Positions 1 to 64,000 of a stretch of DNA of 64,000 nt are shown here, piece by piece; the first letter of the stretch is position 1, and every line of letters starts with the position of its first letter. Both the position numbers and the translations under genes were made by a program. Source of the stretch: Prauserella alba (GTDB lineage Bacteria; Actinomycetota; Actinomycetes; Mycobacteriales; Pseudonocardiaceae); the NCBI RefSeq assembly GCF_024171735.1, contig NZ_JAMTCH010000003.1:1476841-1540840 (forward strand), given 5' to 3'. Under the pieces are notes generated by a model, which saw only the letters and a list, made by a program, of their open reading frames with translations, was not told the origin of the DNA and made no database searches.

Positions 1-44
1 GGGCACAAGCCTGTACATCGTCGTACACCGGAGGAGAAGAACGC

Positions 45-806
45 ATGGACATCGCAGGATCGGTCGCACTGGTCACCGGCGGAGCGTCCGGTCTCGGACT
101 CGCCACCGTGCGCGAGCTGCACGGGCAGGGCGCGAAGATCGTGATCCTCGACCTGCCGTCGTCGGACGGCGAGACCGTCGCCCAGCAGCTGGGCGAGAAC
201 GTCGTGTTCGCCCCGGGCGACGTGACGAAGGAGGACGACGTCGCAGCAGCCGTCGACGCCGCCGCGAACCTCGGCCCGCTGCGGATCACGGTCAACTGCG
301 CGGGGATCGGCAACGCGGTCAAGACCGTGTCGAAGAAGGGCGCGTTCCCGCTCGCCGACTTCACCAAGGTCGTGAACATCAACCTCATCGGCACGTTCAA
401 CGTCATCCGGCTCGCCGCCGAGCGTATGTCGCAGACCGAGGAGGTCGGCGAGGAGCGCGGCGTCATCGTCAACACCGCGTCGGTGGCCGCCTACGACGGC
501 CAGGTCGGCCAGGCCGCGTACTCGGCGTCGAAGGGCGGCATCGTCGGCATGACCCTGCCGATCGCCCGGGACCTGGCGAGCCTGAAGATCCGCGTGGTCA
601 CGATCGCGCCGGGCCTGTTCGAGACCCCACTGTTCGCGGGCCTGCCCGAGGACGCCGTCAAGTCGCTCGGCGAGCAGGTGCCGCACCCCTCACGGCTGGG
701 CGACCCGGCCGAGTACGGCTCGCTGGCGCGGCACATCGTCGAGAATCCGATGCTCAACGGGGAGACCATCCGGCTCGACGGCGCGATCCGCATGGCCCCG
801 CGCTGA
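45..806 (+). CDS. SDR family 3-hydroxyacyl-CoA dehydrogenase (HSD10-like)
   Basis: This 253-residue short-chain dehydrogenase most resembles type II 3-hydroxyacyl-CoA dehydrogenases, which oxidise 3-hydroxyacyl-CoA with NAD in beta-oxidation. The N-terminus has the Rossmann glycine motif (TGGASGLG), an NCAGIG motif follows, and the catalytic Ser146, Tyr159 and Lys163 are in place. The length matches the family. The ATG at 45 follows a strong GGAGGAG ribosome site. It converges on an acyl-CoA dehydrogenase across a strong hairpin, so the two are separate transcripts although their chemistry is compatible. The substrate is inferred from the family; other short-chain alcohols are possible. Confidence 0.9.
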
Positions 807-823
807 CGGCATGCCCGCGACGT

Positions 824-861
824 CCGGGTCGGCGCCGCCCTGCGCGGCGGCGCCGACCCGG
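824..861. terminator. Bidirectional hairpin terminator
   Basis: Perfect 16-bp arms (824-839 and 846-861) flank a 6-base loop between two convergent genes. There is no T tract, as is common in high-GC actinomycetes. It probably ends transcription from both sides. Confidence 0.75.
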
Positions 862-872
862 GCCGCGGGCGG

Positions 873-2054
873 TCAGAGCCCGTCGCGGGCCACCAGCTGG
901 GAGACGATCACGTTCCGCTGGATCTCGTTCGTGCCCTCGCCGACGATCATCAACGGTGCGTCCCGGAAGTAGCGTTCGACGTCGAACTCGGTCGAATAGC
1001 CGTACCCACCGTGCACCCGCACCGCGTTCAGGGCGATCTCCATCGCCGTCTCGGAGCAGAACAGTTTGGCCATGCCGGCCTCCATGTCCGCGCGCTGTCC
1101 CGAGTCGTAGCGCCGCGCCGCGTGCAGCAGCAGCTGCCGCGCCGCGGTGAGCTTGGTGCCCATCTCCGCGAGGTGGTTGCCGACCGACTGGTGCTGCCAG
1201 ATCGGAACACCGAACGACTCACGTTCCTGCGCATAGCGGAGCGCGTCGTCGAACGCCGCGCGCGCGACGCCGGTGGCCCGGGCGGCGACCTGGATGCGGC
1301 CGACCTCGAGCCCCCGCATCATCTGCCCGAATCCCTTGCCTTCGACCCCGCCGAGCAGCGCATCGCAGGGCACCCGGCAGTCGTCGAACGTGAGCTCGCA
1401 GCTCTCGACGCCCTTGTACCCGAGTTTCGGCAGGTCACGGGAGACCGAGAAACCCGGTGTGTCCTTCTCCACCAGCAGCACGCTGATGCCGCGATGGGCC
1501 GGTTCGGCAGCCGGATCGGTCTTGCACAGCACGGCCACCAGCCCGGCGCGGCGGGCGTTGCTGATCCAGGTCTTCGCACCGTTGAGTACGTAACCGGCTG
1601 AGGAGTCCCCATTACCGTCGGCGGGTGCGGCGACCGTCCGCATCGCCTGCAGGTCCGACCCGCCGCCGGGCTCGGTGAGCGCCATCGTCGCGCGCAGCTC
1701 GCCGGTCGCCATCCGCGGCAGGTACCGCTGCTTCTGCTCCTCGGTGCCGTAGGCCGACAGCAGCTTCGCGACGACCGTGTGCCCGCCCATCGCACCGGCG
1801 AGGCTCATCCACCCACGGGCGAGCTCCTCGGTCACGAGCGCATAGCACGGCGCCGAGACCTGTACGTCCCCGTAGGGCTCCGGCACGGCCAGGCCGAAGA
1901 TCCCGAGCTGCTTCATCTGCTCGATGAGCGCCTCGGGGTAGGTGTTGTCGTGTTCCAGTTGCCGCACCACCGGACGCACGTCGCGATCGACGAAGTCACG
2001 CACGGTCTCCACAATGGCCTGTTCGGCCGTATCCAGGTCGGCTTCGGTCGTCAC
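873..2054 (-). CDS. Acyl-CoA dehydrogenase
   Basis: A 393-residue FAD-dependent acyl-CoA dehydrogenase, introducing the alpha-beta double bond of an acyl-CoA. All three family domains are present (N-terminal helices, beta domain with the ALTEPGGGSD FAD motif, C-terminal helices). The catalytic glutamate sits at the MCAD/SCAD position, Glu373 in GEGTNEIQR. The GTG start at 2054 is preceded by GAGGAA at suitable spacing. The MaoC-like dehydratase lies about 50 bp upstream on the same strand, so the two likely form an operon giving successive oxidation and hydration steps. Chain length and substrate cannot be told from sequence. Confidence 0.92.
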   Translation of the reverse strand: MTTEADLDTAEQAIVETVRDFVDRDVRPVVRQLEHDNTYPEALIEQMKQLGIFGLAVPEPYGDVQVSAPCYALVTEELARGWMSLAGAMGGHTVVAKLLSAYGTEEQKQRYLPRMATGELRATMALTEPGGGSDLQAMRTVAAPADGNGDSSAGYVLNGAKTWISNARRAGLVAVLCKTDPAAEPAHRGISVLLVEKDTPGFSVSRDLPKLGYKGVESCELTFDDCRVPCDALLGGVEGKGFGQMMRGLEVGRIQVAARATGVARAAFDDALRYAQERESFGVPIWQHQSVGNHLAEMGTKLTAARQLLLHAARRYDSGQRADMEAGMAKLFCSETAMEIALNAVRVHGGYGYSTEFDVERYFRDAPLMIVGEGTNEIQRNVIVSQLVARDGL

Positions 2055-2103
2055 TACCGGCTTCCTCTCCGAAGATGTCGTCTCGTTGCCCGGCGGTTGC
2101 CGG

Positions 2104-3063
2104 TCAGCCGCGGAACCGCACGTCCGCGGTCGCGTGCCGGTCGTCGGCGGCGCTCGCGACGGTCATGGCCGCCCCGCCGGTCTCGTCCGGGCCGCCGCGG
2201 ACGAGGATCGGCATGCCGCTGAAGACCGGGCGCCGCAGCCGGAACCGCACCTCGGTCACCGGCCGGGAATCGGCGCGCCCGACGGCCTCCAGCATCAGCA
2301 GCACGAGCAGCGGCCCGTGGACGACCAGCCCCGGATAGCCCTCGACGTTCCTGGCGTAGGGCGCGTCGTAGTGGATGCGGTGCGCGTTGGCCGTCAGCGC
2401 GCTGAACCGGAACAGCGCCACCTCCGAGGTGTCCGGGACCAGTCGCCACGGCTCCTCGGCGTCCGGCGGTGGATCGCCAGGCACGTCGAAGGTGCGCGGT
2501 CCCTCGTCGCCGGAGCGGTACACGTAGTCCAGCTCGTCGGTGACACACAGTTCGCCGTCCTGGTACCAGTCGCTCCGGACGGTCACGAACGCGAGCTGAC
2601 CGCTGCGGCCGTCCTTGACGGTGCATTCGGTCATCGACGACGTGCGTTCGACGGCGTTCCCGACGACGAGGGGGCGGGGAGACCGCACCCGCCCGCCCGC
2701 GAACATCCGCCTGCGGTCCGGGACGGGCGGCAGGAACGGCCCGGTGAGCGGATGCCCGTCCGGCCCGAGCCGGTGCTGCTCGGGCCAGTCGAGCAGGTGG
2801 AGCCAGTGCCACAGCGGGGGGAGCGGGTCGCCGGCTACCGCGGCCGCCGGCCGGTCGAACAGGGCCGACAACGCCGCCACGGGTTCCGCCGCGACGATCC
2901 CGGCGTCGCCGACCGGCGGCGGGTTCCAGCCGTCGAGGTGATCCCGCAGGTCCGCGGTGCCGTTCGGGTCCATGGTGGTGCCGGTCTTCGCGGTGCTGCC
3001 CGTCCCTGCGGCGCCGCCCGTCCCTGTAGCGCCGTGCGGCGTCGCCGTTCCGTTCGGATCCAT
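2104..3063 (-). CDS. MaoC/HTD2-like acyl-CoA hydratase (mesaconyl/itaconyl-CoA hydratase type)
   Basis: The 319-residue product looks like the double hot-dog hydratases annotated as mesaconyl-C4-CoA or itaconyl-CoA hydratase. A W-H-W-L-H-L-LDW stretch near residue 85 and the catalytic-type motif NAHRIHYD at 226-233 are visible. It should hydrate a 2-enoyl-type CoA ester. The chosen ATG at 3063 has AGGAG just upstream; a frame open to 3279 has no ribosome site. The first 37 residues are odd: MDPNGTA occurs twice (1-7 and 31-37), joined by a Gly/Thr/Ala-rich stretch, so ATG 2973 is an alternative start. It is likely cotranscribed with the acyl-CoA dehydrogenase. The exact substrate is unknown. 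Confidence 0.8.
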   Translation of the reverse strand: MDPNGTATPHGATGTGGAAGTGSTAKTGTTMDPNGTADLRDHLDGWNPPPVGDAGIVAAEPVAALSALFDRPAAAVAGDPLPPLWHWLHLLDWPEQHRLGPDGHPLTGPFLPPVPDRRRMFAGGRVRSPRPLVVGNAVERTSSMTECTVKDGRSGQLAFVTVRSDWYQDGELCVTDELDYVYRSGDEGPRTFDVPGDPPPDAEEPWRLVPDTSEVALFRFSALTANAHRIHYDAPYARNVEGYPGLVVHGPLLVLLMLEAVGRADSRPVTEVRFRLRRPVFSGMPILVRGGPDETGGAAMTVASAADDRHATADVRFRG

Positions 3064-3288
3064 GTCACTCCTGCTGATCGTGTCGACGGTTGCGGGCGGC
3101 CGGTGTGACCGGCGCAGGTGCGCCGACGCGGGTCCACGGCCGATCCGCACGCCGGTCGCGCGGCACCACCTCCCGCGGTCGGCGAACGGTCGACGCGGGC
3201 GGCACGGCGGGCGCTCGGCGCACCTCCGTTGCGCTGTGCCTGCTCCGTCGGCCTGTGTCCGTCGGCCGGCGCCTCCCACGGTGGGTGT

Positions 3289-3300
3289 ATTCTATAGAAT
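3289..3300. promoter_or_regulatory. Perfect palindrome, candidate GntR operator
   Basis: ATTCTATAGAAT is a perfect 12-bp palindrome in an otherwise very GC-rich 359-bp divergent gap between the hydratase start (3063) and the gntR start (3423). FCD-type GntR regulators bind short AT-rich palindromes of this kind. I infer it controls both directions. Nothing else stands out in the gap. Confidence 0.6.
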
Positions 3301-3422
3301 CCTGCCGCAGTGGTCGACCGTGTGGGACGCATCACCCGGTCCGCCACGGACTGCCGGCGCGGCGGGCAGCACCGTCCGCCGGCGCGGACGGAGGTGATCA
3401 CGGTCCCGCCTAGAATCGAACG

Positions 3423-4136
3423 GTGACCGACAACGCAGAAGCGGCGCTCCACGGCCGGGCGGTGCCTGCCCGGCCCGGCCCGTTCGGTGACAAGCAGCAG
3501 CTGAGCGAGCGCGTCGCCGCGTACGTGCGCGAGGGCATCATGGTCGGCGAGTTCCCGCCGGGGGAGTTCGTTCGCACCGAGCACCTCGCGGCGCAGCTCG
3601 GCGTCAGCCAGACGCCGGTCCGCGAGGCGCTCATGATCCTGCACAGTGAAGGCTCGGTGCGGTGGGAGCCGCGGCGTGGCTACCGCGTGGTGGCGCTCAC
3701 CGGCCGGGACGTACGCGACCTGTTCCAGGTACAGGCCTACATCGCCGGAGAACTGGCTGCCCGCGCCGCCGAGCACCTCGACGACGCCGAGATCGCCCGC
3801 CTGTGCTCGGTCCAGGACGAGCTCGCCGACGCCGAGCGGGCGGGCGACACCGACCTGGTCGACAGTCTGAACCACGAGATCCACCGGACGGTCAACAAGG
3901 CCTCGGGGTCGGCGCGGATGGCCTCGCTGCTGAACCTGACCGTCAACTACGTGCCGCTGCGGTTCTTCGGCACGATCGAAGGCTGGCCGTCGGCGTCGGC
4001 CCGGGACCACTCGGCGATCCTGGCGGCGCTGCGCGCCAGGGACCCGGAGGCCGCCCGCCGCGCGATGACGGGGCACATCGAGCACATCGGCGAACTGCTC
4101 GTCGCCCACCTGACCGGCCACGGCCTCCTGGCCTGA
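3423..4136 (+). CDS. GntR family transcriptional regulator (FCD subfamily)
   Basis: A 237-residue regulator with a winged helix-turn-helix near residues 25-92 (recognition part LGVSQTPVREAL at 59-70) and a C-terminal all-helical FCD effector domain. FCD regulators usually bind organic acids or acyl-CoA-related metabolites and repress a neighbouring catabolic operon. It is divergent from the hydratase/acyl-CoA dehydrogenase operon, with a perfect palindrome between them, so local control is likely. The GTG at 3423 was chosen because the preceding sequence is non-coding in character. The effector is unknown. Confidence 0.9.
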   Translation: MTDNAEAALHGRAVPARPGPFGDKQQLSERVAAYVREGIMVGEFPPGEFVRTEHLAAQLGVSQTPVREALMILHSEGSVRWEPRRGYRVVALTGRDVRDLFQVQAYIAGELAARAAEHLDDAEIARLCSVQDELADAERAGDTDLVDSLNHEIHRTVNKASGSARMASLLNLTVNYVPLRFFGTIEGWPSASARDHSAILAALRARDPEAARRAMTGHIEHIGELLVAHLTGHGLLA

Positions 4137-4487
4137 CCCGCACCGGCCTCCCGCGCGGCGGAATGCGGCCGGCCGTCGGCGCGTTCGGCGGCGGTGGCGG
4201 GCCGGTCGCGGCGGCGACCGTGATGGCTGCCCACGCTCGTACCGCCCGCGTCCCACCGCGTCGATTTTTGGTGGTTCTCTACAAACCGCCCCGGTGCGAC
4301 GTGGCGGCTGCGATCATTCCGGAGCCGGCGCCCGTCCGGGGAAGCTGTGGAAGCGCGGACGGACGTGTGCCGGGACCCGGTTCGCCCGTGTCCGCGCGCG
4401 TGTCGCGGACACTGCCGTCCGAACGCGAAGAACCCGAACGCGAAAGCCCGGAGTCACCGCCCGGGACGTGACAGCAGGTTGTGAGGT
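4137..4487. promoter_or_regulatory. 351-bp leader of the acyl-CoA carboxylase gene with two inverted repeats
   Basis: No gene is seen here. A locally AT-rich patch near 4264-4290 contains GGTGGTT (4270-4276) and AACCGCC (4284-4290), an inverted repeat with one mismatch. A second, perfect repeat has 9-bp arms GTGTCCGCG (4388-4396) and CGCGGACAC (4404-4412). Either may be an operator or an RNA hairpin before the carboxylase. Function is inferred only. Confidence 0.4.
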
Positions 4488-7400
4488 TTGCCCAGGTTGT
4501 TCACCCGCATCGCCATCGTCAACAGAGGTGAGGCCGCGATGCGGCTCATCCGTGCCGTGCGCGAACTCAACGCCGAGGACGGGGGTCGTCGCGAGACGAT
4601 CGCTTTCCACACCGACGTCGACCGCGGCGCCACGTTCGTGCGGGAAGCGGATCACGCCTGGGAACTGGGCAACGCCGCCGACCGGCCCTACCTGGACATG
4701 GCGGTGCTGGAGCGCGCGCTGACCGGTTCGGGAGCGGACGCGGCCTGGGTCGGCTGGGGTTTCGTGGCCGAGGACCCGGCGTTCGCGGAGCTGTGTGAAC
4801 GGCTCGGCGTGGCCTTCGTCGGCCCGTCCCCGGAGGCGATGCGCAAACTCGGCGACAAGATCGGCGCCAAGCTGATCGCCGAGGAGGTCGGCGTGCCCGT
4901 CGCGCCGTGGAGCCGTGGTCCGGTCGACGGGCTCGACGGCGCACTCGACGCCGCGGGCGGCATCGGCTACCCACTGATGCTGAAGGCGACCGCGGGCGGC
5001 GGCGGACGTGGCATCCGGGTGGTCGAGACCGCCGATGATCTGGCGGAAGCCTACGAACGGACCAGCGCCGAGGCCGAGCGTGCGTTCGGCAGCGGCGTGG
5101 TGTTCCTTGAGCGGCTCGTCACCGGGGCACGGCACGTCGAGGTGCAGGTGATCGCCGACGGCCAGGGCACGGCCTGGGCGCTCGGCGTGCGCGACTGCTC
5201 GGTGCAGCGCCGCAACCAGAAGGTGATCGAGGAGTCGGCGTCGGTGCGGCTCGATGCCGAGCAGGTGGCCGACCTCAAGGCCTCGGCCGAACGACTCGCA
5301 CTGGCCGTCGGATACCGCGGTGCGGCGACCGTCGAGTTCCTGTACCACCCCGGTGAGCGGCTGCTGGCGTTCCTCGAGGTCAACACCCGCCTGCAGGTCG
5401 AACACCCCATCACCGAGGCGACGACGTCGTTCGACCTGGTCAAGGCGCAACTGCACGTGGCCGAAGGCGGCGCGCTGACCGGCCCGCAGCCGCAGGAGGC
5501 CGGGCACGCCGTCGAGGCGCGGCTCAACGCCGAGGACCCCGACCGCGACTTCGCGCCGGCTCCCGGGCACATCTCCCTGCTGAATCTGCCGAGCGGTCCC
5601 GGGGTCCGCGTCGACACCGGCGTCGGTGCCGGCGACGACATCCCCGCCGACTTCGACTCGATGATCGCGAAGATCATCACCTACGGCCGCACCCGGGACG
5701 AGGCGCTCGCCCGGCTGCGCCGTGCCGTCCGGGACACGACCGTGCTCATCGACGGCGGTGCCACGAACAAGAGCTTCCTGCTCGACCTGCTGGACGCGCC
5801 CGAGGTGATCGACGGCAGCGCCGACACGGGCTGGATCGACCGGGTGCGCGCGGAGGGCAGGCTCGCGTCCCACCGACACTCGGGGGTCGCGCTGGCCGCG
5901 GCGGCCGTCGAGGCCTACGAGGAGGGCGAGCAGGCGGAGCGGCAGCGGCTGCTCGCCACGGCTCACGGTGGGCGGCCCCAGGTGCGGCACGACGGTGCCA
6001 CGGCGATCGACCTGAAGCTGCGGGGTGCGGGCTATCGCGTGACCATCGCGCGCACCGGGCCCCGGCGGTTCCGCGTCGAGATCGACGGGGCGGGCACGGC
6101 ACCGGCGTTCGACGTGACGCTCGAACGATTCGACGACCGCAGCGGCCAGGTCACCGTGCACGGCCACCGGTACCGGCTCGTGACCGGCACGCACGGGCCG
6201 GTGCACCTGGTCGAGGTCGACGGCGTGACCCACCGGGTCAGCCGCGACGAGGGCGGTGTGCTGCGTTCACCGGCCCCCGCTCTCGTCGTGGCCACACCGA
6301 TCGAGCCGGGCGACGAGGTCGAGGCGGGCGCGCCGGTGCTCGTGCTGGAGAGCATGAAGATGGAGACGGTGCTGCGGGCGCCGTTCCGCGGCAGGCTGGT
6401 GCAGCGCCCGGTGTCGGTCGGCAGCCAGGTCGAGGCCGGTGCGCCGCTGTTGCGGCTCGAACCGATGGCCGACGAGGACACCGCCGAGCCAGCCGAGACC
6501 GCCGAGTCCGTGCAGCGCGTGGATCTCGAGTTGCCCGCCGCGCCCCCGGAAGGAACCGCGACCGAGCAGGTCGGCCGTGGTCTGGACCGGTTGCACTGGC
6601 GGCTGCTCGGCTTCGACATCGGCCCCGACGAGGACGCCGGTGCGCCCGCCGGGTACCTGAAGGCCCGCGTCCAGCTGGCCGACGACGGAACCCGCCCGCT
6701 GGCCGAGGAGGCCGGGCTGCTGCGGGTGTTCGGGGACCTGTGCGAGCTGACGCGCAACCGGCCCGCCGCGGGCGGGCAGCCCGAGCAGGACGACGCCGAG
6801 GCGAATGTCCATAGTGCACGCGAGTACTTCCACACGTACCTGCAGAGCCTCGACACCGAGCGTGCCGGGCTGTCCGAGGGGTTCCTGGCCAAGCTGACCC
6901 GCGTGCTCGGGCACTACGGCGTCGCCGAACTCGACCGCACCCCGGAGCTGGAAGAGGCGGTCTTCCGGATCTTCCTGGCGCAGCAGCGCGGCGCGGCCGA
7001 CGCCGCCGTCGTGACGGCGGTGCTGCAGCAGTGGCTGACCGAACCGGCTCCGCCGGAGTCCGTGCGGCTGACCGTCGGGGAGGCGCTTGAGCACCTCGTC
7101 GTGGCGACCCAGCTGCGGTTCCCGGTGGTCACGGACCTGGCGCGGAGCCTGGTGTTCCGGTGGTTCGGCCAGCCCATGTACCGGCGCAACCGGGCCGAGA
7201 GCTACACCGCGGTGCGCAAGCACCTGCGGCATCTCGACGCGCAACCGGACGCGGCCGACCGGGAGGAACGCATCGCCGCCATGGTCGCGACGCCGGAACC
7301 GCTCGTCCGGGTGCTCGCCCAGCGCATGGTGCGTCCCGGCACCGATCAGCGGCCGATGCTCGAGGTGCTCGCCCGGCGGTACTACGGTTCCCGGCGGCTG

Positions 7401-10025
7401 CACGGGATCGACACGGCCCGCAGCGCCGGGTTCGACTGCGTCACCGGTGAGTACCGCCCCGGCGGTTCCGATCCGGAGCGGTACCGGCTCGTCAGCACCG
7501 CGACCGACATGGCCCGGTTCGGCGACGCGCTCGGCGCCGTCGCCACACTGGCCGGCGACGGGCCGAGCGACGGACAGGCCGACGTGGTGGCCGACGTCTA
7601 CGTGACCTGGGCCGACCAGCCCGGCGACGCCGACGCGATGGCCGAGCGGCTCCGGAGTGAGCTCGCGGCGGCTCCGCTGCCCGACCGCACGGTGCGCGTC
7701 ACGGCCAGTGTCGCGGGCCGCACCGGAGCGGCCATGCACCACCACTTCACGTTCACGGCCACGGCCGACGGGCTGGTCGAGGACCGGGTGATCCGCGGAT
7801 TGCACCCGATGATCGCGCAGCGGCTGCAGCTGCCGCGGTGGCGCAACTTCGACCTGACGCGGTTGCCGTCGGACGACGAGGAGGTCTACCTCTACCGCGC
7901 GGTGGCCAAGGGCAACGAGGCCGACGAACGCCTCGTGGCGATGGCGCAGGTGCGCGATCTGACGCCGTTGAAGGACGAGGACTCCGGCCGGATCCTGGCG
8001 CTGCCGGACGTCGAGGACACGCTCGACGCGTGTGTGGCGGCGATCCGCCAGCAGCAGGCGGGCCGTCCGGCCAAGAAGCGACTCGACACCAACCGGGTGC
8101 TGCTGTACGTGTGGCCGCCCAACCGGCTGACGCTCGACGAGGTGGACGCCATCGCACGCCGCGTGCTGCCGACCACTGCGGGCGCGGGCCTGGAGGAGGT
8201 GCTCCTGATCGGCCGCCGGTCGGACGAGGAGCACGGCGAACTGCGCGACACCGCCGTGCGGATCGGCTACGACGTCGGTTCCGGCGTGAAGGTCGAGGTC
8301 GTCGACCCGCCGTCCGAGGACATCCGGCCGCTCGACGACTACGGCCAGAAGGTGCTGCGGGCCCGGCGCCGCGGCGCGGTGTACCCGTACGAGCTCACCG
8401 CGATGCTCGCCGGACGCGACGGGACGTTCACCGAACACGATCTGGACGAGGCGGGCGTGCTCGTTCCCGTCGACCGGCCGAAGGGCCACAACACGGCGGG
8501 GATCGTCGCGGGCGTGGTGACCACCCCGACGGCGGTGCATCCCGACGGGATGGCCCGCGTGGTGCTGCTGGGCGATCCGACGAAGTCGCTGGGGTCGCTG
8601 TCCGAACCGGAGTGTGCGCGCGTGGTCGCCGCGCTGGACCTGGCCGACCGGATGCAGGTGCCGGTCGAATGGTTCGCCCTGTCGGCGGGTGCGCGCATCG
8701 CCATGGACTCGGGTACCGAGAACATGGACTGGGTCGCGGCGGCGCTGAAGCGCATCGTGGAGTTCACCCAGGCGGGCGGCGAGATCAACATCGTGGTGGC
8801 CGGGATCAACGTCGGTGCCCAGCCGTACTGGAACGCCGAGGCCACGATGCTGATGCACACCAAGGGGATCCTGGTGATGACACCGGATTCGGCGATGGTG
8901 CTGACCGGCAAGCAGTCGCTGGACTTCTCCGGTGGCGTCTCGGCCGAGGACAACTTCGGCATCGGCGGCTACGACCGCGTGATGGGGCCGAACGGGCAGG
9001 CGCAGTACTGGGCCGCCGACCTGGCGGGGGCGCGCGACGTGCTGATGCGGCACTACGACCACACGTACGTGGCAGCGGGGGAGACCGAGCCACGGGCGGC
9101 GGGCACGACCGACCCGGTCGGCCGCGACGTGTCCGGGTTCCCGCACCACGTGGCGGGCAGCGACTTCAGCACCGTCGGGGAGATCTTCTCTGCCGAGTCC
9201 AACCCGGACCGCAAGAAGCCGTTCGACATCCGCACCGTGATGCGAGCGCTGTCCGATCAGGACCACCCGGTGCTGGAACGCTGGGCGGGCATGGCCGATG
9301 CGGACACCGCCGTCGTGCAGGACGTGCACCTGGGTGGGCGTCCGGTGTGCCTGCTGGGCATCGAGTCCCGGCCGGTGCCCCGCCGCGGGTTCCCGCCGAC
9401 CGACGGGCCGGACACCTACACCGCGGGCACGCTGTTCCCCCGGTCGTCGAAGAAGGCCGCCCGCGCGATCAACGCGACCAGCGGCAACCGGCCGCTCGTG
9501 GTGCTGGCGAACCTGTCCGGGTTCGACGGCAGTCCCGAATCGATGCGCAAGCTCCAGCTGGAGTACGGCGCGGAGATCGGCAGGGCGATCGTCAACTTCG
9601 ACGGGCCGATCGTGTTCTGCGTGATCTCGCGGTACCACGGGGGCGCGTTCGTGGTGTTCTCCAAGGCGCTCAACCCGAACATGACGGTACTGGCGGTCGA
9701 CGGGTCGTACGCCTCGGTGCTCGGCGGTGCTCCGGCCGCGGCGGTGGTGTTCTCCGGGGACGTCGACGCGCGCACTGCAGCGGATCCGCGTGTGCAGGAG
9801 GCACAGCGCGCCGCGGCTGCCGCGGAGGGCGGCGACCGTGCCGCGGCCGCCGCGACGCTGGCCGAGGTGCGAGCCGAGGTGCGGGCCGACAAGCTCGGCG
9901 AGGTGGCCGCGGAGTTCGACGGCATCCACAGCATCGCCCGCGCCGTCGAGGTCGGCTCGGTCGACGAGGTCATCCGGCCGGAACAGCTGCGCCCGGCGAT
10001 CATCGAGGCGATCGGACGGTCCTGA
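4488..10025 (+). CDS. Single-chain multidomain acyl-CoA carboxylase (eukaryotic-ACC-like)
   Basis: This 1845-residue enzyme should carboxylate acetyl- or another acyl-CoA using ATP, bicarbonate and its own biotin. Biotin carboxylase spans about 1-450 (ATP loop 169-176). The biotin carrier has ESMKMET with the biotinylated Lys624. The carboxyltransferase covers about 1290-1840. The middle part resembles the central domains of eukaryotic ACC: a block around 1100-1130 with RNFDL matches the conserved LEPALAFQL..RNFDL region. Bacterial ACC is usually split into subunits, so this layout is notable. The start is TTG 4488, or TTG 4497 (10 bases after GAGG), which gives the usual FTRIAIVNRGEAAMR start. 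It is monocistronic, with a terminator after it. Substrate length is unknown. Confidence 0.9.
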   Translation: MPRLFTRIAIVNRGEAAMRLIRAVRELNAEDGGRRETIAFHTDVDRGATFVREADHAWELGNAADRPYLDMAVLERALTGSGADAAWVGWGFVAEDPAFAELCERLGVAFVGPSPEAMRKLGDKIGAKLIAEEVGVPVAPWSRGPVDGLDGALDAAGGIGYPLMLKATAGGGGRGIRVVETADDLAEAYERTSAEAERAFGSGVVFLERLVTGARHVEVQVIADGQGTAWALGVRDCSVQRRNQKVIEESASVRLDAEQVADLKASAERLALAVGYRGAATVEFLYHPGERLLAFLEVNTRLQVEHPITEATTSFDLVKAQLHVAEGGALTGPQPQEAGHAVEARLNAEDPDRDFAPAPGHISLLNLPSGPGVRVDTGVGAGDDIPADFDSMIAKIITYGRTRDEALARLRRAVRDTTVLIDGGATNKSFLLDLLDAPEVIDGSADTGWIDRVRAEGRLASHRHSGVALAAAAVEAYEEGEQAERQRLLATAHGGRPQVRHDGATAIDLKLRGAGYRVTIARTGPRRFRVEIDGAGTAPAFDVTLERFDDRSGQVTVHGHRYRLVTGTHGPVHLVEVDGVTHRVSRDEGGVLRSPAPALVVATPIEPGDEVEAGAPVLVLESMKMETVLRAPFRGRLVQRPVSVGSQVEAGAPLLRLEPMADEDTAEPAETAESVQRVDLELPAAPPEGTATEQVGRGLDRLHWRLLGFDIGPDEDAGAPAGYLKARVQLADDGTRPLAEEAGLLRVFGDLCELTRNRPAAGGQPEQDDAEANVHSAREYFHTYLQSLDTERAGLSEGFLAKLTRVLGHYGVAELDRTPELEEAVFRIFLAQQRGAADAAVVTAVLQQWLTEPAPPESVRLTVGEALEHLVVATQLRFPVVTDLARSLVFRWFGQPMYRRNRAESYTAVRKHLRHLDAQPDAADREERIAAMVATPEPLVRVLAQRMVRPGTDQRPMLEVLARRYYGSRRLHGIDTARSAGFDCVTGEYRPGGSDPERYRLVSTATDMARFGDALGAVATLAGDGPSDGQADVVADVYVTWADQPGDADAMAERLRSELAAAPLPDRTVRVTASVAGRTGAAMHHHFTFTATADGLVEDRVIRGLHPMIAQRLQLPRWRNFDLTRLPSDDEEVYLYRAVAKGNEADERLVAMAQVRDLTPLKDEDSGRILALPDVEDTLDACVAAIRQQQAGRPAKKRLDTNRVLLYVWPPNRLTLDEVDAIARRVLPTTAGAGLEEVLLIGRRSDEEHGELRDTAVRIGYDVGSGVKVEVVDPPSEDIRPLDDYGQKVLRARRRGAVYPYELTAMLAGRDGTFTEHDLDEAGVLVPVDRPKGHNTAGIVAGVVTTPTAVHPDGMARVVLLGDPTKSLGSLSEPECARVVAALDLADRMQVPVEWFALSAGARIAMDSGTENMDWVAAALKRIVEFTQAGGEINIVVAGINVGAQPYWNAEATMLMHTKGILVMTPDSAMVLTGKQSLDFSGGVSAEDNFGIGGYDRVMGPNGQAQYWAADLAGARDVLMRHYDHTYVAAGETEPRAAGTTDPVGRDVSGFPHHVAGSDFSTVGEIFSAESNPDRKKPFDIRTVMRALSDQDHPVLERWAGMADADTAVVQDVHLGGRPVCLLGIESRPVPRRGFPPTDGPDTYTAGTLFPRSSKKAARAINATSGNRPLVVLANLSGFDGSPESMRKLQLEYGAEIGRAIVNFDGPIVFCVISRYHGGAFVVFSKALNPNMTVLAVDGSYASVLGGAPAAAVVFSGDVDARTAADPRVQEAQRAAAAAEGGDRAAAAATLAEVRAEVRADKLGEVAAEFDGIHSIARAVEVGSVDEVIRPEQLRPAIIEAIGRS

Positions 10026-10038
10026 CCGCTGCGGCACG

Positions 10039-10081
10039 GGCCCGCGGGCGGAGCGGGGAGCGCGCGTTCCGCCCGCGGGCC
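10039..10081. terminator. Bidirectional hairpin terminator
   Basis: Perfect 14-bp arms at 10039-10052 and 10068-10081 enclose a 15-base loop between the convergent carboxylase and TauE/SafE genes. Confidence 0.7.
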
Positions 10082-10089
10082 TCGGGCCG

Positions 10090-11100
10090 TCAGGTGCGTT
10101 CGGCCTGCCGGTCCGGGTCGGCGGACGCGGGCCGAGTCGCCGTGCCGACGCCGGGTTCGGTCGCGGTGCCGGGTTCGGTCGTGGTTTCGGGGCGCGCGGT
10201 GTCGTCCGGGTCGGTCTCGCCGGCGAGGACGTTCACGCGGCGTTCCGCGCGGATCGAACGGATCGCGGCGGTGAGGCCGGCGGCCCACAGCACTCCGATG
10301 CCCGCCAGCACCGCCACGGTCACCGGCGTCGATGCGTCGAGCGAGGCGAGCAGTGCGCGGCTGTTGGTGAACACGATGAGCCCGCCCGCCGCCGCGCCGA
10401 GTATCCGCGGCGGAAGTGCGCGCACCAGCCAGGCCGCCAGTGGTGCGGCGATCATGCCGCCGATCATCAGCCCGGCGACGACCGTGTAGTTCATGCCGTC
10501 GGTGTGCGACAGGGCGAACAGGAAGCCCACGCTCGCGGCGATCGCCACGATGAACTCGGACGTGTCGACCGAGCCCACGACCTTGCGCGGTTCGAGCCTG
10601 CCGGACGACAGCAGGGTCGTGGTCGCGACCGGGCCCCAGCCGCCTCCGCCGCTGGCGTCGACGAACCCGGCGACGACGCCCAACGGGGCGAGGAAGCGCG
10701 CGCCGGGCCGCTTCGCAGTGATCAGCGAACCCAGCTCGAGGAACGCGAACCGGATCAGCACGTAGAGGCCGAGCAGCAGCAGGATCGTCGTGATCCACAA
10801 CTCGGCCGACGACGTGGCCAGTGATGTGAGCACGTAGGCGCCGAGTACCGCACCGGCGGCGCCCGGCAGGGCCAGTGTGGCGACGACACGCCAGTCGACG
10901 TTGCGCATCTTCCAGTGCGACAGGCCGGACGCCAGGGTGGTGCCGACCTCGGCCAGGTGTACGGCCGCCGACGCGACCGCAGGCGTGGTGCCGGCCACCA
11001 GCAGCGTCGTCGTCGCGGTGACGCCGAACGCCATGCCGAGCGAGCCGTCGACCAACTGGGCCAGGAACCCGGCCATTCCGAACAGGAGCAGTGTGTGCAT
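10090..11100 (-). CDS. TauE/SafE family sulfite/anion exporter
   Basis: A 336-residue polytopic membrane protein of the TauE/SafE family, whose members export sulfite, sulfoacetate or other organosulfur anions. About eight hydrophobic segments are visible, beginning with the family-typical MAGFLAQLVDGSLGMAFG block and repeated once in the second half. The C-terminal 45 residues are hydrophilic. ATG 11100 follows a GAGG site at 5 bases and begins right at the first membrane helix; an upstream start at 11133 would add 11 residues with no ribosome site. The neighbouring ROK regulator is divergent, so it may control this gene. The substrate is not visible. Confidence 0.88.
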   Translation of the reverse strand: MHTLLLFGMAGFLAQLVDGSLGMAFGVTATTTLLVAGTTPAVASAAVHLAEVGTTLASGLSHWKMRNVDWRVVATLALPGAAGAVLGAYVLTSLATSSAELWITTILLLLGLYVLIRFAFLELGSLITAKRPGARFLAPLGVVAGFVDASGGGGWGPVATTTLLSSGRLEPRKVVGSVDTSEFIVAIAASVGFLFALSHTDGMNYTVVAGLMIGGMIAAPLAAWLVRALPPRILGAAAGGLIVFTNSRALLASLDASTPVTVAVLAGIGVLWAAGLTAAIRSIRAERRVNVLAGETDPDDTARPETTTEPGTATEPGVGTATRPASADPDRQAERT

Positions 11101-11487
11101 GCCGACCTCGGTGAATCGAAAGGTGAGCGGCAATTCCTGGGTTGGGTGGAATTGCCCGTATCGGGTGTGTTCGCTGTCGCCGGGAGGCCGGCGTCCCGGT
11201 CCCGCGGCGAAACGGATTTCGGACGATCGGCCGCAGGGAGTGGGGCCGGCCGTGTCGGTCGTCCCCAGGTGAATCCGGCTGCGCCCGGCGTCGGATTCGA
11301 TGTTGGCACGGAAATCGCGACTCGGTCCACCGTTCTCCTGGTATGTGGAATGTGGCCGGGGACACTGTTTTTCTAACTTGGTGAAAAGAAATTCTGCAAC
11401 ACGGCGAAATTAATACCCGGGTGGTTCCGGGGATGGGAAATCCGGTGAGATGGGCGGTGGGCACGTAGGGTTTCGACCGAGGCGAAA
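11101..11487. promoter_or_regulatory. Divergent tauE / ROK regulatory region
   Basis: This 387-bp gap has an AT-richer core at 11365-11420. On the minus strand, TTGCAG (11394-11399) and TAGAAA (11370-11375) are 18 bp apart and make a plausible sigma-70-type promoter for the exporter. That would leave a leader of roughly 260 bases. No gene is seen. Promoter assignment is inference from the two boxes only. Confidence 0.4.
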
Positions 11488-12711
11488 GTGAGGTCACCAG
11501 TGGCGAGGCGGCTACCGGCGTCGGTCCGGGACATCCCCGGAGCGGGCGGGGTGAGGGAGTCGAACGCGGCCGCGGTGCTGGCCGCGGCGCGGACCGACGG
11601 ACCGTTGTCGCGTGCCGAGCTCGCACGGTTGACGGGGTTGAGCATGCCGACCGTCAGCAGGCAGGTCACGGCGCTGACGGACCTGGCGTTGCTGCGGGAG
11701 GCACCCGAGATGGCGACCGGCGGGGGCATCGGCAGGCCGACGGTGCCGCTGCGGCTCGACGACGACGTGATCGCCGCGTGCGGTATCCACATCGGCATCG
11801 TGACCACGACCTACGGTCTGACCAACCTGTCCGGGCAGCTGCTGGGCAGCGAGCGCATCGCGACTCCGCAGGGCTCTGCCACCGACGTGCTGCGCGCCGT
11901 CGGCGAAGAGGTGAGCACGTTCCTCGCCGAGTGGCCACAGCGCCACATCATCGGGGTCGGCCTGGCCATCGGAGGGCAGGTCGACGCCGACCGCGGACTG
12001 CTCGACCACGGCCCGCTGGGCTGGCGGGGAGTGCCCGCGAGAGCGGTGCTGGAACAGGTCACCGGGCTGCCGGTGCACCTGGACGGGCACGTGCCCGCCA
12101 TGGCGACCGCCGAGCTGCTGTTCGGCGTGTCCGGACGTGCGGCCAGTTCGCTCTACTTCTACGCCCGGGAGATGGCCGGAGTGGCCGTGGCGGTGGACGG
12201 CGTGCTGCACCGCGGCCCTGGCCAGTCGGGCAGCATCGCCCACCTGCCGGTCGGCAGCGACGTGCCCTGCGGGTGCGGGAGGACGGGCTGCCTGGAGGCG
12301 ACGGTGGCCGAGCGTGCGGTCGTCGAGCGTGCCCGGAGCGCGGGGATCATCACCGGTTCGGCACTGAGCGACCTGGTCGCGGCCGCCGAGACCGACCGCA
12401 GGGCGCGCGAGATCCTCACCGAACGGGCGCGGGCGCTCGGCCGGGCGATCGCGATGAGCCGGGACCTGGTCAACCCGGAGCTGGTCGTGCTCGGCGGGCA
12501 GGCGATCACGGAGGCGCCGACCTATCTCGACACGGTGCGGGAAGAGTTCGCCGCCGCGACGACACTGCCGGGCACGGACCTGATCACCGTGACCCGGTTC
12601 GGGCGGAACGTGCAGGCGATGGCTGCGTGCACGGGTCTGCTCGCGCAGCTCTACGACCACCCGCTGTCGCTGCTCGGCGCCGCCGCGCCGCGCGATCACC
12701 GGGAGGTGTGA
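11488..12711 (+). CDS. ROK family transcriptional regulator
   Basis: A 407-residue regulator of the ROK (NagC/XylR-type) family. A winged helix-turn-helix lies near residues 24-72 (LSRAELARLTGLSMPTVS). A sugar-kinase-like fold follows, with the ROK zinc site: His252, then Cys261, Cys263 and Cys268 in CGCGRTGC. ROK repressors usually respond to sugars or sugar phosphates. The GTG start at 11488 follows GAGG at 5 bases. It is divergent from the TauE/SafE exporter, an unusual partner for a sugar-type regulator, so its true target is uncertain. Confidence 0.9.
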   Translation: MRSPVARRLPASVRDIPGAGGVRESNAAAVLAAARTDGPLSRAELARLTGLSMPTVSRQVTALTDLALLREAPEMATGGGIGRPTVPLRLDDDVIAACGIHIGIVTTTYGLTNLSGQLLGSERIATPQGSATDVLRAVGEEVSTFLAEWPQRHIIGVGLAIGGQVDADRGLLDHGPLGWRGVPARAVLEQVTGLPVHLDGHVPAMATAELLFGVSGRAASSLYFYAREMAGVAVAVDGVLHRGPGQSGSIAHLPVGSDVPCGCGRTGCLEATVAERAVVERARSAGIITGSALSDLVAAAETDRRAREILTERARALGRAIAMSRDLVNPELVVLGGQAITEAPTYLDTVREEFAAATTLPGTDLITVTRFGRNVQAMAACTGLLAQLYDHPLSLLGAAAPRDHREV

Positions 12712-12727
12712 CCGGTCCGGTCACCTC
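12703..12727. terminator. Possible hairpin between convergent genes
   Basis: TGACCGG and CCGGTCA face each other around one base, extended by GAGG/CCTC with a 2-base bulge. It overlaps the ROK stop codon and lies between convergent genes. Moderate support only. Confidence 0.4.
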
Positions 12728-12806
12728 ACCACCGGGCGAGGCGTCATCCGGGCGGTGGTGCGGGGGTCGTGCGCGGCCCGCCGCACCACCACCGCTCCAC
12801 CCCGCG

Positions 12807-13925
12807 TCACAACCCGTAGGACCGGCCGATGATGTCGCGCTGGATCTCACTGGTTCCGCCGTACACGGTCGACACGACGGTCGAGCGGAGCATCGCCTCC
12901 ATGCCGTACTCCGTGGCGTAGCCGTAGCCGCCCATCATCTGCATGCCTTCCAGCGCCATGGTCTTGGCCAGCTCGGTCGCCTTGAGCTTGGCCATCGACG
13001 CCTCGCGGGGGAAGAGCTCGCCCGGGGCGGCGTCCATCCGCGCTGCGGCGTCGTGCACCAGCAGGCGGGTCGCCTCGAGATCGGTGGCGAGGTCGGCCAC
13101 CCGGTGCTTGAGTGCCTGGAACGAGCCGACCGGACGGCCGAACTGCTCCCGCTCGGCCACGTAGGCGACCGTGTCGTCGAAGATCCGCCGCGCCGTGCCG
13201 AGCATGAGCCCGGCGAGGATCATCCGCTCGATGTTCAGCCCGGCCATCAACTGCGGCCACGCGTTGCCCTCGACCCCGACGACCGCCTCGGCGGGCAGCC
13301 GGCAGTCGGTGAAGTAGAGGTCGTTGACCTCGCGGCCGCCCATCGTCTCGATGCCGTGGATCTGGAGGCCGTCCGCATCGGCGGGCACGAGGAACATGGT
13401 CAGCCCCTCGTGTTTGCCGCCCTCGGAGGAGGTGCGGGCGACCAGCAGGATGTGCTTCGCGATGTGGGCGTTCGAGCACCACGTCTTCTGCCCGTTCACG
13501 ACCCAGCCGCCGCCGGCCGGCTCGGCGCGGCAGGTCAGCCCGCCGACGTCGGATCCCGCGCCGGGCTCGGACATCGAGATGGCCAGCACGTCGCCGGCCA
13601 CGAAATCGCCGAGCACCGTGTGCTTCTGTTCGGGCGTGCCGAACTTCTCGAACGCGGCCGCGGTGATCACCGACGTCGCGTAGCCGCCCGTCGGAGCCTT
13701 GCCGTAGGCGCTGGTCTCCAGCAGCAGCAACAGATCCCGCATGCCGAGGCCCGCGCCGCCGTACTCCTCGGGTGTCGTGACGCCGAGCCAGCCGAGGTCG
13801 GCCATCTTGCGGTAGAGGACGTCGTCGTGCGGCCGCGCGACGTCGTCGGTGACCTCGCGGCGGCAGAAGTCGGAGACGGCGTCGACGAAGTCCTGCTGTT
13901 GCTGGGTGAGCGTCGAGAGTGTCAC
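12807..13925 (-). CDS. Acyl-CoA dehydrogenase, last gene of the mce operon
   Basis: A 372-residue acyl-CoA dehydrogenase, the final gene of the mce operon. The FAD region (SMSEPGAGSD) and the C-terminal IQR motif are present, but the usual catalytic glutamate position reads YGGTSEIQR, with Gly instead of Glu. Glu233 in LNIERMILAG matches the catalytic glutamate on helix G of isovaleryl-CoA and long-chain dehydrogenases, so the enzyme is probably active on branched or bulky acyl-CoAs. The GTG start overlaps the fadD stop in a GTGA overlap, so translation is coupled. It likely oxidises the acyl-CoA made by that ligase. Confidence 0.92.
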   Translation of the reverse strand: MTLSTLTQQQQDFVDAVSDFCRREVTDDVARPHDDVLYRKMADLGWLGVTTPEEYGGAGLGMRDLLLLLETSAYGKAPTGGYATSVITAAAFEKFGTPEQKHTVLGDFVAGDVLAISMSEPGAGSDVGGLTCRAEPAGGGWVVNGQKTWCSNAHIAKHILLVARTSSEGGKHEGLTMFLVPADADGLQIHGIETMGGREVNDLYFTDCRLPAEAVVGVEGNAWPQLMAGLNIERMILAGLMLGTARRIFDDTVAYVAEREQFGRPVGSFQALKHRVADLATDLEATRLLVHDAAARMDAAPGELFPREASMAKLKATELAKTMALEGMQMMGGYGYATEYGMEAMLRSTVVSTVYGGTSEIQRDIIGRSYGL

Positions 13926-15760
13926 GGGGCGGTCACCTTTCCGTCGGCGTAGAGGGATTCGATGTCGGCGGCGTGGCGTTCGCCGATCACCCGGCGTTTC
14001 AGCTTCATCGTGGGGGTCAGCTCACCGCTCTCCGGTGTCCACGGCCGCGGCAGCACGCGGTGGTCCTTGATCTGCTCGGGCCGGGCGAGCTGCGCGTTGG
14101 CCGCCTCGACGGCGTCAGCGACAGCGGCCAGCACCTCGGGGTGGCCGGCGAGTTCGCCGACATCGGCCGTGTCGATGCCGCGGGTCTTCGCCCACGCCGG
14201 TGCGGCCTCCTCGTCGAGCGTCACCAGCGCCGTGACGTACGGCCGCCGATCACCGATGACGGCGGCGTAGCCGATCAGTGGATGGGTGCGCAGCAGGCCC
14301 TCGGCCTTGCTCGGTGCGACGTTCTTACCGCTGGAGGTGACGATGAGCTCCTTCTTGCGGTCGGTGATGGTGAGGAACCCGTCGTCGTCGAAGGAGCCGA
14401 TGTCGCCGGTCGCGAGCCAGCCGTCGGAATCGGTGTCCGGCCGGATGCTGCCGTCGTCACCGAGGTAGCCGAGGAACACCAGCGGGCCGCGCACCTCGAC
14501 CTCGCCGTCCTCGGCGATGCGCACCTCCATGCCCGGCATCGGCAGGCCGACGGTGCCCGCGCGATACCGCGCCGGAAGGGTCGAGGTCGCGGCGCCGGTC
14601 GTCTCCGACAGGCCCCAGACCTCCATGATCGTCATGCCGAGGCTGCCGAAGAACTCCAGTACCGACGCCGGGATCGGGGCCGCGCCGCTGCCCAGCCGCT
14701 CGGCGTCGCCGAGACCGAGCTGTTCGCGCAGCGGCCGCAACACCGTCCGGTCGGCCCTGTCGAACGCCTCGGCCACGTCGGCAGGCGGCTCGTCGCCGCC
14801 CGCCCGGATCCGGTACACGGTCGCGGCGACCTCGCGGGCCTGTTCGATCGCGGCGCGCTGCTGCTCGGGCAGACCGCCGAGGATGCCCTGGATGCCGGCC
14901 GCGATCTTCTCCCAGACCCGTGGCACCCCGAAGAAGCCGTGCGGGCGGGTGTCCTTCAGCGTCGCCACCAGCTGCGCCTGGTCCGGGCACACGGTCGCGT
15001 GGCCCGCAGAGAACAGCAGCAGGTACATGCCCAGTACGCGTTCGGCCACGTGCGCCAGCGGCAGATACGCCACCATCCGCGGATGGTCCTCGACCGGACG
15101 GATCAGCTCCTGGGCCGCGGCCTGGTACAGCACGTTCTCGTGGCTCAGCACCACGCCTTTCGGCGCGCCCGTGGTGCCGGAGGTGTAGATCATGCACACC
15201 GGGTCGGGCTGCTGCGCCGTGTCCGCCCACCGCTCGACGGCGTCCGGATCCCGCCGGTGCAGGTCCGCGCCGCCACGGTGGAGCTCGTCGTAGGAGACGA
15301 ACACCGATTCGCCGCCGGGGAGCGCGGCGGCGTCGAGGACGACGACCGCGCGCAGGTTCGGCAGTTCGTCGAGCACGGGCCGCCACCGGTGCAGCTGCGC
15401 GCCGCCTTCCAGCACGACCACCGTGGCCGCGCTGTGCGTGGCGACGTGCCGGATCTGCTCGGTCGACAGCGTGGCGTAGGTCGTGCACGGCAGCGCGCCG
15501 AGGTGCACCGCGGCGACGTCGACGATCCAGTGCTCGGGGCGGCTGGAGACGTCGATGAGCATGCGGTCGCCGCGGCCGAGCCCGGCTGCCGACAACCCGT
15601 GGGCGACGGCCGCGACCTGCTCGCGCACCTGCGCCCACGTGTGGGTGCCGCCGGCCCCGGACAGGGCGGGTCGGTCGCCGAACCGCTCGGCGTTGCGGCG
15701 AACCAGGGTCGGCACGGTCCAGGTGCCGAGGCGGGTGCGTACATCGGATTCGGTGAGCAT
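13922..15760 (-). CDS. fadD: Long-chain fatty acid-CoA ligase (FadD-like)
   Basis: A 612-residue AMP-forming acyl-CoA synthetase of the FadD15/long-chain type. It activates a carboxylic acid to its CoA ester through an acyl-adenylate. The AMP-binding loop YTSGTTGAPKGV is at 192-203; a WGLSETTGA adenylate motif and a C-terminal KKELIVTSSGKN block follow. The ATG at 15760 has AGGA 7 bases upstream. It lies 11 bp after the Mce-associated gene and overlaps the dehydrogenase start. Encoded with the importer, it probably traps the imported lipid as a CoA thioester. The substrate is inferred, not shown. Confidence 0.92.
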   Translation of the reverse strand: MLTESDVRTRLGTWTVPTLVRRNAERFGDRPALSGAGGTHTWAQVREQVAAVAHGLSAAGLGRGDRMLIDVSSRPEHWIVDVAAVHLGALPCTTYATLSTEQIRHVATHSAATVVVLEGGAQLHRWRPVLDELPNLRAVVVLDAAALPGGESVFVSYDELHRGGADLHRRDPDAVERWADTAQQPDPVCMIYTSGTTGAPKGVVLSHENVLYQAAAQELIRPVEDHPRMVAYLPLAHVAERVLGMYLLLFSAGHATVCPDQAQLVATLKDTRPHGFFGVPRVWEKIAAGIQGILGGLPEQQRAAIEQAREVAATVYRIRAGGDEPPADVAEAFDRADRTVLRPLREQLGLGDAERLGSGAAPIPASVLEFFGSLGMTIMEVWGLSETTGAATSTLPARYRAGTVGLPMPGMEVRIAEDGEVEVRGPLVFLGYLGDDGSIRPDTDSDGWLATGDIGSFDDDGFLTITDRKKELIVTSSGKNVAPSKAEGLLRTHPLIGYAAVIGDRRPYVTALVTLDEEAAPAWAKTRGIDTADVGELAGHPEVLAAVADAVEAANAQLARPEQIKDHRVLPRPWTPESGELTPTMKLKRRVIGERHAADIESLYADGKVTAP

Positions 15761-15771
15761 GCGGGGTCCTC

Positions 15772-16575
15772 TCACAACAGGGTGACGTTGTCGACCAGCC
15801 ACCGGTCGTCCCGGCGGAGGAGGGTCATCTCCATCCGGTTGCGGTCGACGCGGGGCTGTTCGGTGTTGGTGTTGCTGATCGTCTGGTCGACGAAGAGCAG
15901 GACGACGGCACGGTCGGCGGTCGCCTCGGCGATCCCGGCGCGGACGACGTTGCCCTCCGAGGTCGCCTGGTGTTGTTCGAGCAGCTGCGTCAGGTTGTCG
16001 CTCACCTGTCGGTACTGCCGTCCGAATTCGCCGGTGGCGTTGCGTTCCACGGCCTGGAAGTTGCCGTCGAGGTCCTGGTGGTCGTACGACGACAGGTCGA
16101 CCGCATAGCGCTTCGCAGCCGCAACCGCCTCGGTCCGTGCCTGGTCCTCGGCGCGCTGGGCGAAGAACGCGCTCGCGGCGAAGCCGAGTCCGCCGAGGAC
16201 GGCGAGGACGAGCAAGGCGGCGATGATCCGCCGTGGTCGCAACAGTGCGGCCACGGTCGCGGTGCGCCCGTCGGACTCGCCGCCGGTGTCGTCGCCAGTG
16301 TGGTCGCCGGTGTCGTCGTCGCCGGTGTCGGACGCGGACCGGGCGGAGTCGGACCGGGCGGAGTCGGGAGGCCCGGCGGTCGCGTGGTCCGGTTCGGCCA
16401 CGGCGGTTTCGGTACCGGGCGTCACGGAGACGGTGGCCGGGACGGCGGGTGCGTGCGCCGCGTCCTCCGTGGAGGGTGTGGCGCCGTCGGCATCCTCGGT
16501 GGCGTCGGGCGGATCGCCGGCGCCGGAGCGGGGACGAGGGGACGGTTTCCGGCCGGCCGGTACGGGAAGGCGCAT
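15772..16575 (-). CDS. Mce-associated membrane protein (Mas-like)
   Basis: A 267-residue protein with a long disordered N-terminus rich in Thr, Asp, Pro and Ala (including DTGDDDTGDHTGDD), one membrane helix near 148-170, and a C-terminal extracytoplasmic domain ending in DDRWLVDNVTLL. This is the layout of the Mce-associated proteins downstream of mceF in mycobacteria, which are thought to stabilise the transporter. The ATG at 16575 has AGGAG at 8 bases and shares one base with the mceF stop. Its role here rests on operon position and architecture. Confidence 0.85.
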   Translation of the reverse strand: MRLPVPAGRKPSPRPRSGAGDPPDATEDADGATPSTEDAAHAPAVPATVSVTPGTETAVAEPDHATAGPPDSARSDSARSASDTGDDDTGDHTGDDTGGESDGRTATVAALLRPRRIIAALLVLAVLGGLGFAASAFFAQRAEDQARTEAVAAAKRYAVDLSSYDHQDLDGNFQAVERNATGEFGRQYRQVSDNLTQLLEQHQATSEGNVVRAGIAEATADRAVVLLFVDQTISNTNTEQPRVDRNRMEMTLLRRDDRWLVDNVTLL

Positions 16576-17849
16576 CAGTGAACTCCTTGCAACAACAGCG
16601 AGGACCAGGAACGGGGCCCGAGCACGGCGGCCTGGCCACCGGTTGTGCCGAGCGTGAACGGCGCGCGCCCACGCGTGGCGGGCTCGGGGGAGGAGGCGTC
16701 GGGGGAGGTGCGGTGCGTGTCGCCCGCCGGAGGTCCGGGGTCGGGATTCGCGGCCGAGCCGGAGGCGGTGGGCGTGCCCGCGTCGGGCCGGGGAGCGTTC
16801 TGCGCGCCGCGTTGGCTCAGGTCCTGTCCGGGGGTGCAGTGCCACTGCCACTGCGGTGCGCGCGGCTCGGTGCGCTGCGGCGCCCGGCGTCGGGTGTCGT
16901 TGTAGCAGACCGGCCCCTGGGTGCCGACGAGATAGAAGTTGGCGGTGTCGCCGTCGACGACGCTGCCGAGGGAACGGAAGGCCTTCGGCGCCGAGCGCAG
17001 GAGCTGCTCCACCGCCGGGCCGCGCATCCCCACGAGCCGAGTCGTCGTGACGAGGTTGCCCAGCAGTGTGCCGAGCGACGGCTCCGTGCGTTCGATGAGC
17101 TTCGTGACGCGCCGCGCGGGTTCCGGTACATCGTGGACCAGTGTCCGCAGCGCGGGGGCGGTCTCGCGGAGCCCGCCGCTGAGACCGCGCATGGCGGAGG
17201 CGAGCTCCCGGAGCCGGGACCCGTTCGACTCGGCGACGAGCCGCCCGTTGTCGAGGATGCGTTCGAGCTGGTCGGTGCGCTGCCTGCCGAACTCCAGGAG
17301 CGTGTCGGTGTTGTCGAGGATGCGGTCGAGGTCGCCGGTGGCGTTCCGCAGCCCGGTGGCGAGCGACTCGGCGAGCACGGAGAGGTCCTCGGTCGGCAGG
17401 GTGTCGGCGAGGCGGACGACGTCGCCGAGGAGCGTTTCGAGGGGGAGCGGCCTGCGGGTGTTGTCGGCAGTGACGGTGTCGCCGGTCGCCAGGTACGGCC
17501 CGGAACGGTCGTCGGGACGGAAGTCGAGGCGCAGGATCGCCATCGGGCTCTCCATGGTGACCACGGCGTCGGCGCCGGCGGGGATGCGCGTGCCGGGGTG
17601 CAGCGAGGTGATCACCTCGACGCCCTCGCGGTCGCGGGAGATCCGCACGTCCGAGACCTCACCGACGCCGACGCCGCGATAGGTCACCCGTGAGCCGGCG
17701 CGCAGCCCGCCGGTGTCGGGCATGGCGACGGTCACGGTGATCGGATCGCCGGTGGTCTTCTCGCCGAACACGCGGTCGGCGACGTAGTAGCCGCAGGCCA
17801 CGGCCACGAGCGCGAACACGAGCAGCTGGGCGACGGCGAGTCTGCTCAT
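16575..17849 (-). CDS. mceF: Mce family protein, sixth in the operon (MceF position)
   Basis: A 424-residue Mce protein with one N-terminal membrane anchor (residues 3-25), an MlaD-type substrate-binding domain around 35-115 and a long helical region that would form the lipid tunnel of the hexamer. The C-terminus (about 325-424) is Pro/Ser/Gly-rich and low in complexity. The start overlaps the mceE stop by 4 bases (ATGA). A much longer open frame reaches upstream over mceE but has no coding character there. Mce proteins bridge the cell envelope and deliver lipids or sterols to the YrbE permease. Confidence 0.9.
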   Translation of the reverse strand: MSRLAVAQLLVFALVAVACGYYVADRVFGEKTTGDPITVTVAMPDTGGLRAGSRVTYRGVGVGEVSDVRISRDREGVEVITSLHPGTRIPAGADAVVTMESPMAILRLDFRPDDRSGPYLATGDTVTADNTRRPLPLETLLGDVVRLADTLPTEDLSVLAESLATGLRNATGDLDRILDNTDTLLEFGRQRTDQLERILDNGRLVAESNGSRLRELASAMRGLSGGLRETAPALRTLVHDVPEPARRVTKLIERTEPSLGTLLGNLVTTTRLVGMRGPAVEQLLRSAPKAFRSLGSVVDGDTANFYLVGTQGPVCYNDTRRRAPQRTEPRAPQWQWHCTPGQDLSQRGAQNAPRPDAGTPTASGSAANPDPGPPAGDTHRTSPDASSPEPATRGRAPFTLGTTGGQAAVLGPRSWSSLLLQGVH

Positions 17850-19099
17850 CGCAGACCCCCTCGCAGCAGCCGGTCGAGACCACCCGGCTTCGGATCCCGG
17901 GTGGGAGCTCCCGCGCCGGTGGCGCCGCCGCCGTCGCCCGCGCCGTCCGGCCCGCCGGCCGCGGCGCCGAGGTCGGGGGCGGGACGGCCCGAGTTCTCGC
18001 CGTAGAGGTCGATGTCGAGCAACTCGGCGACACCGGCGGGCACGTTGACCGTGCCGTCGAGGTTCAGGTAGTCGCCGGGTGTCGCGCTGCGCAGTGCCCG
18101 GGAGAACCGGGTCAGCGACTGCAGTGTCGGCCCCAGCTTCTCGTCCAGTGCGGACAGCTCGCGGAGCGTGGGACGAAGCCGGTCGAGCTGCCGGGTGAGC
18201 GCACCACCGGCCTTGTCGATCAGGCTGCGCGTCGTCGTGCCGAGGGATCCGACGTTGCGCAGCAGCGCGGTGAACCGGGTGCGCTCGTCCAGCAGTGTCT
18301 GCAATCCCGGCCGGATGTCGGTCAGGCCCTTCTCGAGCGTCGGCGTGCCTTTCCTCAGCGTCGCGGCGACGGTGTCCATCGAATCGACGACGCCGCTGAT
18401 CTGCTCGCCGCGCCGGGCGAGCCTGCCGAGGACGTCGTCGAGTCGTTCGACGATGCGGCGGACCTTCGCCTCCCGGCCGCCGAGCGCGGTGTTCACCTCG
18501 CGCACCACCGTGCGGGCCTGCTGCAGGCCTGACCCGTTGAGCAGCGTGCCCAGCGCGGCCAGCGTGTCCTCGACGTCCGGTCCGCGGGAGGTCCGTTCGA
18601 TCGGAATGCGGGCGACGTCGGCGAGTGTCCGTCCGCGCGGTGTGCCTGGCGGCGTGTTCGCCGGGGCGTCTGCTGTGGACGGGCTCGGCGCGCCCGACGG
18701 GCTCGGCGCTCCGGACGGTCCCCGGTCGTCGCCGTTGCCGGACCGGGGCGGTTCGAGGACGACGAACTGGTCGCCGAGTGCCGACGTGAGTTCCAGTCGC
18801 GCCCCGGTGTTCGCCGGCAGCCGGACCGACGTGTCGATCGCGAGGTCGACGTGGGCGAGGAAGTCCTCGGCTCGGATCGCCGTCACCCGGCCGATCTCGG
18901 CCTGTCCGATGCGGACGATCCCGCCCTCGGGCAGGTTCGCCGCGTCGGAGAACACCGCCGTGACGGGGTAGGTCTCGGAGGGCCCGCCCAGGGTGGCGGT
19001 GTTCTGCAGGCTGAGGCTGCAACCGGCGGCGGGCAGCAGGACGGCCGGTAGCGCGGCCACGGCGAGGACACGGCGGGTGCGCAGGCGCAGGCGGATCAT
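17846..19099 (-). CDS. mceE: Mce family lipoprotein (MceE/LprN-like)
   Basis: This 417-residue Mce protein has a lipoprotein signal: a basic start, a hydrophobic stretch and the lipobox PAAGC with Cys27. In mycobacterial mce operons the fifth Mce protein is the lipoprotein, and this is fifth here, which supports the A-F numbering. The MlaD domain follows (about 40-120), interrupted by a Pro/Ser-rich low-complexity insert around 125-150, then the helical MCE region. ATGA overlaps join it to both neighbours. The lipid anchor should hold the complex to the outer face of the membrane. Confidence 0.92.
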   Translation of the reverse strand: MIRLRLRTRRVLAVAALPAVLLPAAGCSLSLQNTATLGGPSETYPVTAVFSDAANLPEGGIVRIGQAEIGRVTAIRAEDFLAHVDLAIDTSVRLPANTGARLELTSALGDQFVVLEPPRSGNGDDRGPSGAPSPSGAPSPSTADAPANTPPGTPRGRTLADVARIPIERTSRGPDVEDTLAALGTLLNGSGLQQARTVVREVNTALGGREAKVRRIVERLDDVLGRLARRGEQISGVVDSMDTVAATLRKGTPTLEKGLTDIRPGLQTLLDERTRFTALLRNVGSLGTTTRSLIDKAGGALTRQLDRLRPTLRELSALDEKLGPTLQSLTRFSRALRSATPGDYLNLDGTVNVPAGVAELLDIDLYGENSGRPAPDLGAAAGGPDGAGDGGGATGAGAPTRDPKPGGLDRLLRGGLR

Positions 19100-20205
19100 C
19101 GGCGGCCCCCGCTCAGTAGGTCGAGGATCCCGAGCGTGTTGGGGAACTCGACCGGGTTGACGATGCCGGCGCCGCTGCACAGCGGGAGCGGCAGCCGCTC
19201 GCAGAGCTTCGCGGTGGTGCCGAACTGGCGGAGGTTGGTCGACAGGTTCAGCCGGATGCGCAGCCGGTCGTCGTCGGACACGGCGCGGTCGAAGTTGTCG
19301 AGCGCGAGCGGCAGCGTGTCGAGCGTTTCGGCGAGTTGCTCCTTGCGGGACACCAGCGTGGTCGAGAGCCGGGTCAGCCGCGAGACGTCGCCGGGCAGCT
19401 GGTTTCCGTGCCTGCGCAGCAACGTGTTCAGCGTGCCGAGGGCGGAGGAGAGCCTGCCGATCGAGCGGGTGATCGCCTGCTGGTGGGTGGTGAAGTCCTT
19501 CGAGGCGGTCGTCACCGTCGTGGTCAGCTCGTTGATCGTGGAGCGGTGGTTCTTCAGCACCGACAGCAGCGTGTCCACATTGTCCAGTACCGCGCCGAGG
19601 TCTCCGGTGCTGCCCGCGGCCACCTCGGTCGCCCCGGCGAGTTTGTCGAGCGCGGCCCGGAACTCGCGGCCGTTGCCGCCCAGCGAGTCGGCGGCGGTGG
19701 ACACGAGCTCGCCGAGTCCGCCGCGTCCCTCGCCGTCGGGACCGAACGTCGTCAGGATCGTGTCGAGCGACGAGGTCAGCTCGTCCCAGGTGACCGGGGC
19801 GTGGGTGCGGGACACGGGGATGACCGCACCGTCGTCGAGCGTCGCCCCGCCGGTGTGGGCGGGGGAGAGCTCCACGAACCGGTCGCTGATGACAGCGGGG
19901 TTCATGATGTAGGCGTTCGCCCGCTCGGGAAGCCGGGTGTCGCCGGGCAGGGACATCGTGACCCGCACGGAGTCGCCGCGGGGCTGCGTACGTTCGACCC
20001 GTCCGACCGGCACTCCCAGCAGCGCGACCCGGCTGCCGGGGAAGATGCCGTCGGCCGTGGCGAAATCGGCGGAGATGCGCAGCTGCGGCTCCGGGCGCAG
20101 CAGGACGTACCACCCCGTCGCGGCGACGAGCGCGACGACGAGCCCGATCGTCACGAGGCGCGCGAGCATGCGGGGCCGGTGCGCAGCCGTGGACCGCTCG
20201 GTCAT
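19096..20205 (-). CDS. mceD: Mce family protein (MceD position)
   Basis: A 369-residue Mce protein with one membrane anchor near 14-34, an MlaD domain (about 40-115) and helical repeats to the C-terminus. It is fourth of six mce genes. I chose ATG 20205 because a GGAGG site lies 7 bases upstream and it overlaps the mceC stop as ATGA; an in-frame ATG at 20211 sits directly on the ribosome site. It forms one subunit of the envelope-spanning lipid import tunnel. Confidence 0.9.
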   Translation of the reverse strand: MTERSTAAHRPRMLARLVTIGLVVALVAATGWYVLLRPEPQLRISADFATADGIFPGSRVALLGVPVGRVERTQPRGDSVRVTMSLPGDTRLPERANAYIMNPAVISDRFVELSPAHTGGATLDDGAVIPVSRTHAPVTWDELTSSLDTILTTFGPDGEGRGGLGELVSTAADSLGGNGREFRAALDKLAGATEVAAGSTGDLGAVLDNVDTLLSVLKNHRSTINELTTTVTTASKDFTTHQQAITRSIGRLSSALGTLNTLLRRHGNQLPGDVSRLTRLSTTLVSRKEQLAETLDTLPLALDNFDRAVSDDDRLRIRLNLSTNLRQFGTTAKLCERLPLPLCSGAGIVNPVEFPNTLGILDLLSGGRR

Positions 20206-21209
20206 CGGCATCCCTCCACGAGCGCGGCCACGCACAGCAGGTTGTCCGGCAGCGGGCCGTCCGGGCCCGAGACGTCGCCCCACGGGCCGTTGCCGGTCGC
20301 GTTGGTGACGTAGCGGCTCACCGGCCCGAGCTTCGCCAGCGACCGGGAGATGGTGCGGTCGTGCCGCTTCAGCGTCGTGGTGATCGAATGCAGGTCGGAC
20401 AGCAGCGGCGAGAACGCCGGCTGGTTCTCGCGGATGACCTTCTCGAGCGCGGCGGTGAGCGTGTCCACCTCCCGCACGAGCGTGCGGATCGTCTCGCGCC
20501 GCCTGCTCAGCGTCCCCGCGACGAGCTCGGCGTCGCCGAGCAGTTGCGTCAGGTGGCCGCGCTGTCCGGCCAGAGTGGACGTCAGCGTGCGGATGCCCCC
20601 GAGAAGCTGCTGGAACTGCTCGCCCCGGTCGCCGACGATCCGCGCCGCCCGGCGGATTCCCCGGAGCGCATCGCCCAGCACCTCGCCGTCCGGTGCGGCG
20701 TCGGAGAGCGTGGAGATCATGCTGCGGAGCTGTGCCGTGTCGAGCTTCTCCGTGGTGCCGTGCGCGTCGCCTGCCAGGTCGCCGAGGCTGTAGGGAACGG
20801 ACGTGCGCTGCCGCGGGATGGTGGCGTCGGCGAGTTCGCCCGCGCCGCGGGGCTGCACCGCCAGATAGCGGGTGCCGAGCACTGTCGCCAGTTTCACCGA
20901 GGCGGAACTGGTGCTGCCGAGCGGCTGCACCTCGTCGAGCCGGAACCGCACGTCGACGTGATTACCCGCCAGGTCGACGGCGACGACCCTGCCCGCGGGC
21001 ACGCCCGCGACGTGGACCTGATCGCCCGCCGCGAGTCCGGCCGCGTTGCCGAACTCCGCGGTGAACTCCGCCGTGTCGGCGTGGAACCGCAACTGCGGGA
21101 TCGCCACCGCCGACGCGACGAGCAGTGCCAGCACGAGGGCACCGGCCACGCCGGAGAACACGGGGCCGCGTCGGGTCAGGGCCGACACGAGGGTGCGCAG
21201 CCTGCTCAT
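20202..21209 (-). CDS. mceC: Mce family protein (MceC position)
   Basis: A 335-residue Mce protein: membrane anchor near 14-36, MlaD domain about 40-115, then the helical MCE region. It ends with a short Cys-containing tail (LLCVAALVEGCR) like the tails of its neighbours. ATGA overlaps occur at both ends, so translation is coupled through the operon. A longer open frame to 21302 runs into mceB and was not used. Confidence 0.9.
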   Translation of the reverse strand: MSRLRTLVSALTRRGPVFSGVAGALVLALLVASAVAIPQLRFHADTAEFTAEFGNAAGLAAGDQVHVAGVPAGRVVAVDLAGNHVDVRFRLDEVQPLGSTSSASVKLATVLGTRYLAVQPRGAGELADATIPRQRTSVPYSLGDLAGDAHGTTEKLDTAQLRSMISTLSDAAPDGEVLGDALRGIRRAARIVGDRGEQFQQLLGGIRTLTSTLAGQRGHLTQLLGDAELVAGTLSRRRETIRTLVREVDTLTAALEKVIRENQPAFSPLLSDLHSITTTLKRHDRTISRSLAKLGPVSRYVTNATGNGPWGDVSGPDGPLPDNLLCVAALVEGCR

Positions 21210-22240
21210 CGGCACACCTTCGAATGCGGCCCGGGGCTGAGGTTGACGGGAGCATCGCCCGTCACGTCCACGCGCAGGTCGCAGACGTAGACGTTGACCC
21301 ACGAGCCGTAGTCGGTCGCGCGGCCGACGGTGTCGAGCAGCTCGGGAGCCTCCGCCATGAGCGTGTCGAATCGGCCCGTGTTGCCCACCAGCGAGGAACT
21401 CACCGTCTTCAGTGCCGTGATGTCCTCCGACAGGTTCGGCGTGATGCCCGCCAGCAGCGTGTTCAGCGAGCCCGCCAGCTTCGTGCCGCTGTCGAGCGCG
21501 GTGGCGATGTCACCGCGGTGCCGCGCCGCGTACGAGGTCAGGCGCTTGAGGCCGTCGACGAGGGCTGTGAACTGTTCGGTGTGGCCGTTCATCGTGCCGA
21601 GGACCGAGTTCAGGTTCCGCAGCAGGCGGTCGAGGACCCGTTCCTTGCCGTTCACCGTCGATGTCAGCGAGACCACATTGGACAGCAGTGATTCGATCGC
21701 AGGGCCCTCGCCCTGGAACACCGCGACGATCGTGCGTGCCAGCCGGTTCACCTCGCCGGGTTCGATCGCCTCGAACAGCGGCTTGAACCCGTTGAACAGG
21801 GCGGTCAGGTCGAGCGGCGGGCGGGTGCGGGAGGCGGGGATCGTCGCGCCGGGTTCGAGGTCCGCGGCGTCGCGGGCCCGTTCGCCGGTGCCGCCCGACT
21901 GCCCGGGACGCGACGTCAGGGCGAGATGCCGCGAGCCGAGCAGGTCGGCGTAGTGGATGGCGGCGCGCACGCCCACGGGGACGTGCTGGTCCGTGGAGAC
22001 ATCGAACGTGACGTGCGCGCGGCCACCGTCGAGGCGCAGCTCCCGCACCGTGCCGACACGTACGCCCGCGATCGTGACGTCCGATCCGGCGTAGAGACCG
22101 TGGGCGTCGGTGAACACCGCGTGGTATGTGCGGGTGTCGCCGGGCAGCGGGTCGGTGAGCGTGTTGACCACGAGAACGGCCGCGAACACGCACGCCGTGA
22201 CGAAGGCCGTCAGCTTGGTGACGATCGGGGTGAGCCTCAC
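21206..22240 (-). CDS. mceB: Mce family protein (MceB position)
   Basis: A 344-residue Mce protein with an N-terminal membrane helix (about 8-29), MlaD domain about 35-115 and helical MCE region. The GTG start overlaps the mceA stop as GTGA. The motif TYHAVFTDAHGLYAGSDV is typical of the first strand of the MlaD fold in actinobacterial Mce proteins. It is second in the hexamer series and probably contributes one wall of the lipid channel. Confidence 0.92.
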   Translation of the reverse strand: MRLTPIVTKLTAFVTACVFAAVLVVNTLTDPLPGDTRTYHAVFTDAHGLYAGSDVTIAGVRVGTVRELRLDGGRAHVTFDVSTDQHVPVGVRAAIHYADLLGSRHLALTSRPGQSGGTGERARDAADLEPGATIPASRTRPPLDLTALFNGFKPLFEAIEPGEVNRLARTIVAVFQGEGPAIESLLSNVVSLTSTVNGKERVLDRLLRNLNSVLGTMNGHTEQFTALVDGLKRLTSYAARHRGDIATALDSGTKLAGSLNTLLAGITPNLSEDITALKTVSSSLVGNTGRFDTLMAEAPELLDTVGRATDYGSWVNVYVCDLRVDVTGDAPVNLSPGPHSKVCR

Positions 22241-23556
22241 GGGACCACCACCGTTTCGCCCCGCACCAGTGGTCCCAGCATCAGGCCGAGCAGCCCCGGG
22301 TCCTGTGCGGTCCGGGCGTCCGGGCCTGCGGGAAGCAGACGACCGAGCTGCTGGAGTGACCGCTGCTCCTGGTCACTGCCCACGGGGCCGCTCGTGCCAC
22401 CGATTGCGGGACCGTTGTCGGAACCGGCGGGGGCTCCGGCACTGTCGCTCTCCCTGCCGGAACGCTGTTGCGGCTGCGGGAACGTCCGGTCATGCCGGGA
22501 CGAGGGAGCCTGCCCGCAGTTCTGCCCCGCGAGTCCCGGGTAGCGCGGGCAGTCCTCCGCGGTGTACGGGAAAGGCTGGTCGAGCGTCAGCGCGGCGTTG
22601 ATCTTGAAATTGCCCGTGGTGAACGTGCGCGCACCGCGCTGCAGGAAGAACCGCGCCGCGTCGAGCGTCTCCCCGGTGGCACCCGGGTTACGGGCCAGCA
22701 CGTCGGCGATCGGACCGGTGGCCTCGGCGAGGGTCACGAGCCGCTCCGCGTGGTCGGACACGACGCGGCGGCCCGCGTTGGTGAGGTCGATCCCGGAACC
22801 CAGCAACGCCCCGAGTGAGCGCCGCTCGTCGGTGATCACGGAGGAGAGTGCGGTCGCGTTGTCCAGGGTCGCGAGGAGGTCCGGGGTGGCGGCCTCGGCG
22901 TCCGACGACAGCCGCGCGACCGTGTCCATGTTCTCGTCGAGCGTCTCCAGCAGCGGCGAGGTCTCGGTGAGCAGTGCGTCGGCGTCGTCGATCATGCGGC
23001 CGAGTCGTTCGCCGCGGCCGCGGACCGTGTCCGCCAGCGTGCTCATCGCGACCTGCAGCTCGGCGGGTCGCAGGGCGGTGATCACGTCGTAGAGCCGGGT
23101 GTAGGCCGAGTACAGCCGCACGGTGCGCCGCGAGGTGTCGGGCCGGAGCGTGGTTCCCGCATCCAGGGATCCGGTCGGCTCGGCGCCCTGCGGTACGGCG
23201 AGGTCGACGTATTGGTCGCCGAACAGCGTCCGCGGCAGTATCCGCACCCGCACGTTGGCCGGCAGCTGCCCGAGGATCTCCTCGTCCATGCGCAGCCGCA
23301 ACGCGGCGCCGTCGATCCCGCCGTCGACCGACGTCAGCCTGCCGACGGTCACGCCGTGGTACTGCACCGCCGAGTTCTCCCGCACCGGCCCCGCCGACGC
23401 CGGCAGCATGGCCGTGACCTGCGGCGCGGGTCGCAGCGCGTCGTTGCCCGCGGCGATGAGCACGCCGGCGCCCACGACGAGCGCGGTCGCGACGGCGAGT
23501 CCCCGGAGAGCCAGGGCGGCGCGGCTCGTGTCGCGGCGGCGTGAGCGCATCGTCAC
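22237..23556 (-). CDS. mceA: Mce family protein (MceA position)
   Basis: The first and longest Mce protein (439 residues), as usual for MceA. A basic N-terminus leads into a membrane helix (about 15-36), then the MlaD domain and helical region. The last 100 residues are disordered and rich in Gln, Ser, Gly and Pro. The GTG at 23556 overlaps the yrbE stop (GTGA); ATG 23550 is an alternative two codons later. It pairs with the two YrbE permeases just upstream. The substrate (fatty acid, sterol or other lipid) is not visible in the sequence. Confidence 0.92.
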   Translation of the reverse strand: MTMRSRRRDTSRAALALRGLAVATALVVGAGVLIAAGNDALRPAPQVTAMLPASAGPVRENSAVQYHGVTVGRLTSVDGGIDGAALRLRMDEEILGQLPANVRVRILPRTLFGDQYVDLAVPQGAEPTGSLDAGTTLRPDTSRRTVRLYSAYTRLYDVITALRPAELQVAMSTLADTVRGRGERLGRMIDDADALLTETSPLLETLDENMDTVARLSSDAEAATPDLLATLDNATALSSVITDERRSLGALLGSGIDLTNAGRRVVSDHAERLVTLAEATGPIADVLARNPGATGETLDAARFFLQRGARTFTTGNFKINAALTLDQPFPYTAEDCPRYPGLAGQNCGQAPSSRHDRTFPQPQQRSGRESDSAGAPAGSDNGPAIGGTSGPVGSDQEQRSLQQLGRLLPAGPDARTAQDPGLLGLMLGPLVRGETVVVP

Positions 23557-24398
23557 GCCCCCACGCCCGGCAGCGTCGGCTGCGTGCCCCAGATCGTGAG
23601 GGTGAGCAGCACGTCGACGATCGCGATGGTGACGATGCTCGTGCGCAGCGCACGTCCCGCGGCCCTGCCGACGCCCTCGGGTCCGCCGGCGGCGTGAAAA
23701 CCGTATCCACAGTGGACCAGCGTGATGATCACCGCGAAGACGACGGCCTTCAGCAGGGAGAAGCCGACGTCACCGGGCGTGAGCAGCAGCTGGAAGTAGT
23801 AGTCGTAGGTGCCGCTCGACTGGCCCTTGATCTGCGTGACCGCCAGGCTCGTCGCGGCGTAGGAGGCGAACAGCCCGACCAGGTACAGCGGCACGACGGC
23901 CAGCACGGCCGCCGCCATGCGCGTGCTGACCAGGAACGGCACCGACGGCACCGCCATGGTCTCCAGTGCGTCGATCTCGTCGGAGATGCGCATCGCGCCG
24001 AGCTGGGCGGTGAACCCGGTGCCGACCTTCGCGGCGAGCGCCACACTCGCGACGACCGGTGCGATCTCCCTGGTGTTCACGAGCGCCGACATCAGCCCCG
24101 TCATGGGGGACAGGCCGATGATGTCGAGCCCGCGATAGCCTTCCAGTCCGATCTGGGTGCTGGCCACCGCCGACATCGCGAACACCACGCCGATCGTGCC
24201 GCCGCCCGCGAGCAGGGACGCCGAACCGAAACTGATGTCGTTGACGTGCCGGAGCACGTGCCGCCAGTACCGCACCAGCACCGTGGGCACGGCGGCGAGC
24301 ACGCGGGCGTAGAACGTCGAATGTGTGCCCAGTGCGGCGAACCCGTCCACCACGGGGCGCGTCGCGCGCGCGGGCAGCCGCGAGACCGGCGCGGCCAT
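23553..24398 (-). CDS. yrbEB: YrbE/MlaE family ABC permease, second copy
   Basis: A 281-residue permease of the MlaE/YrbE family with about five membrane helices. The family signature is clear in the ISDEIDALETMAVPSVPFLVSTR loop, the EQ-loop-like contact to the ATPase. Two YrbE proteins and six Mce proteins form the usual mycobacterial-type transporter. The ATPase (MceG) is not in the window and is usually encoded elsewhere. The start at 24398 shares one base with the stop of the first yrbE gene. An open frame continuing to 25079 overlaps that gene and is spurious. Confidence 0.94.
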   Translation of the reverse strand: MAAPVSRLPARATRPVVDGFAALGTHSTFYARVLAAVPTVLVRYWRHVLRHVNDISFGSASLLAGGGTIGVVFAMSAVASTQIGLEGYRGLDIIGLSPMTGLMSALVNTREIAPVVASVALAAKVGTGFTAQLGAMRISDEIDALETMAVPSVPFLVSTRMAAAVLAVVPLYLVGLFASYAATSLAVTQIKGQSSGTYDYYFQLLLTPGDVGFSLLKAVVFAVIITLVHCGYGFHAAGGPEGVGRAAGRALRTSIVTIAIVDVLLTLTIWGTQPTLPGVGA

Positions 24399-25207
24399 CA
24401 GTACGCCCCTCGCGCCGGGACGATCGCCGCGTACAGCTCCGTCAGCACCGTGTTGGCGACGAACACGAGGATGAACGCGAGCACGACCGCCTCGTTCACG
24501 GCGTCGCCGACACCGCTCGGCCCGCCCTTGGCGGTGAGGCCCTTGAAACAGGCCACCAGCGCCGCGATCACCCCGAAAGCCGCGGCCTTGATCTCGGCGA
24601 TGACGAAGTCCTCGACGCGGGAGAACTCGGTGAGGCTGCCGAGGAAACCACCCGGCGAATCGCCGAGCACGAGCGTCTGGAAGCCGTAGCTGGCACCGAT
24701 CCCCACCGCCATCACCAGGCAGGCCAGCAGCGTCGTGACCAGCACCGCGGCGATCACCCGCGGCACCACGAAGCGTTCGATCGCGGGGATGCCCATGACC
24801 TCCATGGCGTCGACCTCTTCGCGGATCGTCCGCGCGCCGAGGTCCGCGCACACCGCCGAGCCGCCCACGCCGGAGATCATCAACGCACAGATCAGGGGAG
24901 AGGCCTGCGCGACGATGACGAACGCGACGACCGCGCCGCCGTAGCCCTCCGCGCCCAGCTGTCCCGCCATCGACCCCACGTTCAGCGCGACGACCACGCC
25001 GAGCGGCACCGTGACGAGCAGTGAGGGAAGTGTCGTGACCGAGGCCAGGAACCATGCCTGTTCGAGCACGTCCCGCCACGCCAGCCTGCGGCGCACGACG
25101 GTGCGGCCGAGCGCGGCGACGGTGCTCGCCGTGAAGCTCAGCAGCATGCCGGCCTGGGCGAACGCGTCGCCGACGGCCGTGCGGGTGGGCGGCGGGGAGA
25201 ACGCCAT
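24398..25207 (-). CDS. yrbEA: YrbE/MlaE family ABC permease, first copy
   Basis: A 269-residue MlaE-family permease. The signature loop reads IREEVDAMEVMGIPAIERFVVPRV, followed by several membrane helices, and it ends with TELYAAIVPARGAY. It forms the inner-membrane heterodimer with the following yrbE. The ATG at 25207 overlaps the mpaB stop by one base, so mpaB belongs to the same transcript. An external MceG-type ATPase is assumed to power it. Confidence 0.94.
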   Translation of the reverse strand: MAFSPPPTRTAVGDAFAQAGMLLSFTASTVAALGRTVVRRRLAWRDVLEQAWFLASVTTLPSLLVTVPLGVVVALNVGSMAGQLGAEGYGGAVVAFVIVAQASPLICALMISGVGGSAVCADLGARTIREEVDAMEVMGIPAIERFVVPRVIAAVLVTTLLACLVMAVGIGASYGFQTLVLGDSPGGFLGSLTEFSRVEDFVIAEIKAAAFGVIAALVACFKGLTAKGGPSGVGDAVNEAVVLAFILVFVANTVLTELYAAIVPARGAY

Positions 25208-26094
25208 CAGGCCGCCCGCGCGGCGTCGTGCGCGCAGGTACCGCGACGGGCGGCGCGGCGGCCGCGGACGATGAGCCAGTAGGCCGACGGGGAGTACCGC
25301 AGCGGTTCGGGCGCCCGCCGGTGGGTGGCGCGGACCACCGCGGCGAGTCGTTCGAGCTTGCGCCGGTCGGCGCCGGTCCACTCCAGGCCCAGCCGTTCGC
25401 GCAACGGCGGTGGCAACGTGCCGACGGTGGTCAGCCGTACCAGGTTCGCCGCGGGGGCGATGCCGGCGTTCCACAGTGGAGTGGGCAGGAACCGGCTGGG
25501 CCGTTGCGGGTGGGTCAGGGCCTCGAGGACGTCGGTGGTGCTGCGGTTCGATTCGAGGCGGTCCCGCACCGTCTCGTCGAAGTAGGTCTCGGCGCCCGCC
25601 CAGTCGGCGGGAAGGTGATGCGCCTTCAGGCCGAGCGCCAGGCCGATCGCGCGCCACTCCCGCCACATCTCGTCGAGTTCGGCCCGTGTCATCGGCTCGC
25701 AGAACCACGCCGCGGTGTCGACCATGAACTTCGCCAGCGTGGCGTGGACCCAGGCGTAGGCCTCCGGGTTGAGCGCGTGGTACCGCCTGCCCTCGTCGTC
25801 GACGCCCTTGATGTCCCGGTGCAACTCGATGAGGCGGTCGCCCTCGGCGTGGGCGCCGCCGCCCATCCCATAGACGAACCGCAGCGTGGACAGGTGCGTG
25901 CCCCACGCGCGTTTCCACGGGTGCTGCTTGAACTCGGAGTGGTCGAGCACGCCCCTGCCCACCACGGGGTGGGCCACCTGGAGCAGGAGGCCGGTGCCGG
26001 CGAGCAGGGCGCCGGGAGCGACACCGAACCGTTGCCACGTCACCGATCCGGAGCCGGGCAACGTGGTCGCATCGCTGGCGGAGGTCTCGACCAT
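25207..26094 (-). CDS. MpaB/DUF2236 family oxygenase, first gene of the mce operon
   Basis: A 295-residue member of the MpaB/DUF2236 family, a haem-binding fold related to the rubber oxygenase Lcp. Family landmarks seen are the LLQVAHPVVGRGV block near the start, the RRYHALNPEAYAWVHATL segment and a FDETVRDRLESN region. It is the promoter-proximal gene of the mce operon, which suggests it oxidises the imported lipid or isoprenoid, but this is inference. ATG 26094 has GGGGAG 5 bases upstream; GTG 26100 is an alternative. A second MpaB protein lies at 46077. Confidence 0.85.
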   Translation of the reverse strand: MVETSASDATTLPGSGSVTWQRFGVAPGALLAGTGLLLQVAHPVVGRGVLDHSEFKQHPWKRAWGTHLSTLRFVYGMGGGAHAEGDRLIELHRDIKGVDDEGRRYHALNPEAYAWVHATLAKFMVDTAAWFCEPMTRAELDEMWREWRAIGLALGLKAHHLPADWAGAETYFDETVRDRLESNRSTTDVLEALTHPQRPSRFLPTPLWNAGIAPAANLVRLTTVGTLPPPLRERLGLEWTGADRRKLERLAAVVRATHRRAPEPLRYSPSAYWLIVRGRRAARRGTCAHDAARAA

Positions 26095-26249
26095 GGCCAC
26101 TCCCCATTCGGCACCATTGCGAATCGCGATTAACGTAGCTTCCTGACACGGGATGTTGTCAAGAGTCTCCGGTGCTGATGCCGCGCGGTAACGGGATAGA
26201 ATCGGGGATGTCGGCGAGACAACGCAGGAGCGAGTCGGAGGTAACGTCG
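26095..26249. promoter_or_regulatory. Divergent control region of the mce operon and its regulator
   Basis: AATCGCGATT (26122-26131) is a perfect palindrome, and TGACA (26144-26148) faces TGTCA (26157-26161) across 8 bases. Both lie between the mce operon and the double-TetR gene and are good operator candidates. TAGAAT at 26197-26202 is a likely -10 box for the regulator, which fits translation from TTG 26250. Confidence 0.55.
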
Positions 26250-27461
26250 TTGCAGCAACAGGACACCGGCTCCGCTCCGGCGGCCCCGCCGTCGCGTCGC
26301 CGTGGCGACCGGAGAGCGCAGCTGGCCCGGATCGCGGCCGAACTGTTCTGCCGGCGTGGCTATCACGCCGTGGGGCTCGGCGACATCGCCACCGAAGCGG
26401 GCATCACGGGACCGGCGATATACCGGCACTTCAAGAACAAGCAGGCGATCCTCACCTTTGCGGCCGACGACCTGGCGGCCGCCACCAGGGACGCCGTCGA
26501 GACGGCGCTCGCGCGGGCGACGACCGATCCGTGGTCCCGCATCGATGCGATCGTGCGTTCACTGACCGCGCTGGTCATCGACCGCAGGGAAGGCGCGCAG
26601 CTGTACCAGTGGGAGCGGCGGCACCTCGACCCCGAGGACCACGCACGGTTCACCGCGACCATGGAATGGCTGGTGGACACCGTCGCAGGCCTCGTCGGCG
26701 AGGGACGCCCCCGGCTACCCGAGGCCGACCGCGCCACGGTGGCGACCGCGGCGCTGAGCGCGATCGCCAGTCTGGCGACCCACCGCACCACCGTGTCGGC
26801 GCGGGTGGCGCAGCGGGGACTGCGGAGCATCGCGCTCGGTGTGCTCGCCACCGGGTTGCCGCCCCGGCTCGGCGGCGAACTCGCCGAGGAGTCTCCCGTC
26901 CCGCCCGCGGCCAGCCGGTTCGTCTCCCGCAGGGAACGGCTCGTCGTCGCGGCACTGCGGCCGATCCGCGAACGCGGTTTCCACGCCGTGACGATGGAGG
27001 AACTCGGCGCGGCCGCCGGCATCGGCGGATCGAGCGTGTACCGGCACTTCGCCAGCAAGGCCGAACTGCTCGCCGCGGTCTACTACCGGGCCGCCGACCG
27101 GCTGACCGTCACGACCAGCACGGCCATCGAATCGGCCGCCGAACCGGGCGAGGCGCTGCGGGCGCTCGTCGATGCCTACGTCGATTACAACTATTCGGAC
27201 AGTGACCTGGCCGCGGTGTACCGCTCCGAACACGGCAACCTGCCCGACGACGACCGGCGACAGCTGCGGAAGGTGCAGCGGGAGCACGTCGAGCAATGGG
27301 TGCGGCTCGTGATGGCCGTGCGCGGCGACACGCGCGCCACCTATGCGCGACTCGCCGTTCACGCGGCACTGAACATCGTGCACGACCTCTGCATTCGGCG
27401 ACAGCGCATCGCCGATGCCGGTCAGATCAAACACCTCGTGTTCGCCGCACTGGCGAGCTGA
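26250..27461 (+). CDS. Double TetR-domain regulator (Mce3R-like)
   Basis: This protein carries two TetR DNA-binding domains: helix-turn-helix one near residues 43-62 (LGDIATEAGITGPAIYRHF) and two near 248-268 (MEELGAAAGIGGSSVYRHF), each followed by a ligand-type helical domain. The known case is Mce3R of Mycobacterium tuberculosis, about 406 residues, which represses the mce3 operon. From TTG 26250, which has GGAGG 8 bases upstream, this protein is 403 residues; ATG 26178 or 26208 would lengthen it without a ribosome site. It is divergent from the mce operon, so repression of that operon in response to a lipid ligand is very likely. Confidence 0.9.
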   Translation: MQQQDTGSAPAAPPSRRRGDRRAQLARIAAELFCRRGYHAVGLGDIATEAGITGPAIYRHFKNKQAILTFAADDLAAATRDAVETALARATTDPWSRIDAIVRSLTALVIDRREGAQLYQWERRHLDPEDHARFTATMEWLVDTVAGLVGEGRPRLPEADRATVATAALSAIASLATHRTTVSARVAQRGLRSIALGVLATGLPPRLGGELAEESPVPPAASRFVSRRERLVVAALRPIRERGFHAVTMEELGAAAGIGGSSVYRHFASKAELLAAVYYRAADRLTVTTSTAIESAAEPGEALRALVDAYVDYNYSDSDLAAVYRSEHGNLPDDDRRQLRKVQREHVEQWVRLVMAVRGDTRATYARLAVHAALNIVHDLCIRRQRIADAGQIKHLVFAALAS

Positions 27462-27473
27462 TCACACTCCGCA

Positions 27474-27524
27474 GCGCGATCCGGTGCGTGCCGGGCCGAG
27501 GCAGGCCACGGTTTCGGATCGCGC
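27474..27524. terminator. Inverted repeat between the TetR gene and poxB
   Basis: GCGCGATCCG (27474-27483) and CGGATCGCGC (27515-27524) are perfect complements 31 bases apart. They could end the regulator transcript or serve as a control site for poxB. Confidence 0.4.
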
Positions 27525-27585
27525 GGTGGGCGCGGCGCCCCGACAATCGTCGGCGAAGCACCGTCGATCCGTGAAGGAGTACGAG

Positions 27586-29325
27586 ATGGCCCGAACCTCG
27601 GTCGCCGATCAGTTCATCGAGGTACTGCGGCAGGCCGGTGTGTCGCGGATCTACGGCGTCGTCGGCGACAGTCTCAACCCGGTCGTCGACGCCATCCGGC
27701 GCAGCCCCGGCATCGAATGGGTGCACGTGCGCAACGAGGAGGCCGGTGCGTTCGCCGCGGCGGCGGAGGCACAGTTGACCGGCAGGCTCGCGGTGTGCGC
27801 CGGCAGCTGCGGCCCCGGCAACACCCACCTGGTCCAGGGACTCTACGACGCTCACCGTACGGGCGCACCCGTGCTCGCACTCGCCTCGCACATCCCGGCC
27901 AGTCAGATCGGCACCGGCTTCTTCCAGGAGACGCATCCGGAACGGCTGTTCGTCGACTGCAGCGGCTACTGCGAGACGATCTCCACCCCGGAGCAGGTGC
28001 CGCGCGTGCCGCGGATCGCGATGCAGCGCGCGCTCGCGGGCGGTGGCGTGTCGGTGCTGGTGATGCCCGGCGACCTGGCCCACCGCGACGCCGCCGGGCC
28101 GACCGGGACGAGCACGTTCATCACCGAACGCGCCGTGGCCGTGCCCCCGCAGTCGCAGGTCCGGGCTCTGGCCGAGGCGCTCAACCGGGCGAGGACGGTC
28201 ACCCTGTTCTGCGGTGCCGGCGTCGCCGACGCGCACACCGAGGTCATGGAGCTGGCGGGACGGGTGCACGCCCCGGTGGGGCATTCGCTGCGTGGCAAGG
28301 AATGGGTGCAGTACGAGAACCCGTACGACGTCGGCATGAGCGGACTGCTCGGCTACGGCGCCTGTTACCGGGCCACTCAGGACGCCGATCTGCTGGTACT
28401 GCTCGGGACGGACTTCCCCTACGACGGCTTTCTTCCGCTCGAACGGACCGTGCAGGTCGACCACGACGCGAGCAGGCTCGGCAGGCGCACGCCACTGGAA
28501 CTCGGCGTGCACGGCGACGTCGGTGAGACCCTGCGTGCCGTGCTGCCGCTGGTGGAGCAGAAGGCCGACCGCAGCTTCCTCGACGACATGCTCCGCGAAC
28601 ACTGCCGGACCCTGGAGACGGTGGTCGATGCCTACACCAGCCGGGTCGGCGACCGGATGCCGATCCACCCGGAGTACGTCGCCGACGTGCTGGACGACCT
28701 CGCCGCCGAGGACGCGGTCTTCACCGTCGACACCGGCATGTGCAACGTGTGGGCGGCGCGGTACCTGACTCCGAACGGACGCAGGCGGGTGATCGGGTCG
28801 TTCCTGCACGGGACGATGGCGAACGCGCTGCCGCACGCCGTCGGCGCCCAGTTGGCGTACCCGGGGCGGCAGGTCGTGTCGATGTCGGGGGACGGCGGCC
28901 TGGCGATGTTGCTCGGCGAACTGCTCACGGTGCGGCTGCACGACCTGCCGGTGAAGATCGTGCTGTTCAACAACTCGTCGCTCGGCATGGTCAAGCTGGA
29001 GATGCTGGTGGAAGGGCTGCCCGACTACCAGACCGACCACGCAGGGGTGGACTACGCCGCCATCGCCCAGGGCGCGGGGATTCCGGCCGTCCGCGTCACC
29101 GAACCGGGCGAGGTGCGCACCGCGCTCGCGGACGCGCTCGCACGGCCGGGTCCGGTGCTCGTCGACGTGGTCACCGACCCGAACGCCATGTCGATGCCGC
29201 CGCACATCACGGCTCAGCAGATGAAGGGCTTCGCGCTCGCCGCGAGCAAGGTGGTGCTGGGAGGCGGTGTCGGCAAGATGGTCGAACTGGCTCGCTCCAA
29301 TCTGCGCAACATCCCGCGTCCGTGA
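27586..29325 (+). CDS. poxB: Pyruvate dehydrogenase (quinone), PoxB-like
   Basis: A 579-residue thiamine-diphosphate enzyme close in length to E. coli PoxB (572). It should oxidise pyruvate to acetate and CO2 with electrons passing through FAD to the quinone pool at the membrane. Three domains are visible: the pyrimidine-binding domain (HVRNEEAGAFAAAAEA with the catalytic Glu), the central FAD domain and the pyrophosphate-binding domain with SGDGG at 434-438 and FNNSSLGM. ATG 27586 follows AGGAG at 6 bases, so the frame upstream to 27415 is excluded. It stands alone. Related acetolactate synthases or oxidases are less likely. Confidence 0.92.
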   Translation: MARTSVADQFIEVLRQAGVSRIYGVVGDSLNPVVDAIRRSPGIEWVHVRNEEAGAFAAAAEAQLTGRLAVCAGSCGPGNTHLVQGLYDAHRTGAPVLALASHIPASQIGTGFFQETHPERLFVDCSGYCETISTPEQVPRVPRIAMQRALAGGGVSVLVMPGDLAHRDAAGPTGTSTFITERAVAVPPQSQVRALAEALNRARTVTLFCGAGVADAHTEVMELAGRVHAPVGHSLRGKEWVQYENPYDVGMSGLLGYGACYRATQDADLLVLLGTDFPYDGFLPLERTVQVDHDASRLGRRTPLELGVHGDVGETLRAVLPLVEQKADRSFLDDMLREHCRTLETVVDAYTSRVGDRMPIHPEYVADVLDDLAAEDAVFTVDTGMCNVWAARYLTPNGRRRVIGSFLHGTMANALPHAVGAQLAYPGRQVVSMSGDGGLAMLLGELLTVRLHDLPVKIVLFNNSSLGMVKLEMLVEGLPDYQTDHAGVDYAAIAQGAGIPAVRVTEPGEVRTALADALARPGPVLVDVVTDPNAMSMPPHITAQQMKGFALAASKVVLGGGVGKMVELARSNLRNIPRP

Positions 29326-29449
29326 CGGCGGGTCCACAACGGACGTCCGAAGTGGAGTGATGCCGGGAGCCAGGGCGAGGCGGGCGGCCGGGGCACGGCG
29401 CCTCGGCACCGGCGGACCACGGCACGCCGTGGGCGGAACGATCCAGCGG

Positions 29450-29489
29450 CGATAGCGGACCGATAGCGGACCGATCCTGTCCGCTATCG
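29450..29489. repeat. Two direct and one inverted copy of an 11-mer
   Basis: CGATAGCGGAC occurs at 29450-29460 and 29461-29471, and its perfect complement GTCCGCTATCG at 29479-29489. The second and third copies form an 11-bp stem with a 7-base loop. It lies 45 bp before the DinB gene and may be an operator array or a hairpin. Confidence 0.6.
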
Positions 29490-29533
29490 CCCGTAGCGTT
29501 GCCGCCATCAGCCGAGACGAAGGGAACCCGACC

Positions 29534-30088
29534 ATGACGACGACCTCGACCTCCACGGCAGCCACCGCGGCACCCGCCGACCGTCGCGACGAGCACACGG
29601 TGCAGCGCGAACGTGCGGACCTCACGTGGCTGCTCGCGCGCCAGCGCTGGTTCCTGCGCTTCACCACCAGGGACCTCGACGACGAGCAGGCCGCCCGGCG
29701 CACGACCGTCAGCGCCCTGACCCTCGCCGGGATCGTCAAGCACGTCTCCGCCACGGAACGCGCCTGGATCGCGTTCGCGGGCGGCGACGCGCGGGCGGTC
29801 TCCGGGGCGGGCACCGAGGACCGATCCGACGAGTTCCGCATGCTGCCCGGCGAGACCCTGTCCGGTCTGCTGGACGAGTACGCCGAGACCGCACGGCGCA
29901 CCGAGGAGTTCCTCGCCACCGCCGACCTCGACGCGACGTTCCCGCTGCCAGAGGCGCCGTGGTTCGCGCCGGGTGAGCACTGGTCGGTGCGGCAGGTGTT
30001 GCAGCACATCGCCGCCGAAACCGCCCAGCACTCCGGGCATGCCGACATCATCAGGGAATCGGTCGACGGCGCCCGCACGATGGGTTGA
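29534..30088 (+). CDS. DinB family protein
   Basis: A 184-residue protein of the DinB/DUF664 four-helix bundle superfamily, which includes mycothiol- and bacillithiol-dependent transferases. The superfamily's metal-binding pattern is present: an early His (VKHVSATERAW) and a later HIAAE...H (LQHIAAETAQHSGH). The likely role is thiol transfer or detoxification, but no substrate can be named. The ATG at 29534 is the only start before the conserved region. The unusual repeat upstream suggests specific control. Confidence 0.85.
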   Translation: MTTTSTSTAATAAPADRRDEHTVQRERADLTWLLARQRWFLRFTTRDLDDEQAARRTTVSALTLAGIVKHVSATERAWIAFAGGDARAVSGAGTEDRSDEFRMLPGETLSGLLDEYAETARRTEEFLATADLDATFPLPEAPWFAPGEHWSVRQVLQHIAAETAQHSGHADIIRESVDGARTMG

Positions 30089-30114
30089 CGGGTGCCGCGA
30101 CTTCCGGCGGGGAC

Positions 30115-30750
30115 TCACGCGTGCTGCGGGTGCAGCAGCGCCATGACCTCGTCGTCGGTCACCGGCCGGAAGTCGCGGTACCAGTTACCGACCGCGCGCA
30201 TCCACACCCGCGGGTTCGGGCACACCGTGCGGTCGGCGGACGAGGACAGTTCCTCGAGTACGTCGGCGGGCGCCACGGGTACGGCGAGAGTGAGCAGCCG
30301 GGCGCCGCGCGAGGCCACCGAATGCAACGCCGCGCGGGTGGTGGCGCCCGTGGCGATGCCGTCGTCCACGACGATCACGCAACGGCCTTCGAGCGAGATC
30401 GGCGGTCTGCCGCGGCGCAGTCGTGCGACGGTCCTGTCCAGTTCGGGGAACGCCTCGGCCGCGGCGCGTTCCAGGTCGGCGGGACCGAGCCGGCGATGGC
30501 GCAGCACGTCCGGATTGGCGACGATCGTGCCGCCTTCGGCGATCGCCCCGAGCGCCAGCTCCGGATCACCGGGTACGCCGAGTTTGCGGACGCCGATGAT
30601 GTCGAGTTCCCCGCCGAGCGCCTCCGCCACCGGGCCGGCGACGACGACACCGCCGCGGGGCAGACCGAGCACGAGTGGGCGCTGCCCGGCCAGGTGGTGC
30701 AGGCGGGCGGCCAGCTCACGGCCGGCGTCGCGGCGGTCGGTGAACTCCAT
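30115..30750 (-). CDS. Phosphoribosyltransferase family protein
   Basis: A 211-residue type I phosphoribosyltransferase. The PRPP-binding loop VIVVDDGIATGATTRAA lies at about 125-140, and GLPRGGVVVA near 29-38 is the other family landmark. Similar proteins are encoded beside stress genes in mycobacteria (Rv0571c type), where the role is not settled. It converges on the DinB gene and follows bluB about 100 bp downstream on the same strand. Substrate base unknown; a simple hpt or apt is unlikely from the sequence. Confidence 0.85.
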   Translation of the reverse strand: MEFTDRRDAGRELAARLHHLAGQRPLVLGLPRGGVVVAGPVAEALGGELDIIGVRKLGVPGDPELALGAIAEGGTIVANPDVLRHRRLGPADLERAAAEAFPELDRTVARLRRGRPPISLEGRCVIVVDDGIATGATTRAALHSVASRGARLLTLAVPVAPADVLEELSSSADRTVCPNPRVWMRAVGNWYRDFRPVTDDEVMALLHPQHA

Positions 30751-30798
30751 GCGCGCATGCTCCGTACGCGGGGAACGTCTCCACGTTCAGGGTGCGCG

Positions 30799-30833
30799 CC
30801 CGCGGCCGCGGGTGTCCAGCGCCCGGCCGGGCG
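30799..30833. terminator. Two adjacent GC palindromes after bluB
   Basis: CCCGCGGCCGCGGG (30799-30812) and CGCCCGGCCGGGCG (30820-30833) are both perfect 14-bp palindromes in the 99-bp gap after the bluB stop. They may act as a terminator; loops would be tight. Confidence 0.35.
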
Positions 30834-30849
30834 GTTCTGCGCGTGCGGG

Positions 30850-31560
30850 TCACGAGCCGGGGTAGCGCTCCGCGTGCACGACCGCGTCGAGGGGAAGCCG
30901 GGTGCGCCAGCCGTGCCGTTCCAGGTCAGGGGCCGGTTCCAGGTGCGTCACCGGTCCCAGGCACAGCCACGCGACCGGGCGGACCCGCTCGGGGATGCTC
31001 AGCAGTTCGCGCAGCACGGGTTCGCGGTAGAAGCTGACCCAGCCGACTCCCAGCCCCTCGGCGGTCGCGGCCAGCCACAGGTTCTGGATGGCCAGGCACA
31101 CCGAGTACAGCCCGGCGTCGGCGATCGCGTGCCGGCCCAGCACGGCGGGGGAGCCGCGGTCCGGGTCGTAGGTCACGACGACCGACAGCGTGGACTCGAG
31201 GATGCCCTCGATCTTGATCTTCGAGAACGTCGCGGCGGCCTCACCCGAGAGTTCGCGGGCGAACGTGTCGCGCTCGGCGGCGACGTGCTCCCGGAACGCC
31301 TCGCGGGTCCCGCGGTCGCGCACGAGCACGAAGTCCCACGGCTGGCTCAGGCCGACGCTGGGTGCGGAGTGGGCTGCGCCGAGGATGCGCCGCAGCACGG
31401 CATCGTCGAGTGGTTCGCCGGTGAACTGCCCGCGCACGTCCCGTCGCCGCCCGCACAGGGAGTAGAACAGGTCCGCGACCTCACCGGGGGAGGCGCCGCC
31501 GGCCACGTCCGCACCGGGCTCGCCGGCCGACGGGCCGCCCCGGTCCTGCTGCGCGCTCAC
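30850..31560 (-). CDS. bluB: 5,6-dimethylbenzimidazole synthase (BluB), nitroreductase family
   Basis: A 236-residue flavoprotein of the BluB branch of the nitroreductase family. BluB breaks down FMNH2 with oxygen to make 5,6-dimethylbenzimidazole, the lower ligand of vitamin B12. Typical segments are SAPSVGLSQPWDFVLVRD, the GRHAIADAGLYSVCLAIQNLWLAATAEGLGVGWVSFY core and LPLDAVVHAERYPGS at the end. The GTG start overlaps the stop of the small ATPase gene as GTGA, so it is translated with it. No other B12 gene is nearby; the siroheme methyltransferase at 54.4 kb makes a shared precursor. Confidence 0.88.
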   Translation of the reverse strand: MSAQQDRGGPSAGEPGADVAGGASPGEVADLFYSLCGRRRDVRGQFTGEPLDDAVLRRILGAAHSAPSVGLSQPWDFVLVRDRGTREAFREHVAAERDTFARELSGEAAATFSKIKIEGILESTLSVVVTYDPDRGSPAVLGRHAIADAGLYSVCLAIQNLWLAATAEGLGVGWVSFYREPVLRELLSIPERVRPVAWLCLGPVTHLEPAPDLERHGWRTRLPLDAVVHAERYPGS

Positions 31561-32072
31561 CACTCGCGGTTCTTCAGGCCGACGAGCACCCGGTCGGCGA
31601 GCGCCGGGTCGACCGTCTGCGGCTGTTCGGGGGGCCGGGCCGCTGCCTCGGGCGGCAGGTTGCGCCGTTCGCCGCGATGCGGCAACCGCACCTGCGTGGC
31701 GGACATGCCGGGCGGAAGGGCCACCTCGCACCAGACGAGCTTGCCGCGGCCCTGCACCGGTACCGCGCCCGTACGGCGGCCGTCGATCACGGGTGCCTCG
31801 TCGTGGGCGTGGGCAAGCTGGTCGTCCTCGACCTCGATCACCAGGCAGTCGCCCTTCAACCGGAGCCGTACGTTCACGAACCCCGGGTTGTTGCCGTCGG
31901 CATGGTCGAGCACGTTCTGCACGAGCGCGCGCGCCGCCTCGGACGCGGTGTCGCGGAGCATCGGCAGCCGCCACTCGGTCAGCGAGAACTCGACGAACAT
32001 GGTCGTGCAGTTCAGCGCGCTCGGCATGGCCACGAGCCGGATGTCGTCGACCTGTGCGGTGTGGCTGCTCAC
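31557..32072 (-). CDS. Anti-sigma-factor-like HATPase domain protein
   Basis: A 171-residue protein with a GHKL-type ATPase fold: an N-box-like ALVQNVLDHADG near 50 and a strand LVIEVEDDQ after it. The C-terminal 50 residues are Pro/Arg-rich. It resembles RsbW-type anti-sigma kinases or the small ATPases common in actinomycetes. The GTG start at 32072 has AAGGA 7 bases upstream; the frame open to 32438 lies in the divergent promoter region. It is divergent from the conservon kinase and overlaps bluB. Partner sigma or anti-anti-sigma factors are not in the window. Confidence 0.7.
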   Translation of the reverse strand: MSSHTAQVDDIRLVAMPSALNCTTMFVEFSLTEWRLPMLRDTASEAARALVQNVLDHADGNNPGFVNVRLRLKGDCLVIEVEDDQLAHAHDEAPVIDGRRTGAVPVQGRGKLVWCEVALPPGMSATQVRLPHRGERRNLPPEAAARPPEQPQTVDPALADRVLVGLKNREW

Positions 32073-32507
32073 TCGTGATCCTTCCGCGGCGCGTGTCGGC
32101 GGGAACCGCCAGCCGCGTGGCGGGCCCGGGTGCTGTCGGTGCGAGGGCTGTCGTGCGGGGTCGATGTGGTCGGGCTGTCTCCGGGTTCGGCGCGCCTGAC
32201 GGTGGCACGGGCGGGCACACCACTCGCGAGGATCGCACGTCCGGCCGCCGACCGTCAGGGATTCGGCCACTCTAGGTGTGATCTGTGTGGCAGTACATGG
32301 GTCACGGACCGTGATTCGTGTCCCACGAACGGGTGCACGCCACACTTCTTTGCGGTGGTGAGAGTAAGGCATTACCGCGTGCGACAAGGCAGGGACTGCT
32401 GGTGGACATCGGCAGGGCCGTCTGCTTGCATAGGCCACCGTTGGTCGGGGGACATACGGCCGAATTCCGAGGCCCGTACGCGAGACTCAAGAAAGTGTGG
32501 ACACCGA
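32073..32507. promoter_or_regulatory. 435-bp divergent region upstream of the conservon
   Basis: No gene is seen. TCACGG-A-CCGTGA (32302-32314) is a perfect 6+6 palindrome near the middle and the best operator candidate. The stretch from 32270 to 32500 is less GC-rich than its surroundings, as expected of promoters. No confident -35/-10 pair was found. Confidence 0.45.
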
Positions 32508-33947
32508 ATGGCGAGGCGGGCGAGAGCGCGGGAAATTCTGGAGCGCTCGCGTGTGTTACTTGACCGCTCCCGGGTGGCGGCGGCACAGCTGCTGGATCCT
32601 CCGCGGCAGGACGGGGAGGGATCCGAAGGGACGGCGATCGCCGCTCTGGCGCAGCCGCTGCCGGCGCGCGGTGGCGAACAGCAGCAGGCCCTGGTCGACA
32701 TGTGCGCGAACCTCGCGCTGCGTGACCTGAACCTGGTCGACACCCTGCTGCAGGAACTCGAGAAGATGGAGATCGACGAGGAGGACGAGCAGCGGCTGGG
32801 TCAGCTCTACCGCCTCGACCACCTTGCGGCGCGGCTGCGCCGCAACGCCGAGAACCTGCGGGTGCTCGCGGGTAAGGAGGCCGGCGGCCCGTCGACCGAT
32901 GCGCTGTCGCTGGTGGACGTCGTGCGCGGCGCGATGTCGTCCATCGACCAGTACTCCCGCGTCACCATCGGGCGGGTCGCCTCGCTCGGCGTCGCCGGGT
33001 TCGCGGCTGAGGACATCAGCAGGCTCCTCGCCGAACTGCTGGACAACGCGGCGAACCAGTCGCCGCCCAACGCGCCGGTGCGGGTCAGCGCCCATCTGAC
33101 CGACAGCGGCAGTGTGCTGCTGCGGATCGAGGACGAGGGCATCGGCCTTCCCCCGGAGCGGATGGACGATCTCAACCGGCGGTTGTCACCGTCCGAGACG
33201 GACGTCGACGACGTCATCGACGACGAGGCGGTCCGCAGCATGGGCCTGACCGTGGTACGGCGGCTGGCCGACCGGCACAAGCTGACCGTGTCGCTGGCCA
33301 ACCGGCTGCCGAGCGGGACGACTGCCACGGTGCTGCTGCCGCTCGCGCTCGTCACCGAGGTGCCGGACGCGATGTGGTCGGGCAACGAGACGGTCTTCTA
33401 TTCGCAGGGGCCGGGGCTGGTCGAGCCGGCCCCGGAGCCGCCGGAACGCTCCACGGGCGCGATCTCGGGCCAACTCCCGCAGCGCGTGCCGCAGCAGACC
33501 GGTGCGGCGGCGACCCCGCCACCGCCCGCGGCGGACACCACCGCGCCTGTCGCCGACACCACCGCGCCCGCGGCGGAACCGGCGCCGGTCGAGGAGCCGC
33601 CGTCGCCGCGCCCGCGGCCACGTCCGTCCTCGAACGCGACCGGCGGCACGACCGCGAGCGGGCTGCCCCGCCGGGTGTCGCAGAGCCTGAAGGACGCCAG
33701 CGCCGCCGGCGCGGGCTCCGGTGCCGGGTCGGGCACGGGTGACGAGCCGATGTCGGCGCCGGAGGACGTGCTCGAGGACCCGGTGTCGATGGAGGAGAGC
33801 CACGACCGGCTGCTGGCCGACCTGGACGCGTTCTCTGACGGCGAGCAGCTCGCCGCGGAGAACGCCGACGCGGGCCAGGACGGCGAGGACACCCCGCGAG
33901 CCAAGCACCGCAGGCTCGACGACGTGGGTGAGGAGTCGGCCGAGTGA
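32508..33947 (+). CDS. Conservon sensor kinase-like ATPase (CvnA-like), no membrane segment
   Basis: A 479-residue histidine-kinase-like protein, first gene of a conservon. A helical part with LYRLDHLAARLRRNAENL (His105 at the phospho-acceptor-like position) precedes a HATPase domain with N-box LAELLDNAANQ (174-184) and IEDEGIGL (207-214). The last 200 residues are Pro/Ala-rich and disordered. Typical CvnA proteins begin with a membrane-bound sensing domain; here none is seen, so the protein should be cytoplasmic. ATG 32508 has only a weak ribosome site. It likely signals to the roadblock protein and GTPase that follow. Confidence 0.85.
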   Translation: MARRARAREILERSRVLLDRSRVAAAQLLDPPRQDGEGSEGTAIAALAQPLPARGGEQQQALVDMCANLALRDLNLVDTLLQELEKMEIDEEDEQRLGQLYRLDHLAARLRRNAENLRVLAGKEAGGPSTDALSLVDVVRGAMSSIDQYSRVTIGRVASLGVAGFAAEDISRLLAELLDNAANQSPPNAPVRVSAHLTDSGSVLLRIEDEGIGLPPERMDDLNRRLSPSETDVDDVIDDEAVRSMGLTVVRRLADRHKLTVSLANRLPSGTTATVLLPLALVTEVPDAMWSGNETVFYSQGPGLVEPAPEPPERSTGAISGQLPQRVPQQTGAAATPPPPAADTTAPVADTTAPAAEPAPVEEPPSPRPRPRPSSNATGGTTASGLPRRVSQSLKDASAAGAGSGAGSGTGDEPMSAPEDVLEDPVSMEESHDRLLADLDAFSDGEQLAAENADAGQDGEDTPRAKHRRLDDVGEESAE

Positions 33948-34381
33948 ATCCCCAGGTCTCAGGCAAACAGAACTTCGCGTGGTTGATCAACGACTTCGTC
34001 CGCAAGGTCCACGGGGTCACGCACGCGCTGATCATGTCCTCGGACGGTTTTCCGCTGACGGCATCCGACGAGGTCTCGACGGACGAGTCGGAGCAGCTCG
34101 CGGCGATCGCGAGCGGGATGCTCAGCCTCGCGCGCAACAGCGCGACGCTGTTCGACAAGGGCGGGTGTGAGCAGATCATCATCCGGCTCACCCACGGCTA
34201 CTTCCTGTTCATGGGCATCGGCAACGGCGCCGGACTCGCCGTGCTGACCGGGCCCGACTGCGACATGAAGGTGGTGGCGTACGAGATGACCCAGTTCGTC
34301 CGGAACGCCGGCCACGCCCTGACCCCGGAAATCCGTGCCGACATGCGACGCGTGCTGACCGCCCGCAGGGCGCAGGCGTGA
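33944..34381 (+). CDS. Roadblock/LC7 domain protein (CvnB)
   Basis: A 145-residue roadblock/LC7 protein, related to MglB, which acts on small Ras-like GTPases. It opens with NFAWLINDFVRKVHGVTHALIMSSDGFPL, the standard roadblock start in actinobacterial conservons. The GTG start overlaps the kinase stop (GTGA). In this system it is expected to act as a regulator or GAP for the CvnD GTPase encoded two genes downstream. Confidence 0.94.
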   Translation: MNPQVSGKQNFAWLINDFVRKVHGVTHALIMSSDGFPLTASDEVSTDESEQLAAIASGMLSLARNSATLFDKGGCEQIIIRLTHGYFLFMGIGNGAGLAVLTGPDCDMKVVAYEMTQFVRNAGHALTPEIRADMRRVLTARRAQA

Positions 34382-34400
34382 CGACCCCACTGGTGAGGAA

Positions 34401-34787
34401 GTGACCACCGTGTCCACAGAGAATGGGGCCGGTCAGCCGAACCGGATGCGCAGCAAGCGGATCCGTCCTTACGCGCTCACCGGCGGCCGCACCAAACCGC
34501 GTTACGACCTGCTCGTCGAAACGCTGATTTCGGTGCCGCGTTATGACCCGAGCCTGGCCGACTCGCTGATGCCGGAGTCGCGTCGGCTGTACGAGCGTGC
34601 GCGCACGCGGGTGTCGATCGCCGAGCTGTCGGTGTCGCTGGGACTGCCGCTGGGCGTGATCCGCGTGCTGGTCAGCGACCTGGCGGCCCAGGGAGCGATC
34701 TACATCCACCCCACGGCGTACGCGTATGCGCACGATCGGAACGTACTCGAGAGGATCCTCGATGGACTCAAGCGGCTACCGGTCTGA
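34401..34787 (+). CDS. DUF742 protein (CvnC)
   Basis: A 128-residue DUF742 protein, the third conservon component. The family core is visible: RPYALTGGRTKP near 22-33 and the winged-helix-like SIAELSVSLGLPLGVIRVLVSDLAAQG near 72-98. The GTG at 34401 is used; GTG 34410 is possible, since the GAGG site sits at 34394-34397. Its end overlaps the GTPase gene by 26 bases. Its function is not established; it may bind the GTPase or DNA. Confidence 0.92.
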   Translation: MTTVSTENGAGQPNRMRSKRIRPYALTGGRTKPRYDLLVETLISVPRYDPSLADSLMPESRRLYERARTRVSIAELSVSLGLPLGVIRVLVSDLAAQGAIYIHPTAYAYAHDRNVLERILDGLKRLPV

Positions 34788-35403
34788 CGGCGCGCAGGCG
34801 GCCGCCGGCGGCGAGCCGGATGAGCTGGCGGTCTCGGCGAAGATCGTGGTGGCCGGCGGTTTCGGCGTCGGCAAGACCACCTTCGTCGGATCCGTGTCCG
34901 AAGTGCCGCCGATCAACAGCGAAGCCTGGATGACCGAGGCGGGCACGGGCATCGACGAGGCGCCCGGCACCGCCCAGAAGTCGACCACGACCGTGGCGAT
35001 GGACTTCGGCAAGATCACGCTGCACAGCGACCTCCTGCTGTACCTGTTCGGCACGCCCGGCCAGGCGCGGTTCTGGTTCCTGTGGGACGACCTGTCTCGC
35101 GGTGCCTTGGGCGCCGTGGTGCTGGTCGACACCCGCCGGATCGACCAGTCCTTCGCGGCCATCAACTATTTCGAGAACGACTCGGACCTGCCGTTCATCG
35201 TCGCGGTGAACCGGTTCGACGGCGAGATGCACCACGACCTCGACGACGTCAGGGACGCCCTGGCTCTCGACGAGTCGATCCCGCTGGTGACCGTCGACGC
35301 GCGGGAGCCGAAATCCACGGCCGAGACGTTGCGTGAGCTGGTGAGCTACACGCTGGCGCTGGCCGAACTGTCTGACCCCGGGAGGGCACGAACGCATGCG
35401 TAA
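34762..35403 (+). CDS. Conservon small GTPase (CvnD)
   Basis: A 213-residue Ras-like GTPase with Walker A GGFGVGKTTF (32-41), a switch region, FGTPGQARFWFLWDD as the G3 region and VNRFD as the G4 motif. The roadblock protein is its likely regulator. ATG 34762 has GAGG 7 bases upstream; the frame before it lies inside cvnC. It overlaps the flavoprotein gene start by 8 bases, so all five genes are translated as one unit. In Streptomyces, conservons tune development and antibiotic production. Confidence 0.94.
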   Translation: MDSSGYRSDGAQAAAGGEPDELAVSAKIVVAGGFGVGKTTFVGSVSEVPPINSEAWMTEAGTGIDEAPGTAQKSTTTVAMDFGKITLHSDLLLYLFGTPGQARFWFLWDDLSRGALGAVVLVDTRRIDQSFAAINYFENDSDLPFIVAVNRFDGEMHHDLDDVRDALALDESIPLVTVDAREPKSTAETLRELVSYTLALAELSDPGRARTHA

Positions 35404-36625
35404 GATTCTGGTCGTCGGAGCCGGCCAGTCCGGGCTGCAGCTGGCGCTGTCGCTGCAGCAGCACGGATACGACGTCACCGTGATGTCGGCACGGACCGCG
35501 GACGAGATCCGCGGCGGCCGCGTGATGTCGACCCAGTGCATGTTCAACGACGCCTTGCAGACCGAGCGCAGCGAGGGCCTCAACCTGTGGGAGGCCGAGT
35601 GCGTCACCGTCGACGGGCTCGGTGTCTCGGTCGCGGGTGAGGACTCCAGCCGGGTGATGAACTGGATCGGCTGGCTCGACAACTACGGCCAGTCGGTGGA
35701 CCAGCGCGTGAAGATGGCCGGCTGGCTGGAGCTGTTCGAACAGCGCGGCGGCAAGCTCGTCATCCACGGAGTGACGACGGCGGACCTGAACTCGCTGTCG
35801 ACGATGTACGACCTGACCGTGGTCGCCGCGGGCAAGGGCGAGCTGGTGCAGCTGTTCGACCGTGACAACGAGCGCTCGGTGTGGACGAAGCCGCAGCGTG
35901 CCCTGTCGGTGGTGTACGCCCACGGCGTCGAGACCCGACCGGAGCACCCGAACAACCGCGCGGTGCGGTTCAACCTGATCCCGGGCGTGGGCGAACTGTT
36001 CATGATTCCGGGGCTCACGTTGAGCGGGAACTGCGAGATCATGTTCTTCGAGGGCATTCCCGGTGGGCCGCTCGACGTGTTCACCGATCGGCCCTCCCCG
36101 CAGGAGCACCTCGACCGCACGCTGTCGCTGATGAAGCAGTACGTGCCGTGGGAGTACGAGCGCGCGCGGGGTGCGGAGCTGACCGATGACCGCGCCACGC
36201 TGGCGGGCGGTTACACGCCGGTCATCCGGAAGCCGGTAGGCACGTTGCCGTCCGGTGGCAAGGTGCTCGGCATGGCCGACGTGGTGGTCGCCAACGACCC
36301 CATCACCGGGCAGGGCTCGAACAATGCGGCCAAGTGCGCCGACTCGTACCTGCGGTCGATCCTCGAGCGCGGGGACCAGCCCTTCGACGACGCGTGGATG
36401 ACCGACACGTTCGAGACGTACTGGGAGTACGCCCAGCACGTCACCAACTGGACGAACGCGCTCCTCACGCCGCCGCCCCCGCACGTCATGGACATCCTGG
36501 GTGCGGCGCAGGAGAACCCGGTCGTGGCGAAGCGTTTCGCCAACGGCTTCTCCGACCCGTCGGACTACCAGCACTGGTTCATGGACCCGCAGAAGACGGC
36601 TGAATACCTGGCCAGCGTGTCCTGA
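35396..36625 (+). CDS. Styrene/indole monooxygenase-like flavoprotein, last conservon gene
   Basis: A 409-residue FAD protein resembling the oxygenase subunit StyA of styrene/indole monooxygenases. The N-terminus has the dinucleotide motif VGAGQSGLQLALSL (6-19), and GQGSNNAAKCADSY near 305 is the C-terminal flavin region of that group. StyA-type enzymes need FADH2 from a partner reductase; no StyB-like gene is near. The ATG at 35396 has GGAGG 10 bases upstream and overlaps cvnD. Its position as conservon output, in place of the cytochrome P450 often found there, suggests redox or metabolite signalling. The substrate is unknown. Confidence 0.87.
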   Translation: MRKILVVGAGQSGLQLALSLQQHGYDVTVMSARTADEIRGGRVMSTQCMFNDALQTERSEGLNLWEAECVTVDGLGVSVAGEDSSRVMNWIGWLDNYGQSVDQRVKMAGWLELFEQRGGKLVIHGVTTADLNSLSTMYDLTVVAAGKGELVQLFDRDNERSVWTKPQRALSVVYAHGVETRPEHPNNRAVRFNLIPGVGELFMIPGLTLSGNCEIMFFEGIPGGPLDVFTDRPSPQEHLDRTLSLMKQYVPWEYERARGAELTDDRATLAGGYTPVIRKPVGTLPSGGKVLGMADVVVANDPITGQGSNNAAKCADSYLRSILERGDQPFDDAWMTDTFETYWEYAQHVTNWTNALLTPPPPHVMDILGAAQENPVVAKRFANGFSDPSDYQHWFMDPQKTAEYLASVS

Positions 36626-36697
36626 CCGGCGTCCCCATCGGCGGATGAGCCGGATGGGGTTCCCGGTCCGGCTCACGGCCGCTCCGGCTTCGGCATC

Positions 36698-36742
36698 ACT
36701 ACGGCGGGCCGGCACATCGTCGATGTGCCGGCCCGCCGTAGT
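36698..36742. terminator. 45-bp near-perfect palindrome ending the conservon operon
   Basis: Two 22-bp perfect arms (36698-36719 and 36721-36742) flank one central base. The position, 73 bp after the last conservon gene, fits a transcription terminator or cruciform. There is no T tract. Confidence 0.75.
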
Positions 36743-36801
36743 CCGTTCGGAGACTCCTTCAGGTGGGATGCGCCTGCGATGAGTTGAATAGCCCGCAGCT
36801 C

Positions 36802-36850
36802 CGGCGGGAACATGACAGGCGCGGGACCTGCGGCGTGTTCCCGCCGCAGG
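36802..36850 (+). promoter_or_regulatory. Overlapping, mutually exclusive hairpins in the leader of the Rv1733c-like gene
   Basis: CGGCGGGAACA (36802-36812) pairs perfectly with TGTTCCCGCCG (36836-36846). CCTGCGGC (36827-36834) pairs perfectly with GCCGCAGG (36843-36850) around an 8-base loop. The two stems share 36843-36846 and cannot form together. This sits 32 bases before the start codon, the layout of an attenuator or RNA switch. No known riboswitch class was recognised. Confidence 0.45.
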
Positions 36851-36882
36851 GCGCACTCGGAGCGGCCGGAGAGGGGAGAACG

Positions 36883-37476
36883 GTGACAGGCGTGGGATCG
36901 GACGGACGGTTCACGCGGGCGTGGCGGCGGATTCGTCCGGGCAGGAACCCGCTGGCACGGAGTGGTGATCGCTGGGAGGGCAGGCTGCTGGCGATGATCG
37001 TGGTGCTGGTGATCGCGGCGGTGCCCGCGGCGGTCAGTTGGGGCGGTGACGTCTACGCGGGCAGGCTCGACGACGCGGCGCGCGATGCGGCCGCCACCCA
37101 CCGGGTCACCGCCGAGCTGACCGCGAAGGCCCCGGTGTCGGCGACCGCAGGCCATGCGCACGATGTGCGTGCGCCGGCGCGGTGGACGGCGCCGGACGGC
37201 GGGGAGCGCACCGGTTCGGTGCCCGCCTACCGCGGCGCCACCCGTGGCACGGAGGTGACGATATGGGTCGACCACAGCGGGGCTGTCACGACGCCGCCGG
37301 TGACACGGACCGGTGCGATCGTCGACGGTGCGAGTGCCGGCGTGGCCCTGTGGCTCCTCGTCGCGGGGGCCTGTGGCCTCGGCTACGGCGCGTTCCGGAC
37401 GCTGCTCACCCGGTCCCGGCAGGCCTGGTGGGACCGTGAATGGGAACGCGTGTCCCAGGACTGGGCCCGGCAGTGA
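36883..37476 (+). CDS. Rv1733c-like membrane protein
   Basis: A 197-residue protein with two membrane segments (about 36-56 and 150-175) and a soluble domain between them. It looks like the actinobacterial Rv1733c family; Rv1733c belongs to the dormancy regulon of M. tuberculosis and has no known activity. GTG 36883 follows GGGGAG closely; the frame open from 36763 includes the hairpin region and was not used. It is followed by a DUF3048 gene after about 140 bp. Confidence 0.78.
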   Translation: MTGVGSDGRFTRAWRRIRPGRNPLARSGDRWEGRLLAMIVVLVIAAVPAAVSWGGDVYAGRLDDAARDAAATHRVTAELTAKAPVSATAGHAHDVRAPARWTAPDGGERTGSVPAYRGATRGTEVTIWVDHSGAVTTPPVTRTGAIVDGASAGVALWLLVAGACGLGYGAFRTLLTRSRQAWWDREWERVSQDWARQ

Positions 37477-37618
37477 CGACATGATCGGTGCCAGCGCCCC
37501 GGACCGGTCCACGGCACCGCCGTGGCGGGCAGTGCTGTGGCGGATAGTGCCGCACGGGAATGCGGCGCTGCCCGCGGCTGTCGCGGTCCGTGCGGCCGGG
37601 CCTGCCGGGTAGACGGTC

Positions 37619-38614
37619 ATGGCCGTGTCGCGCCCCGCGTTCCGGCTGCTGGCGGCGGTGGCCGTGTTCCTGATCGCCGCGCTCGCGGCGACGCTGCTGC
37701 TGCTCCGCGGCGGCGACGGCAACGGTGAGGATGCGGGCCGGGGTGGCGGCGGCGAGCCCACCCGCTCGGAACGGCAGAAACCGGAGGACGGCGGCCCGCC
37801 GCGGCGACCCGTCGTGGTCGTGAAGATCGACAACGTGGAGGAGGCGCGTCCGCAGACCGGACTGTCGGCGGCGGACATCGTGTACGTCGAGCCGGTCGAA
37901 GGCGGGTTGACCCGGCTGGCGGCGGTGTACGCGAGCAGACTGCCGGAGGTGGCCGGTCCGGTGCGCAGCGCCCGCGAGACCGACATCGCGCTCGTTCGCC
38001 AGTTCGGCAGACCGGTGCTGGTGTACTCGGGCGGTGCACCGGAGATCGAGCCGCTGCTGCGGCGTGCCCCGATCACGCTCGTGACCGACAAGACGCGGCC
38101 CGGCGCGTACTTCCGCGGCAACGACCGGCCCATTCCGCACAACCTGTACGTCCGCCCGCACCGGCTGCCGGGCCAGAACCGGGAGCGGGCACCGGAGCCG
38201 GTGACCGAGTCGGGAGCCGCCCCGGCCGGCGGTACACGGACCGACACCCGCACCGTCGACTTCCGTGCCGCGCGCTACCGGTTCACCTGGTCGCCCGGCG
38301 ACGGCGGGTGGCGGGTGTCGTTCGACGGTGCGCCGCTGCGGACGCGCGAGGCGGGCGACGTCACGGCGGGCACGGTCGTCGTGCAGCGGGTCGCCGTGCG
38401 CGAGGGCCGGCAGGTGCGTGACTCCGGCGGACAGCTGTCGCCGGTCGCCGTCACGGTCGGCCGCGGTGAGGCGACGATCCTGCGCGACGGCAGGGCCTTC
38501 GACGGCACCTGGTCACGGCCGTCGGGCGGGGAGAAGACCACGTACCGCACCGGCGACGGACGGCGGATTCCCGTCGGCGAAGGGCCGGTGTGGGTGCTGC
38601 TCACCCCACGGTGA
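37619..38614 (+). CDS. DUF3048 domain protein (YerB-like), membrane anchored
   Basis: A 331-residue protein with an N-terminal membrane anchor (about 9-30), a Gly/Glu-rich linker, and a DUF3048 domain starting at VVVVKIDNVEEARPQTGLSAADIVYVEPVEGG. The segment RLAAVYASRLPEVAGPVRSARETDI is typical of the family. DUF3048 (YerB in Bacillus) is an extracellular domain of unsettled function. It converges on the universal stress protein gene with only 13 bp between stops, so antisense overlap of transcripts is likely. Confidence 0.88.
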   Translation: MAVSRPAFRLLAAVAVFLIAALAATLLLLRGGDGNGEDAGRGGGGEPTRSERQKPEDGGPPRRPVVVVKIDNVEEARPQTGLSAADIVYVEPVEGGLTRLAAVYASRLPEVAGPVRSARETDIALVRQFGRPVLVYSGGAPEIEPLLRRAPITLVTDKTRPGAYFRGNDRPIPHNLYVRPHRLPGQNRERAPEPVTESGAAPAGGTRTDTRTVDFRAARYRFTWSPGDGGWRVSFDGAPLRTREAGDVTAGTVVVQRVAVREGRQVRDSGGQLSPVAVTVGRGEATILRDGRAFDGTWSRPSGGEKTTYRTGDGRRIPVGEGPVWVLLTPR

Positions 38615-38627
38615 CCGACCCAGCCCG

Positions 38628-39539
38628 TCAGCCGTCCTCGGGACGGGCGACCAACACGGGGCACCCGGCGTTGTGGATCAGGGCGTGGCTCGTCGAGCCG
38701 AGCAGCAGGCCGCGGAAACCACCGCGGCCGCGGCTGCCCACGACGACGAGCTGCGCTCGCTGGCTCCATTCGAGCAGTTCGTGCCGGGGCTTGTCCTTGA
38801 CCAGTACCCGCTCCACGGGCACGTCGGGGTAGCGCTCACGCCAGCCCGCGAGGCGTTCGGCGAGGCGCCGCTCCTCGGTGTCACGCAGCGGTTCCCAGTC
38901 GACGTGTGTTTCGCGGAACGCGGAGGTGTCGGAATCGCTCCAGGTGTGCACCGCGACGAGCGCGACACTCCGGAACGAGGCCTCGTCGAACGCGCACCCC
39001 AGCGCGCGTTCGCTCAACGGGCTGCCGTCGACACCGACCACGACGGGCCTGCGATCGGGTTCGCCGGTGTCGCCGACGTCGCCCCGCACGGACACCACGG
39101 GGCTGTGGGCGTGGCCGACGAGTGCGATGGTCGTGGAGCCGACGATGAGGCCGGTGATGCTGCGGTGCGCCGACGTGCCGAGGACGAGCAGACGTGCGGA
39201 CGCGGAGGCCTGGACCAGCGCCGGAATCGGCTGTTCCGGATCGAGCACCGTCTCCACGTCGAGCCGGGGCAGTCCGGATGCGGCGACGGTGTCGATGGCC
39301 GACTGCCGCGCTGCGTGCAGGAACTCCCACCGCTGACGGCGCAGTTCGGCCTTGAACGACTCGGGCGGCAGCATCGACTCGCCCGTGTACCGCTCCGGAT
39401 ACCCGGAGGCGTGCAGAATCTGCAGCGGTGCCCGCCGGACGGCCGCGGCCCGCGCCGCCCACTGCACTCCGCGCAACGCGGTTTCGGAACCGTCGGTCCC
39501 GACGACGACGGGTCCCTGGCCACGGCCTGTCTCGGTCAT
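38628..39539 (-). CDS. Tandem universal stress protein (two UspA domains)
   Basis: A 303-residue protein with two UspA domains (about 8-150 and 160-300). The second has the full ATP-binding pattern G-x2-G-x9-G-S in GSRGRGGFRGLLLGSTS. The first is weaker (GTSAHRSITGLIVGSTT, with Ala for the second Gly), so ATP binding may be limited to the C-terminal half. Tandem USPs of this kind are linked to hypoxia and dormancy in mycobacteria. ATG 39539 has GGAG 8 bases upstream; the longer frame to 39818 runs into repeat DNA. Confidence 0.9.
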   Translation of the reverse strand: MTETGRGQGPVVVGTDGSETALRGVQWAARAAAVRRAPLQILHASGYPERYTGESMLPPESFKAELRRQRWEFLHAARQSAIDTVAASGLPRLDVETVLDPEQPIPALVQASASARLLVLGTSAHRSITGLIVGSTTIALVGHAHSPVVSVRGDVGDTGEPDRRPVVVGVDGSPLSERALGCAFDEASFRSVALVAVHTWSDSDTSAFRETHVDWEPLRDTEERRLAERLAGWRERYPDVPVERVLVKDKPRHELLEWSQRAQLVVVGSRGRGGFRGLLLGSTSHALIHNAGCPVLVARPEDG

Positions 39540-39630
39540 CGGCGGTCTCCGTTCGTGATCACGTCCGTTCGATGGTGACGGTACGCCACGGCCGGACGCG
39601 CGGCGCGCGGCGAAACTCCGCCCCGCGCCG

Positions 39631-39690
39631 GAACACGGCACCGAAGAACACGGCACCGAAGAACACGGTGCCGAAGAACACGGTGCCGAT
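39631..39690. repeat. Four tandem copies of a 15-bp unit
   Basis: GAACACGGCACCGAA is repeated at 39631, 39646, 39661 and 39676, the last two copies with TG for CA and the fourth ending in T. It lies between two minus-strand genes. In one minus-strand frame (39559-39765, 68 residues) it reads as repeated FFG(T/A)V, hydrophobic like a membrane segment, but no ribosome site or homology supports a gene. Confidence 0.85.
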
Positions 39691-39736
39691 GAACCCTGGG
39701 CGCCGTGAGATGCGGCGCAGGCGGGGCGAGGGGCGT

Positions 39737-40480
39737 TCAGCGGGGGAGTCGTCGCCAGAGCGCACGCGGCAGCAGGCGCATGCCGAAGAACACCGGCTGC
39801 AGGATCCGTGGCACCCACACCGCGGCGCGGCCCGCCTGCAGGGCGGCGACGGTGGCGTCGGCGACCTGGTCCGGTGTACTGGAGAACGGAGCCGGGGACA
39901 TGCCTTCGGTCATGCGTCCGACGACGAAGCCCGGCCGCACGAGCAGCAGGTGCACACCGCTGCCGGCGAGGGCGTCGGCCAGTCCGCTCGCGAACCCGTC
40001 GAGTCCGGCCTTCGCCGAGCCGTAGACGTAGTTGGCGCGCCGCACCCGGACCCCCGCGACCGACGAGAACACGACGAGACTGCCGCTGCCCTGGGCTCGC
40101 AGCAGGTTCGCCAGGTGGGTCAGGGCGCTGACGTGTGCGGTGTAGTCGGTGTGGACGATCTGCAGCGCGTGCGCCGCGTCGCGTTCGCCGCGTGCCTGAT
40201 CGCCGAGGATCCCGAACGCCGTGATCACGACGCCGACCGGGCCGTGGGCGGTCATGATCTCGCCCAGCACCTCGGCGTGCCGCGCCGTGTCGTCGGCATC
40301 GAATTCGACCCGGGCCACGGACGTGGCCCCGGCGTGCCGGAGGGTCTGCTCCTGTTCGTCGAGATCGTGGCTGCGGCGCGCCGCGAGGACGACATCGGTC
40401 GCCCCGCCGCGGACGAGGCGCAGGGCGACGGCGAGGCCGATCTCGCTACGTCCGCCGAGGACGACGACGGTTCCGTTCAT
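39737..40480 (-). CDS. DprE2-like SDR (decaprenylphosphoryl-D-2-keto-ribose reductase family)
   Basis: A 247-residue short-chain dehydrogenase that matches mycobacterial DprE2 along its length. It has GGRSEIGLAVALRL at the start, VITAFGILGD, and VRRANYVYGSAKAGLDGF with Ser140, Tyr153 and Lys157, and it ends in the typical RLLPRALWRRLP. DprE2 reduces the keto sugar to decaprenylphosphoryl arabinose for the cell wall. Its partner DprE1 and arabinosyltransferases are absent here, so this may be a paralogue. ATG 40480 is used; upstream frame is non-coding. Confidence 0.85.
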   Translation of the reverse strand: MNGTVVVLGGRSEIGLAVALRLVRGGATDVVLAARRSHDLDEQEQTLRHAGATSVARVEFDADDTARHAEVLGEIMTAHGPVGVVITAFGILGDQARGERDAAHALQIVHTDYTAHVSALTHLANLLRAQGSGSLVVFSSVAGVRVRRANYVYGSAKAGLDGFASGLADALAGSGVHLLLVRPGFVVGRMTEGMSPAPFSSTPDQVADATVAALQAGRAAVWVPRILQPVFFGMRLLPRALWRRLPR

Positions 40481-40589
40481 GACCGTCGATTGTGGCGGAC
40501 GTGCGCAGCGGCGCCGACCGCGCGTCCCCGTCCGCCGACTGCATCCCGTCCGGCGACCGCGCATGCCGTGGCCACGACGGAATGCGGTC

Positions 40590-41060
40590 CTACACGCCGC
40601 GGGGCACCGTGCACCGGACCTGTGCCAGGCCGCTCTCGTCCGGGCTCGCCGTGCGCTGCTGTGCCACGACGTCGCCGTCGACGGTGATGCGGCACCGTAC
40701 GGCGGGCCCGTCCGCCTGCCTGCTGGCCGCCGCCACCTGAATGCCGAGGTATCCGTCGCTGCCCGGCGGTTCGGTGAAGGAGTGATCGAACGGTTCGCCG
40801 CCGAGTGCCACCTGGGAGCCGCGGCCACCGCGGAGCACCCGCATCAGGGTGTCGTCCGGGCCGGAGACGAGGATGCGCACCGTGTGCGGACGGGCGGTCT
40901 CCGGTGCGGGGGAGGGGCCGTCCGCGGTGCGTGAGGGCGGGTGATGCGGCGCACGGTGGGCCTGGTCGACGGCGACCGGGTCGAGCGCCGCGCTCGCCGC
41001 GCCGGTGAACAGGATCGCGATGCCCAGCACCATGCCGGCGGTGGCACGCCCGATATGCAT
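40590..41060 (-). CDS. Secreted protein with MmpS-like C-terminal domain
   Basis: A 156-residue protein with a signal peptide (about 1-25, ending GAASA), a Pro/His-rich linker, and a beta-rich domain. Its end, VRCRITVDGDVVAQQRTASPDESGLAQVRC, resembles the Ig-like domain of MmpS proteins, with two cysteines that could form a disulfide. MmpS proteins assist MmpL lipid exporters; no MmpL gene is here. ATG 41060 has GGAGG 6 bases upstream. The function is a guess. Confidence 0.72.
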   Translation of the reverse strand: MHIGRATAGMVLGIAILFTGAASAALDPVAVDQAHRAPHHPPSRTADGPSPAPETARPHTVRILVSGPDDTLMRVLRGGRGSQVALGGEPFDHSFTEPPGSDGYLGIQVAAASRQADGPAVRCRITVDGDVVAQQRTASPDESGLAQVRCTVPRGV

Positions 41061-41270
41061 GAGAGGCCCTCCCCGCCGGCGGATTCAGGTCCCGGGATTG
41101 TCGCATCCGTGACCACCCGGCCACGCATCGCGGCCACCGATGCCGCCCGAACGGCCGCCACGGCCCCGGCGCCGCCGCACTCGGCGGACGTCGAGGCGGT
41201 GCGTGTGCGCGGCCGGGTACCCGGGACTGCGGCGGCGTACCCGCCGGGCGAGACCGGTAGCCTGCGCGCC

Positions 41271-41978
41271 ATGTCCGATCGGCTGTACTTCCGCCAATTG
41301 CTCGCGGGCCGGGACTTCGCCGTGGGCGATCCCGTCGCGACCCAGATGCGCAACTTCGCCTACCTCATCGGGGACGCCGAGACGCGGGAGGCCGTGGTCG
41401 TCGACCCGGCGTACGCGGCAGGCGACCTGCTCGACACGCTGGCTGCCGACGACATGCGGCTGACCGGCGTGCTCGTCACGCACCACCACCCCGACCACGT
41501 GGGCGGCGACTTCATGGGTTTCTCGCTGCCCGGGCTGGCCGAACTGCTGGAACGGCAGCAGGTTCCGGTGCACGTCAGCGACGCCGAGGCCGAATGGGTC
41601 CGGCGCACCACGGGCGTGTCCGGCGATCTCGTTGCGCACGAGCACGACGACCGGCTCGAGGTCGGGGCCGTCGGCATCCGGTTGCTGCACACCCCGGGCC
41701 ACACCCCGGGCAGTCAGTGCTTCCTCGTCGGCGACAAGCTCGTCGCGGGCGACACGTTGTTCCTGGAAGGCTGCGGGCGCACGGACTTTCCGGGCGGCGA
41801 CGCCGACGCGATGTATCACAGCCTGCAGGCACTGGCGCGGCTGTCCGGTGACCCGGTCGTGCACCCGGGGCATCTCTACTCGGCCGAGCCGTCGGCGCCG
41901 CTGTCGGAGGTCACGGAGAACAACTTCGTCTACCGTGCCTCGTCGCTGGAGCAGTTCCGCGCGATGTTCGGCGGCTGA
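41271..41978 (+). CDS. MBL-fold metallo-hydrolase (glyoxalase II-like)
   Basis: A 235-residue metallo-beta-lactamase-fold hydrolase. The metal site THHHPDH is at 70-76; the later ligands are HTPGHTPGS, GDTLF and HPGH. This is the pattern of glyoxalase II and persulfide dioxygenase-type enzymes, acting on thioesters or thiol adducts. A C-terminal NNFVYRASSLEQFRAMFG is typical of the actinobacterial group. ATG 41271 lacks a clear ribosome site and the message may be leaderless. Earlier in-frame sequence is non-coding. Confidence 0.88.
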   Translation: MSDRLYFRQLLAGRDFAVGDPVATQMRNFAYLIGDAETREAVVVDPAYAAGDLLDTLAADDMRLTGVLVTHHHPDHVGGDFMGFSLPGLAELLERQQVPVHVSDAEAEWVRRTTGVSGDLVAHEHDDRLEVGAVGIRLLHTPGHTPGSQCFLVGDKLVAGDTLFLEGCGRTDFPGGDADAMYHSLQALARLSGDPVVHPGHLYSAEPSAPLSEVTENNFVYRASSLEQFRAMFGG

Positions 41979-42008
41979 CCCCGAGTCCGGAGCGGGACCG
42001 GGCCGCGG

Positions 42009-42407
42009 TCAGCGCATGCCGAGCCTGCGGGTGAGGGTGATCTCGAGGACGACCCGGTTGGGGTTGACGCGCGGCGTGCGGTATCGCTCGGCGTAGCGCC
42101 GTTCCGCCTCGCCGACCGCGTCGGCGTCGTCGCGCACGACGGCGCGCCCCTCGAGTGTCGACCACCTGCGGCCGTCGACCTGGCTCACCGCCACCGGCAC
42201 GCCCTCGTGGCCGCCGCGGCGGACGTTGCGGGCCTTGACGCTGTCGCCGGAGCAGATGACCCGCGCGACGGCGAACTCCTCGTCGACGGTCACCCCGACG
42301 GGCACCACGTGGGGCGTGCCGTCGGCCCGCGGTGTCGTCAGCGTGGCGATGCGGCGTTCGCGCCAGAACTCGGTCACGTCGTCACTCGGCTCGGTGGTGT
42401 GGGCCAT
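42009..42407 (-). CDS. PPOX-class F420-dependent oxidoreductase
   Basis: A 132-residue split-barrel flavin/F420-binding protein. It begins with the family pattern RRIATLTTPRADGTPHVVPVGV and continues with SQVDGRRWSTLEGRAVVRDD. Such proteins bind F420 and reduce quinones or other small molecules; F420 cofactor use is common in this phylum. It converges on the metallo-hydrolase gene and stands alone. Confidence 0.88.
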   Translation of the reverse strand: MAHTTEPSDDVTEFWRERRIATLTTPRADGTPHVVPVGVTVDEEFAVARVICSGDSVKARNVRRGGHEGVPVAVSQVDGRRWSTLEGRAVVRDDADAVGEAERRYAERYRTPRVNPNRVVLEITLTRRLGMR

Positions 42408-42495
42408 GGGCTCACCCTATTGGCCCGTGGTCCCGCCCTCGGGTCGGCCACCTGCCGCGTCGCCCCCAACGACGCGCCCTGACCGGGGCCGCCGT

Positions 42496-43365
42496 TCAGG
42501 GCAGCAGGCGGGACAGGGTCAGTGCGGCGGTGCGGACGGCCGGAGCGACGCGGTCGAGGCGCATCCGGTTCGTCCACCCGGAGAGCGACAGCGCGCCGAC
42601 CGCGGTGCCGTCGGAGCCGAGCAGCGGCGCCCCGGCGCAGACCACGCCGACCCCGGACTCCTCCCTGTCGTAGGCGATACTGTCGCGGGCGATCGTGGCC
42701 AGCTGGGACCGGAAGAGTCCCGGCGCCGTCACGGTCCGCGGGCTGATCCGGCTCAGCCCGGCGGTGATCACATCGTCCACAACGGACTCCGCGGAGAAGG
42801 CCAGGATCGCCTTGCCGACGGAGGTGGCGTGCGCGGGAAACCGTCCGCCCACGCGTGACGGCAGTGTCGGTGCGTCGGGGCCGCGGAGAATGTCGAGGTA
42901 GACCACCTCGGTGCCCTCCAGGACGGCCAGATGCGCGGTGTTGCGGGTCGCCTCGCGCAGGTCGGCGAGATACGGCCGGGCAGCGTCGACCAGGCCCCGC
43001 TGGGCCACGGCGAGCTGGCCGATCTCGAACAGTTTCAATGCGAGTCGCAGTCTGCCCCTGCCCGCCGGTTCGAGCAGCCCCTCGTCGGCCAGGTGGGCGG
43101 TGAGCCGGTGCGTGGTCGACTTCGGCACGCCGGTCCGGCGGGCCAGTTCGGACACGCCGAGCGCCTCGTCGCCGGGGCGGAACGCGGACAGCAGCGCCGC
43201 CACCCTCGCCGCCGTCGAGGCGGTCCCGTCCGCCGGTGGGGTGCCGTGAGCCGGGGTCGCCCCGGCACCGTCCCGGGCCGTGGTGGGGCGCCGAACGGGG
43301 GAGGCGGGGTCATCGGCGCCGTTCGGGTCGCGGGCGACGTCGTTGTTCCGGTGAGCGGGACACAT
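42496..43365 (-). CDS. IclR family transcriptional regulator
   Basis: A 289-residue IclR regulator. The winged helix-turn-helix ([31 protein letters not shown]) is near 68-98 and a GAF-like effector domain follows ([15 protein letters not shown] ... [11 protein letters not shown]). IclR proteins typically control aromatic catabolism. It is divergent from the acetaldehyde dehydrogenase/aldolase pair with 40 bp between starts. ATG 43365 has AGGA 7 bases upstream. The first 50 residues are low in complexity and probably disordered. Confidence 0.9.
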
Positions 43366-43405
43366 GCGTTGATCCTGGCGTATGCGGTGCCGCAGCGTCA
43401 TCCCC
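43366..43405. promoter_or_regulatory. Very short divergent region with palindrome
   Basis: Only 40 bp separate two divergent start codons. TGCGG-TG-CCGCA (43383-43394) is a palindrome and the likely IclR site. Promoters for both genes must overlap the coding ends or each other. Confidence 0.45.
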
Positions 43406-44323
43406 ATGAGCAGATCTCGAGCGGTGGCCGCGATCGTCGGCCCCGGCAACATCGGCACCGACCTGCTGGCGAAACTGCAGCGCAGCGAGCTCGTCGACGT
43501 GCGCTACATGGTGGGCGTCGACCCGGCCTCGGAAGGCCTGGCGCGCGCCGAGGCGCTCGGTGTGGAGGCCTCGGCGGGCGGCGTCGACTGGCTGCTGGCC
43601 CGGGACGCGACGCCGGACCTGGTCTTCGACGCGACGTCGGCGAAGGCGCACCTGGCGGCCGCACCGCGCTACGCCGAGGCCGGCATCAGGGCCGTCGATC
43701 TGACCCCGGCGGCGACCGGTCCGTTCACGTGCCCGGTCGTGAACCTGCAGGAGCACCTCGACGTGCCCAACGTGAACATGATCACCTGCGGTGGGCAGGC
43801 GACCATCCCGATCGTGCACGCGGTCAGCAGTGTCACCGCCGTGCCGTACGCCGAGATCGTGGCGTCCGTGTCGTCGCGGTCGGCGGGTCCGGGCACGCGC
43901 GCCAACATCGACGAGTTCACCGAGACGACGGGCCGCGGCCTCGAAGTCGTGGGCGGCGCCGAACGCGGCAAGGCGATCATCATCATCAACCCGATGGACC
44001 CGCCGATGATCATGCGGGACACCGTGTTCTGCGCGATCGACCCCGATGCCGACCGCACGGCCATCGCACGGTCCATTCACGACACGGTGCGGCGGGTGCA
44101 GGAGTACGTGCCCGGTTACACGGTGAAGGCCGAGCCGCAGTTCGACGACCCGCGCCCCGACTGGAACGGTCACGCCCGGGTCGGCGTGTTCCTGGAAGTG
44201 GCCGGGGGCGGCGACTACCTGCCCGCCTACGCCGGAAACCTCGACATCATGACCGCCGCGGCCGCGCGGGTCGGCGAGCTCATGGCGGAGCGGCTGCTCG
44301 AGAAGAAGGCGGTGCACGCATGA
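43406..44323 (+). CDS. mhpF: Acetaldehyde dehydrogenase (acetylating)
   Basis: A 305-residue acylating aldehyde dehydrogenase of the MhpF/DmpF/HsaG family. It converts acetaldehyde or propanal to acetyl- or propanoyl-CoA with NAD. The NAD motif VGPGNIGTD is at 11-19 and the catalytic Cys128 lies in [12 protein letters not shown]. It forms a channelling complex with the aldolase encoded next, whose ATG overlaps its stop. In sterol or aromatic catabolism it finishes meta-cleavage products. Confidence 0.95.
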
Positions 44324-45348
44324 CGGCCCCGGTCCGGATCGTGGACACGACCCTGCGCGACGGCAGCCACGCCATGGCGCACCGGTTCACCGAGCAGCAC
44401 GTGCGGGACACCGTGCGCGCACTCGACAGCGCCGGGGTGTCGCTCGTCGAGGTCAGCCACGGCGACGGGCTCGGCGGGTCGACGTTCAACTACGGCTTCT
44501 CCCTCGTCGACGAAGCCGCGCTGATCGCCGCGGCCGTCGACGAGGCGCGGCAGGCACGGATCGCGGTGCTGCTCCTACCGGGGCTCGGCACGGTGACCGA
44601 CCTGCGGGCCGCCGCGGACCTCGGCGCGGGTGCGGTGCGCATCGCGACGCACTGCACCGAGGCCGACGTGTCGGTACAGCACTTCACGGCAGCCAGGGAC
44701 CTCGGCCTGGAAACCGTGGGATTCCTGATGCTCTCGCACATGTCCGAGCCGGAGGCGCTGGCGAAGCAGGCACGGATCATGGCCGACGCCGGCTGTCAGT
44801 GCGTGTACGTCGTCGACTCGGCGGGTGCACTGATCCTGGAGGACGCCTCGGACCGCGTCGCGGCGATCGTGGCCGAACTCGGCGACGACGCCCAGGTCGG
44901 CTATCACGGGCACCAGAACCTCAGCTTCGGCGTGGCCAACTCGGTGTTGGCCCACCGTGCGGGCGCCCGGCAGATCGACGGATCGCTCGTGGCGCTCGGC
45001 GCTGGCGCGGGCAACTCGCCGACCGAGGTGCTCGCCGCGACGTTCGACCGGCTCGGGGTCGAGACCGGCGTCGACAAGGACGTGTTGATGGACGCGGCGG
45101 AGAACGTCGTCAAGCCGTTCATCACGCGCCTGCCGGTCATGGATCGCTCGTCGATCGTGCAGGGATTCGGCGGTGTGTACTCGAGTTTCCTGCTGCACGC
45201 CGAACGGGCGGCCGAGCGGTACGGCGTGCCCGCGCACGAGATCCTCTATCGCGTCGGGGAGCGGCGCTACGTCGGCGGCCAGGAGGACATGATCATCGAC
45301 ATCGCACTCGAACTCGTGGCCGCCCGCGGGGACGCCGTGGGTGCGTGA
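44320..45348 (+). CDS. mhpE: 4-hydroxy-2-oxovalerate aldolase
   Basis: A 342-residue HMGL-like aldolase of the DmpG/BphI/HsaF family, cleaving 4-hydroxy-2-oxoacids to pyruvate and an aldehyde. It has [10 protein letters not shown] near the start, with Arg13, Asp14 and His17 at the catalytic/metal positions, and the GYHGHQNLS metal motif. The aldehyde passes straight to MhpF. The hydratase that normally precedes the aldolase (MhpD/HsaE) and ring-cleavage genes are not present, which is unusual for this pair. Confidence 0.95.
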
Positions 45349-45360
45349 GTGCGGGTGGGG

Positions 45361-45972
45361 TCAGCTGTGCAGCGCGTCGACACCGAGGACGAGCTTGACG
45401 CAGTGGGCCACGAGCCGGTCGCGGCCGACGTCGAGGGTGCCGTCGAGGTAGGCGGTGAACAGGTTGGCGAGTCCGCCCACCAGCGCGGTGGCTGTCATCG
45501 CGCGATCCTCCTCGTCGGTGCCCGCGGAGAGCTCGTCCCGTACGAGTGCGGCGAACATCGGGATGCGCTGTACCCCGCTGCGGCTCAGGGCGGGGTGGGA
45601 CAGCGGCGCCAACAGCAGTACGCGGCCTTTGCGGGGGTCGTCGATGATCAGCTCGACGAAGGCGGTGACCGCGGCCTTCGCCCTGGCAGGACGATCCTCG
45701 GCGGGCGCGGACGCCACGGCGTCGACGAGGGCACGGTGGGCTTCGGCGGCCAGCGCGTCGTAGACGGCGACGATGAGTTCGTCGCGGTCGGCGAAGTTCT
45801 CGTAGAAGTAGCGTTCGGTGAGCCTGCTGTGGCGGCAGACCGCGCGCACGCTGAGGGCGGCGCCGTCGTCGGAGCCGAGCAGGGTCAGCCCGGAGTCGAG
45901 CAGCTGTCGCCTGCGGGCTGCCTTGCGGTCGGCCAGTGTGGTCCCCGCCCAGGTGCGGCTTTCGGTAGTCAT
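45361..45972 (-). CDS. TetR family transcriptional regulator
   Basis: A 203-residue TetR regulator. The helix-turn-helix ALSVRAVCRHSRLTERYFYENFADRDEL lies near residues 38-65. ATG 45972 has GAGGG 8 bases upstream and is preferred over the frame open to 46047, which would run through the operator region. It is divergent from the second mpaB gene, with inverted repeats between, and probably represses it. It converges on the aldolase gene with 12 bp between stops. Confidence 0.88.
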   Translation of the reverse strand: MTTESRTWAGTTLADRKAARRRQLLDSGLTLLGSDDGAALSVRAVCRHSRLTERYFYENFADRDELIVAVYDALAAEAHRALVDAVASAPAEDRPARAKAAVTAFVELIIDDPRKGRVLLLAPLSHPALSRSGVQRIPMFAALVRDELSAGTDEEDRAMTATALVGGLANLFTAYLDGTLDVGRDRLVAHCVKLVLGVDALHS

Positions 45973-46076
45973 GTGAACGTCCCTCGATTGACCACGGACG
46001 TTGTCGACCGTACCGTGAGCGCCGAAGTTGACAACGGTCGTAGTCACATTTTGGACCAGGACCAGGGGAGCAGGCG
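45973..46076. promoter_or_regulatory. Divergent tetR / mpaB operator region
   Basis: Two perfect inverted repeats overlap here: AACGTCC (45976-45982) with GGACGTT (45996-46002), and CGTTGTC (45999-46005) with GACAACG (46030-46036). They are good candidates for TetR binding sites controlling both genes. Confidence 0.55.
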
Positions 46077-47051
46077 ATGACGGAGGAGAGGACCCGGACC
46101 CCGCCGAAGGCCGCGGGTCGCGGCCCGGAGCCGCTCGGACCCGATTCGCTCACCTGGCGCATCTTCGGCGACTGGCGGGGACTGCTCATCGCGCTGTGGG
46201 CGGGCAGCATGCAGAACATGCACCCCGAACTCGGCGCAGGTGTCGAGGAGCACTCCCGGTTCTTCGACGAACGCTGGGAGCGGTTGTTCCGCTCGCTGTA
46301 CCCGATCGGCGGCGTGATCTACGACGGTCCCCGTGCCCACGCCACGGCGCGGGAGGTGCGCGGCTATCACGACACGATCCACGGCACCGACAGGTTCGGC
46401 CGCCGATACCATGCCCTCAACCCCGACACGTTCTACTGGGCACACGCGACGTTCTTCGTCAGCACGCTGATCATCGCCGAGAACTTCATGGGCGGGCTCA
46501 CCGAGGCGCAGCGGCGGCAGCTGTTCGACGAGCACAAGCGCTGGTACCGGATGTACGGCATGTCCATGCGGCCGGTGCCGGACACCTGGGAGGACTTCCA
46601 GGAGTACTGGGACCGCATGTGCCGCGACGTGCTCGAGGACAACAAGGCCACCCGCGACGTCCTCGACCTCTCTCGGATCGGCAGGCCGCCGCTGCTGAGG
46701 TGGCTTCCCGGTCCGCTGTGGACGCCGGTGCGGCCGCTGGTGCACCGGAGTTTCGTATGGCTCACGGTCGGCATGTACGACGCGGCGGTGCGCGAGCGGC
46801 TCGGCTACTCGTGGTCGCCGCGCGACGAGCGGCTGCACCGGCTGGTGGGCACGGCCATCCGGTTCGCGTTCCGCCTCGTTCCCTGGCAGCGGCGGTACCA
46901 TCCGCGGGCGAGGGCGGGCTGGCGGCGGGCGCTCGGCATGGACCCGGCGGCAACCCCGACGGTCGAGACACCGCCCCGGAACCTGCCGCCCGAGTCGGAG
47001 CGGTCCCTGCCCATCCACTACGTGCCCGCCGAACACCGGCCCACGGGCTGA
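46077..47051 (+). CDS. MpaB/DUF2236 family oxygenase, second copy
   Basis: A 324-residue MpaB/DUF2236 protein. It shares the FGRRYHALNPDTFYWAHATFF block and the conserved region around DVLEDNKATRDVL with the copy at 25207, although the two are clearly divergent. The family is related to haem-dependent rubber oxygenases. AGGGGAGC lies just before ATG 46077. The divergent TetR suggests induction by its substrate. It is followed by an LLM-type oxidoreductase on the same strand about 100 bp on, perhaps in one operon. The substrate is unknown. Confidence 0.87.
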   Translation: MTEERTRTPPKAAGRGPEPLGPDSLTWRIFGDWRGLLIALWAGSMQNMHPELGAGVEEHSRFFDERWERLFRSLYPIGGVIYDGPRAHATAREVRGYHDTIHGTDRFGRRYHALNPDTFYWAHATFFVSTLIIAENFMGGLTEAQRRQLFDEHKRWYRMYGMSMRPVPDTWEDFQEYWDRMCRDVLEDNKATRDVLDLSRIGRPPLLRWLPGPLWTPVRPLVHRSFVWLTVGMYDAAVRERLGYSWSPRDERLHRLVGTAIRFAFRLVPWQRRYHPRARAGWRRALGMDPAATPTVETPPRNLPPESERSLPIHYVPAEHRPTG

Positions 47052-47153
47052 CCGACGACCCCGGCCCGGCAGCGGCACCCGACACAGCAGCGCCCACCAC
47101 AGCGGCACCGAAGACAGGCATCCGACGACAGCGCGGTTGAAGGAGAATGCGAC

Positions 47154-48173
47154 GTGAAGCTCGGTTACCACCTCGGGTACTGGTCGTCCGGGCCGCCGGA
47201 CGGGGCGCTCGAGGCGATCACGACGGCCGAACAGCTCGGGTTCGACTCGGTGTGGACCGCCGAGGGTTACGGTTCCGACGCCCTCACCCCGCTCGCCTGG
47301 TGGGGATCGGCGACCTCCCGCGTCACGCTCGGCACCGACATCGTCCAGCTGTCGGCGCGCACGCCGACGGCCACCGCGATGGCCGCGCTGACCCTGGATC
47401 ACCTCTCCGGCGGGCGGTTCGTCCTCGGGATCGGCGCGTCCGGACCGCAGGTCGTCGAAGGGTGGTACGGCCAGCCGTACCCGAGACCGCTCGCCAGGAC
47501 GCGCGAGTACGTCGACATCGTGCGGCAGGTCGTCGCCCGCGAGGAGCCGGTCACCCACGACGGCAGGCAGTATCAACTGCCGTTGCAGGGCGGTACCGGC
47601 CTGGGCAAGGCGCTCAAGTCCACGGTGCACCCGCTGCGCCCGCGCATCCCGATCCACCTCGCCGCCGAGGGCCCGAAGAACGTGGCGCTGTCGGCGGAGA
47701 TCTGTGACGGCTGGCTGCCGCTGTTCTTCTCACCGAAGAGCGACGCGTTCTACCGCGCGGCCCTGGACGAGGGCTTCGCCGCACGCGGGCACCGGCCGGA
47801 CGATTTCGAGGTCGCCGCGTCGGTCCCGGTGATCGTGCACGACGACGTCGAACAGGCCGCGGCGCTGATCAAACCGTCGTTGGCGCTCTACATCGGCGGG
47901 ATGGGTGCCAAGGACGTCAACTTCCACCACGACGTGTTCGCGCGCATGGGCTATGCCGACGTCGCCGACAAGGTCCAGGACCTGTACCTCGCAGGCCGCA
48001 AGGACGAGGCCACCGCAGCGATCCCGACGTCGCTGGTCGAGGACACGTCGCTGATCGGCCCGCCCGCGAAGATCCGCGACGAGCTGCAGGCGTGGGAGGA
48101 GACGGTCGTGACGACGCTGCTCGTCCGCGGGGACGCCGCGACGCTGCGCCGGGTCGCCGACGCGCTGTCCTGA
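47154..48173 (+). CDS. LLM class F420-dependent oxidoreductase
   Basis: A 339-residue luciferase-like (LLM) protein of the F420-dependent branch. The TIM-barrel start MKLGYHLGYWSSGPP, LGFDSVWTAEGYGSDALTPLAWW and LGIGASGPQVVEGWYG are typical of the group containing Rv3520c. It should transfer hydride between F420 and an organic substrate. The GTG start has AAGGAG upstream. Possible cotranscription with mpaB suggests linked oxidation steps, but the substrate is unknown. Confidence 0.9.
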   Translation: MKLGYHLGYWSSGPPDGALEAITTAEQLGFDSVWTAEGYGSDALTPLAWWGSATSRVTLGTDIVQLSARTPTATAMAALTLDHLSGGRFVLGIGASGPQVVEGWYGQPYPRPLARTREYVDIVRQVVAREEPVTHDGRQYQLPLQGGTGLGKALKSTVHPLRPRIPIHLAAEGPKNVALSAEICDGWLPLFFSPKSDAFYRAALDEGFAARGHRPDDFEVAASVPVIVHDDVEQAAALIKPSLALYIGGMGAKDVNFHHDVFARMGYADVADKVQDLYLAGRKDEATAAIPTSLVEDTSLIGPPAKIRDELQAWEETVVTTLLVRGDAATLRRVADALS

Positions 48174-48315
48174 CCCGCCGAACCGCGCCCGTTCACCGAA
48201 CCACGCACCCCGACCGCCGCCGGCCGAGCCACACCGCCGGCGCACGGCGGGGTCGCATTCGGGTGAGGCGGTGCGGGTGACACGATTCCTCCACTCACAT
48301 CGTCCGAGGAGGAAC

Positions 48316-49662
48316 ATGTCGGCGCTGGGCACCAGGACCCGTCTCGGATACTCGCTCGGGTCGTTCGCCACGGGCGCGTTCGGGACGGTGCCGGGGCTGC
48401 TGTTGTTGCCGTACCTGACCGACACCATGGCCGTGCCCGCCGCGCTGGCGGGGGCGATCGTGCTGTTGCCCAAGGCATGGGACGTGCTGTTCAATCCGGT
48501 GGCCGGTCGGATCTCGGACGGCGTGCTGCGCAAGCACGGCAGCCGCAGGCCGTTCCTGCTGGCCGGGGGACTGGTCCTGGCGGTCTGCTTCGCCGCGCTG
48601 TTCGCCGGGCCGGGGCTCGGCTCCACGGCCGCGGACGCGGGGTACGTCGTGGTCGTGTTCTTCGTGTGTGCCACGGCGTTCGCGTTCTTCCAGGTTCCGT
48701 TCAACGCACTGCCCGCGGAGCTGACCGAGGACTACCACGAGCGCACACGGTTGACGACCTGGCGCATCGGCGTGCTCGCACTGGCGATCCTCGTCTCCGG
48801 TGCGGTCGCACCGGCCATCGCGAGCGGGCTCGGCGGCACCACCGGCTACCGCGTCATGGGGGTGTTCGTCGGCGTGCTCATCGCGCTCGGCGCGGTCGCC
48901 GTCTACACGGGCACCCGTGGCGCGCCCGTCGGCAGGCTGCGCGAACCCACGCCGGGCTGGCGCGAGCTGCTGCGGACCATGCGGTCCTGGCGCGCGTTCC
49001 GCTGGCTGCTGGCGGTCTACTTCCTGCAGGCGCTCGGCGTCGCGACGCTGCTGGCCGGTGTCAACTACGTGGCGCGGTACGTGCTCGGCGACCCCGATCT
49101 GCAGTCGATGCTGTTCGCGGGGTTCGTCGGCCCCGCACTGCTGGTCATGCCCGTGTGGGACCGCATCGGCCGCAGCGGTGGCAAACTCACGGGCTTCCGG
49201 GTGTCGTCGGTGCTGCTGGCCTGCGCGCTGGCCGCTCTCGCGTTCGCCCCACTGATGGCGACCCCGGCGGTGTTCGTCTTCGTCGCGGTCGCCGGTGTGG
49301 GCTATGCCGGCATCCAGGTGTTCCCGCTGGCCATCCTGCCGGACCTGATCTCGGCCGAGGAGGAGCGGACGGGCGCCACCAGGGCGGGGATCACGGCGGG
49401 CGTCTGGACCGCAGCCGAGACGCTCGGTCTCGCCGTCGGGCCCGGTCTGTTCGGGCTCGTGCTGGCCATCGGCGGATACGTCTCGAGCGGGCAGGCGACG
49501 GCGACCCAGCCCGAGAGCGCCGTCACGGCGATCACCCTCGGCTTCTCGGTGCTGCCTGCCGTGTTCGTCGCGCTCGCGCTGCCCCTGCTGCGACGGAGCG
49601 TCCTCGGCGACCGTCGGCCCCAACGGGACGCGGGCGCGGCGACCGGGGGAGGAGGCGCGTGA
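48316..49662 (+). CDS. MFS transporter, GPH (glycoside-pentoside-hexuronide) type
   Basis: A 448-residue transporter with about 12 membrane helices. The start TRLGYSLGSFATGAFGTVPGLLLLPYLTD and the loop KAWDVLFNPVAGRISDGVLRKHGSRRPFLLAGG are typical of the GPH family of cation:solute symporters. A GAGGAGG site precedes ATG 48316. Its stop overlaps the GTG of the PLP-enzyme gene (GTGA), so transporter and enzyme are coupled, implying uptake or export of that enzyme's substrate or product. Confidence 0.9.
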   Translation: MSALGTRTRLGYSLGSFATGAFGTVPGLLLLPYLTDTMAVPAALAGAIVLLPKAWDVLFNPVAGRISDGVLRKHGSRRPFLLAGGLVLAVCFAALFAGPGLGSTAADAGYVVVVFFVCATAFAFFQVPFNALPAELTEDYHERTRLTTWRIGVLALAILVSGAVAPAIASGLGGTTGYRVMGVFVGVLIALGAVAVYTGTRGAPVGRLREPTPGWRELLRTMRSWRAFRWLLAVYFLQALGVATLLAGVNYVARYVLGDPDLQSMLFAGFVGPALLVMPVWDRIGRSGGKLTGFRVSSVLLACALAALAFAPLMATPAVFVFVAVAGVGYAGIQVFPLAILPDLISAEEERTGATRAGITAGVWTAAETLGLAVGPGLFGLVLAIGGYVSSGQATATQPESAVTAITLGFSVLPAVFVALALPLLRRSVLGDRRPQRDAGAATGGGGA

Positions 49663-51140
49663 TCCCCGGCGCGAATCCCGATGCGACCGGTGTCGAGGAG
49701 GTGCTCGCCGAACTCGCCCTGCTGCGGCGCGGTGACGCACCGACCCACGGTGGCCGCACGCTCGCCTACGTCTACGACAGCGGTCTCGCCGAGCTCGACG
49801 AACTCGCCGCACGCGCGCACGCGGCGGCCGGCTCGGCCAACGGCCTCGACCCGACGGCGTTCCCCAGCCTGCTGCGCATGGAGAACGACCTGGTCGGCGC
49901 GGCGATACGGCTGCTGGGCGGGGAACCGGGCGCGGTCGGGACGCTGACGTCCGGTGGCACCGAGTCGTGCCTGCTGGCCGTACTGGCCGCGCGGGAGGGA
50001 CGGCGGGACGTCGCGGACCCGTCGATCGTCGTCCCATCGACGGTGCATGCGGCGTTCCGCAAGGCGGGGCACCTGTTCGGTGTCCGCGTCGTCGGTGTGC
50101 CGGTGGATCCCACGACCTTCCGTGCCGATCCGGCCGCGACGGCCGCGGCTGTCGACGACACCACCGTGCTCGTCGTCGGGAGCGCGCCGTCGTACGCCCA
50201 CGGCGTCATCGACCCGATCCCGGAGCTCGCCGCAGTGGCCGGGGAACGCGGCGTGCGCATGCACGTCGACGCGTGCATCGGCGGCTGGGTGCTGCCGTAC
50301 CTGCGCCGCGACGGCGCGCGCGGCGGGCCCGGCGCGTTCGATCTGTCGGTGCCCGGGGTCACGAGCCTGTCGGTGGACCTGCACAAGTACGCCTACTGCG
50401 CGAAAGGCGTGTCGGTGCTGCTGCACGCCGATCCGGAGCTGCGCCGCGGACACTACTTCGCGAGCGCCGACTGGCCTGGCTACACGATGCTCAACCCGAC
50501 GTTGCAGTCGACCCGGTCGGGTGGGCCGCTGGCCGCGGCGTGGGCTGTCGTGCGCCACGTCGGCGACGACGGCTACGCGCGGCTGGCCCGATCCGCCCGC
50601 ACCGCCGCCGAGCGGATCCGCGACGGGATCACCGCGGTCGACGGGCTGCGGGTGCTCGGCGATCCCGATGCGACACTCCTGGCCGTCGCGTTGGACGGCG
50701 AGCCGGGTTTCGACCTGTTCACGGTCGCCGATGAACTCGCCGCGCGCGGCTGGCACGTGCAGCCGCAGTTTCCCCACGAATCCTCGCCCGCCAACCTGCA
50801 CCTGACGATCACGGCCGTGAACCGCGGCCACGAGGACGCGCTGGTGACGGCGGTGCGCGAGGCGGTGGCGGCAGCGCGGGCCGCAGGCCCCGTCACGCTC
50901 GACGCCGACCTGCGTGCCCTCATCGGTGTTCTCGACCCGGACACACTCACCGCCCGGCAGTTCGCCGACGTGCTCGCCGCGGCCGGTCTGGACACGGGTA
51001 CCGGCGACGGTGCCGACCCCGGCCGTCCGATCCGGTTGCCGGACCGGATGGCCGGGATCAACACGATGCTCGCCGCGGCGTCGCCGCGGTTGCGGGAACG
51101 ACTGCTCGCCGAGTTCCTCGGGCTGCTCTACCGGCCGTGA
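49659..51140 (+). CDS. PLP-dependent decarboxylase/lyase (sphingosine-phosphate-lyase/GadB-like)
   Basis: A 493-residue fold-type I PLP enzyme of the group II decarboxylase family. The PLP lysine is Lys243 in DLHKYAYCAKG; TSGGTESCLLA near 104 binds the phosphate and HVDACIGGW carries the aspartate that contacts the ring nitrogen. The mix looks more like sphingosine-1-phosphate lyases and their bacterial relatives than glutamate decarboxylase. It is translated with the GPH transporter. The substrate is unknown; an amino acid or phospho-amino alcohol is possible. Confidence 0.88.
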   Translation: MIPGANPDATGVEEVLAELALLRRGDAPTHGGRTLAYVYDSGLAELDELAARAHAAAGSANGLDPTAFPSLLRMENDLVGAAIRLLGGEPGAVGTLTSGGTESCLLAVLAAREGRRDVADPSIVVPSTVHAAFRKAGHLFGVRVVGVPVDPTTFRADPAATAAAVDDTTVLVVGSAPSYAHGVIDPIPELAAVAGERGVRMHVDACIGGWVLPYLRRDGARGGPGAFDLSVPGVTSLSVDLHKYAYCAKGVSVLLHADPELRRGHYFASADWPGYTMLNPTLQSTRSGGPLAAAWAVVRHVGDDGYARLARSARTAAERIRDGITAVDGLRVLGDPDATLLAVALDGEPGFDLFTVADELAARGWHVQPQFPHESSPANLHLTITAVNRGHEDALVTAVREAVAAARAAGPVTLDADLRALIGVLDPDTLTARQFADVLAAAGLDTGTGDGADPGRPIRLPDRMAGINTMLAAASPRLRERLLAEFLGLLYRP

Positions 51141-51189
51141 TCGGTGCCCGCGGTCACCGCCCCGGCCTGCCGCGTCACCCTGCGCGTCG

Positions 51190-51450
51190 CTACTGCCGCC
51201 CCGGCGAGGTGCCGCCGTAGCGGCGGCGGAACTTCTCCACCTGCCCCGCGCTGTCCATGATGCGCTGCGTACCCGTCCAGAACGGGTGTGATGCGGAGCT
51301 GATCTCGACGGTCACGAGCGGGTAGGTCGTGCCGTCCTCCCACTCGATCGTGCGGTCCGAGGTCGCCGTGGACCGGGTCAGGAACCGGTCTCCGGTGTTG
51401 GCGTCCTGGAAGACCACCGGGTGGTACTCGGGGTGGATGTCGGGTTTCAT
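51190..51450 (-). CDS. rpmE2: 50S ribosomal protein L31 type B (zinc-free)
   Basis: An 86-residue type B L31, starting [16 protein letters not shown]. It has no cysteines, so it lacks the zinc ribbon of the housekeeping L31. Such copies replace the zinc protein in the ribosome during zinc starvation. ATG 51450 has GAGGTG upstream. It follows mrf by 7 bp on the same strand, so both should be under the Zur site at 52730. Confidence 0.96.
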
Positions 51451-51457
51451 CGGTGCG

Positions 51458-52714
51458 TCACCTCTCGTCGTGTCGGATCGTCGGGCCATCGCCGGCGCCT
51501 GCGGGTTCGGCGCCTGCGGTGTCGTCGTCACGGGACTCGTCGTGCCCCGCGGCGAACGGATCGGGGTAGTGATGCCAGGCCTCCGGTCCTTCGGCGAGTT
51601 CGGCGTCGGTGAGGAGTGCCCCGCGCAGGGTGCGGTCGATGTCGGCCGGATCGGCCCGATGGGCGAGCACGGCGAGTTCCTGCACGCGGTCACCCCACAC
51701 CGGGTCCCAGCGGAGCGCGGCGAAGGTGCGGCGTTCCGGCGAGACGTCGTCCCAGCCGGGACCGTGCGGCGAGTCCAGCCAGCTGCCGGCGAGGCGGATG
51801 CCCAGACCACCGCCCGCGGACTCGACCCACAGGTGATCGTCGGGCCTGCCCGCCAGCCACGCGCGGCCCCGCGTGCGCACGACACCGTCGAGCAGGACGT
51901 CCAGTGCCTCGTGCAGCCGTTGCGGATGGAACGGGCGCTGCGCGGTGAACGTCAGGAACGTGACGCCGCAGTCCGGGTCGAGCGGCGGCTGTCCGGTCAC
52001 CAGCGGACCGTGCGGGTCGCGGGGCGTTCCCCGGTGGCCGTCGCCGGGCACGGCGCCCAGTAGCCGGGCGGTGTCGGCGCCGCAGAGGTCCAGCAGCGCC
52101 GCGCGCGGTGCCAGCCGCTGGAGGACGGCGCCGGTGCGGGCCGCGGTCCAGGCGTCGGGAGCCTCGCCCGCCAGCACGAGGACGTCGGCGAACTCCGCCT
52201 GGGCCACCGCCACCTGGGCCAGGGTCCGGTCGTCGTCGGGCCCGGCGTGGAGGTCGAGTTCGCCGAGCGCCGCGTCGCCGGTGGCCGCCCCGAGCCAGGA
52301 TTCCTGGTCGATCGCCGTGATCACGGCCTCCACCTCGACGTCCGCTGTGATGGGTGTGTCGTCAACGAGGGCCGTGTGCAGTTCGCGGCACACCAACTCC
52401 GGCTCCAGTGCCTCGTCCAACCGGACGACGATGCGTTCCACCTCGGGCCTGCGGGACAGCGCACGCAGGAGCGGCAGCAGGTCCTGGCGCAGCGTGCAGG
52501 ACACGCACCCGTGGTCGAGCGGCACGCTCCCGATCCGTTCCGCCGAGCCGAGGCGGACGAGCCGCCGGATGACGCCGTCGTCGGCGTGGCGCAGGTCGTG
52601 GTGGACGAGGGCGGTCCCGGGGGTGTCGGCGGTGAGCCGGTCGGCGAGCAGCCGGACCGGCGGCTCGGCGAGACCGGTGAGCAGGACCAGGGGTGTGCGG
52701 TGCGGATCGATCAC
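51458..52714 (-). CDS. mrf: CobW-like GTPase family protein, ribosome hibernation factor-recruiting MRF
   Basis: A 418-residue CobW/COG0523-like protein matching MRF, the mycobacterial protein that recruits the hibernation factor Mpy to zinc-poor ribosomes. The [13 protein letters not shown] motif corresponds to the GCxxC metal site of the family. The N-terminus reads [19 protein letters not shown]-like sequence ([13 protein letters not shown]) where a Walker A loop is expected, so nucleotide binding may be lost or altered. The last 40 residues are acidic and His-containing. It is upstream of L31 and divergent from the L28 operon, with a Zur-type box between. Confidence 0.88.
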
Positions 52715-52764
52715 GTCGTGTACTGTAAATGAAAACGATTATCAACACCAACTAGGGAGGGTCG
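52715..52764. promoter_or_regulatory. zur box: Zur-box-like operator between divergent zinc-response operons
   Basis: TGAAAACGATTATCA (52730-52744) is an imperfect palindrome very close to actinobacterial Zur boxes, inside a 50-bp gap between mrf and rpmB. The AT-rich core also supplies promoter sequence. By analogy with mycobacteria and Streptomyces, zinc-loaded Zur represses both operons here. Confidence 0.85.
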
Positions 52765-53001
52765 ATGTCGTCGATCTGCCAGGTCACCGGCCGCGCGCCG
52801 GGCTATGGCAAGCAGGTCTCGCACTCGCACCGGCGCACGTCGCGGCGCTGGGAACCGAACATCCAGAAGCGCCGTTACTGGGTTCCGTCGGAGAACCGCT
52901 GGGTCCGGATCCGGGTCTCGGTGAAGGGCATGAAGACGATCGACAAGCGCGGGATCGACGCCGTCGTGGCGGACCTGCGCTCGCGAGGGGAGAAGCTCTG
53001 A
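52765..53001 (+). CDS. rpmB: 50S ribosomal protein L28, zinc-free paralogue
   Basis: A 78-residue L28: [33 protein letters not shown] is the standard start. Only one cysteine remains, so no zinc site can form. It heads a four-protein set (L28, L33, S14, S18) of zinc-free paralogues, downstream of the Zur-like box. AGGGAGG precedes ATG 52765. The stop overlaps the L33 start (TGATG). Confidence 0.97.
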
Positions 53002-53168
53002 TGGCGAGCACCACCGACGTGCGCCCGATCGTCAAGCTGCGGTCCACGGCGGGGACCGGCTACACGTACGTGACCCGCAAGAACCGGCGCAATGATCCCG
53101 ACCGCATGGTGCTGCGCAAGTACGACCCCGTCGCGCGCAAGCACGTCGAGTTCAGGGAGGAGCGTTGA
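53001..53168 (+). CDS. rpmG: 50S ribosomal protein L33, zinc-free paralogue
   Basis: A 55-residue L33 with the conserved [26 protein letters not shown] core and no cysteines. ATG 53001 overlaps the L28 stop. Its own stop overlaps a small ORF start (TGATG) instead of S14, because a 152-bp repeat block separates it from S14. Confidence 0.97.
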
Positions 53169-53322
53169 TGAGTGACGATCGCGGAGCCCCCTGCTCGTCG
53201 GCGCGACCGGGTGCGGGTGTCCCGCAAGACGCAGGAGCGCTGATGAGTGACGATCGCGGAGCCCCCTGCTCGTCGGCGCGACCGGGTGCGGGTGTCCCGC
53301 AAGACACCGAGGAGCGTTGATG
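53157..53322 (+). repeat. 75-bp tandem duplication between L33 and S14
   Basis: A 63-bp core is repeated identically at 53168-53230 and 53243-53305. The junction GAGGAGCGTTGATG at 53157-53170 recurs at 53309-53322, with a near copy (CAGGAGCGCTGATG) at 53232-53245. Each junction has a ribosome site and an ATG, so the array keeps translation coupled from L33 through to S14. Confidence 0.9.
53168..53320 (+). CDS. Possible 50-residue duplicated small protein between L33 and S14
   Basis: An open frame starting at an ATG that overlaps the L33 stop and ending with a TGA that overlaps the S14 start. It encodes two copies of a 25-residue unit, [20 protein letters not shown] followed by DAGAL in copy 1 and DTEER in copy 2. 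Each unit has one Cys and its own ATG (53168 and 53243) with a GGAGCG-type site. Coupling suggests it is translated. I recognise no family; the peptide may only be a by-product of a repeat that preserves ribosome passage. Confidence 0.45.
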
Positions 53323-53625
53323 GCCAAGAAGTCGAAGATCGCGAAGAACGAACGGCGCAAGGTCGTCGCGGCGCGTCATGCCGAACGTCGTGCGGCGCTC
53401 AAGGAGACGATCCGTTCGCCGCGGAGCAGCCCGGAGCAGAAGAGCGCAGCCGTGTCGGCGTTGCAGCAGCTGCCGCGTGATGCGAGCCCGACGCGGATCC
53501 GGAACCGTGACGCCGTCGACGGCCGTCCGCGCGCCTACTACGGCGCCTTCGGTCTCTCCCGGATCCGGTTGCGCGAGATGGCCCACCGGGGCGAGCTGCC
53601 GGGTGTGAGCAAGTCGAGCTGGTAG
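53320..53625 (+). CDS. rpsN: 30S ribosomal protein S14, zinc-free paralogue
   Basis: A 101-residue long-form S14: [13 protein letters not shown] at the start and [33 protein letters not shown] at the end. It lacks the CxxC pairs of the short zinc form. ATG 53320 shares a base with the stop of the duplicated small ORF; GAGGAG lies just upstream. It takes over from the zinc S14 when zinc is scarce. Confidence 0.97.
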
Positions 53626-53635
53626 GAGGAGATCA

Positions 53636-53866
53636 GTGAAGCCTGCACCGCAGAAGCGCCGCAAGCGGAACCTGCTGCGCGCCGAGGGTGTCGAGTTCGT
53701 CGACTGGAAGGACACCGCTCTGCTGCGGAAGTTCGTGTCCGACCGTGGCAAGATCCGCGCCCGACGGATCACCGGCCTGACGCCGAGGGAGCAGAAGGAC
53801 GTCGCGCGGGCGATCAAGAACGCCCGAGAGATGGCATTGCTGCCTTATCCCGTGAAGAAGGGCTGA
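53636..53866 (+). CDS. rpsR: 30S ribosomal protein S18, zinc-free paralogue
   Basis: A 76-residue S18 with the [29 protein letters not shown] core. It has no cysteines, unlike the primary actinobacterial S18. GTG 53636 follows AGGAGG about 8 bases upstream. It is last in the Zur-type operon, followed by a strong hairpin. Confidence 0.97.
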
Positions 53867-53871
53867 GCACT

Positions 53872-53909
53872 CCACGTTCCGGCGCCGGGCGCTGTGCGCC
53901 GGAACGTGG
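53872..53909 (+). terminator. Terminator of the L28-S18 operon
   Basis: Perfect 14-bp arms CCACGTTCCGGCGC (53872-53885) and GCGCCGGAACGTGG (53896-53909) around a 10-base loop, 5 bp after the S18 stop. Confidence 0.75.
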
Positions 53910-53921
53910 CACCCTGGCCGC

Positions 53922-54374
53922 ATGACGGAGCGGCAGCGAGACACCGCACCCGGTGGGGCCGGCAGCGCCGGAGGGCCGCCCGCCGCGGCGTGCGAGATCG
54001 ACCCGGAGCTGCTGGAACTCGCGGCGCGCGTGTTCGACTTCGCACGTGGCGGTGAGACCGACACGCTGGCCGCCTACGTCGACGCGGGTGTGCCGGTGAA
54101 CCTGTCCAACGACAGCGGTGACACGTTGGTGATGCTCGCCGCGTACCACGGCCACGCCGGGACGGTCGCCGCACTGCTGCAGCGGGGTGCCGATCCCGAC
54201 CGGCTCAACGACCGCGGCCAGAGTCCCCTGGCCGGTGCCGTGTTCAAGGGCGAGGCCGACGTGGTGCGTGCGCTGCTCGACGGCGGAGCCGATCCGGAGG
54301 CCGGTCAACCCACCGCGGTGGAGACCGCTCGGATGTTCGGGGCAGAGGAACTGCTCACGTTGCGTGGGCCCTGA
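53922..54374 (+). CDS. Ankyrin repeat protein
   Basis: A 150-residue soluble protein with about three ankyrin repeats: DTLVMLAAYHGHAGTVAALLQRGADPDRLND and GQSPLAGAVFKGEADVVRALLDGGADPEAG are clear, preceded by a degenerate first repeat. The N-terminal 30 residues are Gly/Ala-rich. It is probably a protein-binding scaffold; its partner is unknown. It lies between the Zur-type operon terminator and the siroheme gene and appears to be transcribed on its own or with cobA. Confidence 0.9.
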   Translation: MTERQRDTAPGGAGSAGGPPAAACEIDPELLELAARVFDFARGGETDTLAAYVDAGVPVNLSNDSGDTLVMLAAYHGHAGTVAALLQRGADPDRLNDRGQSPLAGAVFKGEADVVRALLDGGADPEAGQPTAVETARMFGAEELLTLRGP

Positions 54375-54401
54375 GCGCATCGACCGGACAGGATATGCGT
54401 C

Positions 54402-55661
54402 ATGCTGACTGGCATGGCGCAGGAGGAGCACTACCTGGTCGGACTCGACCTCACCGGACGGCGCGTGGTCGTCGTGGGCGGCGGCACCGTCGCTCAGCGG
54501 CGGCTGCCACGCCTGGTCAAGGCGGGAGCCGTCATCGAACTCGTCTCCCCGGACACGACCCCGTCGGTCGGGGCGATGGCGGACGAGGGTGAGATCACCT
54601 GGACCCGGCGGGAGTACACCGACGGTGATCTCGCCGACGCCTGGTACGCCCTGGCCTGTACGGACGACGCCGAGGTCAACGCCGCGGTGTGCGCCGAGGC
54701 CGACCGCAGGCGGATCTTCTGCGTGCGCGCCGACTCCGGCCCCGACGGCAGTGCCGTGACACCGGCCGTGGGCGGCAACGACGGCGTGCTCGTGGGCGTG
54801 CTGTCCGGTGGCGAACCGCAGCGCTCCGCCGTTGTGCGCGACAGTCTGCTGGACGCGTTGCGCTCCGGCGCCGCGGCGGATCCCGGGCCCGGCTACGGCC
54901 ACGACGCGGCCGACGGCCTCCGCCGTCCCGACCCCGGTGTGGCGCTGGTCGGTGGTGGACCCGGCGACGCCGAGCTGATCACCGTGCGCGGCCGCAGGCT
55001 GCTGGCACGCGCCGACGTGGTCGTCGTCGACCGGCTCGCGCCGCGCGAACTGCTCGACGAACTGCCGCCGCACGTCCAGGTGATCGACGCGGCGAAGATC
55101 CCTTACGGCCGCGCGGCCAGCCAGGACGTCATCAACAGCGCACTGATCGACAACGCGAAGGCCGGCAAGTTCGTCGTCCGTCTCAAAGGCGGCGACCCGT
55201 ACGTGTTCGGCCGCGGTTTCGAAGAGCTGCTCGCCTGTGCGGAAGCCGGGGTGGCCGTGTCGGTCGTCCCCGGCATCACCAGCGCGTTCGCCGTTCCGGC
55301 TCTGGCCGACGTGCCGGTGACCCACCGCGGTGTCACGCACGAGGTCGTCGTCGTGTCGGGGCATGTGCCGCCGGACCACGAGACGTCCCTGACCGACTGG
55401 GATGCCCTGGGCCGCATGCGCGGCACGATCGTGCTGATGATGGGCGTCGAGCGCATCGACCGGTTCGCCGATGCGCTGATGACCGCGGGCAGGCCGGGTG
55501 ACACTCCGGTCGCGATGATCCAGGACGGCACCATGCGCACGCAGAAGGTGTTGCGTTCGACGCTGAAGGAAGTGGGCGCGGACGCCGCTCGGGAGGGGAT
55601 GCGGCCGCCCGCGGTGACGGTGATCGGCCCGGTCGTCGACCTGCTCGGTCAGGAGTCCTGA
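54402..55661 (+). CDS. cobA: Siroheme synthase-type uroporphyrinogen-III C-methyltransferase
   Basis: A 419-residue bifunctional protein. The N-terminal part (about 8-150) is a precorrin-2 dehydrogenase-like NAD domain (RRVVVVGGGTVAQRRLPRLVKAGA). The C-terminal part (about 180-415) is uroporphyrinogen-III methyltransferase (ALVGGGPGDAELITVRG, KGGDPYVFGRGFEE, VPGITSAFAVPALADVPVTHR). It makes precorrin-2 and sirohydrochlorin on the way to siroheme and B12. ATG 54402 has AGGA 9 bases upstream; ATG 54414 is a possible internal start. It links loosely with bluB at 31 kb. Confidence 0.94.
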   Translation: MLTGMAQEEHYLVGLDLTGRRVVVVGGGTVAQRRLPRLVKAGAVIELVSPDTTPSVGAMADEGEITWTRREYTDGDLADAWYALACTDDAEVNAAVCAEADRRRIFCVRADSGPDGSAVTPAVGGNDGVLVGVLSGGEPQRSAVVRDSLLDALRSGAAADPGPGYGHDAADGLRRPDPGVALVGGGPGDAELITVRGRRLLARADVVVVDRLAPRELLDELPPHVQVIDAAKIPYGRAASQDVINSALIDNAKAGKFVVRLKGGDPYVFGRGFEELLACAEAGVAVSVVPGITSAFAVPALADVPVTHRGVTHEVVVVSGHVPPDHETSLTDWDALGRMRGTIVLMMGVERIDRFADALMTAGRPGDTPVAMIQDGTMRTQKVLRSTLKEVGADAAREGMRPPAVTVIGPVVDLLGQES

Positions 55662-55961
55662 CCTCCGCCGCCGTCCCGGTGGTGTGACCACCCGCTGCCG
55701 GGACGGCTCGCCGTCGGTGCGGTGTGTGTTCGCCCGGTACCGGCGGGGCTGCCCGGGTCGCCGTCGTCGCGATGTTCGTGGCTTCACGACCGTGTCTTCG
55801 GGGCCGTGTTCTCACGACCGTGTTTTCGGGCCGTGACTCGCTCTCGGGGCTGTGACTCCGGGCTGTGACTCCGGGCTCTGACTCCGTGGTCGCGTGCTCC
55901 TGGCCAAGAGCCGTCGTCGTCAACGGCCTCGTGGGCAACGGCTCCGTGGTATTGGCCCCGT

Positions 55962-56017
55962 CCTCATGGCCTCATGGCCTCATGGCCTCATGGCCTCATG
56001 GCCTCATGGCCTCGTGG
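55962..56017. repeat. Seven tandem copies of CCTCATGG
   Basis: Six identical copies and a seventh with G for A, in perfect register. Because 8 is not a multiple of 3, each change in copy number would shift any reading frame crossing it. Confidence 0.95.
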
Positions 56018-56265
56018 TCACGGGTTCGCGGTGTCGGTGTGGGGCGGCCGTGTCCGCGGCGCCGGTGCCCTCCGGCGTGCCGTTCCGCTGCCGCGATGCG
56101 TTCGTCGATCGAGGGTCCGGTGTCGTCCCCGCCCGCGCCCTTGTCGTCTTCGAGTCGGTGTTGTCTCCCAGCCGGTGCCGTCTCCGAGTCGTGGTCGGCG
56201 TGTGGCCGCAGCCGACGGTGCCGCGGTCGGTCCCGGCGTCCGGCGGCGCCGGGCGCGAGTTCGCA

Positions 56266-56349
56266 GCAGCGTCCCCCGGATGCACGACACGCGCCCCTGG
56301 ATTCGCAACACGCGCCCCCGGATGCGCAACACGCGCCCTTGGAGGCGCA
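56266..56349. repeat. About four tandem copies of a 21-bp unit
   Basis: Units start near 56266, 56287, 56308 and 56329. The last three begin ACACGCGCCC and end with GCA; the first is more degenerate. A partial unit follows at 56350. The period is a multiple of 3, giving seven-residue repeats in all frames. Confidence 0.85.
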
Positions 56350-56411
56350 ACACGGGCTGGGTCTGGAACCGGCGTGCGGCGGTGCGTTGTGCATTCGCGT
56401 CCCGCACACGG

Positions 56412-56475
56412 TTGACATCCGCTCGTAACCCACATATAACCAACTAAACCAAAGCAAACCGGCAAGGAAAGCCAC
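56412..56475 (+). promoter_or_regulatory. Promoter and leader of the fructose PTS operon
   Basis: TTGACA (56412-56417) and TATAAC (56435-56440) are exactly 17 bp apart, a near-consensus housekeeping promoter. Downstream, AACC-type units recur (ATAACC, AAACC, CAAACC between 56435 and 56460), a possible binding array for the DeoR regulator. AAGGA lies before the start codon. Confidence 0.8.
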
Positions 56476-57237
56476 ATGTACGCACAGGAGCGTCAGCGGA
56501 AGATCGCCGAGCGGGCCCGCGCCGAGGGTCGCGCCGACGTGGCCGAGCTCGCCGCCGACTTCGACGTCACGACGGAGACGGTCCGGCGCGACCTCACCGT
56601 CCTCGAACGGCAGGGCCTCCTTCGCCGCGTGCACGGGGGCGCCATTCCGGTCGAACGGCTCGGGTTCGAGCCCGGCCTCGCCGACCGCGACGCGGTTCTG
56701 ACCTCGGAGAAGGAACGCATCGCGAAGGCGGCCCTCGCCGAGCTGCCGAACGAGGGCTCGATCCTGCTCGACGCGGGCACCACCACCGCCCGGCTCGCCG
56801 AGATCCTGCCGAACGACCGCGAACTGACCGTCGTGACCAACGCGGTTCCGCTCGTCGCCTCGCTGGCCGTGCGGCCGCAGCTGACCGTGCTGCTGTTGGG
56901 CGGAAAGGTCCGGGGCCGCACGATGGCGGCCGTCGAGGACTGGACGCTGCGCGCACTCGCCGACACCTACGTCGACGTGGCGTTCCTCGGCACCAACGGC
57001 ATGTCCGCCGAACGGGGTCTGACCACACCGGACACCGGCGAGGCCGCCGTGAAACGGGCGATGATCCAGGCCGCGCGCCGGGTCGTCGTACTGGCCGATC
57101 ACACGAAGGCGGGCAACGACTGTCTCGCGCGCTTCGGTGACCTCTCCGAGGCGGACGTGATCGTCACCGACAGTGGACTGGACCCCGAGCTGGGGGAGCG
57201 GCTCGCCGCAGCCGGACCCGAGGTGGTGCGGTCGTGA
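56476..57237 (+). CDS. DeoR family regulator of the fructose operon
   Basis: A 253-residue DeoR/GlpR-type regulator. The helix-turn-helix VAELAADFDVTTETVRRDLTVLERQGLLRR is at about 22-51 and the sugar-phosphate sensing domain follows (LDAGTTTARLAEIL, LLLGGKVRGRT, GTNGMSAERGLTTPD). It is first in the operon and overlaps fruK (GTGA), so it probably controls its own operon in response to fructose 1-phosphate. The strong promoter with nearby AACC units is its likely target. Confidence 0.93.
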   Translation: MYAQERQRKIAERARAEGRADVAELAADFDVTTETVRRDLTVLERQGLLRRVHGGAIPVERLGFEPGLADRDAVLTSEKERIAKAALAELPNEGSILLDAGTTTARLAEILPNDRELTVVTNAVPLVASLAVRPQLTVLLLGGKVRGRTMAAVEDWTLRALADTYVDVAFLGTNGMSAERGLTTPDTGEAAVKRAMIQAARRVVVLADHTKAGNDCLARFGDLSEADVIVTDSGLDPELGERLAAAGPEVVRS

Positions 57238-58178
57238 TCGTCACCATGACGCCCAACCCGAGCATCGACCACACCGTCGAGGTCGCGTCCCTGCGCCGCG
57301 GCGAGGTGCTGCGGGCGCAACGGTCGCATGTGGACCCCGGTGGCAAGGGGGTCAACGTCTCGCGTGCGCTCGCCGCACACGGCCGCAAGACGGCAGCCGT
57401 GCTGCTCGCGGGCGGTGCCGAGGGTGCCCGCCTCACCGAGCTGCTCGACGAGCAGGGCGTCGCGGTCCGCGCGGTGCCCGTGGCCGAGGGGACCCGCACC
57501 AACATCACACTCGCCGAGCCTGACGGCACGGTCACCAAGCTCAACCTGCCGGGCCCCGCGTGCGCGGAGTCGGAACTCAACGCGCTGCTCGAGTCCACTC
57601 TCGCCGCGTGCAGCCACGGCACGACCTGGGTCGCGGGCTGCGGCAGTCTGCCGCCGGAGGCCACAGCCGACTGCTATGCGCGACTGGTCGTGTCGGCGCG
57701 GGCCGCAGGGGTCCGCGTGGCCGTCGACTCGTCGGGCCCGGCACTCGCGCGGAGCCTCGCCGCCGAACCCGACCTGGTCAAACCGAACCGGGAGGAGCTC
57801 GCGGTGTGCGCGGGCATTCCCGTCCGCACCCTCGGCGACGCCGCACGTGCCGCCGAGGTGTTGCGGGCACGGGGGGCGCGGGCCGTGCTCGCGAGCCTCG
57901 GCCCGGACGGGGCTGTCCTCGCCGACTCCCGCGGCGTCCTCCACGGCGAGGCGCCCGTCGAGGCCGCCCGCAGCAGCGTGGGCGCGGGCGACGCGCTACT
58001 CGCAGGCTTCCTCGCCGCCGGGGGCGGCAGGGAGGCGCTGCCCGCGGCGCTGGCATGGGGCGCCGCCGCCACCGGGCTCGCCGGCAGCCGGATGCCGGCA
58101 CCGCCCGACGTCGACCGCGTCGGCGTCACGATCCACCCCGCGGTCGACGGCGATCGCGTACTCGAAGAGGAGTGCTGA
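57234..58178 (+). CDS. fruK: 1-phosphofructokinase
   Basis: A 314-residue PfkB-family kinase that phosphorylates fructose 1-phosphate to fructose 1,6-bisphosphate. The start MIVTMTPNPSIDHTVEV and the ATP/catalytic motif SVGAGDALLAGFLA are typical. The GTG start overlaps the regulator stop. It follows uptake by the PTS encoded just downstream, so entry and phosphorylation are co-regulated. Confidence 0.96.
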   Translation: MIVTMTPNPSIDHTVEVASLRRGEVLRAQRSHVDPGGKGVNVSRALAAHGRKTAAVLLAGGAEGARLTELLDEQGVAVRAVPVAEGTRTNITLAEPDGTVTKLNLPGPACAESELNALLESTLAACSHGTTWVAGCGSLPPEATADCYARLVVSARAAGVRVAVDSSGPALARSLAAEPDLVKPNREELAVCAGIPVRTLGDAARAAEVLRARGARAVLASLGPDGAVLADSRGVLHGEAPVEAARSSVGAGDALLAGFLAAGGGREALPAALAWGAAATGLAGSRMPAPPDVDRVGVTIHPAVDGDRVLEEEC

Positions 58179-58179
58179 C

Positions 58180-58632
58180 ATGGCCGAACTGATCACCGCC
58201 GACTTCGTCGACCTCGATCTCCGCGGCAGTGACCGCGAAGAGGTCACCGCAGGCCTGGCCCGGCAGCTGGCCGGAGCGGGCCGCGTCAGCGATCTCGACG
58301 GGTTCCTCGCCGACCTGCGCGAGCGGGAGGCGCAGATGCCCACCGGTATCGAAGGTGGCATCGGCATCCCGCACGCACGGTCGGCGCACGTCACCGAGCC
58401 GACGCTGGGCTTCGGGCGCAGCAAGTCCGGTGTGGACTTCGGTGCCTCGGACGGCCCGGCACACCTGATCTTTCTCATCGCCGCGCCGGAGGGCGGCGAT
58501 GACGAGCACCTCAGCGTGCTCGGTGCGCTCGCCCGGCGCCTGATGCACCAGTCGTTCCGCCAGTCGCTGCTCGACGTCTCCGACGCGGAGTCCGTCGTGC
58601 GCCTCGTCCGCGAGGAGGTGTTCGGACAATGA
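58180..58632 (+). CDS. PTS fructose EIIA component
   Basis: A 150-residue EIIA of the fructose/mannitol family. The phospho-accepting His65 lies in GGIGIPHARS. It passes phosphate from HPr to the EIIB domain of the next gene. ATG 58180 has AGAGGAG upstream, 1 bp after the fruK stop; the start of fruA overlaps its stop (ATGA). EIIA is a separate protein here rather than fused to EIIBC. Confidence 0.94.
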   Translation: MAELITADFVDLDLRGSDREEVTAGLARQLAGAGRVSDLDGFLADLREREAQMPTGIEGGIGIPHARSAHVTEPTLGFGRSKSGVDFGASDGPAHLIFLIAAPEGGDDEHLSVLGALARRLMHQSFRQSLLDVSDAESVVRLVREEVFGQ

Positions 58633-60188
58633 AGTTCGTCGCCGTCACCGCGTGCCCCACCGGCATCGCGCACACCTACATGGCCGCCGAGGCCCTCGAA
58701 CAGGCCGCCACCGCCGCGGGGCACGAGATCTCCGTCGAGACACAGGGCTCCGCCGGCTCGGCACCACTGTCCGCCGACGACATCGCGGCCGCCGACGCGG
58801 TCGTGTTCGCCGCCGACGTCGACGTGCGCGACCGCGAGCGGTTCGCGGGCAAACCACAGGTCACGGCAGGCGTGAAAGCCGCGATCAACGACGCCGCCGC
58901 TCTCGTCGAACAGGCCGCGACCGCCGCCAGGTCCGCCGCCGACACCCCCACCGACACCGCCGCCTCCGCCGAGACCTCGGAGGGGCCCGGCGGTGAGCCG
59001 GAACCGGTCCCGTCGGCACCCGAACCGGAGACCGCGGTCGACGCGCACGCCGGGGCGGGCACGCGCCTGCGCCAATGGTTGATGACCGGCGTGAGCTACA
59101 TGATCCCGTTCGTCGCGGCCGGCGGCATCCTCATCGCCGTCGCGTTCCTGGTCGGCGGCGCCGAGATCGCGGCCGTCGTGGACGGCGGCGACTTCCGCGG
59201 CGTGCACTACGACGGCATCTCCGACCCGGCGGACCTGCTCGGCGAGGCGGGGATCGCGGGCGTGCTGTTCAAGGTCGGCTCGACGGCGTTCGACATGCTC
59301 GTCCCGATCCTGTCCGGGTTCATCGCGTTCGGCATGGCCGACCGGCCGGGCATCGCGCCGGGCATCGTCGGCGGGCTGCTCGCCAGCGCGATCGGCGCCG
59401 GATTCCTCGGTGGCCTGGTGTCCGGTCTGCTCGCGGGTTTCGTCGTCATGGGGCTGAAACGGATCAAGGTGCCACGCGGCGTCGCCGGCGTGATGCCGGT
59501 CGTCGTGATCCCGCTCGTGGCGTGCTTCGTGGTCGGCCTGCTGATGCTCGTGGTCGTCGGCGAACCCATCGCGGCCGCGCAGAGCGGCATGACCGACTGG
59601 CTCGCCGGTCTCTCCGGTGGCACGGCGTGGCTGCTCGGCGGCCTGCTCGGCCTCATGATGGCCTTCGACACGGGCGGCCCGGTCAACAAGGTCGCCTACA
59701 CGTTCGGCATCGCGGCACTGGCCAGCGGTGACACCGTGATCATGGCCGCGGTCATGGCGGCCGGCATGACGCCCCCGCTGGGGCTGGCGCTCGCGACCGT
59801 CGTCCGCCGGCGGCTGTTCACGCGGGCGGAGCGCGACGCCGGCAAGGCCGCCTGGCTGCTCGGGCTGTCGTTCATCACCGAGGGCGCCATCCCGTTCGCC
59901 GCAGCCGATCCGCTGCGCGTGATCCCGTCGCTGATGGCGGGCAGCGCCACGACCGGTGCGCTCGTGGTCGCGTTCGGCGCGACCTCGCCCGCACCGCACG
60001 GCGGGATCTGGGTGGTCGGACTGGTCGGCTCGCCGCTGCTGTACCTCGTCGCCGTCGCCGCGGGAATGGTCGTCACCTGTGGCTGCCTGGTGGCGGTCAA
60101 GAGCATCGGCCGCCGCGAGCGGCCCGCCAGGCCGGAGCCCGCGGCCGTGGCACCGGAACAGGGACTCATCGGCGCCCAGCAGGGTTAG
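58629..60188 (+). CDS. fruA: PTS fructose EIIBC component
   Basis: A 519-residue fused EIIB-EIIC. The EIIB domain (1-100) starts FVAVTACPTGIAHTYMAAEAL with the active Cys9. A Pro/Glu/Ala-rich linker (about 105-140) leads to EIIC with about ten membrane helices, from GVSYMIPFVAAGGILIA onward; FITEGAIPFAAADP is the family's transport motif. It imports fructose as fructose 1-phosphate. Confidence 0.96.
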   Translation: MKFVAVTACPTGIAHTYMAAEALEQAATAAGHEISVETQGSAGSAPLSADDIAAADAVVFAADVDVRDRERFAGKPQVTAGVKAAINDAAALVEQAATAARSAADTPTDTAASAETSEGPGGEPEPVPSAPEPETAVDAHAGAGTRLRQWLMTGVSYMIPFVAAGGILIAVAFLVGGAEIAAVVDGGDFRGVHYDGISDPADLLGEAGIAGVLFKVGSTAFDMLVPILSGFIAFGMADRPGIAPGIVGGLLASAIGAGFLGGLVSGLLAGFVVMGLKRIKVPRGVAGVMPVVVIPLVACFVVGLLMLVVVGEPIAAAQSGMTDWLAGLSGGTAWLLGGLLGLMMAFDTGGPVNKVAYTFGIAALASGDTVIMAAVMAAGMTPPLGLALATVVRRRLFTRAERDAGKAAWLLGLSFITEGAIPFAAADPLRVIPSLMAGSATTGALVVAFGATSPAPHGGIWVVGLVGSPLLYLVAVAAGMVVTCGCLVAVKSIGRRERPARPEPAAVAPEQGLIGAQQG

Positions 60189-60209
60189 CCGACAGGGAAG
60201 GAGCATCCG

Positions 60210-60479
60210 ATGATGGAACGTCACGTGACCGTGGGCTCGGCGGTGGGCCTGCACGCCAGGCCCGCTGCCGTGTTCGCCAAGGCGGCCGCGAGCCAGCCGG
60301 TGCCGGTGACGATCGGCAAGGCCGGCGCCGACCCGGTCGACGCGCGCAGCGTGCTGTCGGTGATCGGCCTCGGCGCGCGCAACGGCGACGAGGTCGTCCT
60401 GCGCGCCGACGGGCCCGAGGCCGAGCGTGTGCTGGATGAACTGGCCGCGGTCGTCGCCACGGATCACGACGGGTCGTGA
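60210..60479 (+). CDS. ptsH: Phosphocarrier protein HPr
   Basis: An 89-residue HPr. The phosphorylated His15 is in VGLHARPAAVFAKAA; SVLSVIGLGARNGDEV is the regulatory face, with a serine at the usual position. It sits 21 bp after fruA in the operon and feeds EIIA. Enzyme I (ptsI) is not in the window and must be elsewhere. ATG 60213 is an alternative start one codon later. Confidence 0.95.
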   Translation: MMERHVTVGSAVGLHARPAAVFAKAAASQPVPVTIGKAGADPVDARSVLSVIGLGARNGDEVVLRADGPEAERVLDELAAVVATDHDGS

Positions 60480-60482
60480 CCG

Positions 60483-60516
60483 GGCGCGGGCCGGGTGGCC
60501 TCACCCGGCCCGCGCC
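60483..60516 (+). terminator. Terminator of the fructose PTS operon
   Basis: Perfect 15-bp arms at 60483-60497 and 60502-60516 with a 4-base loop, 3 bp after the ptsH stop. Confidence 0.85.
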
Positions 60517-60581
60517 GTCCCGGCGGCCGGTGCGCGCGGGCCCTGTCGGCGGCGGCCGGCACGTGAGCGAGGATGACGGCC

Positions 60582-61430
60582 ATGAACGCCGAGCACACCG
60601 CCACACTGCCCGAGAATCCGGTCGCCTTCGACATCCGCCGTGACGGTCACATCGCCGAGGTCACGCTCCTCGGCCCCGCCAAGGGCAACGCCATGGGCCC
60701 GGACTTCTGGCGTGAACTGCCGTTGGTCTTCCGGGCGCTCGACGCCGACCCCGACGTGCGGGCGATCGTGCTGGCTGGCAGCGGCAAGCACTTCTCGTAC
60801 GGTCTCGACCTGAACGCGATGCTGCCGGGGTGGAGCGAGTTCCTCGCAGGCGACGCCCAGGCGGGTCCGCGCACCCGGTTCCTCGACGAGGTGCGGACGA
60901 TGCAGGACGCCGTCAGCACGGTCGCCAAGTGCCGCACACCGGTGATCGCCGCCGTGTCCGGCTGGTGCATCGGCGGCGGCGTCGACCTCATCGCCGGTGC
61001 CGACATCCGGCTGGCCAGCGCCGACGCACAGTTCAGCGTGCGGGAGGTCAAGGTCGCTATCGTCGCTGACATCGGCAGCCTGCAGCGCCTCGGCGGGATC
61101 ATCGGCGAGGGGCACCTGCGGGAGCTCGCCCTCACCGGCAAGGACATCGACGCCGCACGCGCCGAGAAGATCGGCCTCGTCAACGACGTCCACCCCGACC
61201 GGGACGCGCTGCTGACCGCCGCGCGCGAGCTGGCCGCCGAACTCGCGGCCAATCCTCCGCTGGTCGTGCGGGGGATCAAGGACGTACTGTCCATGGGCAC
61301 CGAGCAGCAGGTCGACGCCGGGCTGCGGTACGTGTCCGCGTGGAACGCGGCGTTCCTGCCCAGCAAGGACCTCGGTGAGGCGGTGCAGGCGTTCCTGGAG
61401 AAGCGCCCGCCCCACTTCACCGGCGAATAG
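60582..61430 (+). CDS. Crotonase family, delta3,5-delta2,4-dienoyl-CoA isomerase-like
   Basis: A 282-residue crotonase. Asp135, Glu155 and Asp163 (spacing 20 and 8) match the catalytic Asp176/Glu196/Asp204 pattern of dienoyl-CoA isomerase ECH1, in GGVDLIAGADIRLAS and REVKVAIVADIGSLQRL. It should shift double bonds of odd-position unsaturated fatty acyl-CoAs during beta-oxidation. ATG 60582 has GAGG at good spacing; ATG 60573 sits on that site. The acyl-CoA synthetase follows about 55 bp on, probably in the same operon. Confidence 0.9.
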   Translation: MNAEHTATLPENPVAFDIRRDGHIAEVTLLGPAKGNAMGPDFWRELPLVFRALDADPDVRAIVLAGSGKHFSYGLDLNAMLPGWSEFLAGDAQAGPRTRFLDEVRTMQDAVSTVAKCRTPVIAAVSGWCIGGGVDLIAGADIRLASADAQFSVREVKVAIVADIGSLQRLGGIIGEGHLRELALTGKDIDAARAEKIGLVNDVHPDRDALLTAARELAAELAANPPLVVRGIKDVLSMGTEQQVDAGLRYVSAWNAAFLPSKDLGEAVQAFLEKRPPHFTGE

Positions 61431-61486
61431 CGCCCGGCAGCAGACAGCACGGCACCGGACACTGGCGAGCGAGGAGAAACACGAAC

Positions 61487-63223
61487 GTGAGCAACGAGGC
61501 CCACACCGCCCACTCGAACCCGGCCGGCCGGGACGGTCACGACGAGTTCCGGCGTGCCCGGGACTTCCTGGTGGCCCACCGCGAGGAGTACGACACGGCA
61601 CGCGAGGGTTTCCGCTGGCCCGAGCTGACGGAGTTCAACTGGGCGCTCGACTGGTTCGACCGCGTGGCGGCCGATCCGGCCAACGCCGACCGGTATGCGC
61701 TGTGGATCGTGGAGGAGGACGGCACCGAGGGCCGGTGGACCTACCCCGAACTGGCACGCCGGTCCAACCAGGTGGCGAACTGGCTGCGCGCCCAGGGCGT
61801 GCGGCGCGGGGACCGGCTGATCCTGATGCTCGGCAATCAGGTCGAGCTGTGGGAGACGATCCTCGCCGCGATCAAGCTCGGTGCCGTGCTCATCCCGGCG
61901 ACGACGCTGCTGGGGCCCGCCGACCTGCGCGACCGCGTGGACCGGGGACAGGCCCGGCACGTCGTGGCGCGGTCGGCCGATGCGGAAAAGTTCGCCGACG
62001 TTCCCGGCGGCTACACGCGTATCGCCGTCGGCGAACCCACGGGCGGCTGGTTGTCGTACGCCGACGCCTACTCGGCCGACGCCGCGTTCACCCCGGACGG
62101 CACGACGCAGGCCACCGACCCACTGCTGCTGTACTTCACGTCGGGCACGACCGCCAAGCCGAAACTGGTGCAGCACACGCACGTGTCGTACCCGGTGGGG
62201 CACCTGTCGACGATGTACTGGATCGGCCTCGAACCCGGCGACGTGCACCTGAACGTCGCGTCGCCCGGCTGGGCGAAACACGCCTGGAGCAACGTGTTCG
62301 CGCCGTGGAACGCCGAGGCCACGGTCTTCCTGTACAACTACACGCGGTTCGACGCCGACGCCCTGCTGGCCCAGCTGGAGCGATGTGGAGTCACGAGTTT
62401 CTGCGCCCCGCCGACGGTGTGGCGGATGCTGATCCAGGCGGACCTGAGTGCGCTGCCGACACCGCCCACCAAGGTCGTCGGCGCGGGCGAACCGCTGAAC
62501 CCGGAGGTCATCGAACAGGTGCGGGCGGCGTGGGGCGTGCTCATCCGCGACGGGTTCGGCCAGACCGAGACCACGGTGCAGATCGCCAACACGCCGGGGC
62601 AGCAGGTCAAACCGGGGTCGATGGGCCGGGCGGTGCCGGGCTTCGACGTCGTGCTGGTCGACCCGGCCAGCGGCGAGCCTGCCACGGAGGGCGAACTGTG
62701 TCTCGACCTGTCGCGGCGGCCCACCGGTCTGATGGTCGGCTACGCGGGCGACGAGGAGCGCACGGCCACGGCGTTCGCGGATGGCTACTACCACACCGGT
62801 GACGTCGGCTCGATCGACGAGGACGGCTACATCACCTACGTCGGCCGCACCGACGACGTGTTCAAGGCCTCGGACTACCGCATCTCACCGTTCGAACTGG
62901 AGAGCGTGCTGCTGGAGCACGAGGCGGTCGCCGAGGCGGCCGTGGTGCCCGCTCCGGACCCGGTCCGCCTGGCCGTGCCGAAGGCGTACGTCGTGCTCGC
63001 CTCGGGGTACGCTCCCGACGGCGCGACCGCCGAGAGCATCCTCGCGTTCTGCCGGGAGCACCTGGCGCCGTACAAGCGGGTGCGCAGGCTCGAATTCGCC
63101 GAGTTGCCGAAGACGATCTCCGGCAAGATTCGCAGGGTCGAGCTGCGCGGCAAGGAGAACGACGCAGCGGAGCGCCCGGCAGGGGAGTTCCGCGACGAGG
63201 ATTTCCCCGGTGTGAAGGGCTGA
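61487..63223 (+). CDS. AMP-binding acyl-CoA synthetase (medium-chain ACSM-like)
   Basis: A 578-residue AMP-forming synthetase. The adenylate loop YFTSGTTAKPKLVQHTH, GFGQTETT and the catalytic lysine in PKTISGKIRR are present. The N-terminal PELTEFNWALDWFD segment resembles medium-chain ACSM ligases more than long-chain FadD. The GTG at 61487 has GAGGAG upstream. With the crotonase just before, it likely activates medium-chain or aromatic acids for beta-oxidation. Confidence 0.92.
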   Translation: MSNEAHTAHSNPAGRDGHDEFRRARDFLVAHREEYDTAREGFRWPELTEFNWALDWFDRVAADPANADRYALWIVEEDGTEGRWTYPELARRSNQVANWLRAQGVRRGDRLILMLGNQVELWETILAAIKLGAVLIPATTLLGPADLRDRVDRGQARHVVARSADAEKFADVPGGYTRIAVGEPTGGWLSYADAYSADAAFTPDGTTQATDPLLLYFTSGTTAKPKLVQHTHVSYPVGHLSTMYWIGLEPGDVHLNVASPGWAKHAWSNVFAPWNAEATVFLYNYTRFDADALLAQLERCGVTSFCAPPTVWRMLIQADLSALPTPPTKVVGAGEPLNPEVIEQVRAAWGVLIRDGFGQTETTVQIANTPGQQVKPGSMGRAVPGFDVVLVDPASGEPATEGELCLDLSRRPTGLMVGYAGDEERTATAFADGYYHTGDVGSIDEDGYITYVGRTDDVFKASDYRISPFELESVLLEHEAVAEAAVVPAPDPVRLAVPKAYVVLASGYAPDGATAESILAFCREHLAPYKRVRRLEFAELPKTISGKIRRVELRGKENDAAERPAGEFRDEDFPGVKG

Positions 63224-63364
63224 CCGGCCGCACGGCGGAGCGGACGTCCCGGTCGCGTGCGCAGTCTGCTGTGGACTGTTCACGCGGACGGGCCCGCCGC
63301 GCGGACGGGTGAACCACACGGCGGCCGGTTAACGCCGCGTCCCGCGATGCCGATAACCAGGGTG

Positions 63365-63613
63365 ATGAACGACAGTGAGCAACGCACCGCCCGGAATCCC
63401 GGCGCGCAGCGTGACGCGAAGGCGTCCCGGCAGACCACGAGCGCGCCACCCACGACGCCTTGCACGGTCGTGTGGAGTCAGGGCAGGCCGTACGTGCTCG
63501 AGAACCCCACCGGCCGCCCTCGCTGGATGGGCATGGACCGGCACGGCCGGCCGCAGGCCCTCACCGGTGACGAGCTGTGCCGCCGCGGCTGGAGTTACCA
63601 CCGCGCCCGGTGA
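63365..63613 (+). CDS. Hypothetical small protein
   Basis: An 82-residue product: a polar N-terminus (about 1-30) and a compact Trp/Arg/Gly-rich end with WSQGRPYVLENPTGRPRWMGMDRHGRPQALTGDELCRRGW. The repeated GRPxxx pattern suggests a small folded or nucleic-acid-binding domain, but I recognise no family. ATG 63365 is a guess; ATG 63347 is also possible. It stands alone between the synthetase and the next gene. Confidence 0.5.
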   Translation: MNDSEQRTARNPGAQRDAKASRQTTSAPPTTPCTVVWSQGRPYVLENPTGRPRWMGMDRHGRPQALTGDELCRRGWSYHRAR

Positions 63614-63727
63614 CCGGCACCGGTCGTCCGCACCGCCGTGTCGGCACCGCAGCGGGCCGCTGTTCGGTGAGCTGCCCGGTGAGGCCGGCCACGCCACCCG
63701 CGCCCGGTGGCTCGATACGGTGAACGG

Positions 63728-64000
63728 GTGAACGAGTCTGCGGGGTCGGGGGAGCGGACGGGCCGGGAAGCCCGCCGTCAGTGCTCGGGCGGGAACACGG
63801 GCCCAGCGGAAACAGGGGGCACGGTGGCTCACGAGGGCCCGGGTGACGAGGACCCGGGTGACTCGGCTGTGAGGGCCGGGTCCGCCGCTGCGGACGCGCC
63901 GTCGTTGCTGCGGCAGGCCGTCATGCCGCCGAACCTGCTGTCGATTCTGCGGCTGGCCGGTGTCCCGGTGTTCCTGTGGCTGCTGCTCGGCCCCCACGCC
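63728..64000 (+). CDS. CDP-alcohol phosphatidyltransferase family protein, 5' part
   Basis: A frame that starts at GTG 63728 and is still open at the window end (91 codons). After a low-complexity, Gly/Glu-rich stretch of about 65 residues comes MPPNLLSILRLAGVPVFLWLLLGPHA, the standard first membrane segment of CDP-alcohol phosphatidyltransferases such as PgsA-type enzymes. The catalytic DGxxAR motif lies beyond the window. GTG 63824 or ATG 63930 might be the true start. Confidence 0.75.
   Translation, partial: MNESAGSGERTGREARRQCSGGNTGPAETGGTVAHEGPGDEDPGDSAVRAGSAAADAPSLLRQAVMPPNLLSILRLAGVPVFLWLLLGPHA

Follow-up and report, generated by a model that had tools for sequence, protein, structure and literature searches.

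A tandem repeat between the L33 and S14 genes of Prauserella alba belongs to a dispersed element family with an antisense arm matched to its own insertion site

The stretch of DNA analysed here (the window) comprises 64,000 nt of the Prauserella alba genome (assembly GCF_024171735.1, contig NZ_JAMTCH010000003.1, positions 1,476,841 to 1,540,840). Pfam and NCBIfam searches identify an operon in the order L28-L33-S14-S18, with a divergent gene for an MRF-type GTPase. On the + strand lie paralogues of rpmB (ribosomal protein L28, 52765..53001; PF00830, E 1.4e-26; TIGR00009), rpmG (L33, 53001..53168; PF00471; TIGR01023) and rpsN (S14, 53320..53625; PF00253; NF006477). A palindrome of Zur type, TGAAAACGATTATCA, was located upstream of the operon at 52730..52744 (no strand assigned). 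We take this palindrome to be a Zur box, through which the operon is presumably Zur-regulated; the gene set and the Zur-type box are those of the known Zur-regulated operon of paralogous ribosomal proteins. In two loci from other genera (L296, L297), S14 is preceded by the sequence TGAAAACGATAATCA. Downstream of the operon, at 55962-56354, the window contains arrays of 8-bp (CCTCATGG) and 21/42-bp tandem repeats.

Between L33 and S14, TRF and a repeat search of the window mark a tandem repeat at 53157-53322 with a period of 75 bp (score 304). Its copies at 53158-53230 and 53233-53305 are 99% identical over 73 nt, with one difference, and share a 63-bp core (53168-53230 and 53243-53305) that occurs twice in the whole window, both times on the + strand. 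This bears out the 75-bp duplication with identical 63-bp cores described in a first-pass annotation of the sequence. The L33 stop codon, TGA at 53166-53168, overlaps the repeat's first ATG at 53168 (TGATG, 53166-53170). From there a small ORF of 50 codons runs over both copies (53168..53320, + strand) and ends in a TGA (53318-53320) that overlaps the S14 ATG at 53320 (TGATG, 53318-53322). The two units measure 75 nt (53158..53232) and 77 nt (53233..53309, the next AGGAGCG beginning at 53310), and it is this sum that keeps the final stop of the small ORF on the S14 start. Because the first copy has no in-frame stop, in contrast to a related genome in which each unit has its own (G006), a single 50-aa ORF spans both. 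The further claim of that annotation, that stop/start coupling is kept by a 50-residue ORF bridging the two genes, therefore holds. A known Rfam element was set aside: the three matches up to E 5 within 52500-54500 do not overlap 53157-53322, and five loci of the element gave zero matches up to E 0.1.

The first-pass annotation had also proposed comparing copy number at this locus in relatives. Made between species of the window's genus, this comparison finds the element at the L33-S14 junction in five of seven genomes, with one unit in two of them (G003, G004) and two units in three (G000, G002, G006). The block is missing from G005, which keeps L33 and S14 and lacks the small ORF, and in G001 L33 is absent at the S14 junction. 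As a side observation, the two units of G002 persist behind L33 though a full-length S14 was not found in that genome, and the start codon of the first unit there reads ACG (L030). Outside the genus, an S14 match was found in 82 of 120 genomes of the taxonomic family, and we read 26 of the loci listed, recognizing the L33 tail by eye in most. L33 overlaps S14 as TGATG in 22 of these, is separated from it by a 3-nt gap in two and is missing before S14 in two. The adjacency of L33 and S14 that had been asserted for other actinobacteria is thus found in 24 of 26 family loci, and none of the 24 has the element or any other insert between the two genes. Relative to the operon elsewhere, the element is an insertion in the window's genus.

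The first-pass annotation overlooked that the repeat is dispersed, both elsewhere in the window's genome and in other genera. Searching with the core word and allowing up to three mismatches, we found 45 places across all seven genus genomes, and the reversed-word control gave none in any of them. Thirty of these places were read by eye, and all showed a copy at a gene start or junction except L028, a 3-mismatch match. Matches listed for named genomes cover at least 119 stretches with the core word, with titles including Amycolatopsis, Nocardia, Saccharopolyspora, Prauserella, Saccharomonospora, Skermania, Myceligenerans and Antribacter; some of these stretches (e.g. L075, L121) do not resemble the full unit. 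A covariance model, R1, matches the two window copies at 53160-53233 (E 1.2e-15) and 53235-53308 (E 3.4e-16) and has six matches in the window's own genome. Under strict filters, at which weak matches are lost, R1 was found in 10 of 150 genomes at the order level (E<=0.001) and in 12 of 201 Mycobacteriaceae genomes (E<=0.01), two of the latter at just E 0.003-0.007. Elsewhere the element precedes genes that, on reading the flanks, we take to be glutamate-synthase-like and pheT-like, as well as other unrelated genes. Literature searches turned up no description of this repeat family. A phage-borne element was set aside, as phages gave no element match and viral contigs no exact match; among plasmids, the element is present in one Nocardia farcinica record. 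Neither a transposase nor a self-mobile version of the element came to light in this analysis.

These dispersed copies contradict a local duplication as the whole account of the repeat. The window does hold two near-identical tandem copies, as a neutral local duplication with no wider meaning would leave, and the tandem step alone may be neutral. The unit is nevertheless spread over other loci and genera, with an antisense arm matched to each locus (below), and we give the purely local reading almost no credence. For the same reason, and given the single copies at the junction in G003 and G004, the recent unequal amplification proposed in the first-pass annotation is not supported as an origin from the junction alone; the tandem step itself may be such an amplification or a re-insertion.

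Several variants of the element were noted in passing. One genome (G176; L203, L211, L217, L219, L221, L223-L227) has 20 R1 matches with short loops, and the flank of one of its loci, L217, matches a Skermania record (L052). In another (G108; L176, L184, L189), three copies lie off start codons, in frame within genes that read as polyketide synthases; they follow a GAGGAGG motif behind an FGISGTNAH-type KS end, add residues in frame and may have spread with module duplication. At L025, L031 and L199, the core contains an additional hairpin (GGGCCCCCG..GCGGGGAGGG or similar), which makes a longer subtype; at L025 and L031 this form is in tandem with the short one.

The typical unit of the family is built around a copy of the site at which it lies. 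In order, it consists of a target copy (SD, spacer and start), a GACAATCGCGGAGC-like loop, an antisense arm, a core hairpin (TGCGGG-TGT-CCCGCA) and a spacer, followed by another target copy. In the first window unit (53158..53232, + strand), the target arm GCGTTGATGAGT at 53162..53173, which covers the SD tail, spacer and start codon, pairs with the antisense arm GCTCGTCGGCGC at 53193..53204 over 12 of 12 positions (8 Watson-Crick and 4 G.U), and the core hairpin follows at 53212..53226. In the second (53233..53309, + strand), the target arm GCGCTGATGAGT at 53237..53248 pairs with the arm at 53268..53279, again over 12 of 12 positions (9 Watson-Crick and 3 G.U), with the core hairpin at 53287..53301. 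A third, downstream target copy, AGGAGCGTTGATG at 53310..53322 on the same strand, is the SD and start of S14 itself. The first-pass observation that the junction sequence had become part of the repeat was correct, and its basis is that a copy of the target is built into the unit. Of the eight copies at the L33-S14 junction across the genus, six have a fully paired stem and the other two a single mismatch each.

To quantify this arrangement across the family, we reduced 169 extracted copies to 83 by requiring a loop-motif score of at least 9 of 14, one of five spacings and one copy per locus. Start-to-start spacing is mostly 69-77 nt, with a maximum of 101 in the set measured. Most copies are flanked by a target duplication: in 54 of the 83 filtered copies, the two flanks share a run of 12 or more identical nucleotides, against 2.1 when flanks are swapped, and the corresponding figures for the full 169 extracted copies are 75 and 2.2. 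In 18 of the 83, there is no flanking shared stretch of 8 nt. The antisense arm follows the individual site. For the 83 elements, which were selected without using the stem, the complementarity score between arm and own site is 8.28, compared with 4.65 for swapped sites and a maximum of 5.16 in 2000 swaps, and a site's own arm is best or tied-best in 51 of 83 cases. All 169 extracted copies behave similarly, with a longest arm match of 6.59 against 4.86 (range 4.70-5.03 in 20 swaps).

The stem also covaries. We aligned 56 of the 83 copies, hand-picked from spacings 27, 28 and 30, with spacings 31 (the window's class) and 39 and ten others left out. In this alignment, both sides of the stem change at 10 of 12 pairs, and double-changed cells number 127 compared with 44.5 in shuffles. 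Paired cells make up 93.3% including the core helix and 89.9% in the stem alone, against 34-45% when the strands are slid. The core helix is invariant here by construction, the core having served as the search word, so the alignment cannot judge it; among the 45 core-word places of the genus, five show a C-G to U-A double change in this helix, and some of these five may lie at corresponding loci. Over all 83 copies, the 996 stem cells comprise 777 Watson-Crick pairs, 91 G.U, 15 A.C and 113 other combinations, the last mostly in the outer half of the stem. Three swapped sets gave 98-111 G.U and 52-56 A.C, or about two G.U per A.C, compared with six in the real stems. This large excess of G.U over A.C indicates that pairing is by the sense RNA.

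Where the target is duplicated, an arm could pair with the start site upstream or downstream of it, raising the question of whether the element acts as a regulatory RNA switch, in which alternation between the two pairings switches the downstream gene rather than merely relaying ribosomes to it. Folding 191 nt across the junction in the window gives a result in keeping with a switch, with the arms taking the downstream target copies as partners and not the upstream ones. Conservation points the other way: across 69 units, among positions at which the upstream and downstream target copies are not the same, 43 pair just with the upstream copy and three just with the downstream copy; counted up to the start codon, the arm fits upstream in 14 cases and downstream in one. 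A single element serving many unrelated genes also argues against a specific signal, and we regard a switch as unlikely. Folding energies are mixed: taken alone, the two window copies are no more stable than their dinucleotide shuffles (z +0.49 and -0.50), and three other, hand-chosen copies are more stable than theirs (z -3.53, -2.13 and -3.52). Units with identical target copies (9.25 of 12 Watson-Crick, 44 units) and units with diverged copies (9.68 of 12, 25 units) show no clear difference in stem quality, such that age gives no clue to the origin of the arm.

Copies of the element concentrate at translationally coupled gene starts. We counted junctions and core frames in 80 units, 79 of them with enough upstream sequence, and relay frames in 78 distinct units of 92, tandem neighbours included; like the upstream-versus-downstream count, these counts favour copies with a start codon, as units lacking a recognisable start or downstream copy were dropped. 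A frame of at least 100 codons ends within -25 to +15 of the start in 72 of 79 filtered copies, 56 of them in an exact RTGA overlap. For positions drawn at random within these loci, the mean is 7.9 (range 3-14). The distance from start to start, taken modulo 3, is 2 in 54 units, 0 in 18 and 1 in 6, placing 24 of 78 outside the relay frame. The stop codon of the inner ORF and the start that follows form an RTGA overlap in 47 of 78 units and a TGATG overlap in five; the remaining 26 do neither, and 15 of the 78 have no stop in the range read. This relay-frame bias fits selection for passing ribosomes on from one gene to the next.

The same frames bear on whether the ORF encodes a functional protein of some 25-50 residues that would be produced alongside the zinc-independent ribosomal proteins during zinc starvation, a reading that goes back to the first-pass annotation. 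The ORF is open, has an SD and coupled start and stop, and lies under a Zur-type box. Most copies of the family preserve its frame, and among the 50 units in relay frame, 43 have the core at offset 0, a uniformity that a conserved peptide would also explain. Over all 80 units, on the other hand, 58 use offset 0 for the core, 21 use offset 1 and one uses offset 2, and the window belongs to the minority at offset 1, along with 20 others. G005 retains L33 and S14 without the ORF, elsewhere the element precedes unrelated genes, and searching Pfam and NCBIfam with the 50-codon peptide gave no match up to E 0.001. On these grounds we set aside a Zur-dependent peptide gene at this locus, which appears quite improbable; in the main subfamily, elsewhere in the element family, the peptide could still have a role.

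Small, tandem-prone interspersed repeats at start codons have been described in mycobacteria as MIRUs. MIRUs are described as inserting at start codons with -4 coupling (PMC12548453), and 77-bp forms are reported (PMC4213456). The element described here shares this logic. It is inserted at coupled start codons (RTGA/DTGA; the 72 of 79 copies above, 56 of them exact), its inner ORF ends on the start of the next gene (47 of 78 as RTGA, plus five as TGATG) and it forms tandem arrays, all of which would suit a true mycobacterial MIRU residing in another genus. We looked for overlap between the two in Mycobacterium, taken here to be the one genus of Mycobacteriaceae to which all PPE-SVP matches (7 of 201 genomes) belong. 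A MIRU word occurs in 63 of 118 of its genomes (control 0). Of 30 MIRU loci read by eye, most lie directly before a start codon and have a constant-looking interior around GATGCAGAGCGnAGCGATGAG, followed by an SD of their own (GGAGGAG); none of the 30 has the core or an obvious target-matched arm. At an M. leprae-like senX3-regX3 junction (G436), a MIRU is likewise present without the core, and MIRU tandem spacing is 46-54 nt among the places listed.

Conversely, R1 matched 30 of 39 Mycobacterium genomes at E 0.006-1 only, and seven of these loci read by eye (the six best, L228-L233, and L244) show no junction element and were taken as chance. The two kinds of repeat also differ in anatomy: the arm of our element follows its own site, in contrast to a MIRU interior that looks constant by eye, and its SD and start are target copies, whereas the MIRU carries its own SD. 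No intermediate sequences linking the two were seen among the loci read. We consequently rejected a MIRU in the strict sense, an identity we hold very improbable. Judged by its sequence, which showed no relation to the mycobacterial MIRU in the loci read, and by its anatomy, the family is not a MIRU, though it appears to work like one.

Other small mobile repeats offer partial parallels. MITEs are very small, lack an enzyme gene and duplicate their target, and the present element is similarly tiny, enzyme-less and target-duplicating. It differs in that the segment it carries in inverted form is a copy of the very site at which it lies, and in that its copies concentrate at coupled starts. IS608 uses guide pairing with its insertion site, and REP/BIME repeats and the hairpin ends of IS200/IS605-type elements resemble the element in placing a hairpin beside a segment that pairs with the insertion site. 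Here, by contrast, the pairing extends over about 12 nt and is locus-specific, and most copies have a target duplication.

We conclude that the repeat between L33 and S14 is probably a coupling cassette, mobile and transparent to translation, that is present here as two copies in tandem. Its mobility, whether present or past, is presumed. In the mRNA, the antisense arm would fold back on the upstream, duplicated start site and hide it from independent initiation. On completing the upstream gene (L33 in the window), a ribosome would melt this hairpin, re-initiate on the small ORF, read through it and stop on the start codon of the next gene, here S14. The element would thus be transparent to coupled translation, and the peptide of the small ORF would be neutral.

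A more far-reaching reading, which we advance tentatively and consider possible rather than likely, is that the family belongs to a class of mobile elements that write an antisense copy of their own target into themselves upon insertion. Each such insertion would place the SD and start of the site in a direct duplicate, together with a complementary RNA arm, and so re-make both the start-codon hairpin and the relay. If true, a self-target-writing element implies an RNA- or hairpin-templated insertion mechanism. To our knowledge, none is known for any small bacterial repeat.

For annotators, these results carry the caution that relay ORFs of this kind should not be named as functional small proteins. 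What looked like a local curiosity of one operon is a widespread actinobacterial repeat family at coupled gene starts, with its relay mostly intact, and its locus-matched antisense arm provides a specific and testable clue to how such repeats spread.
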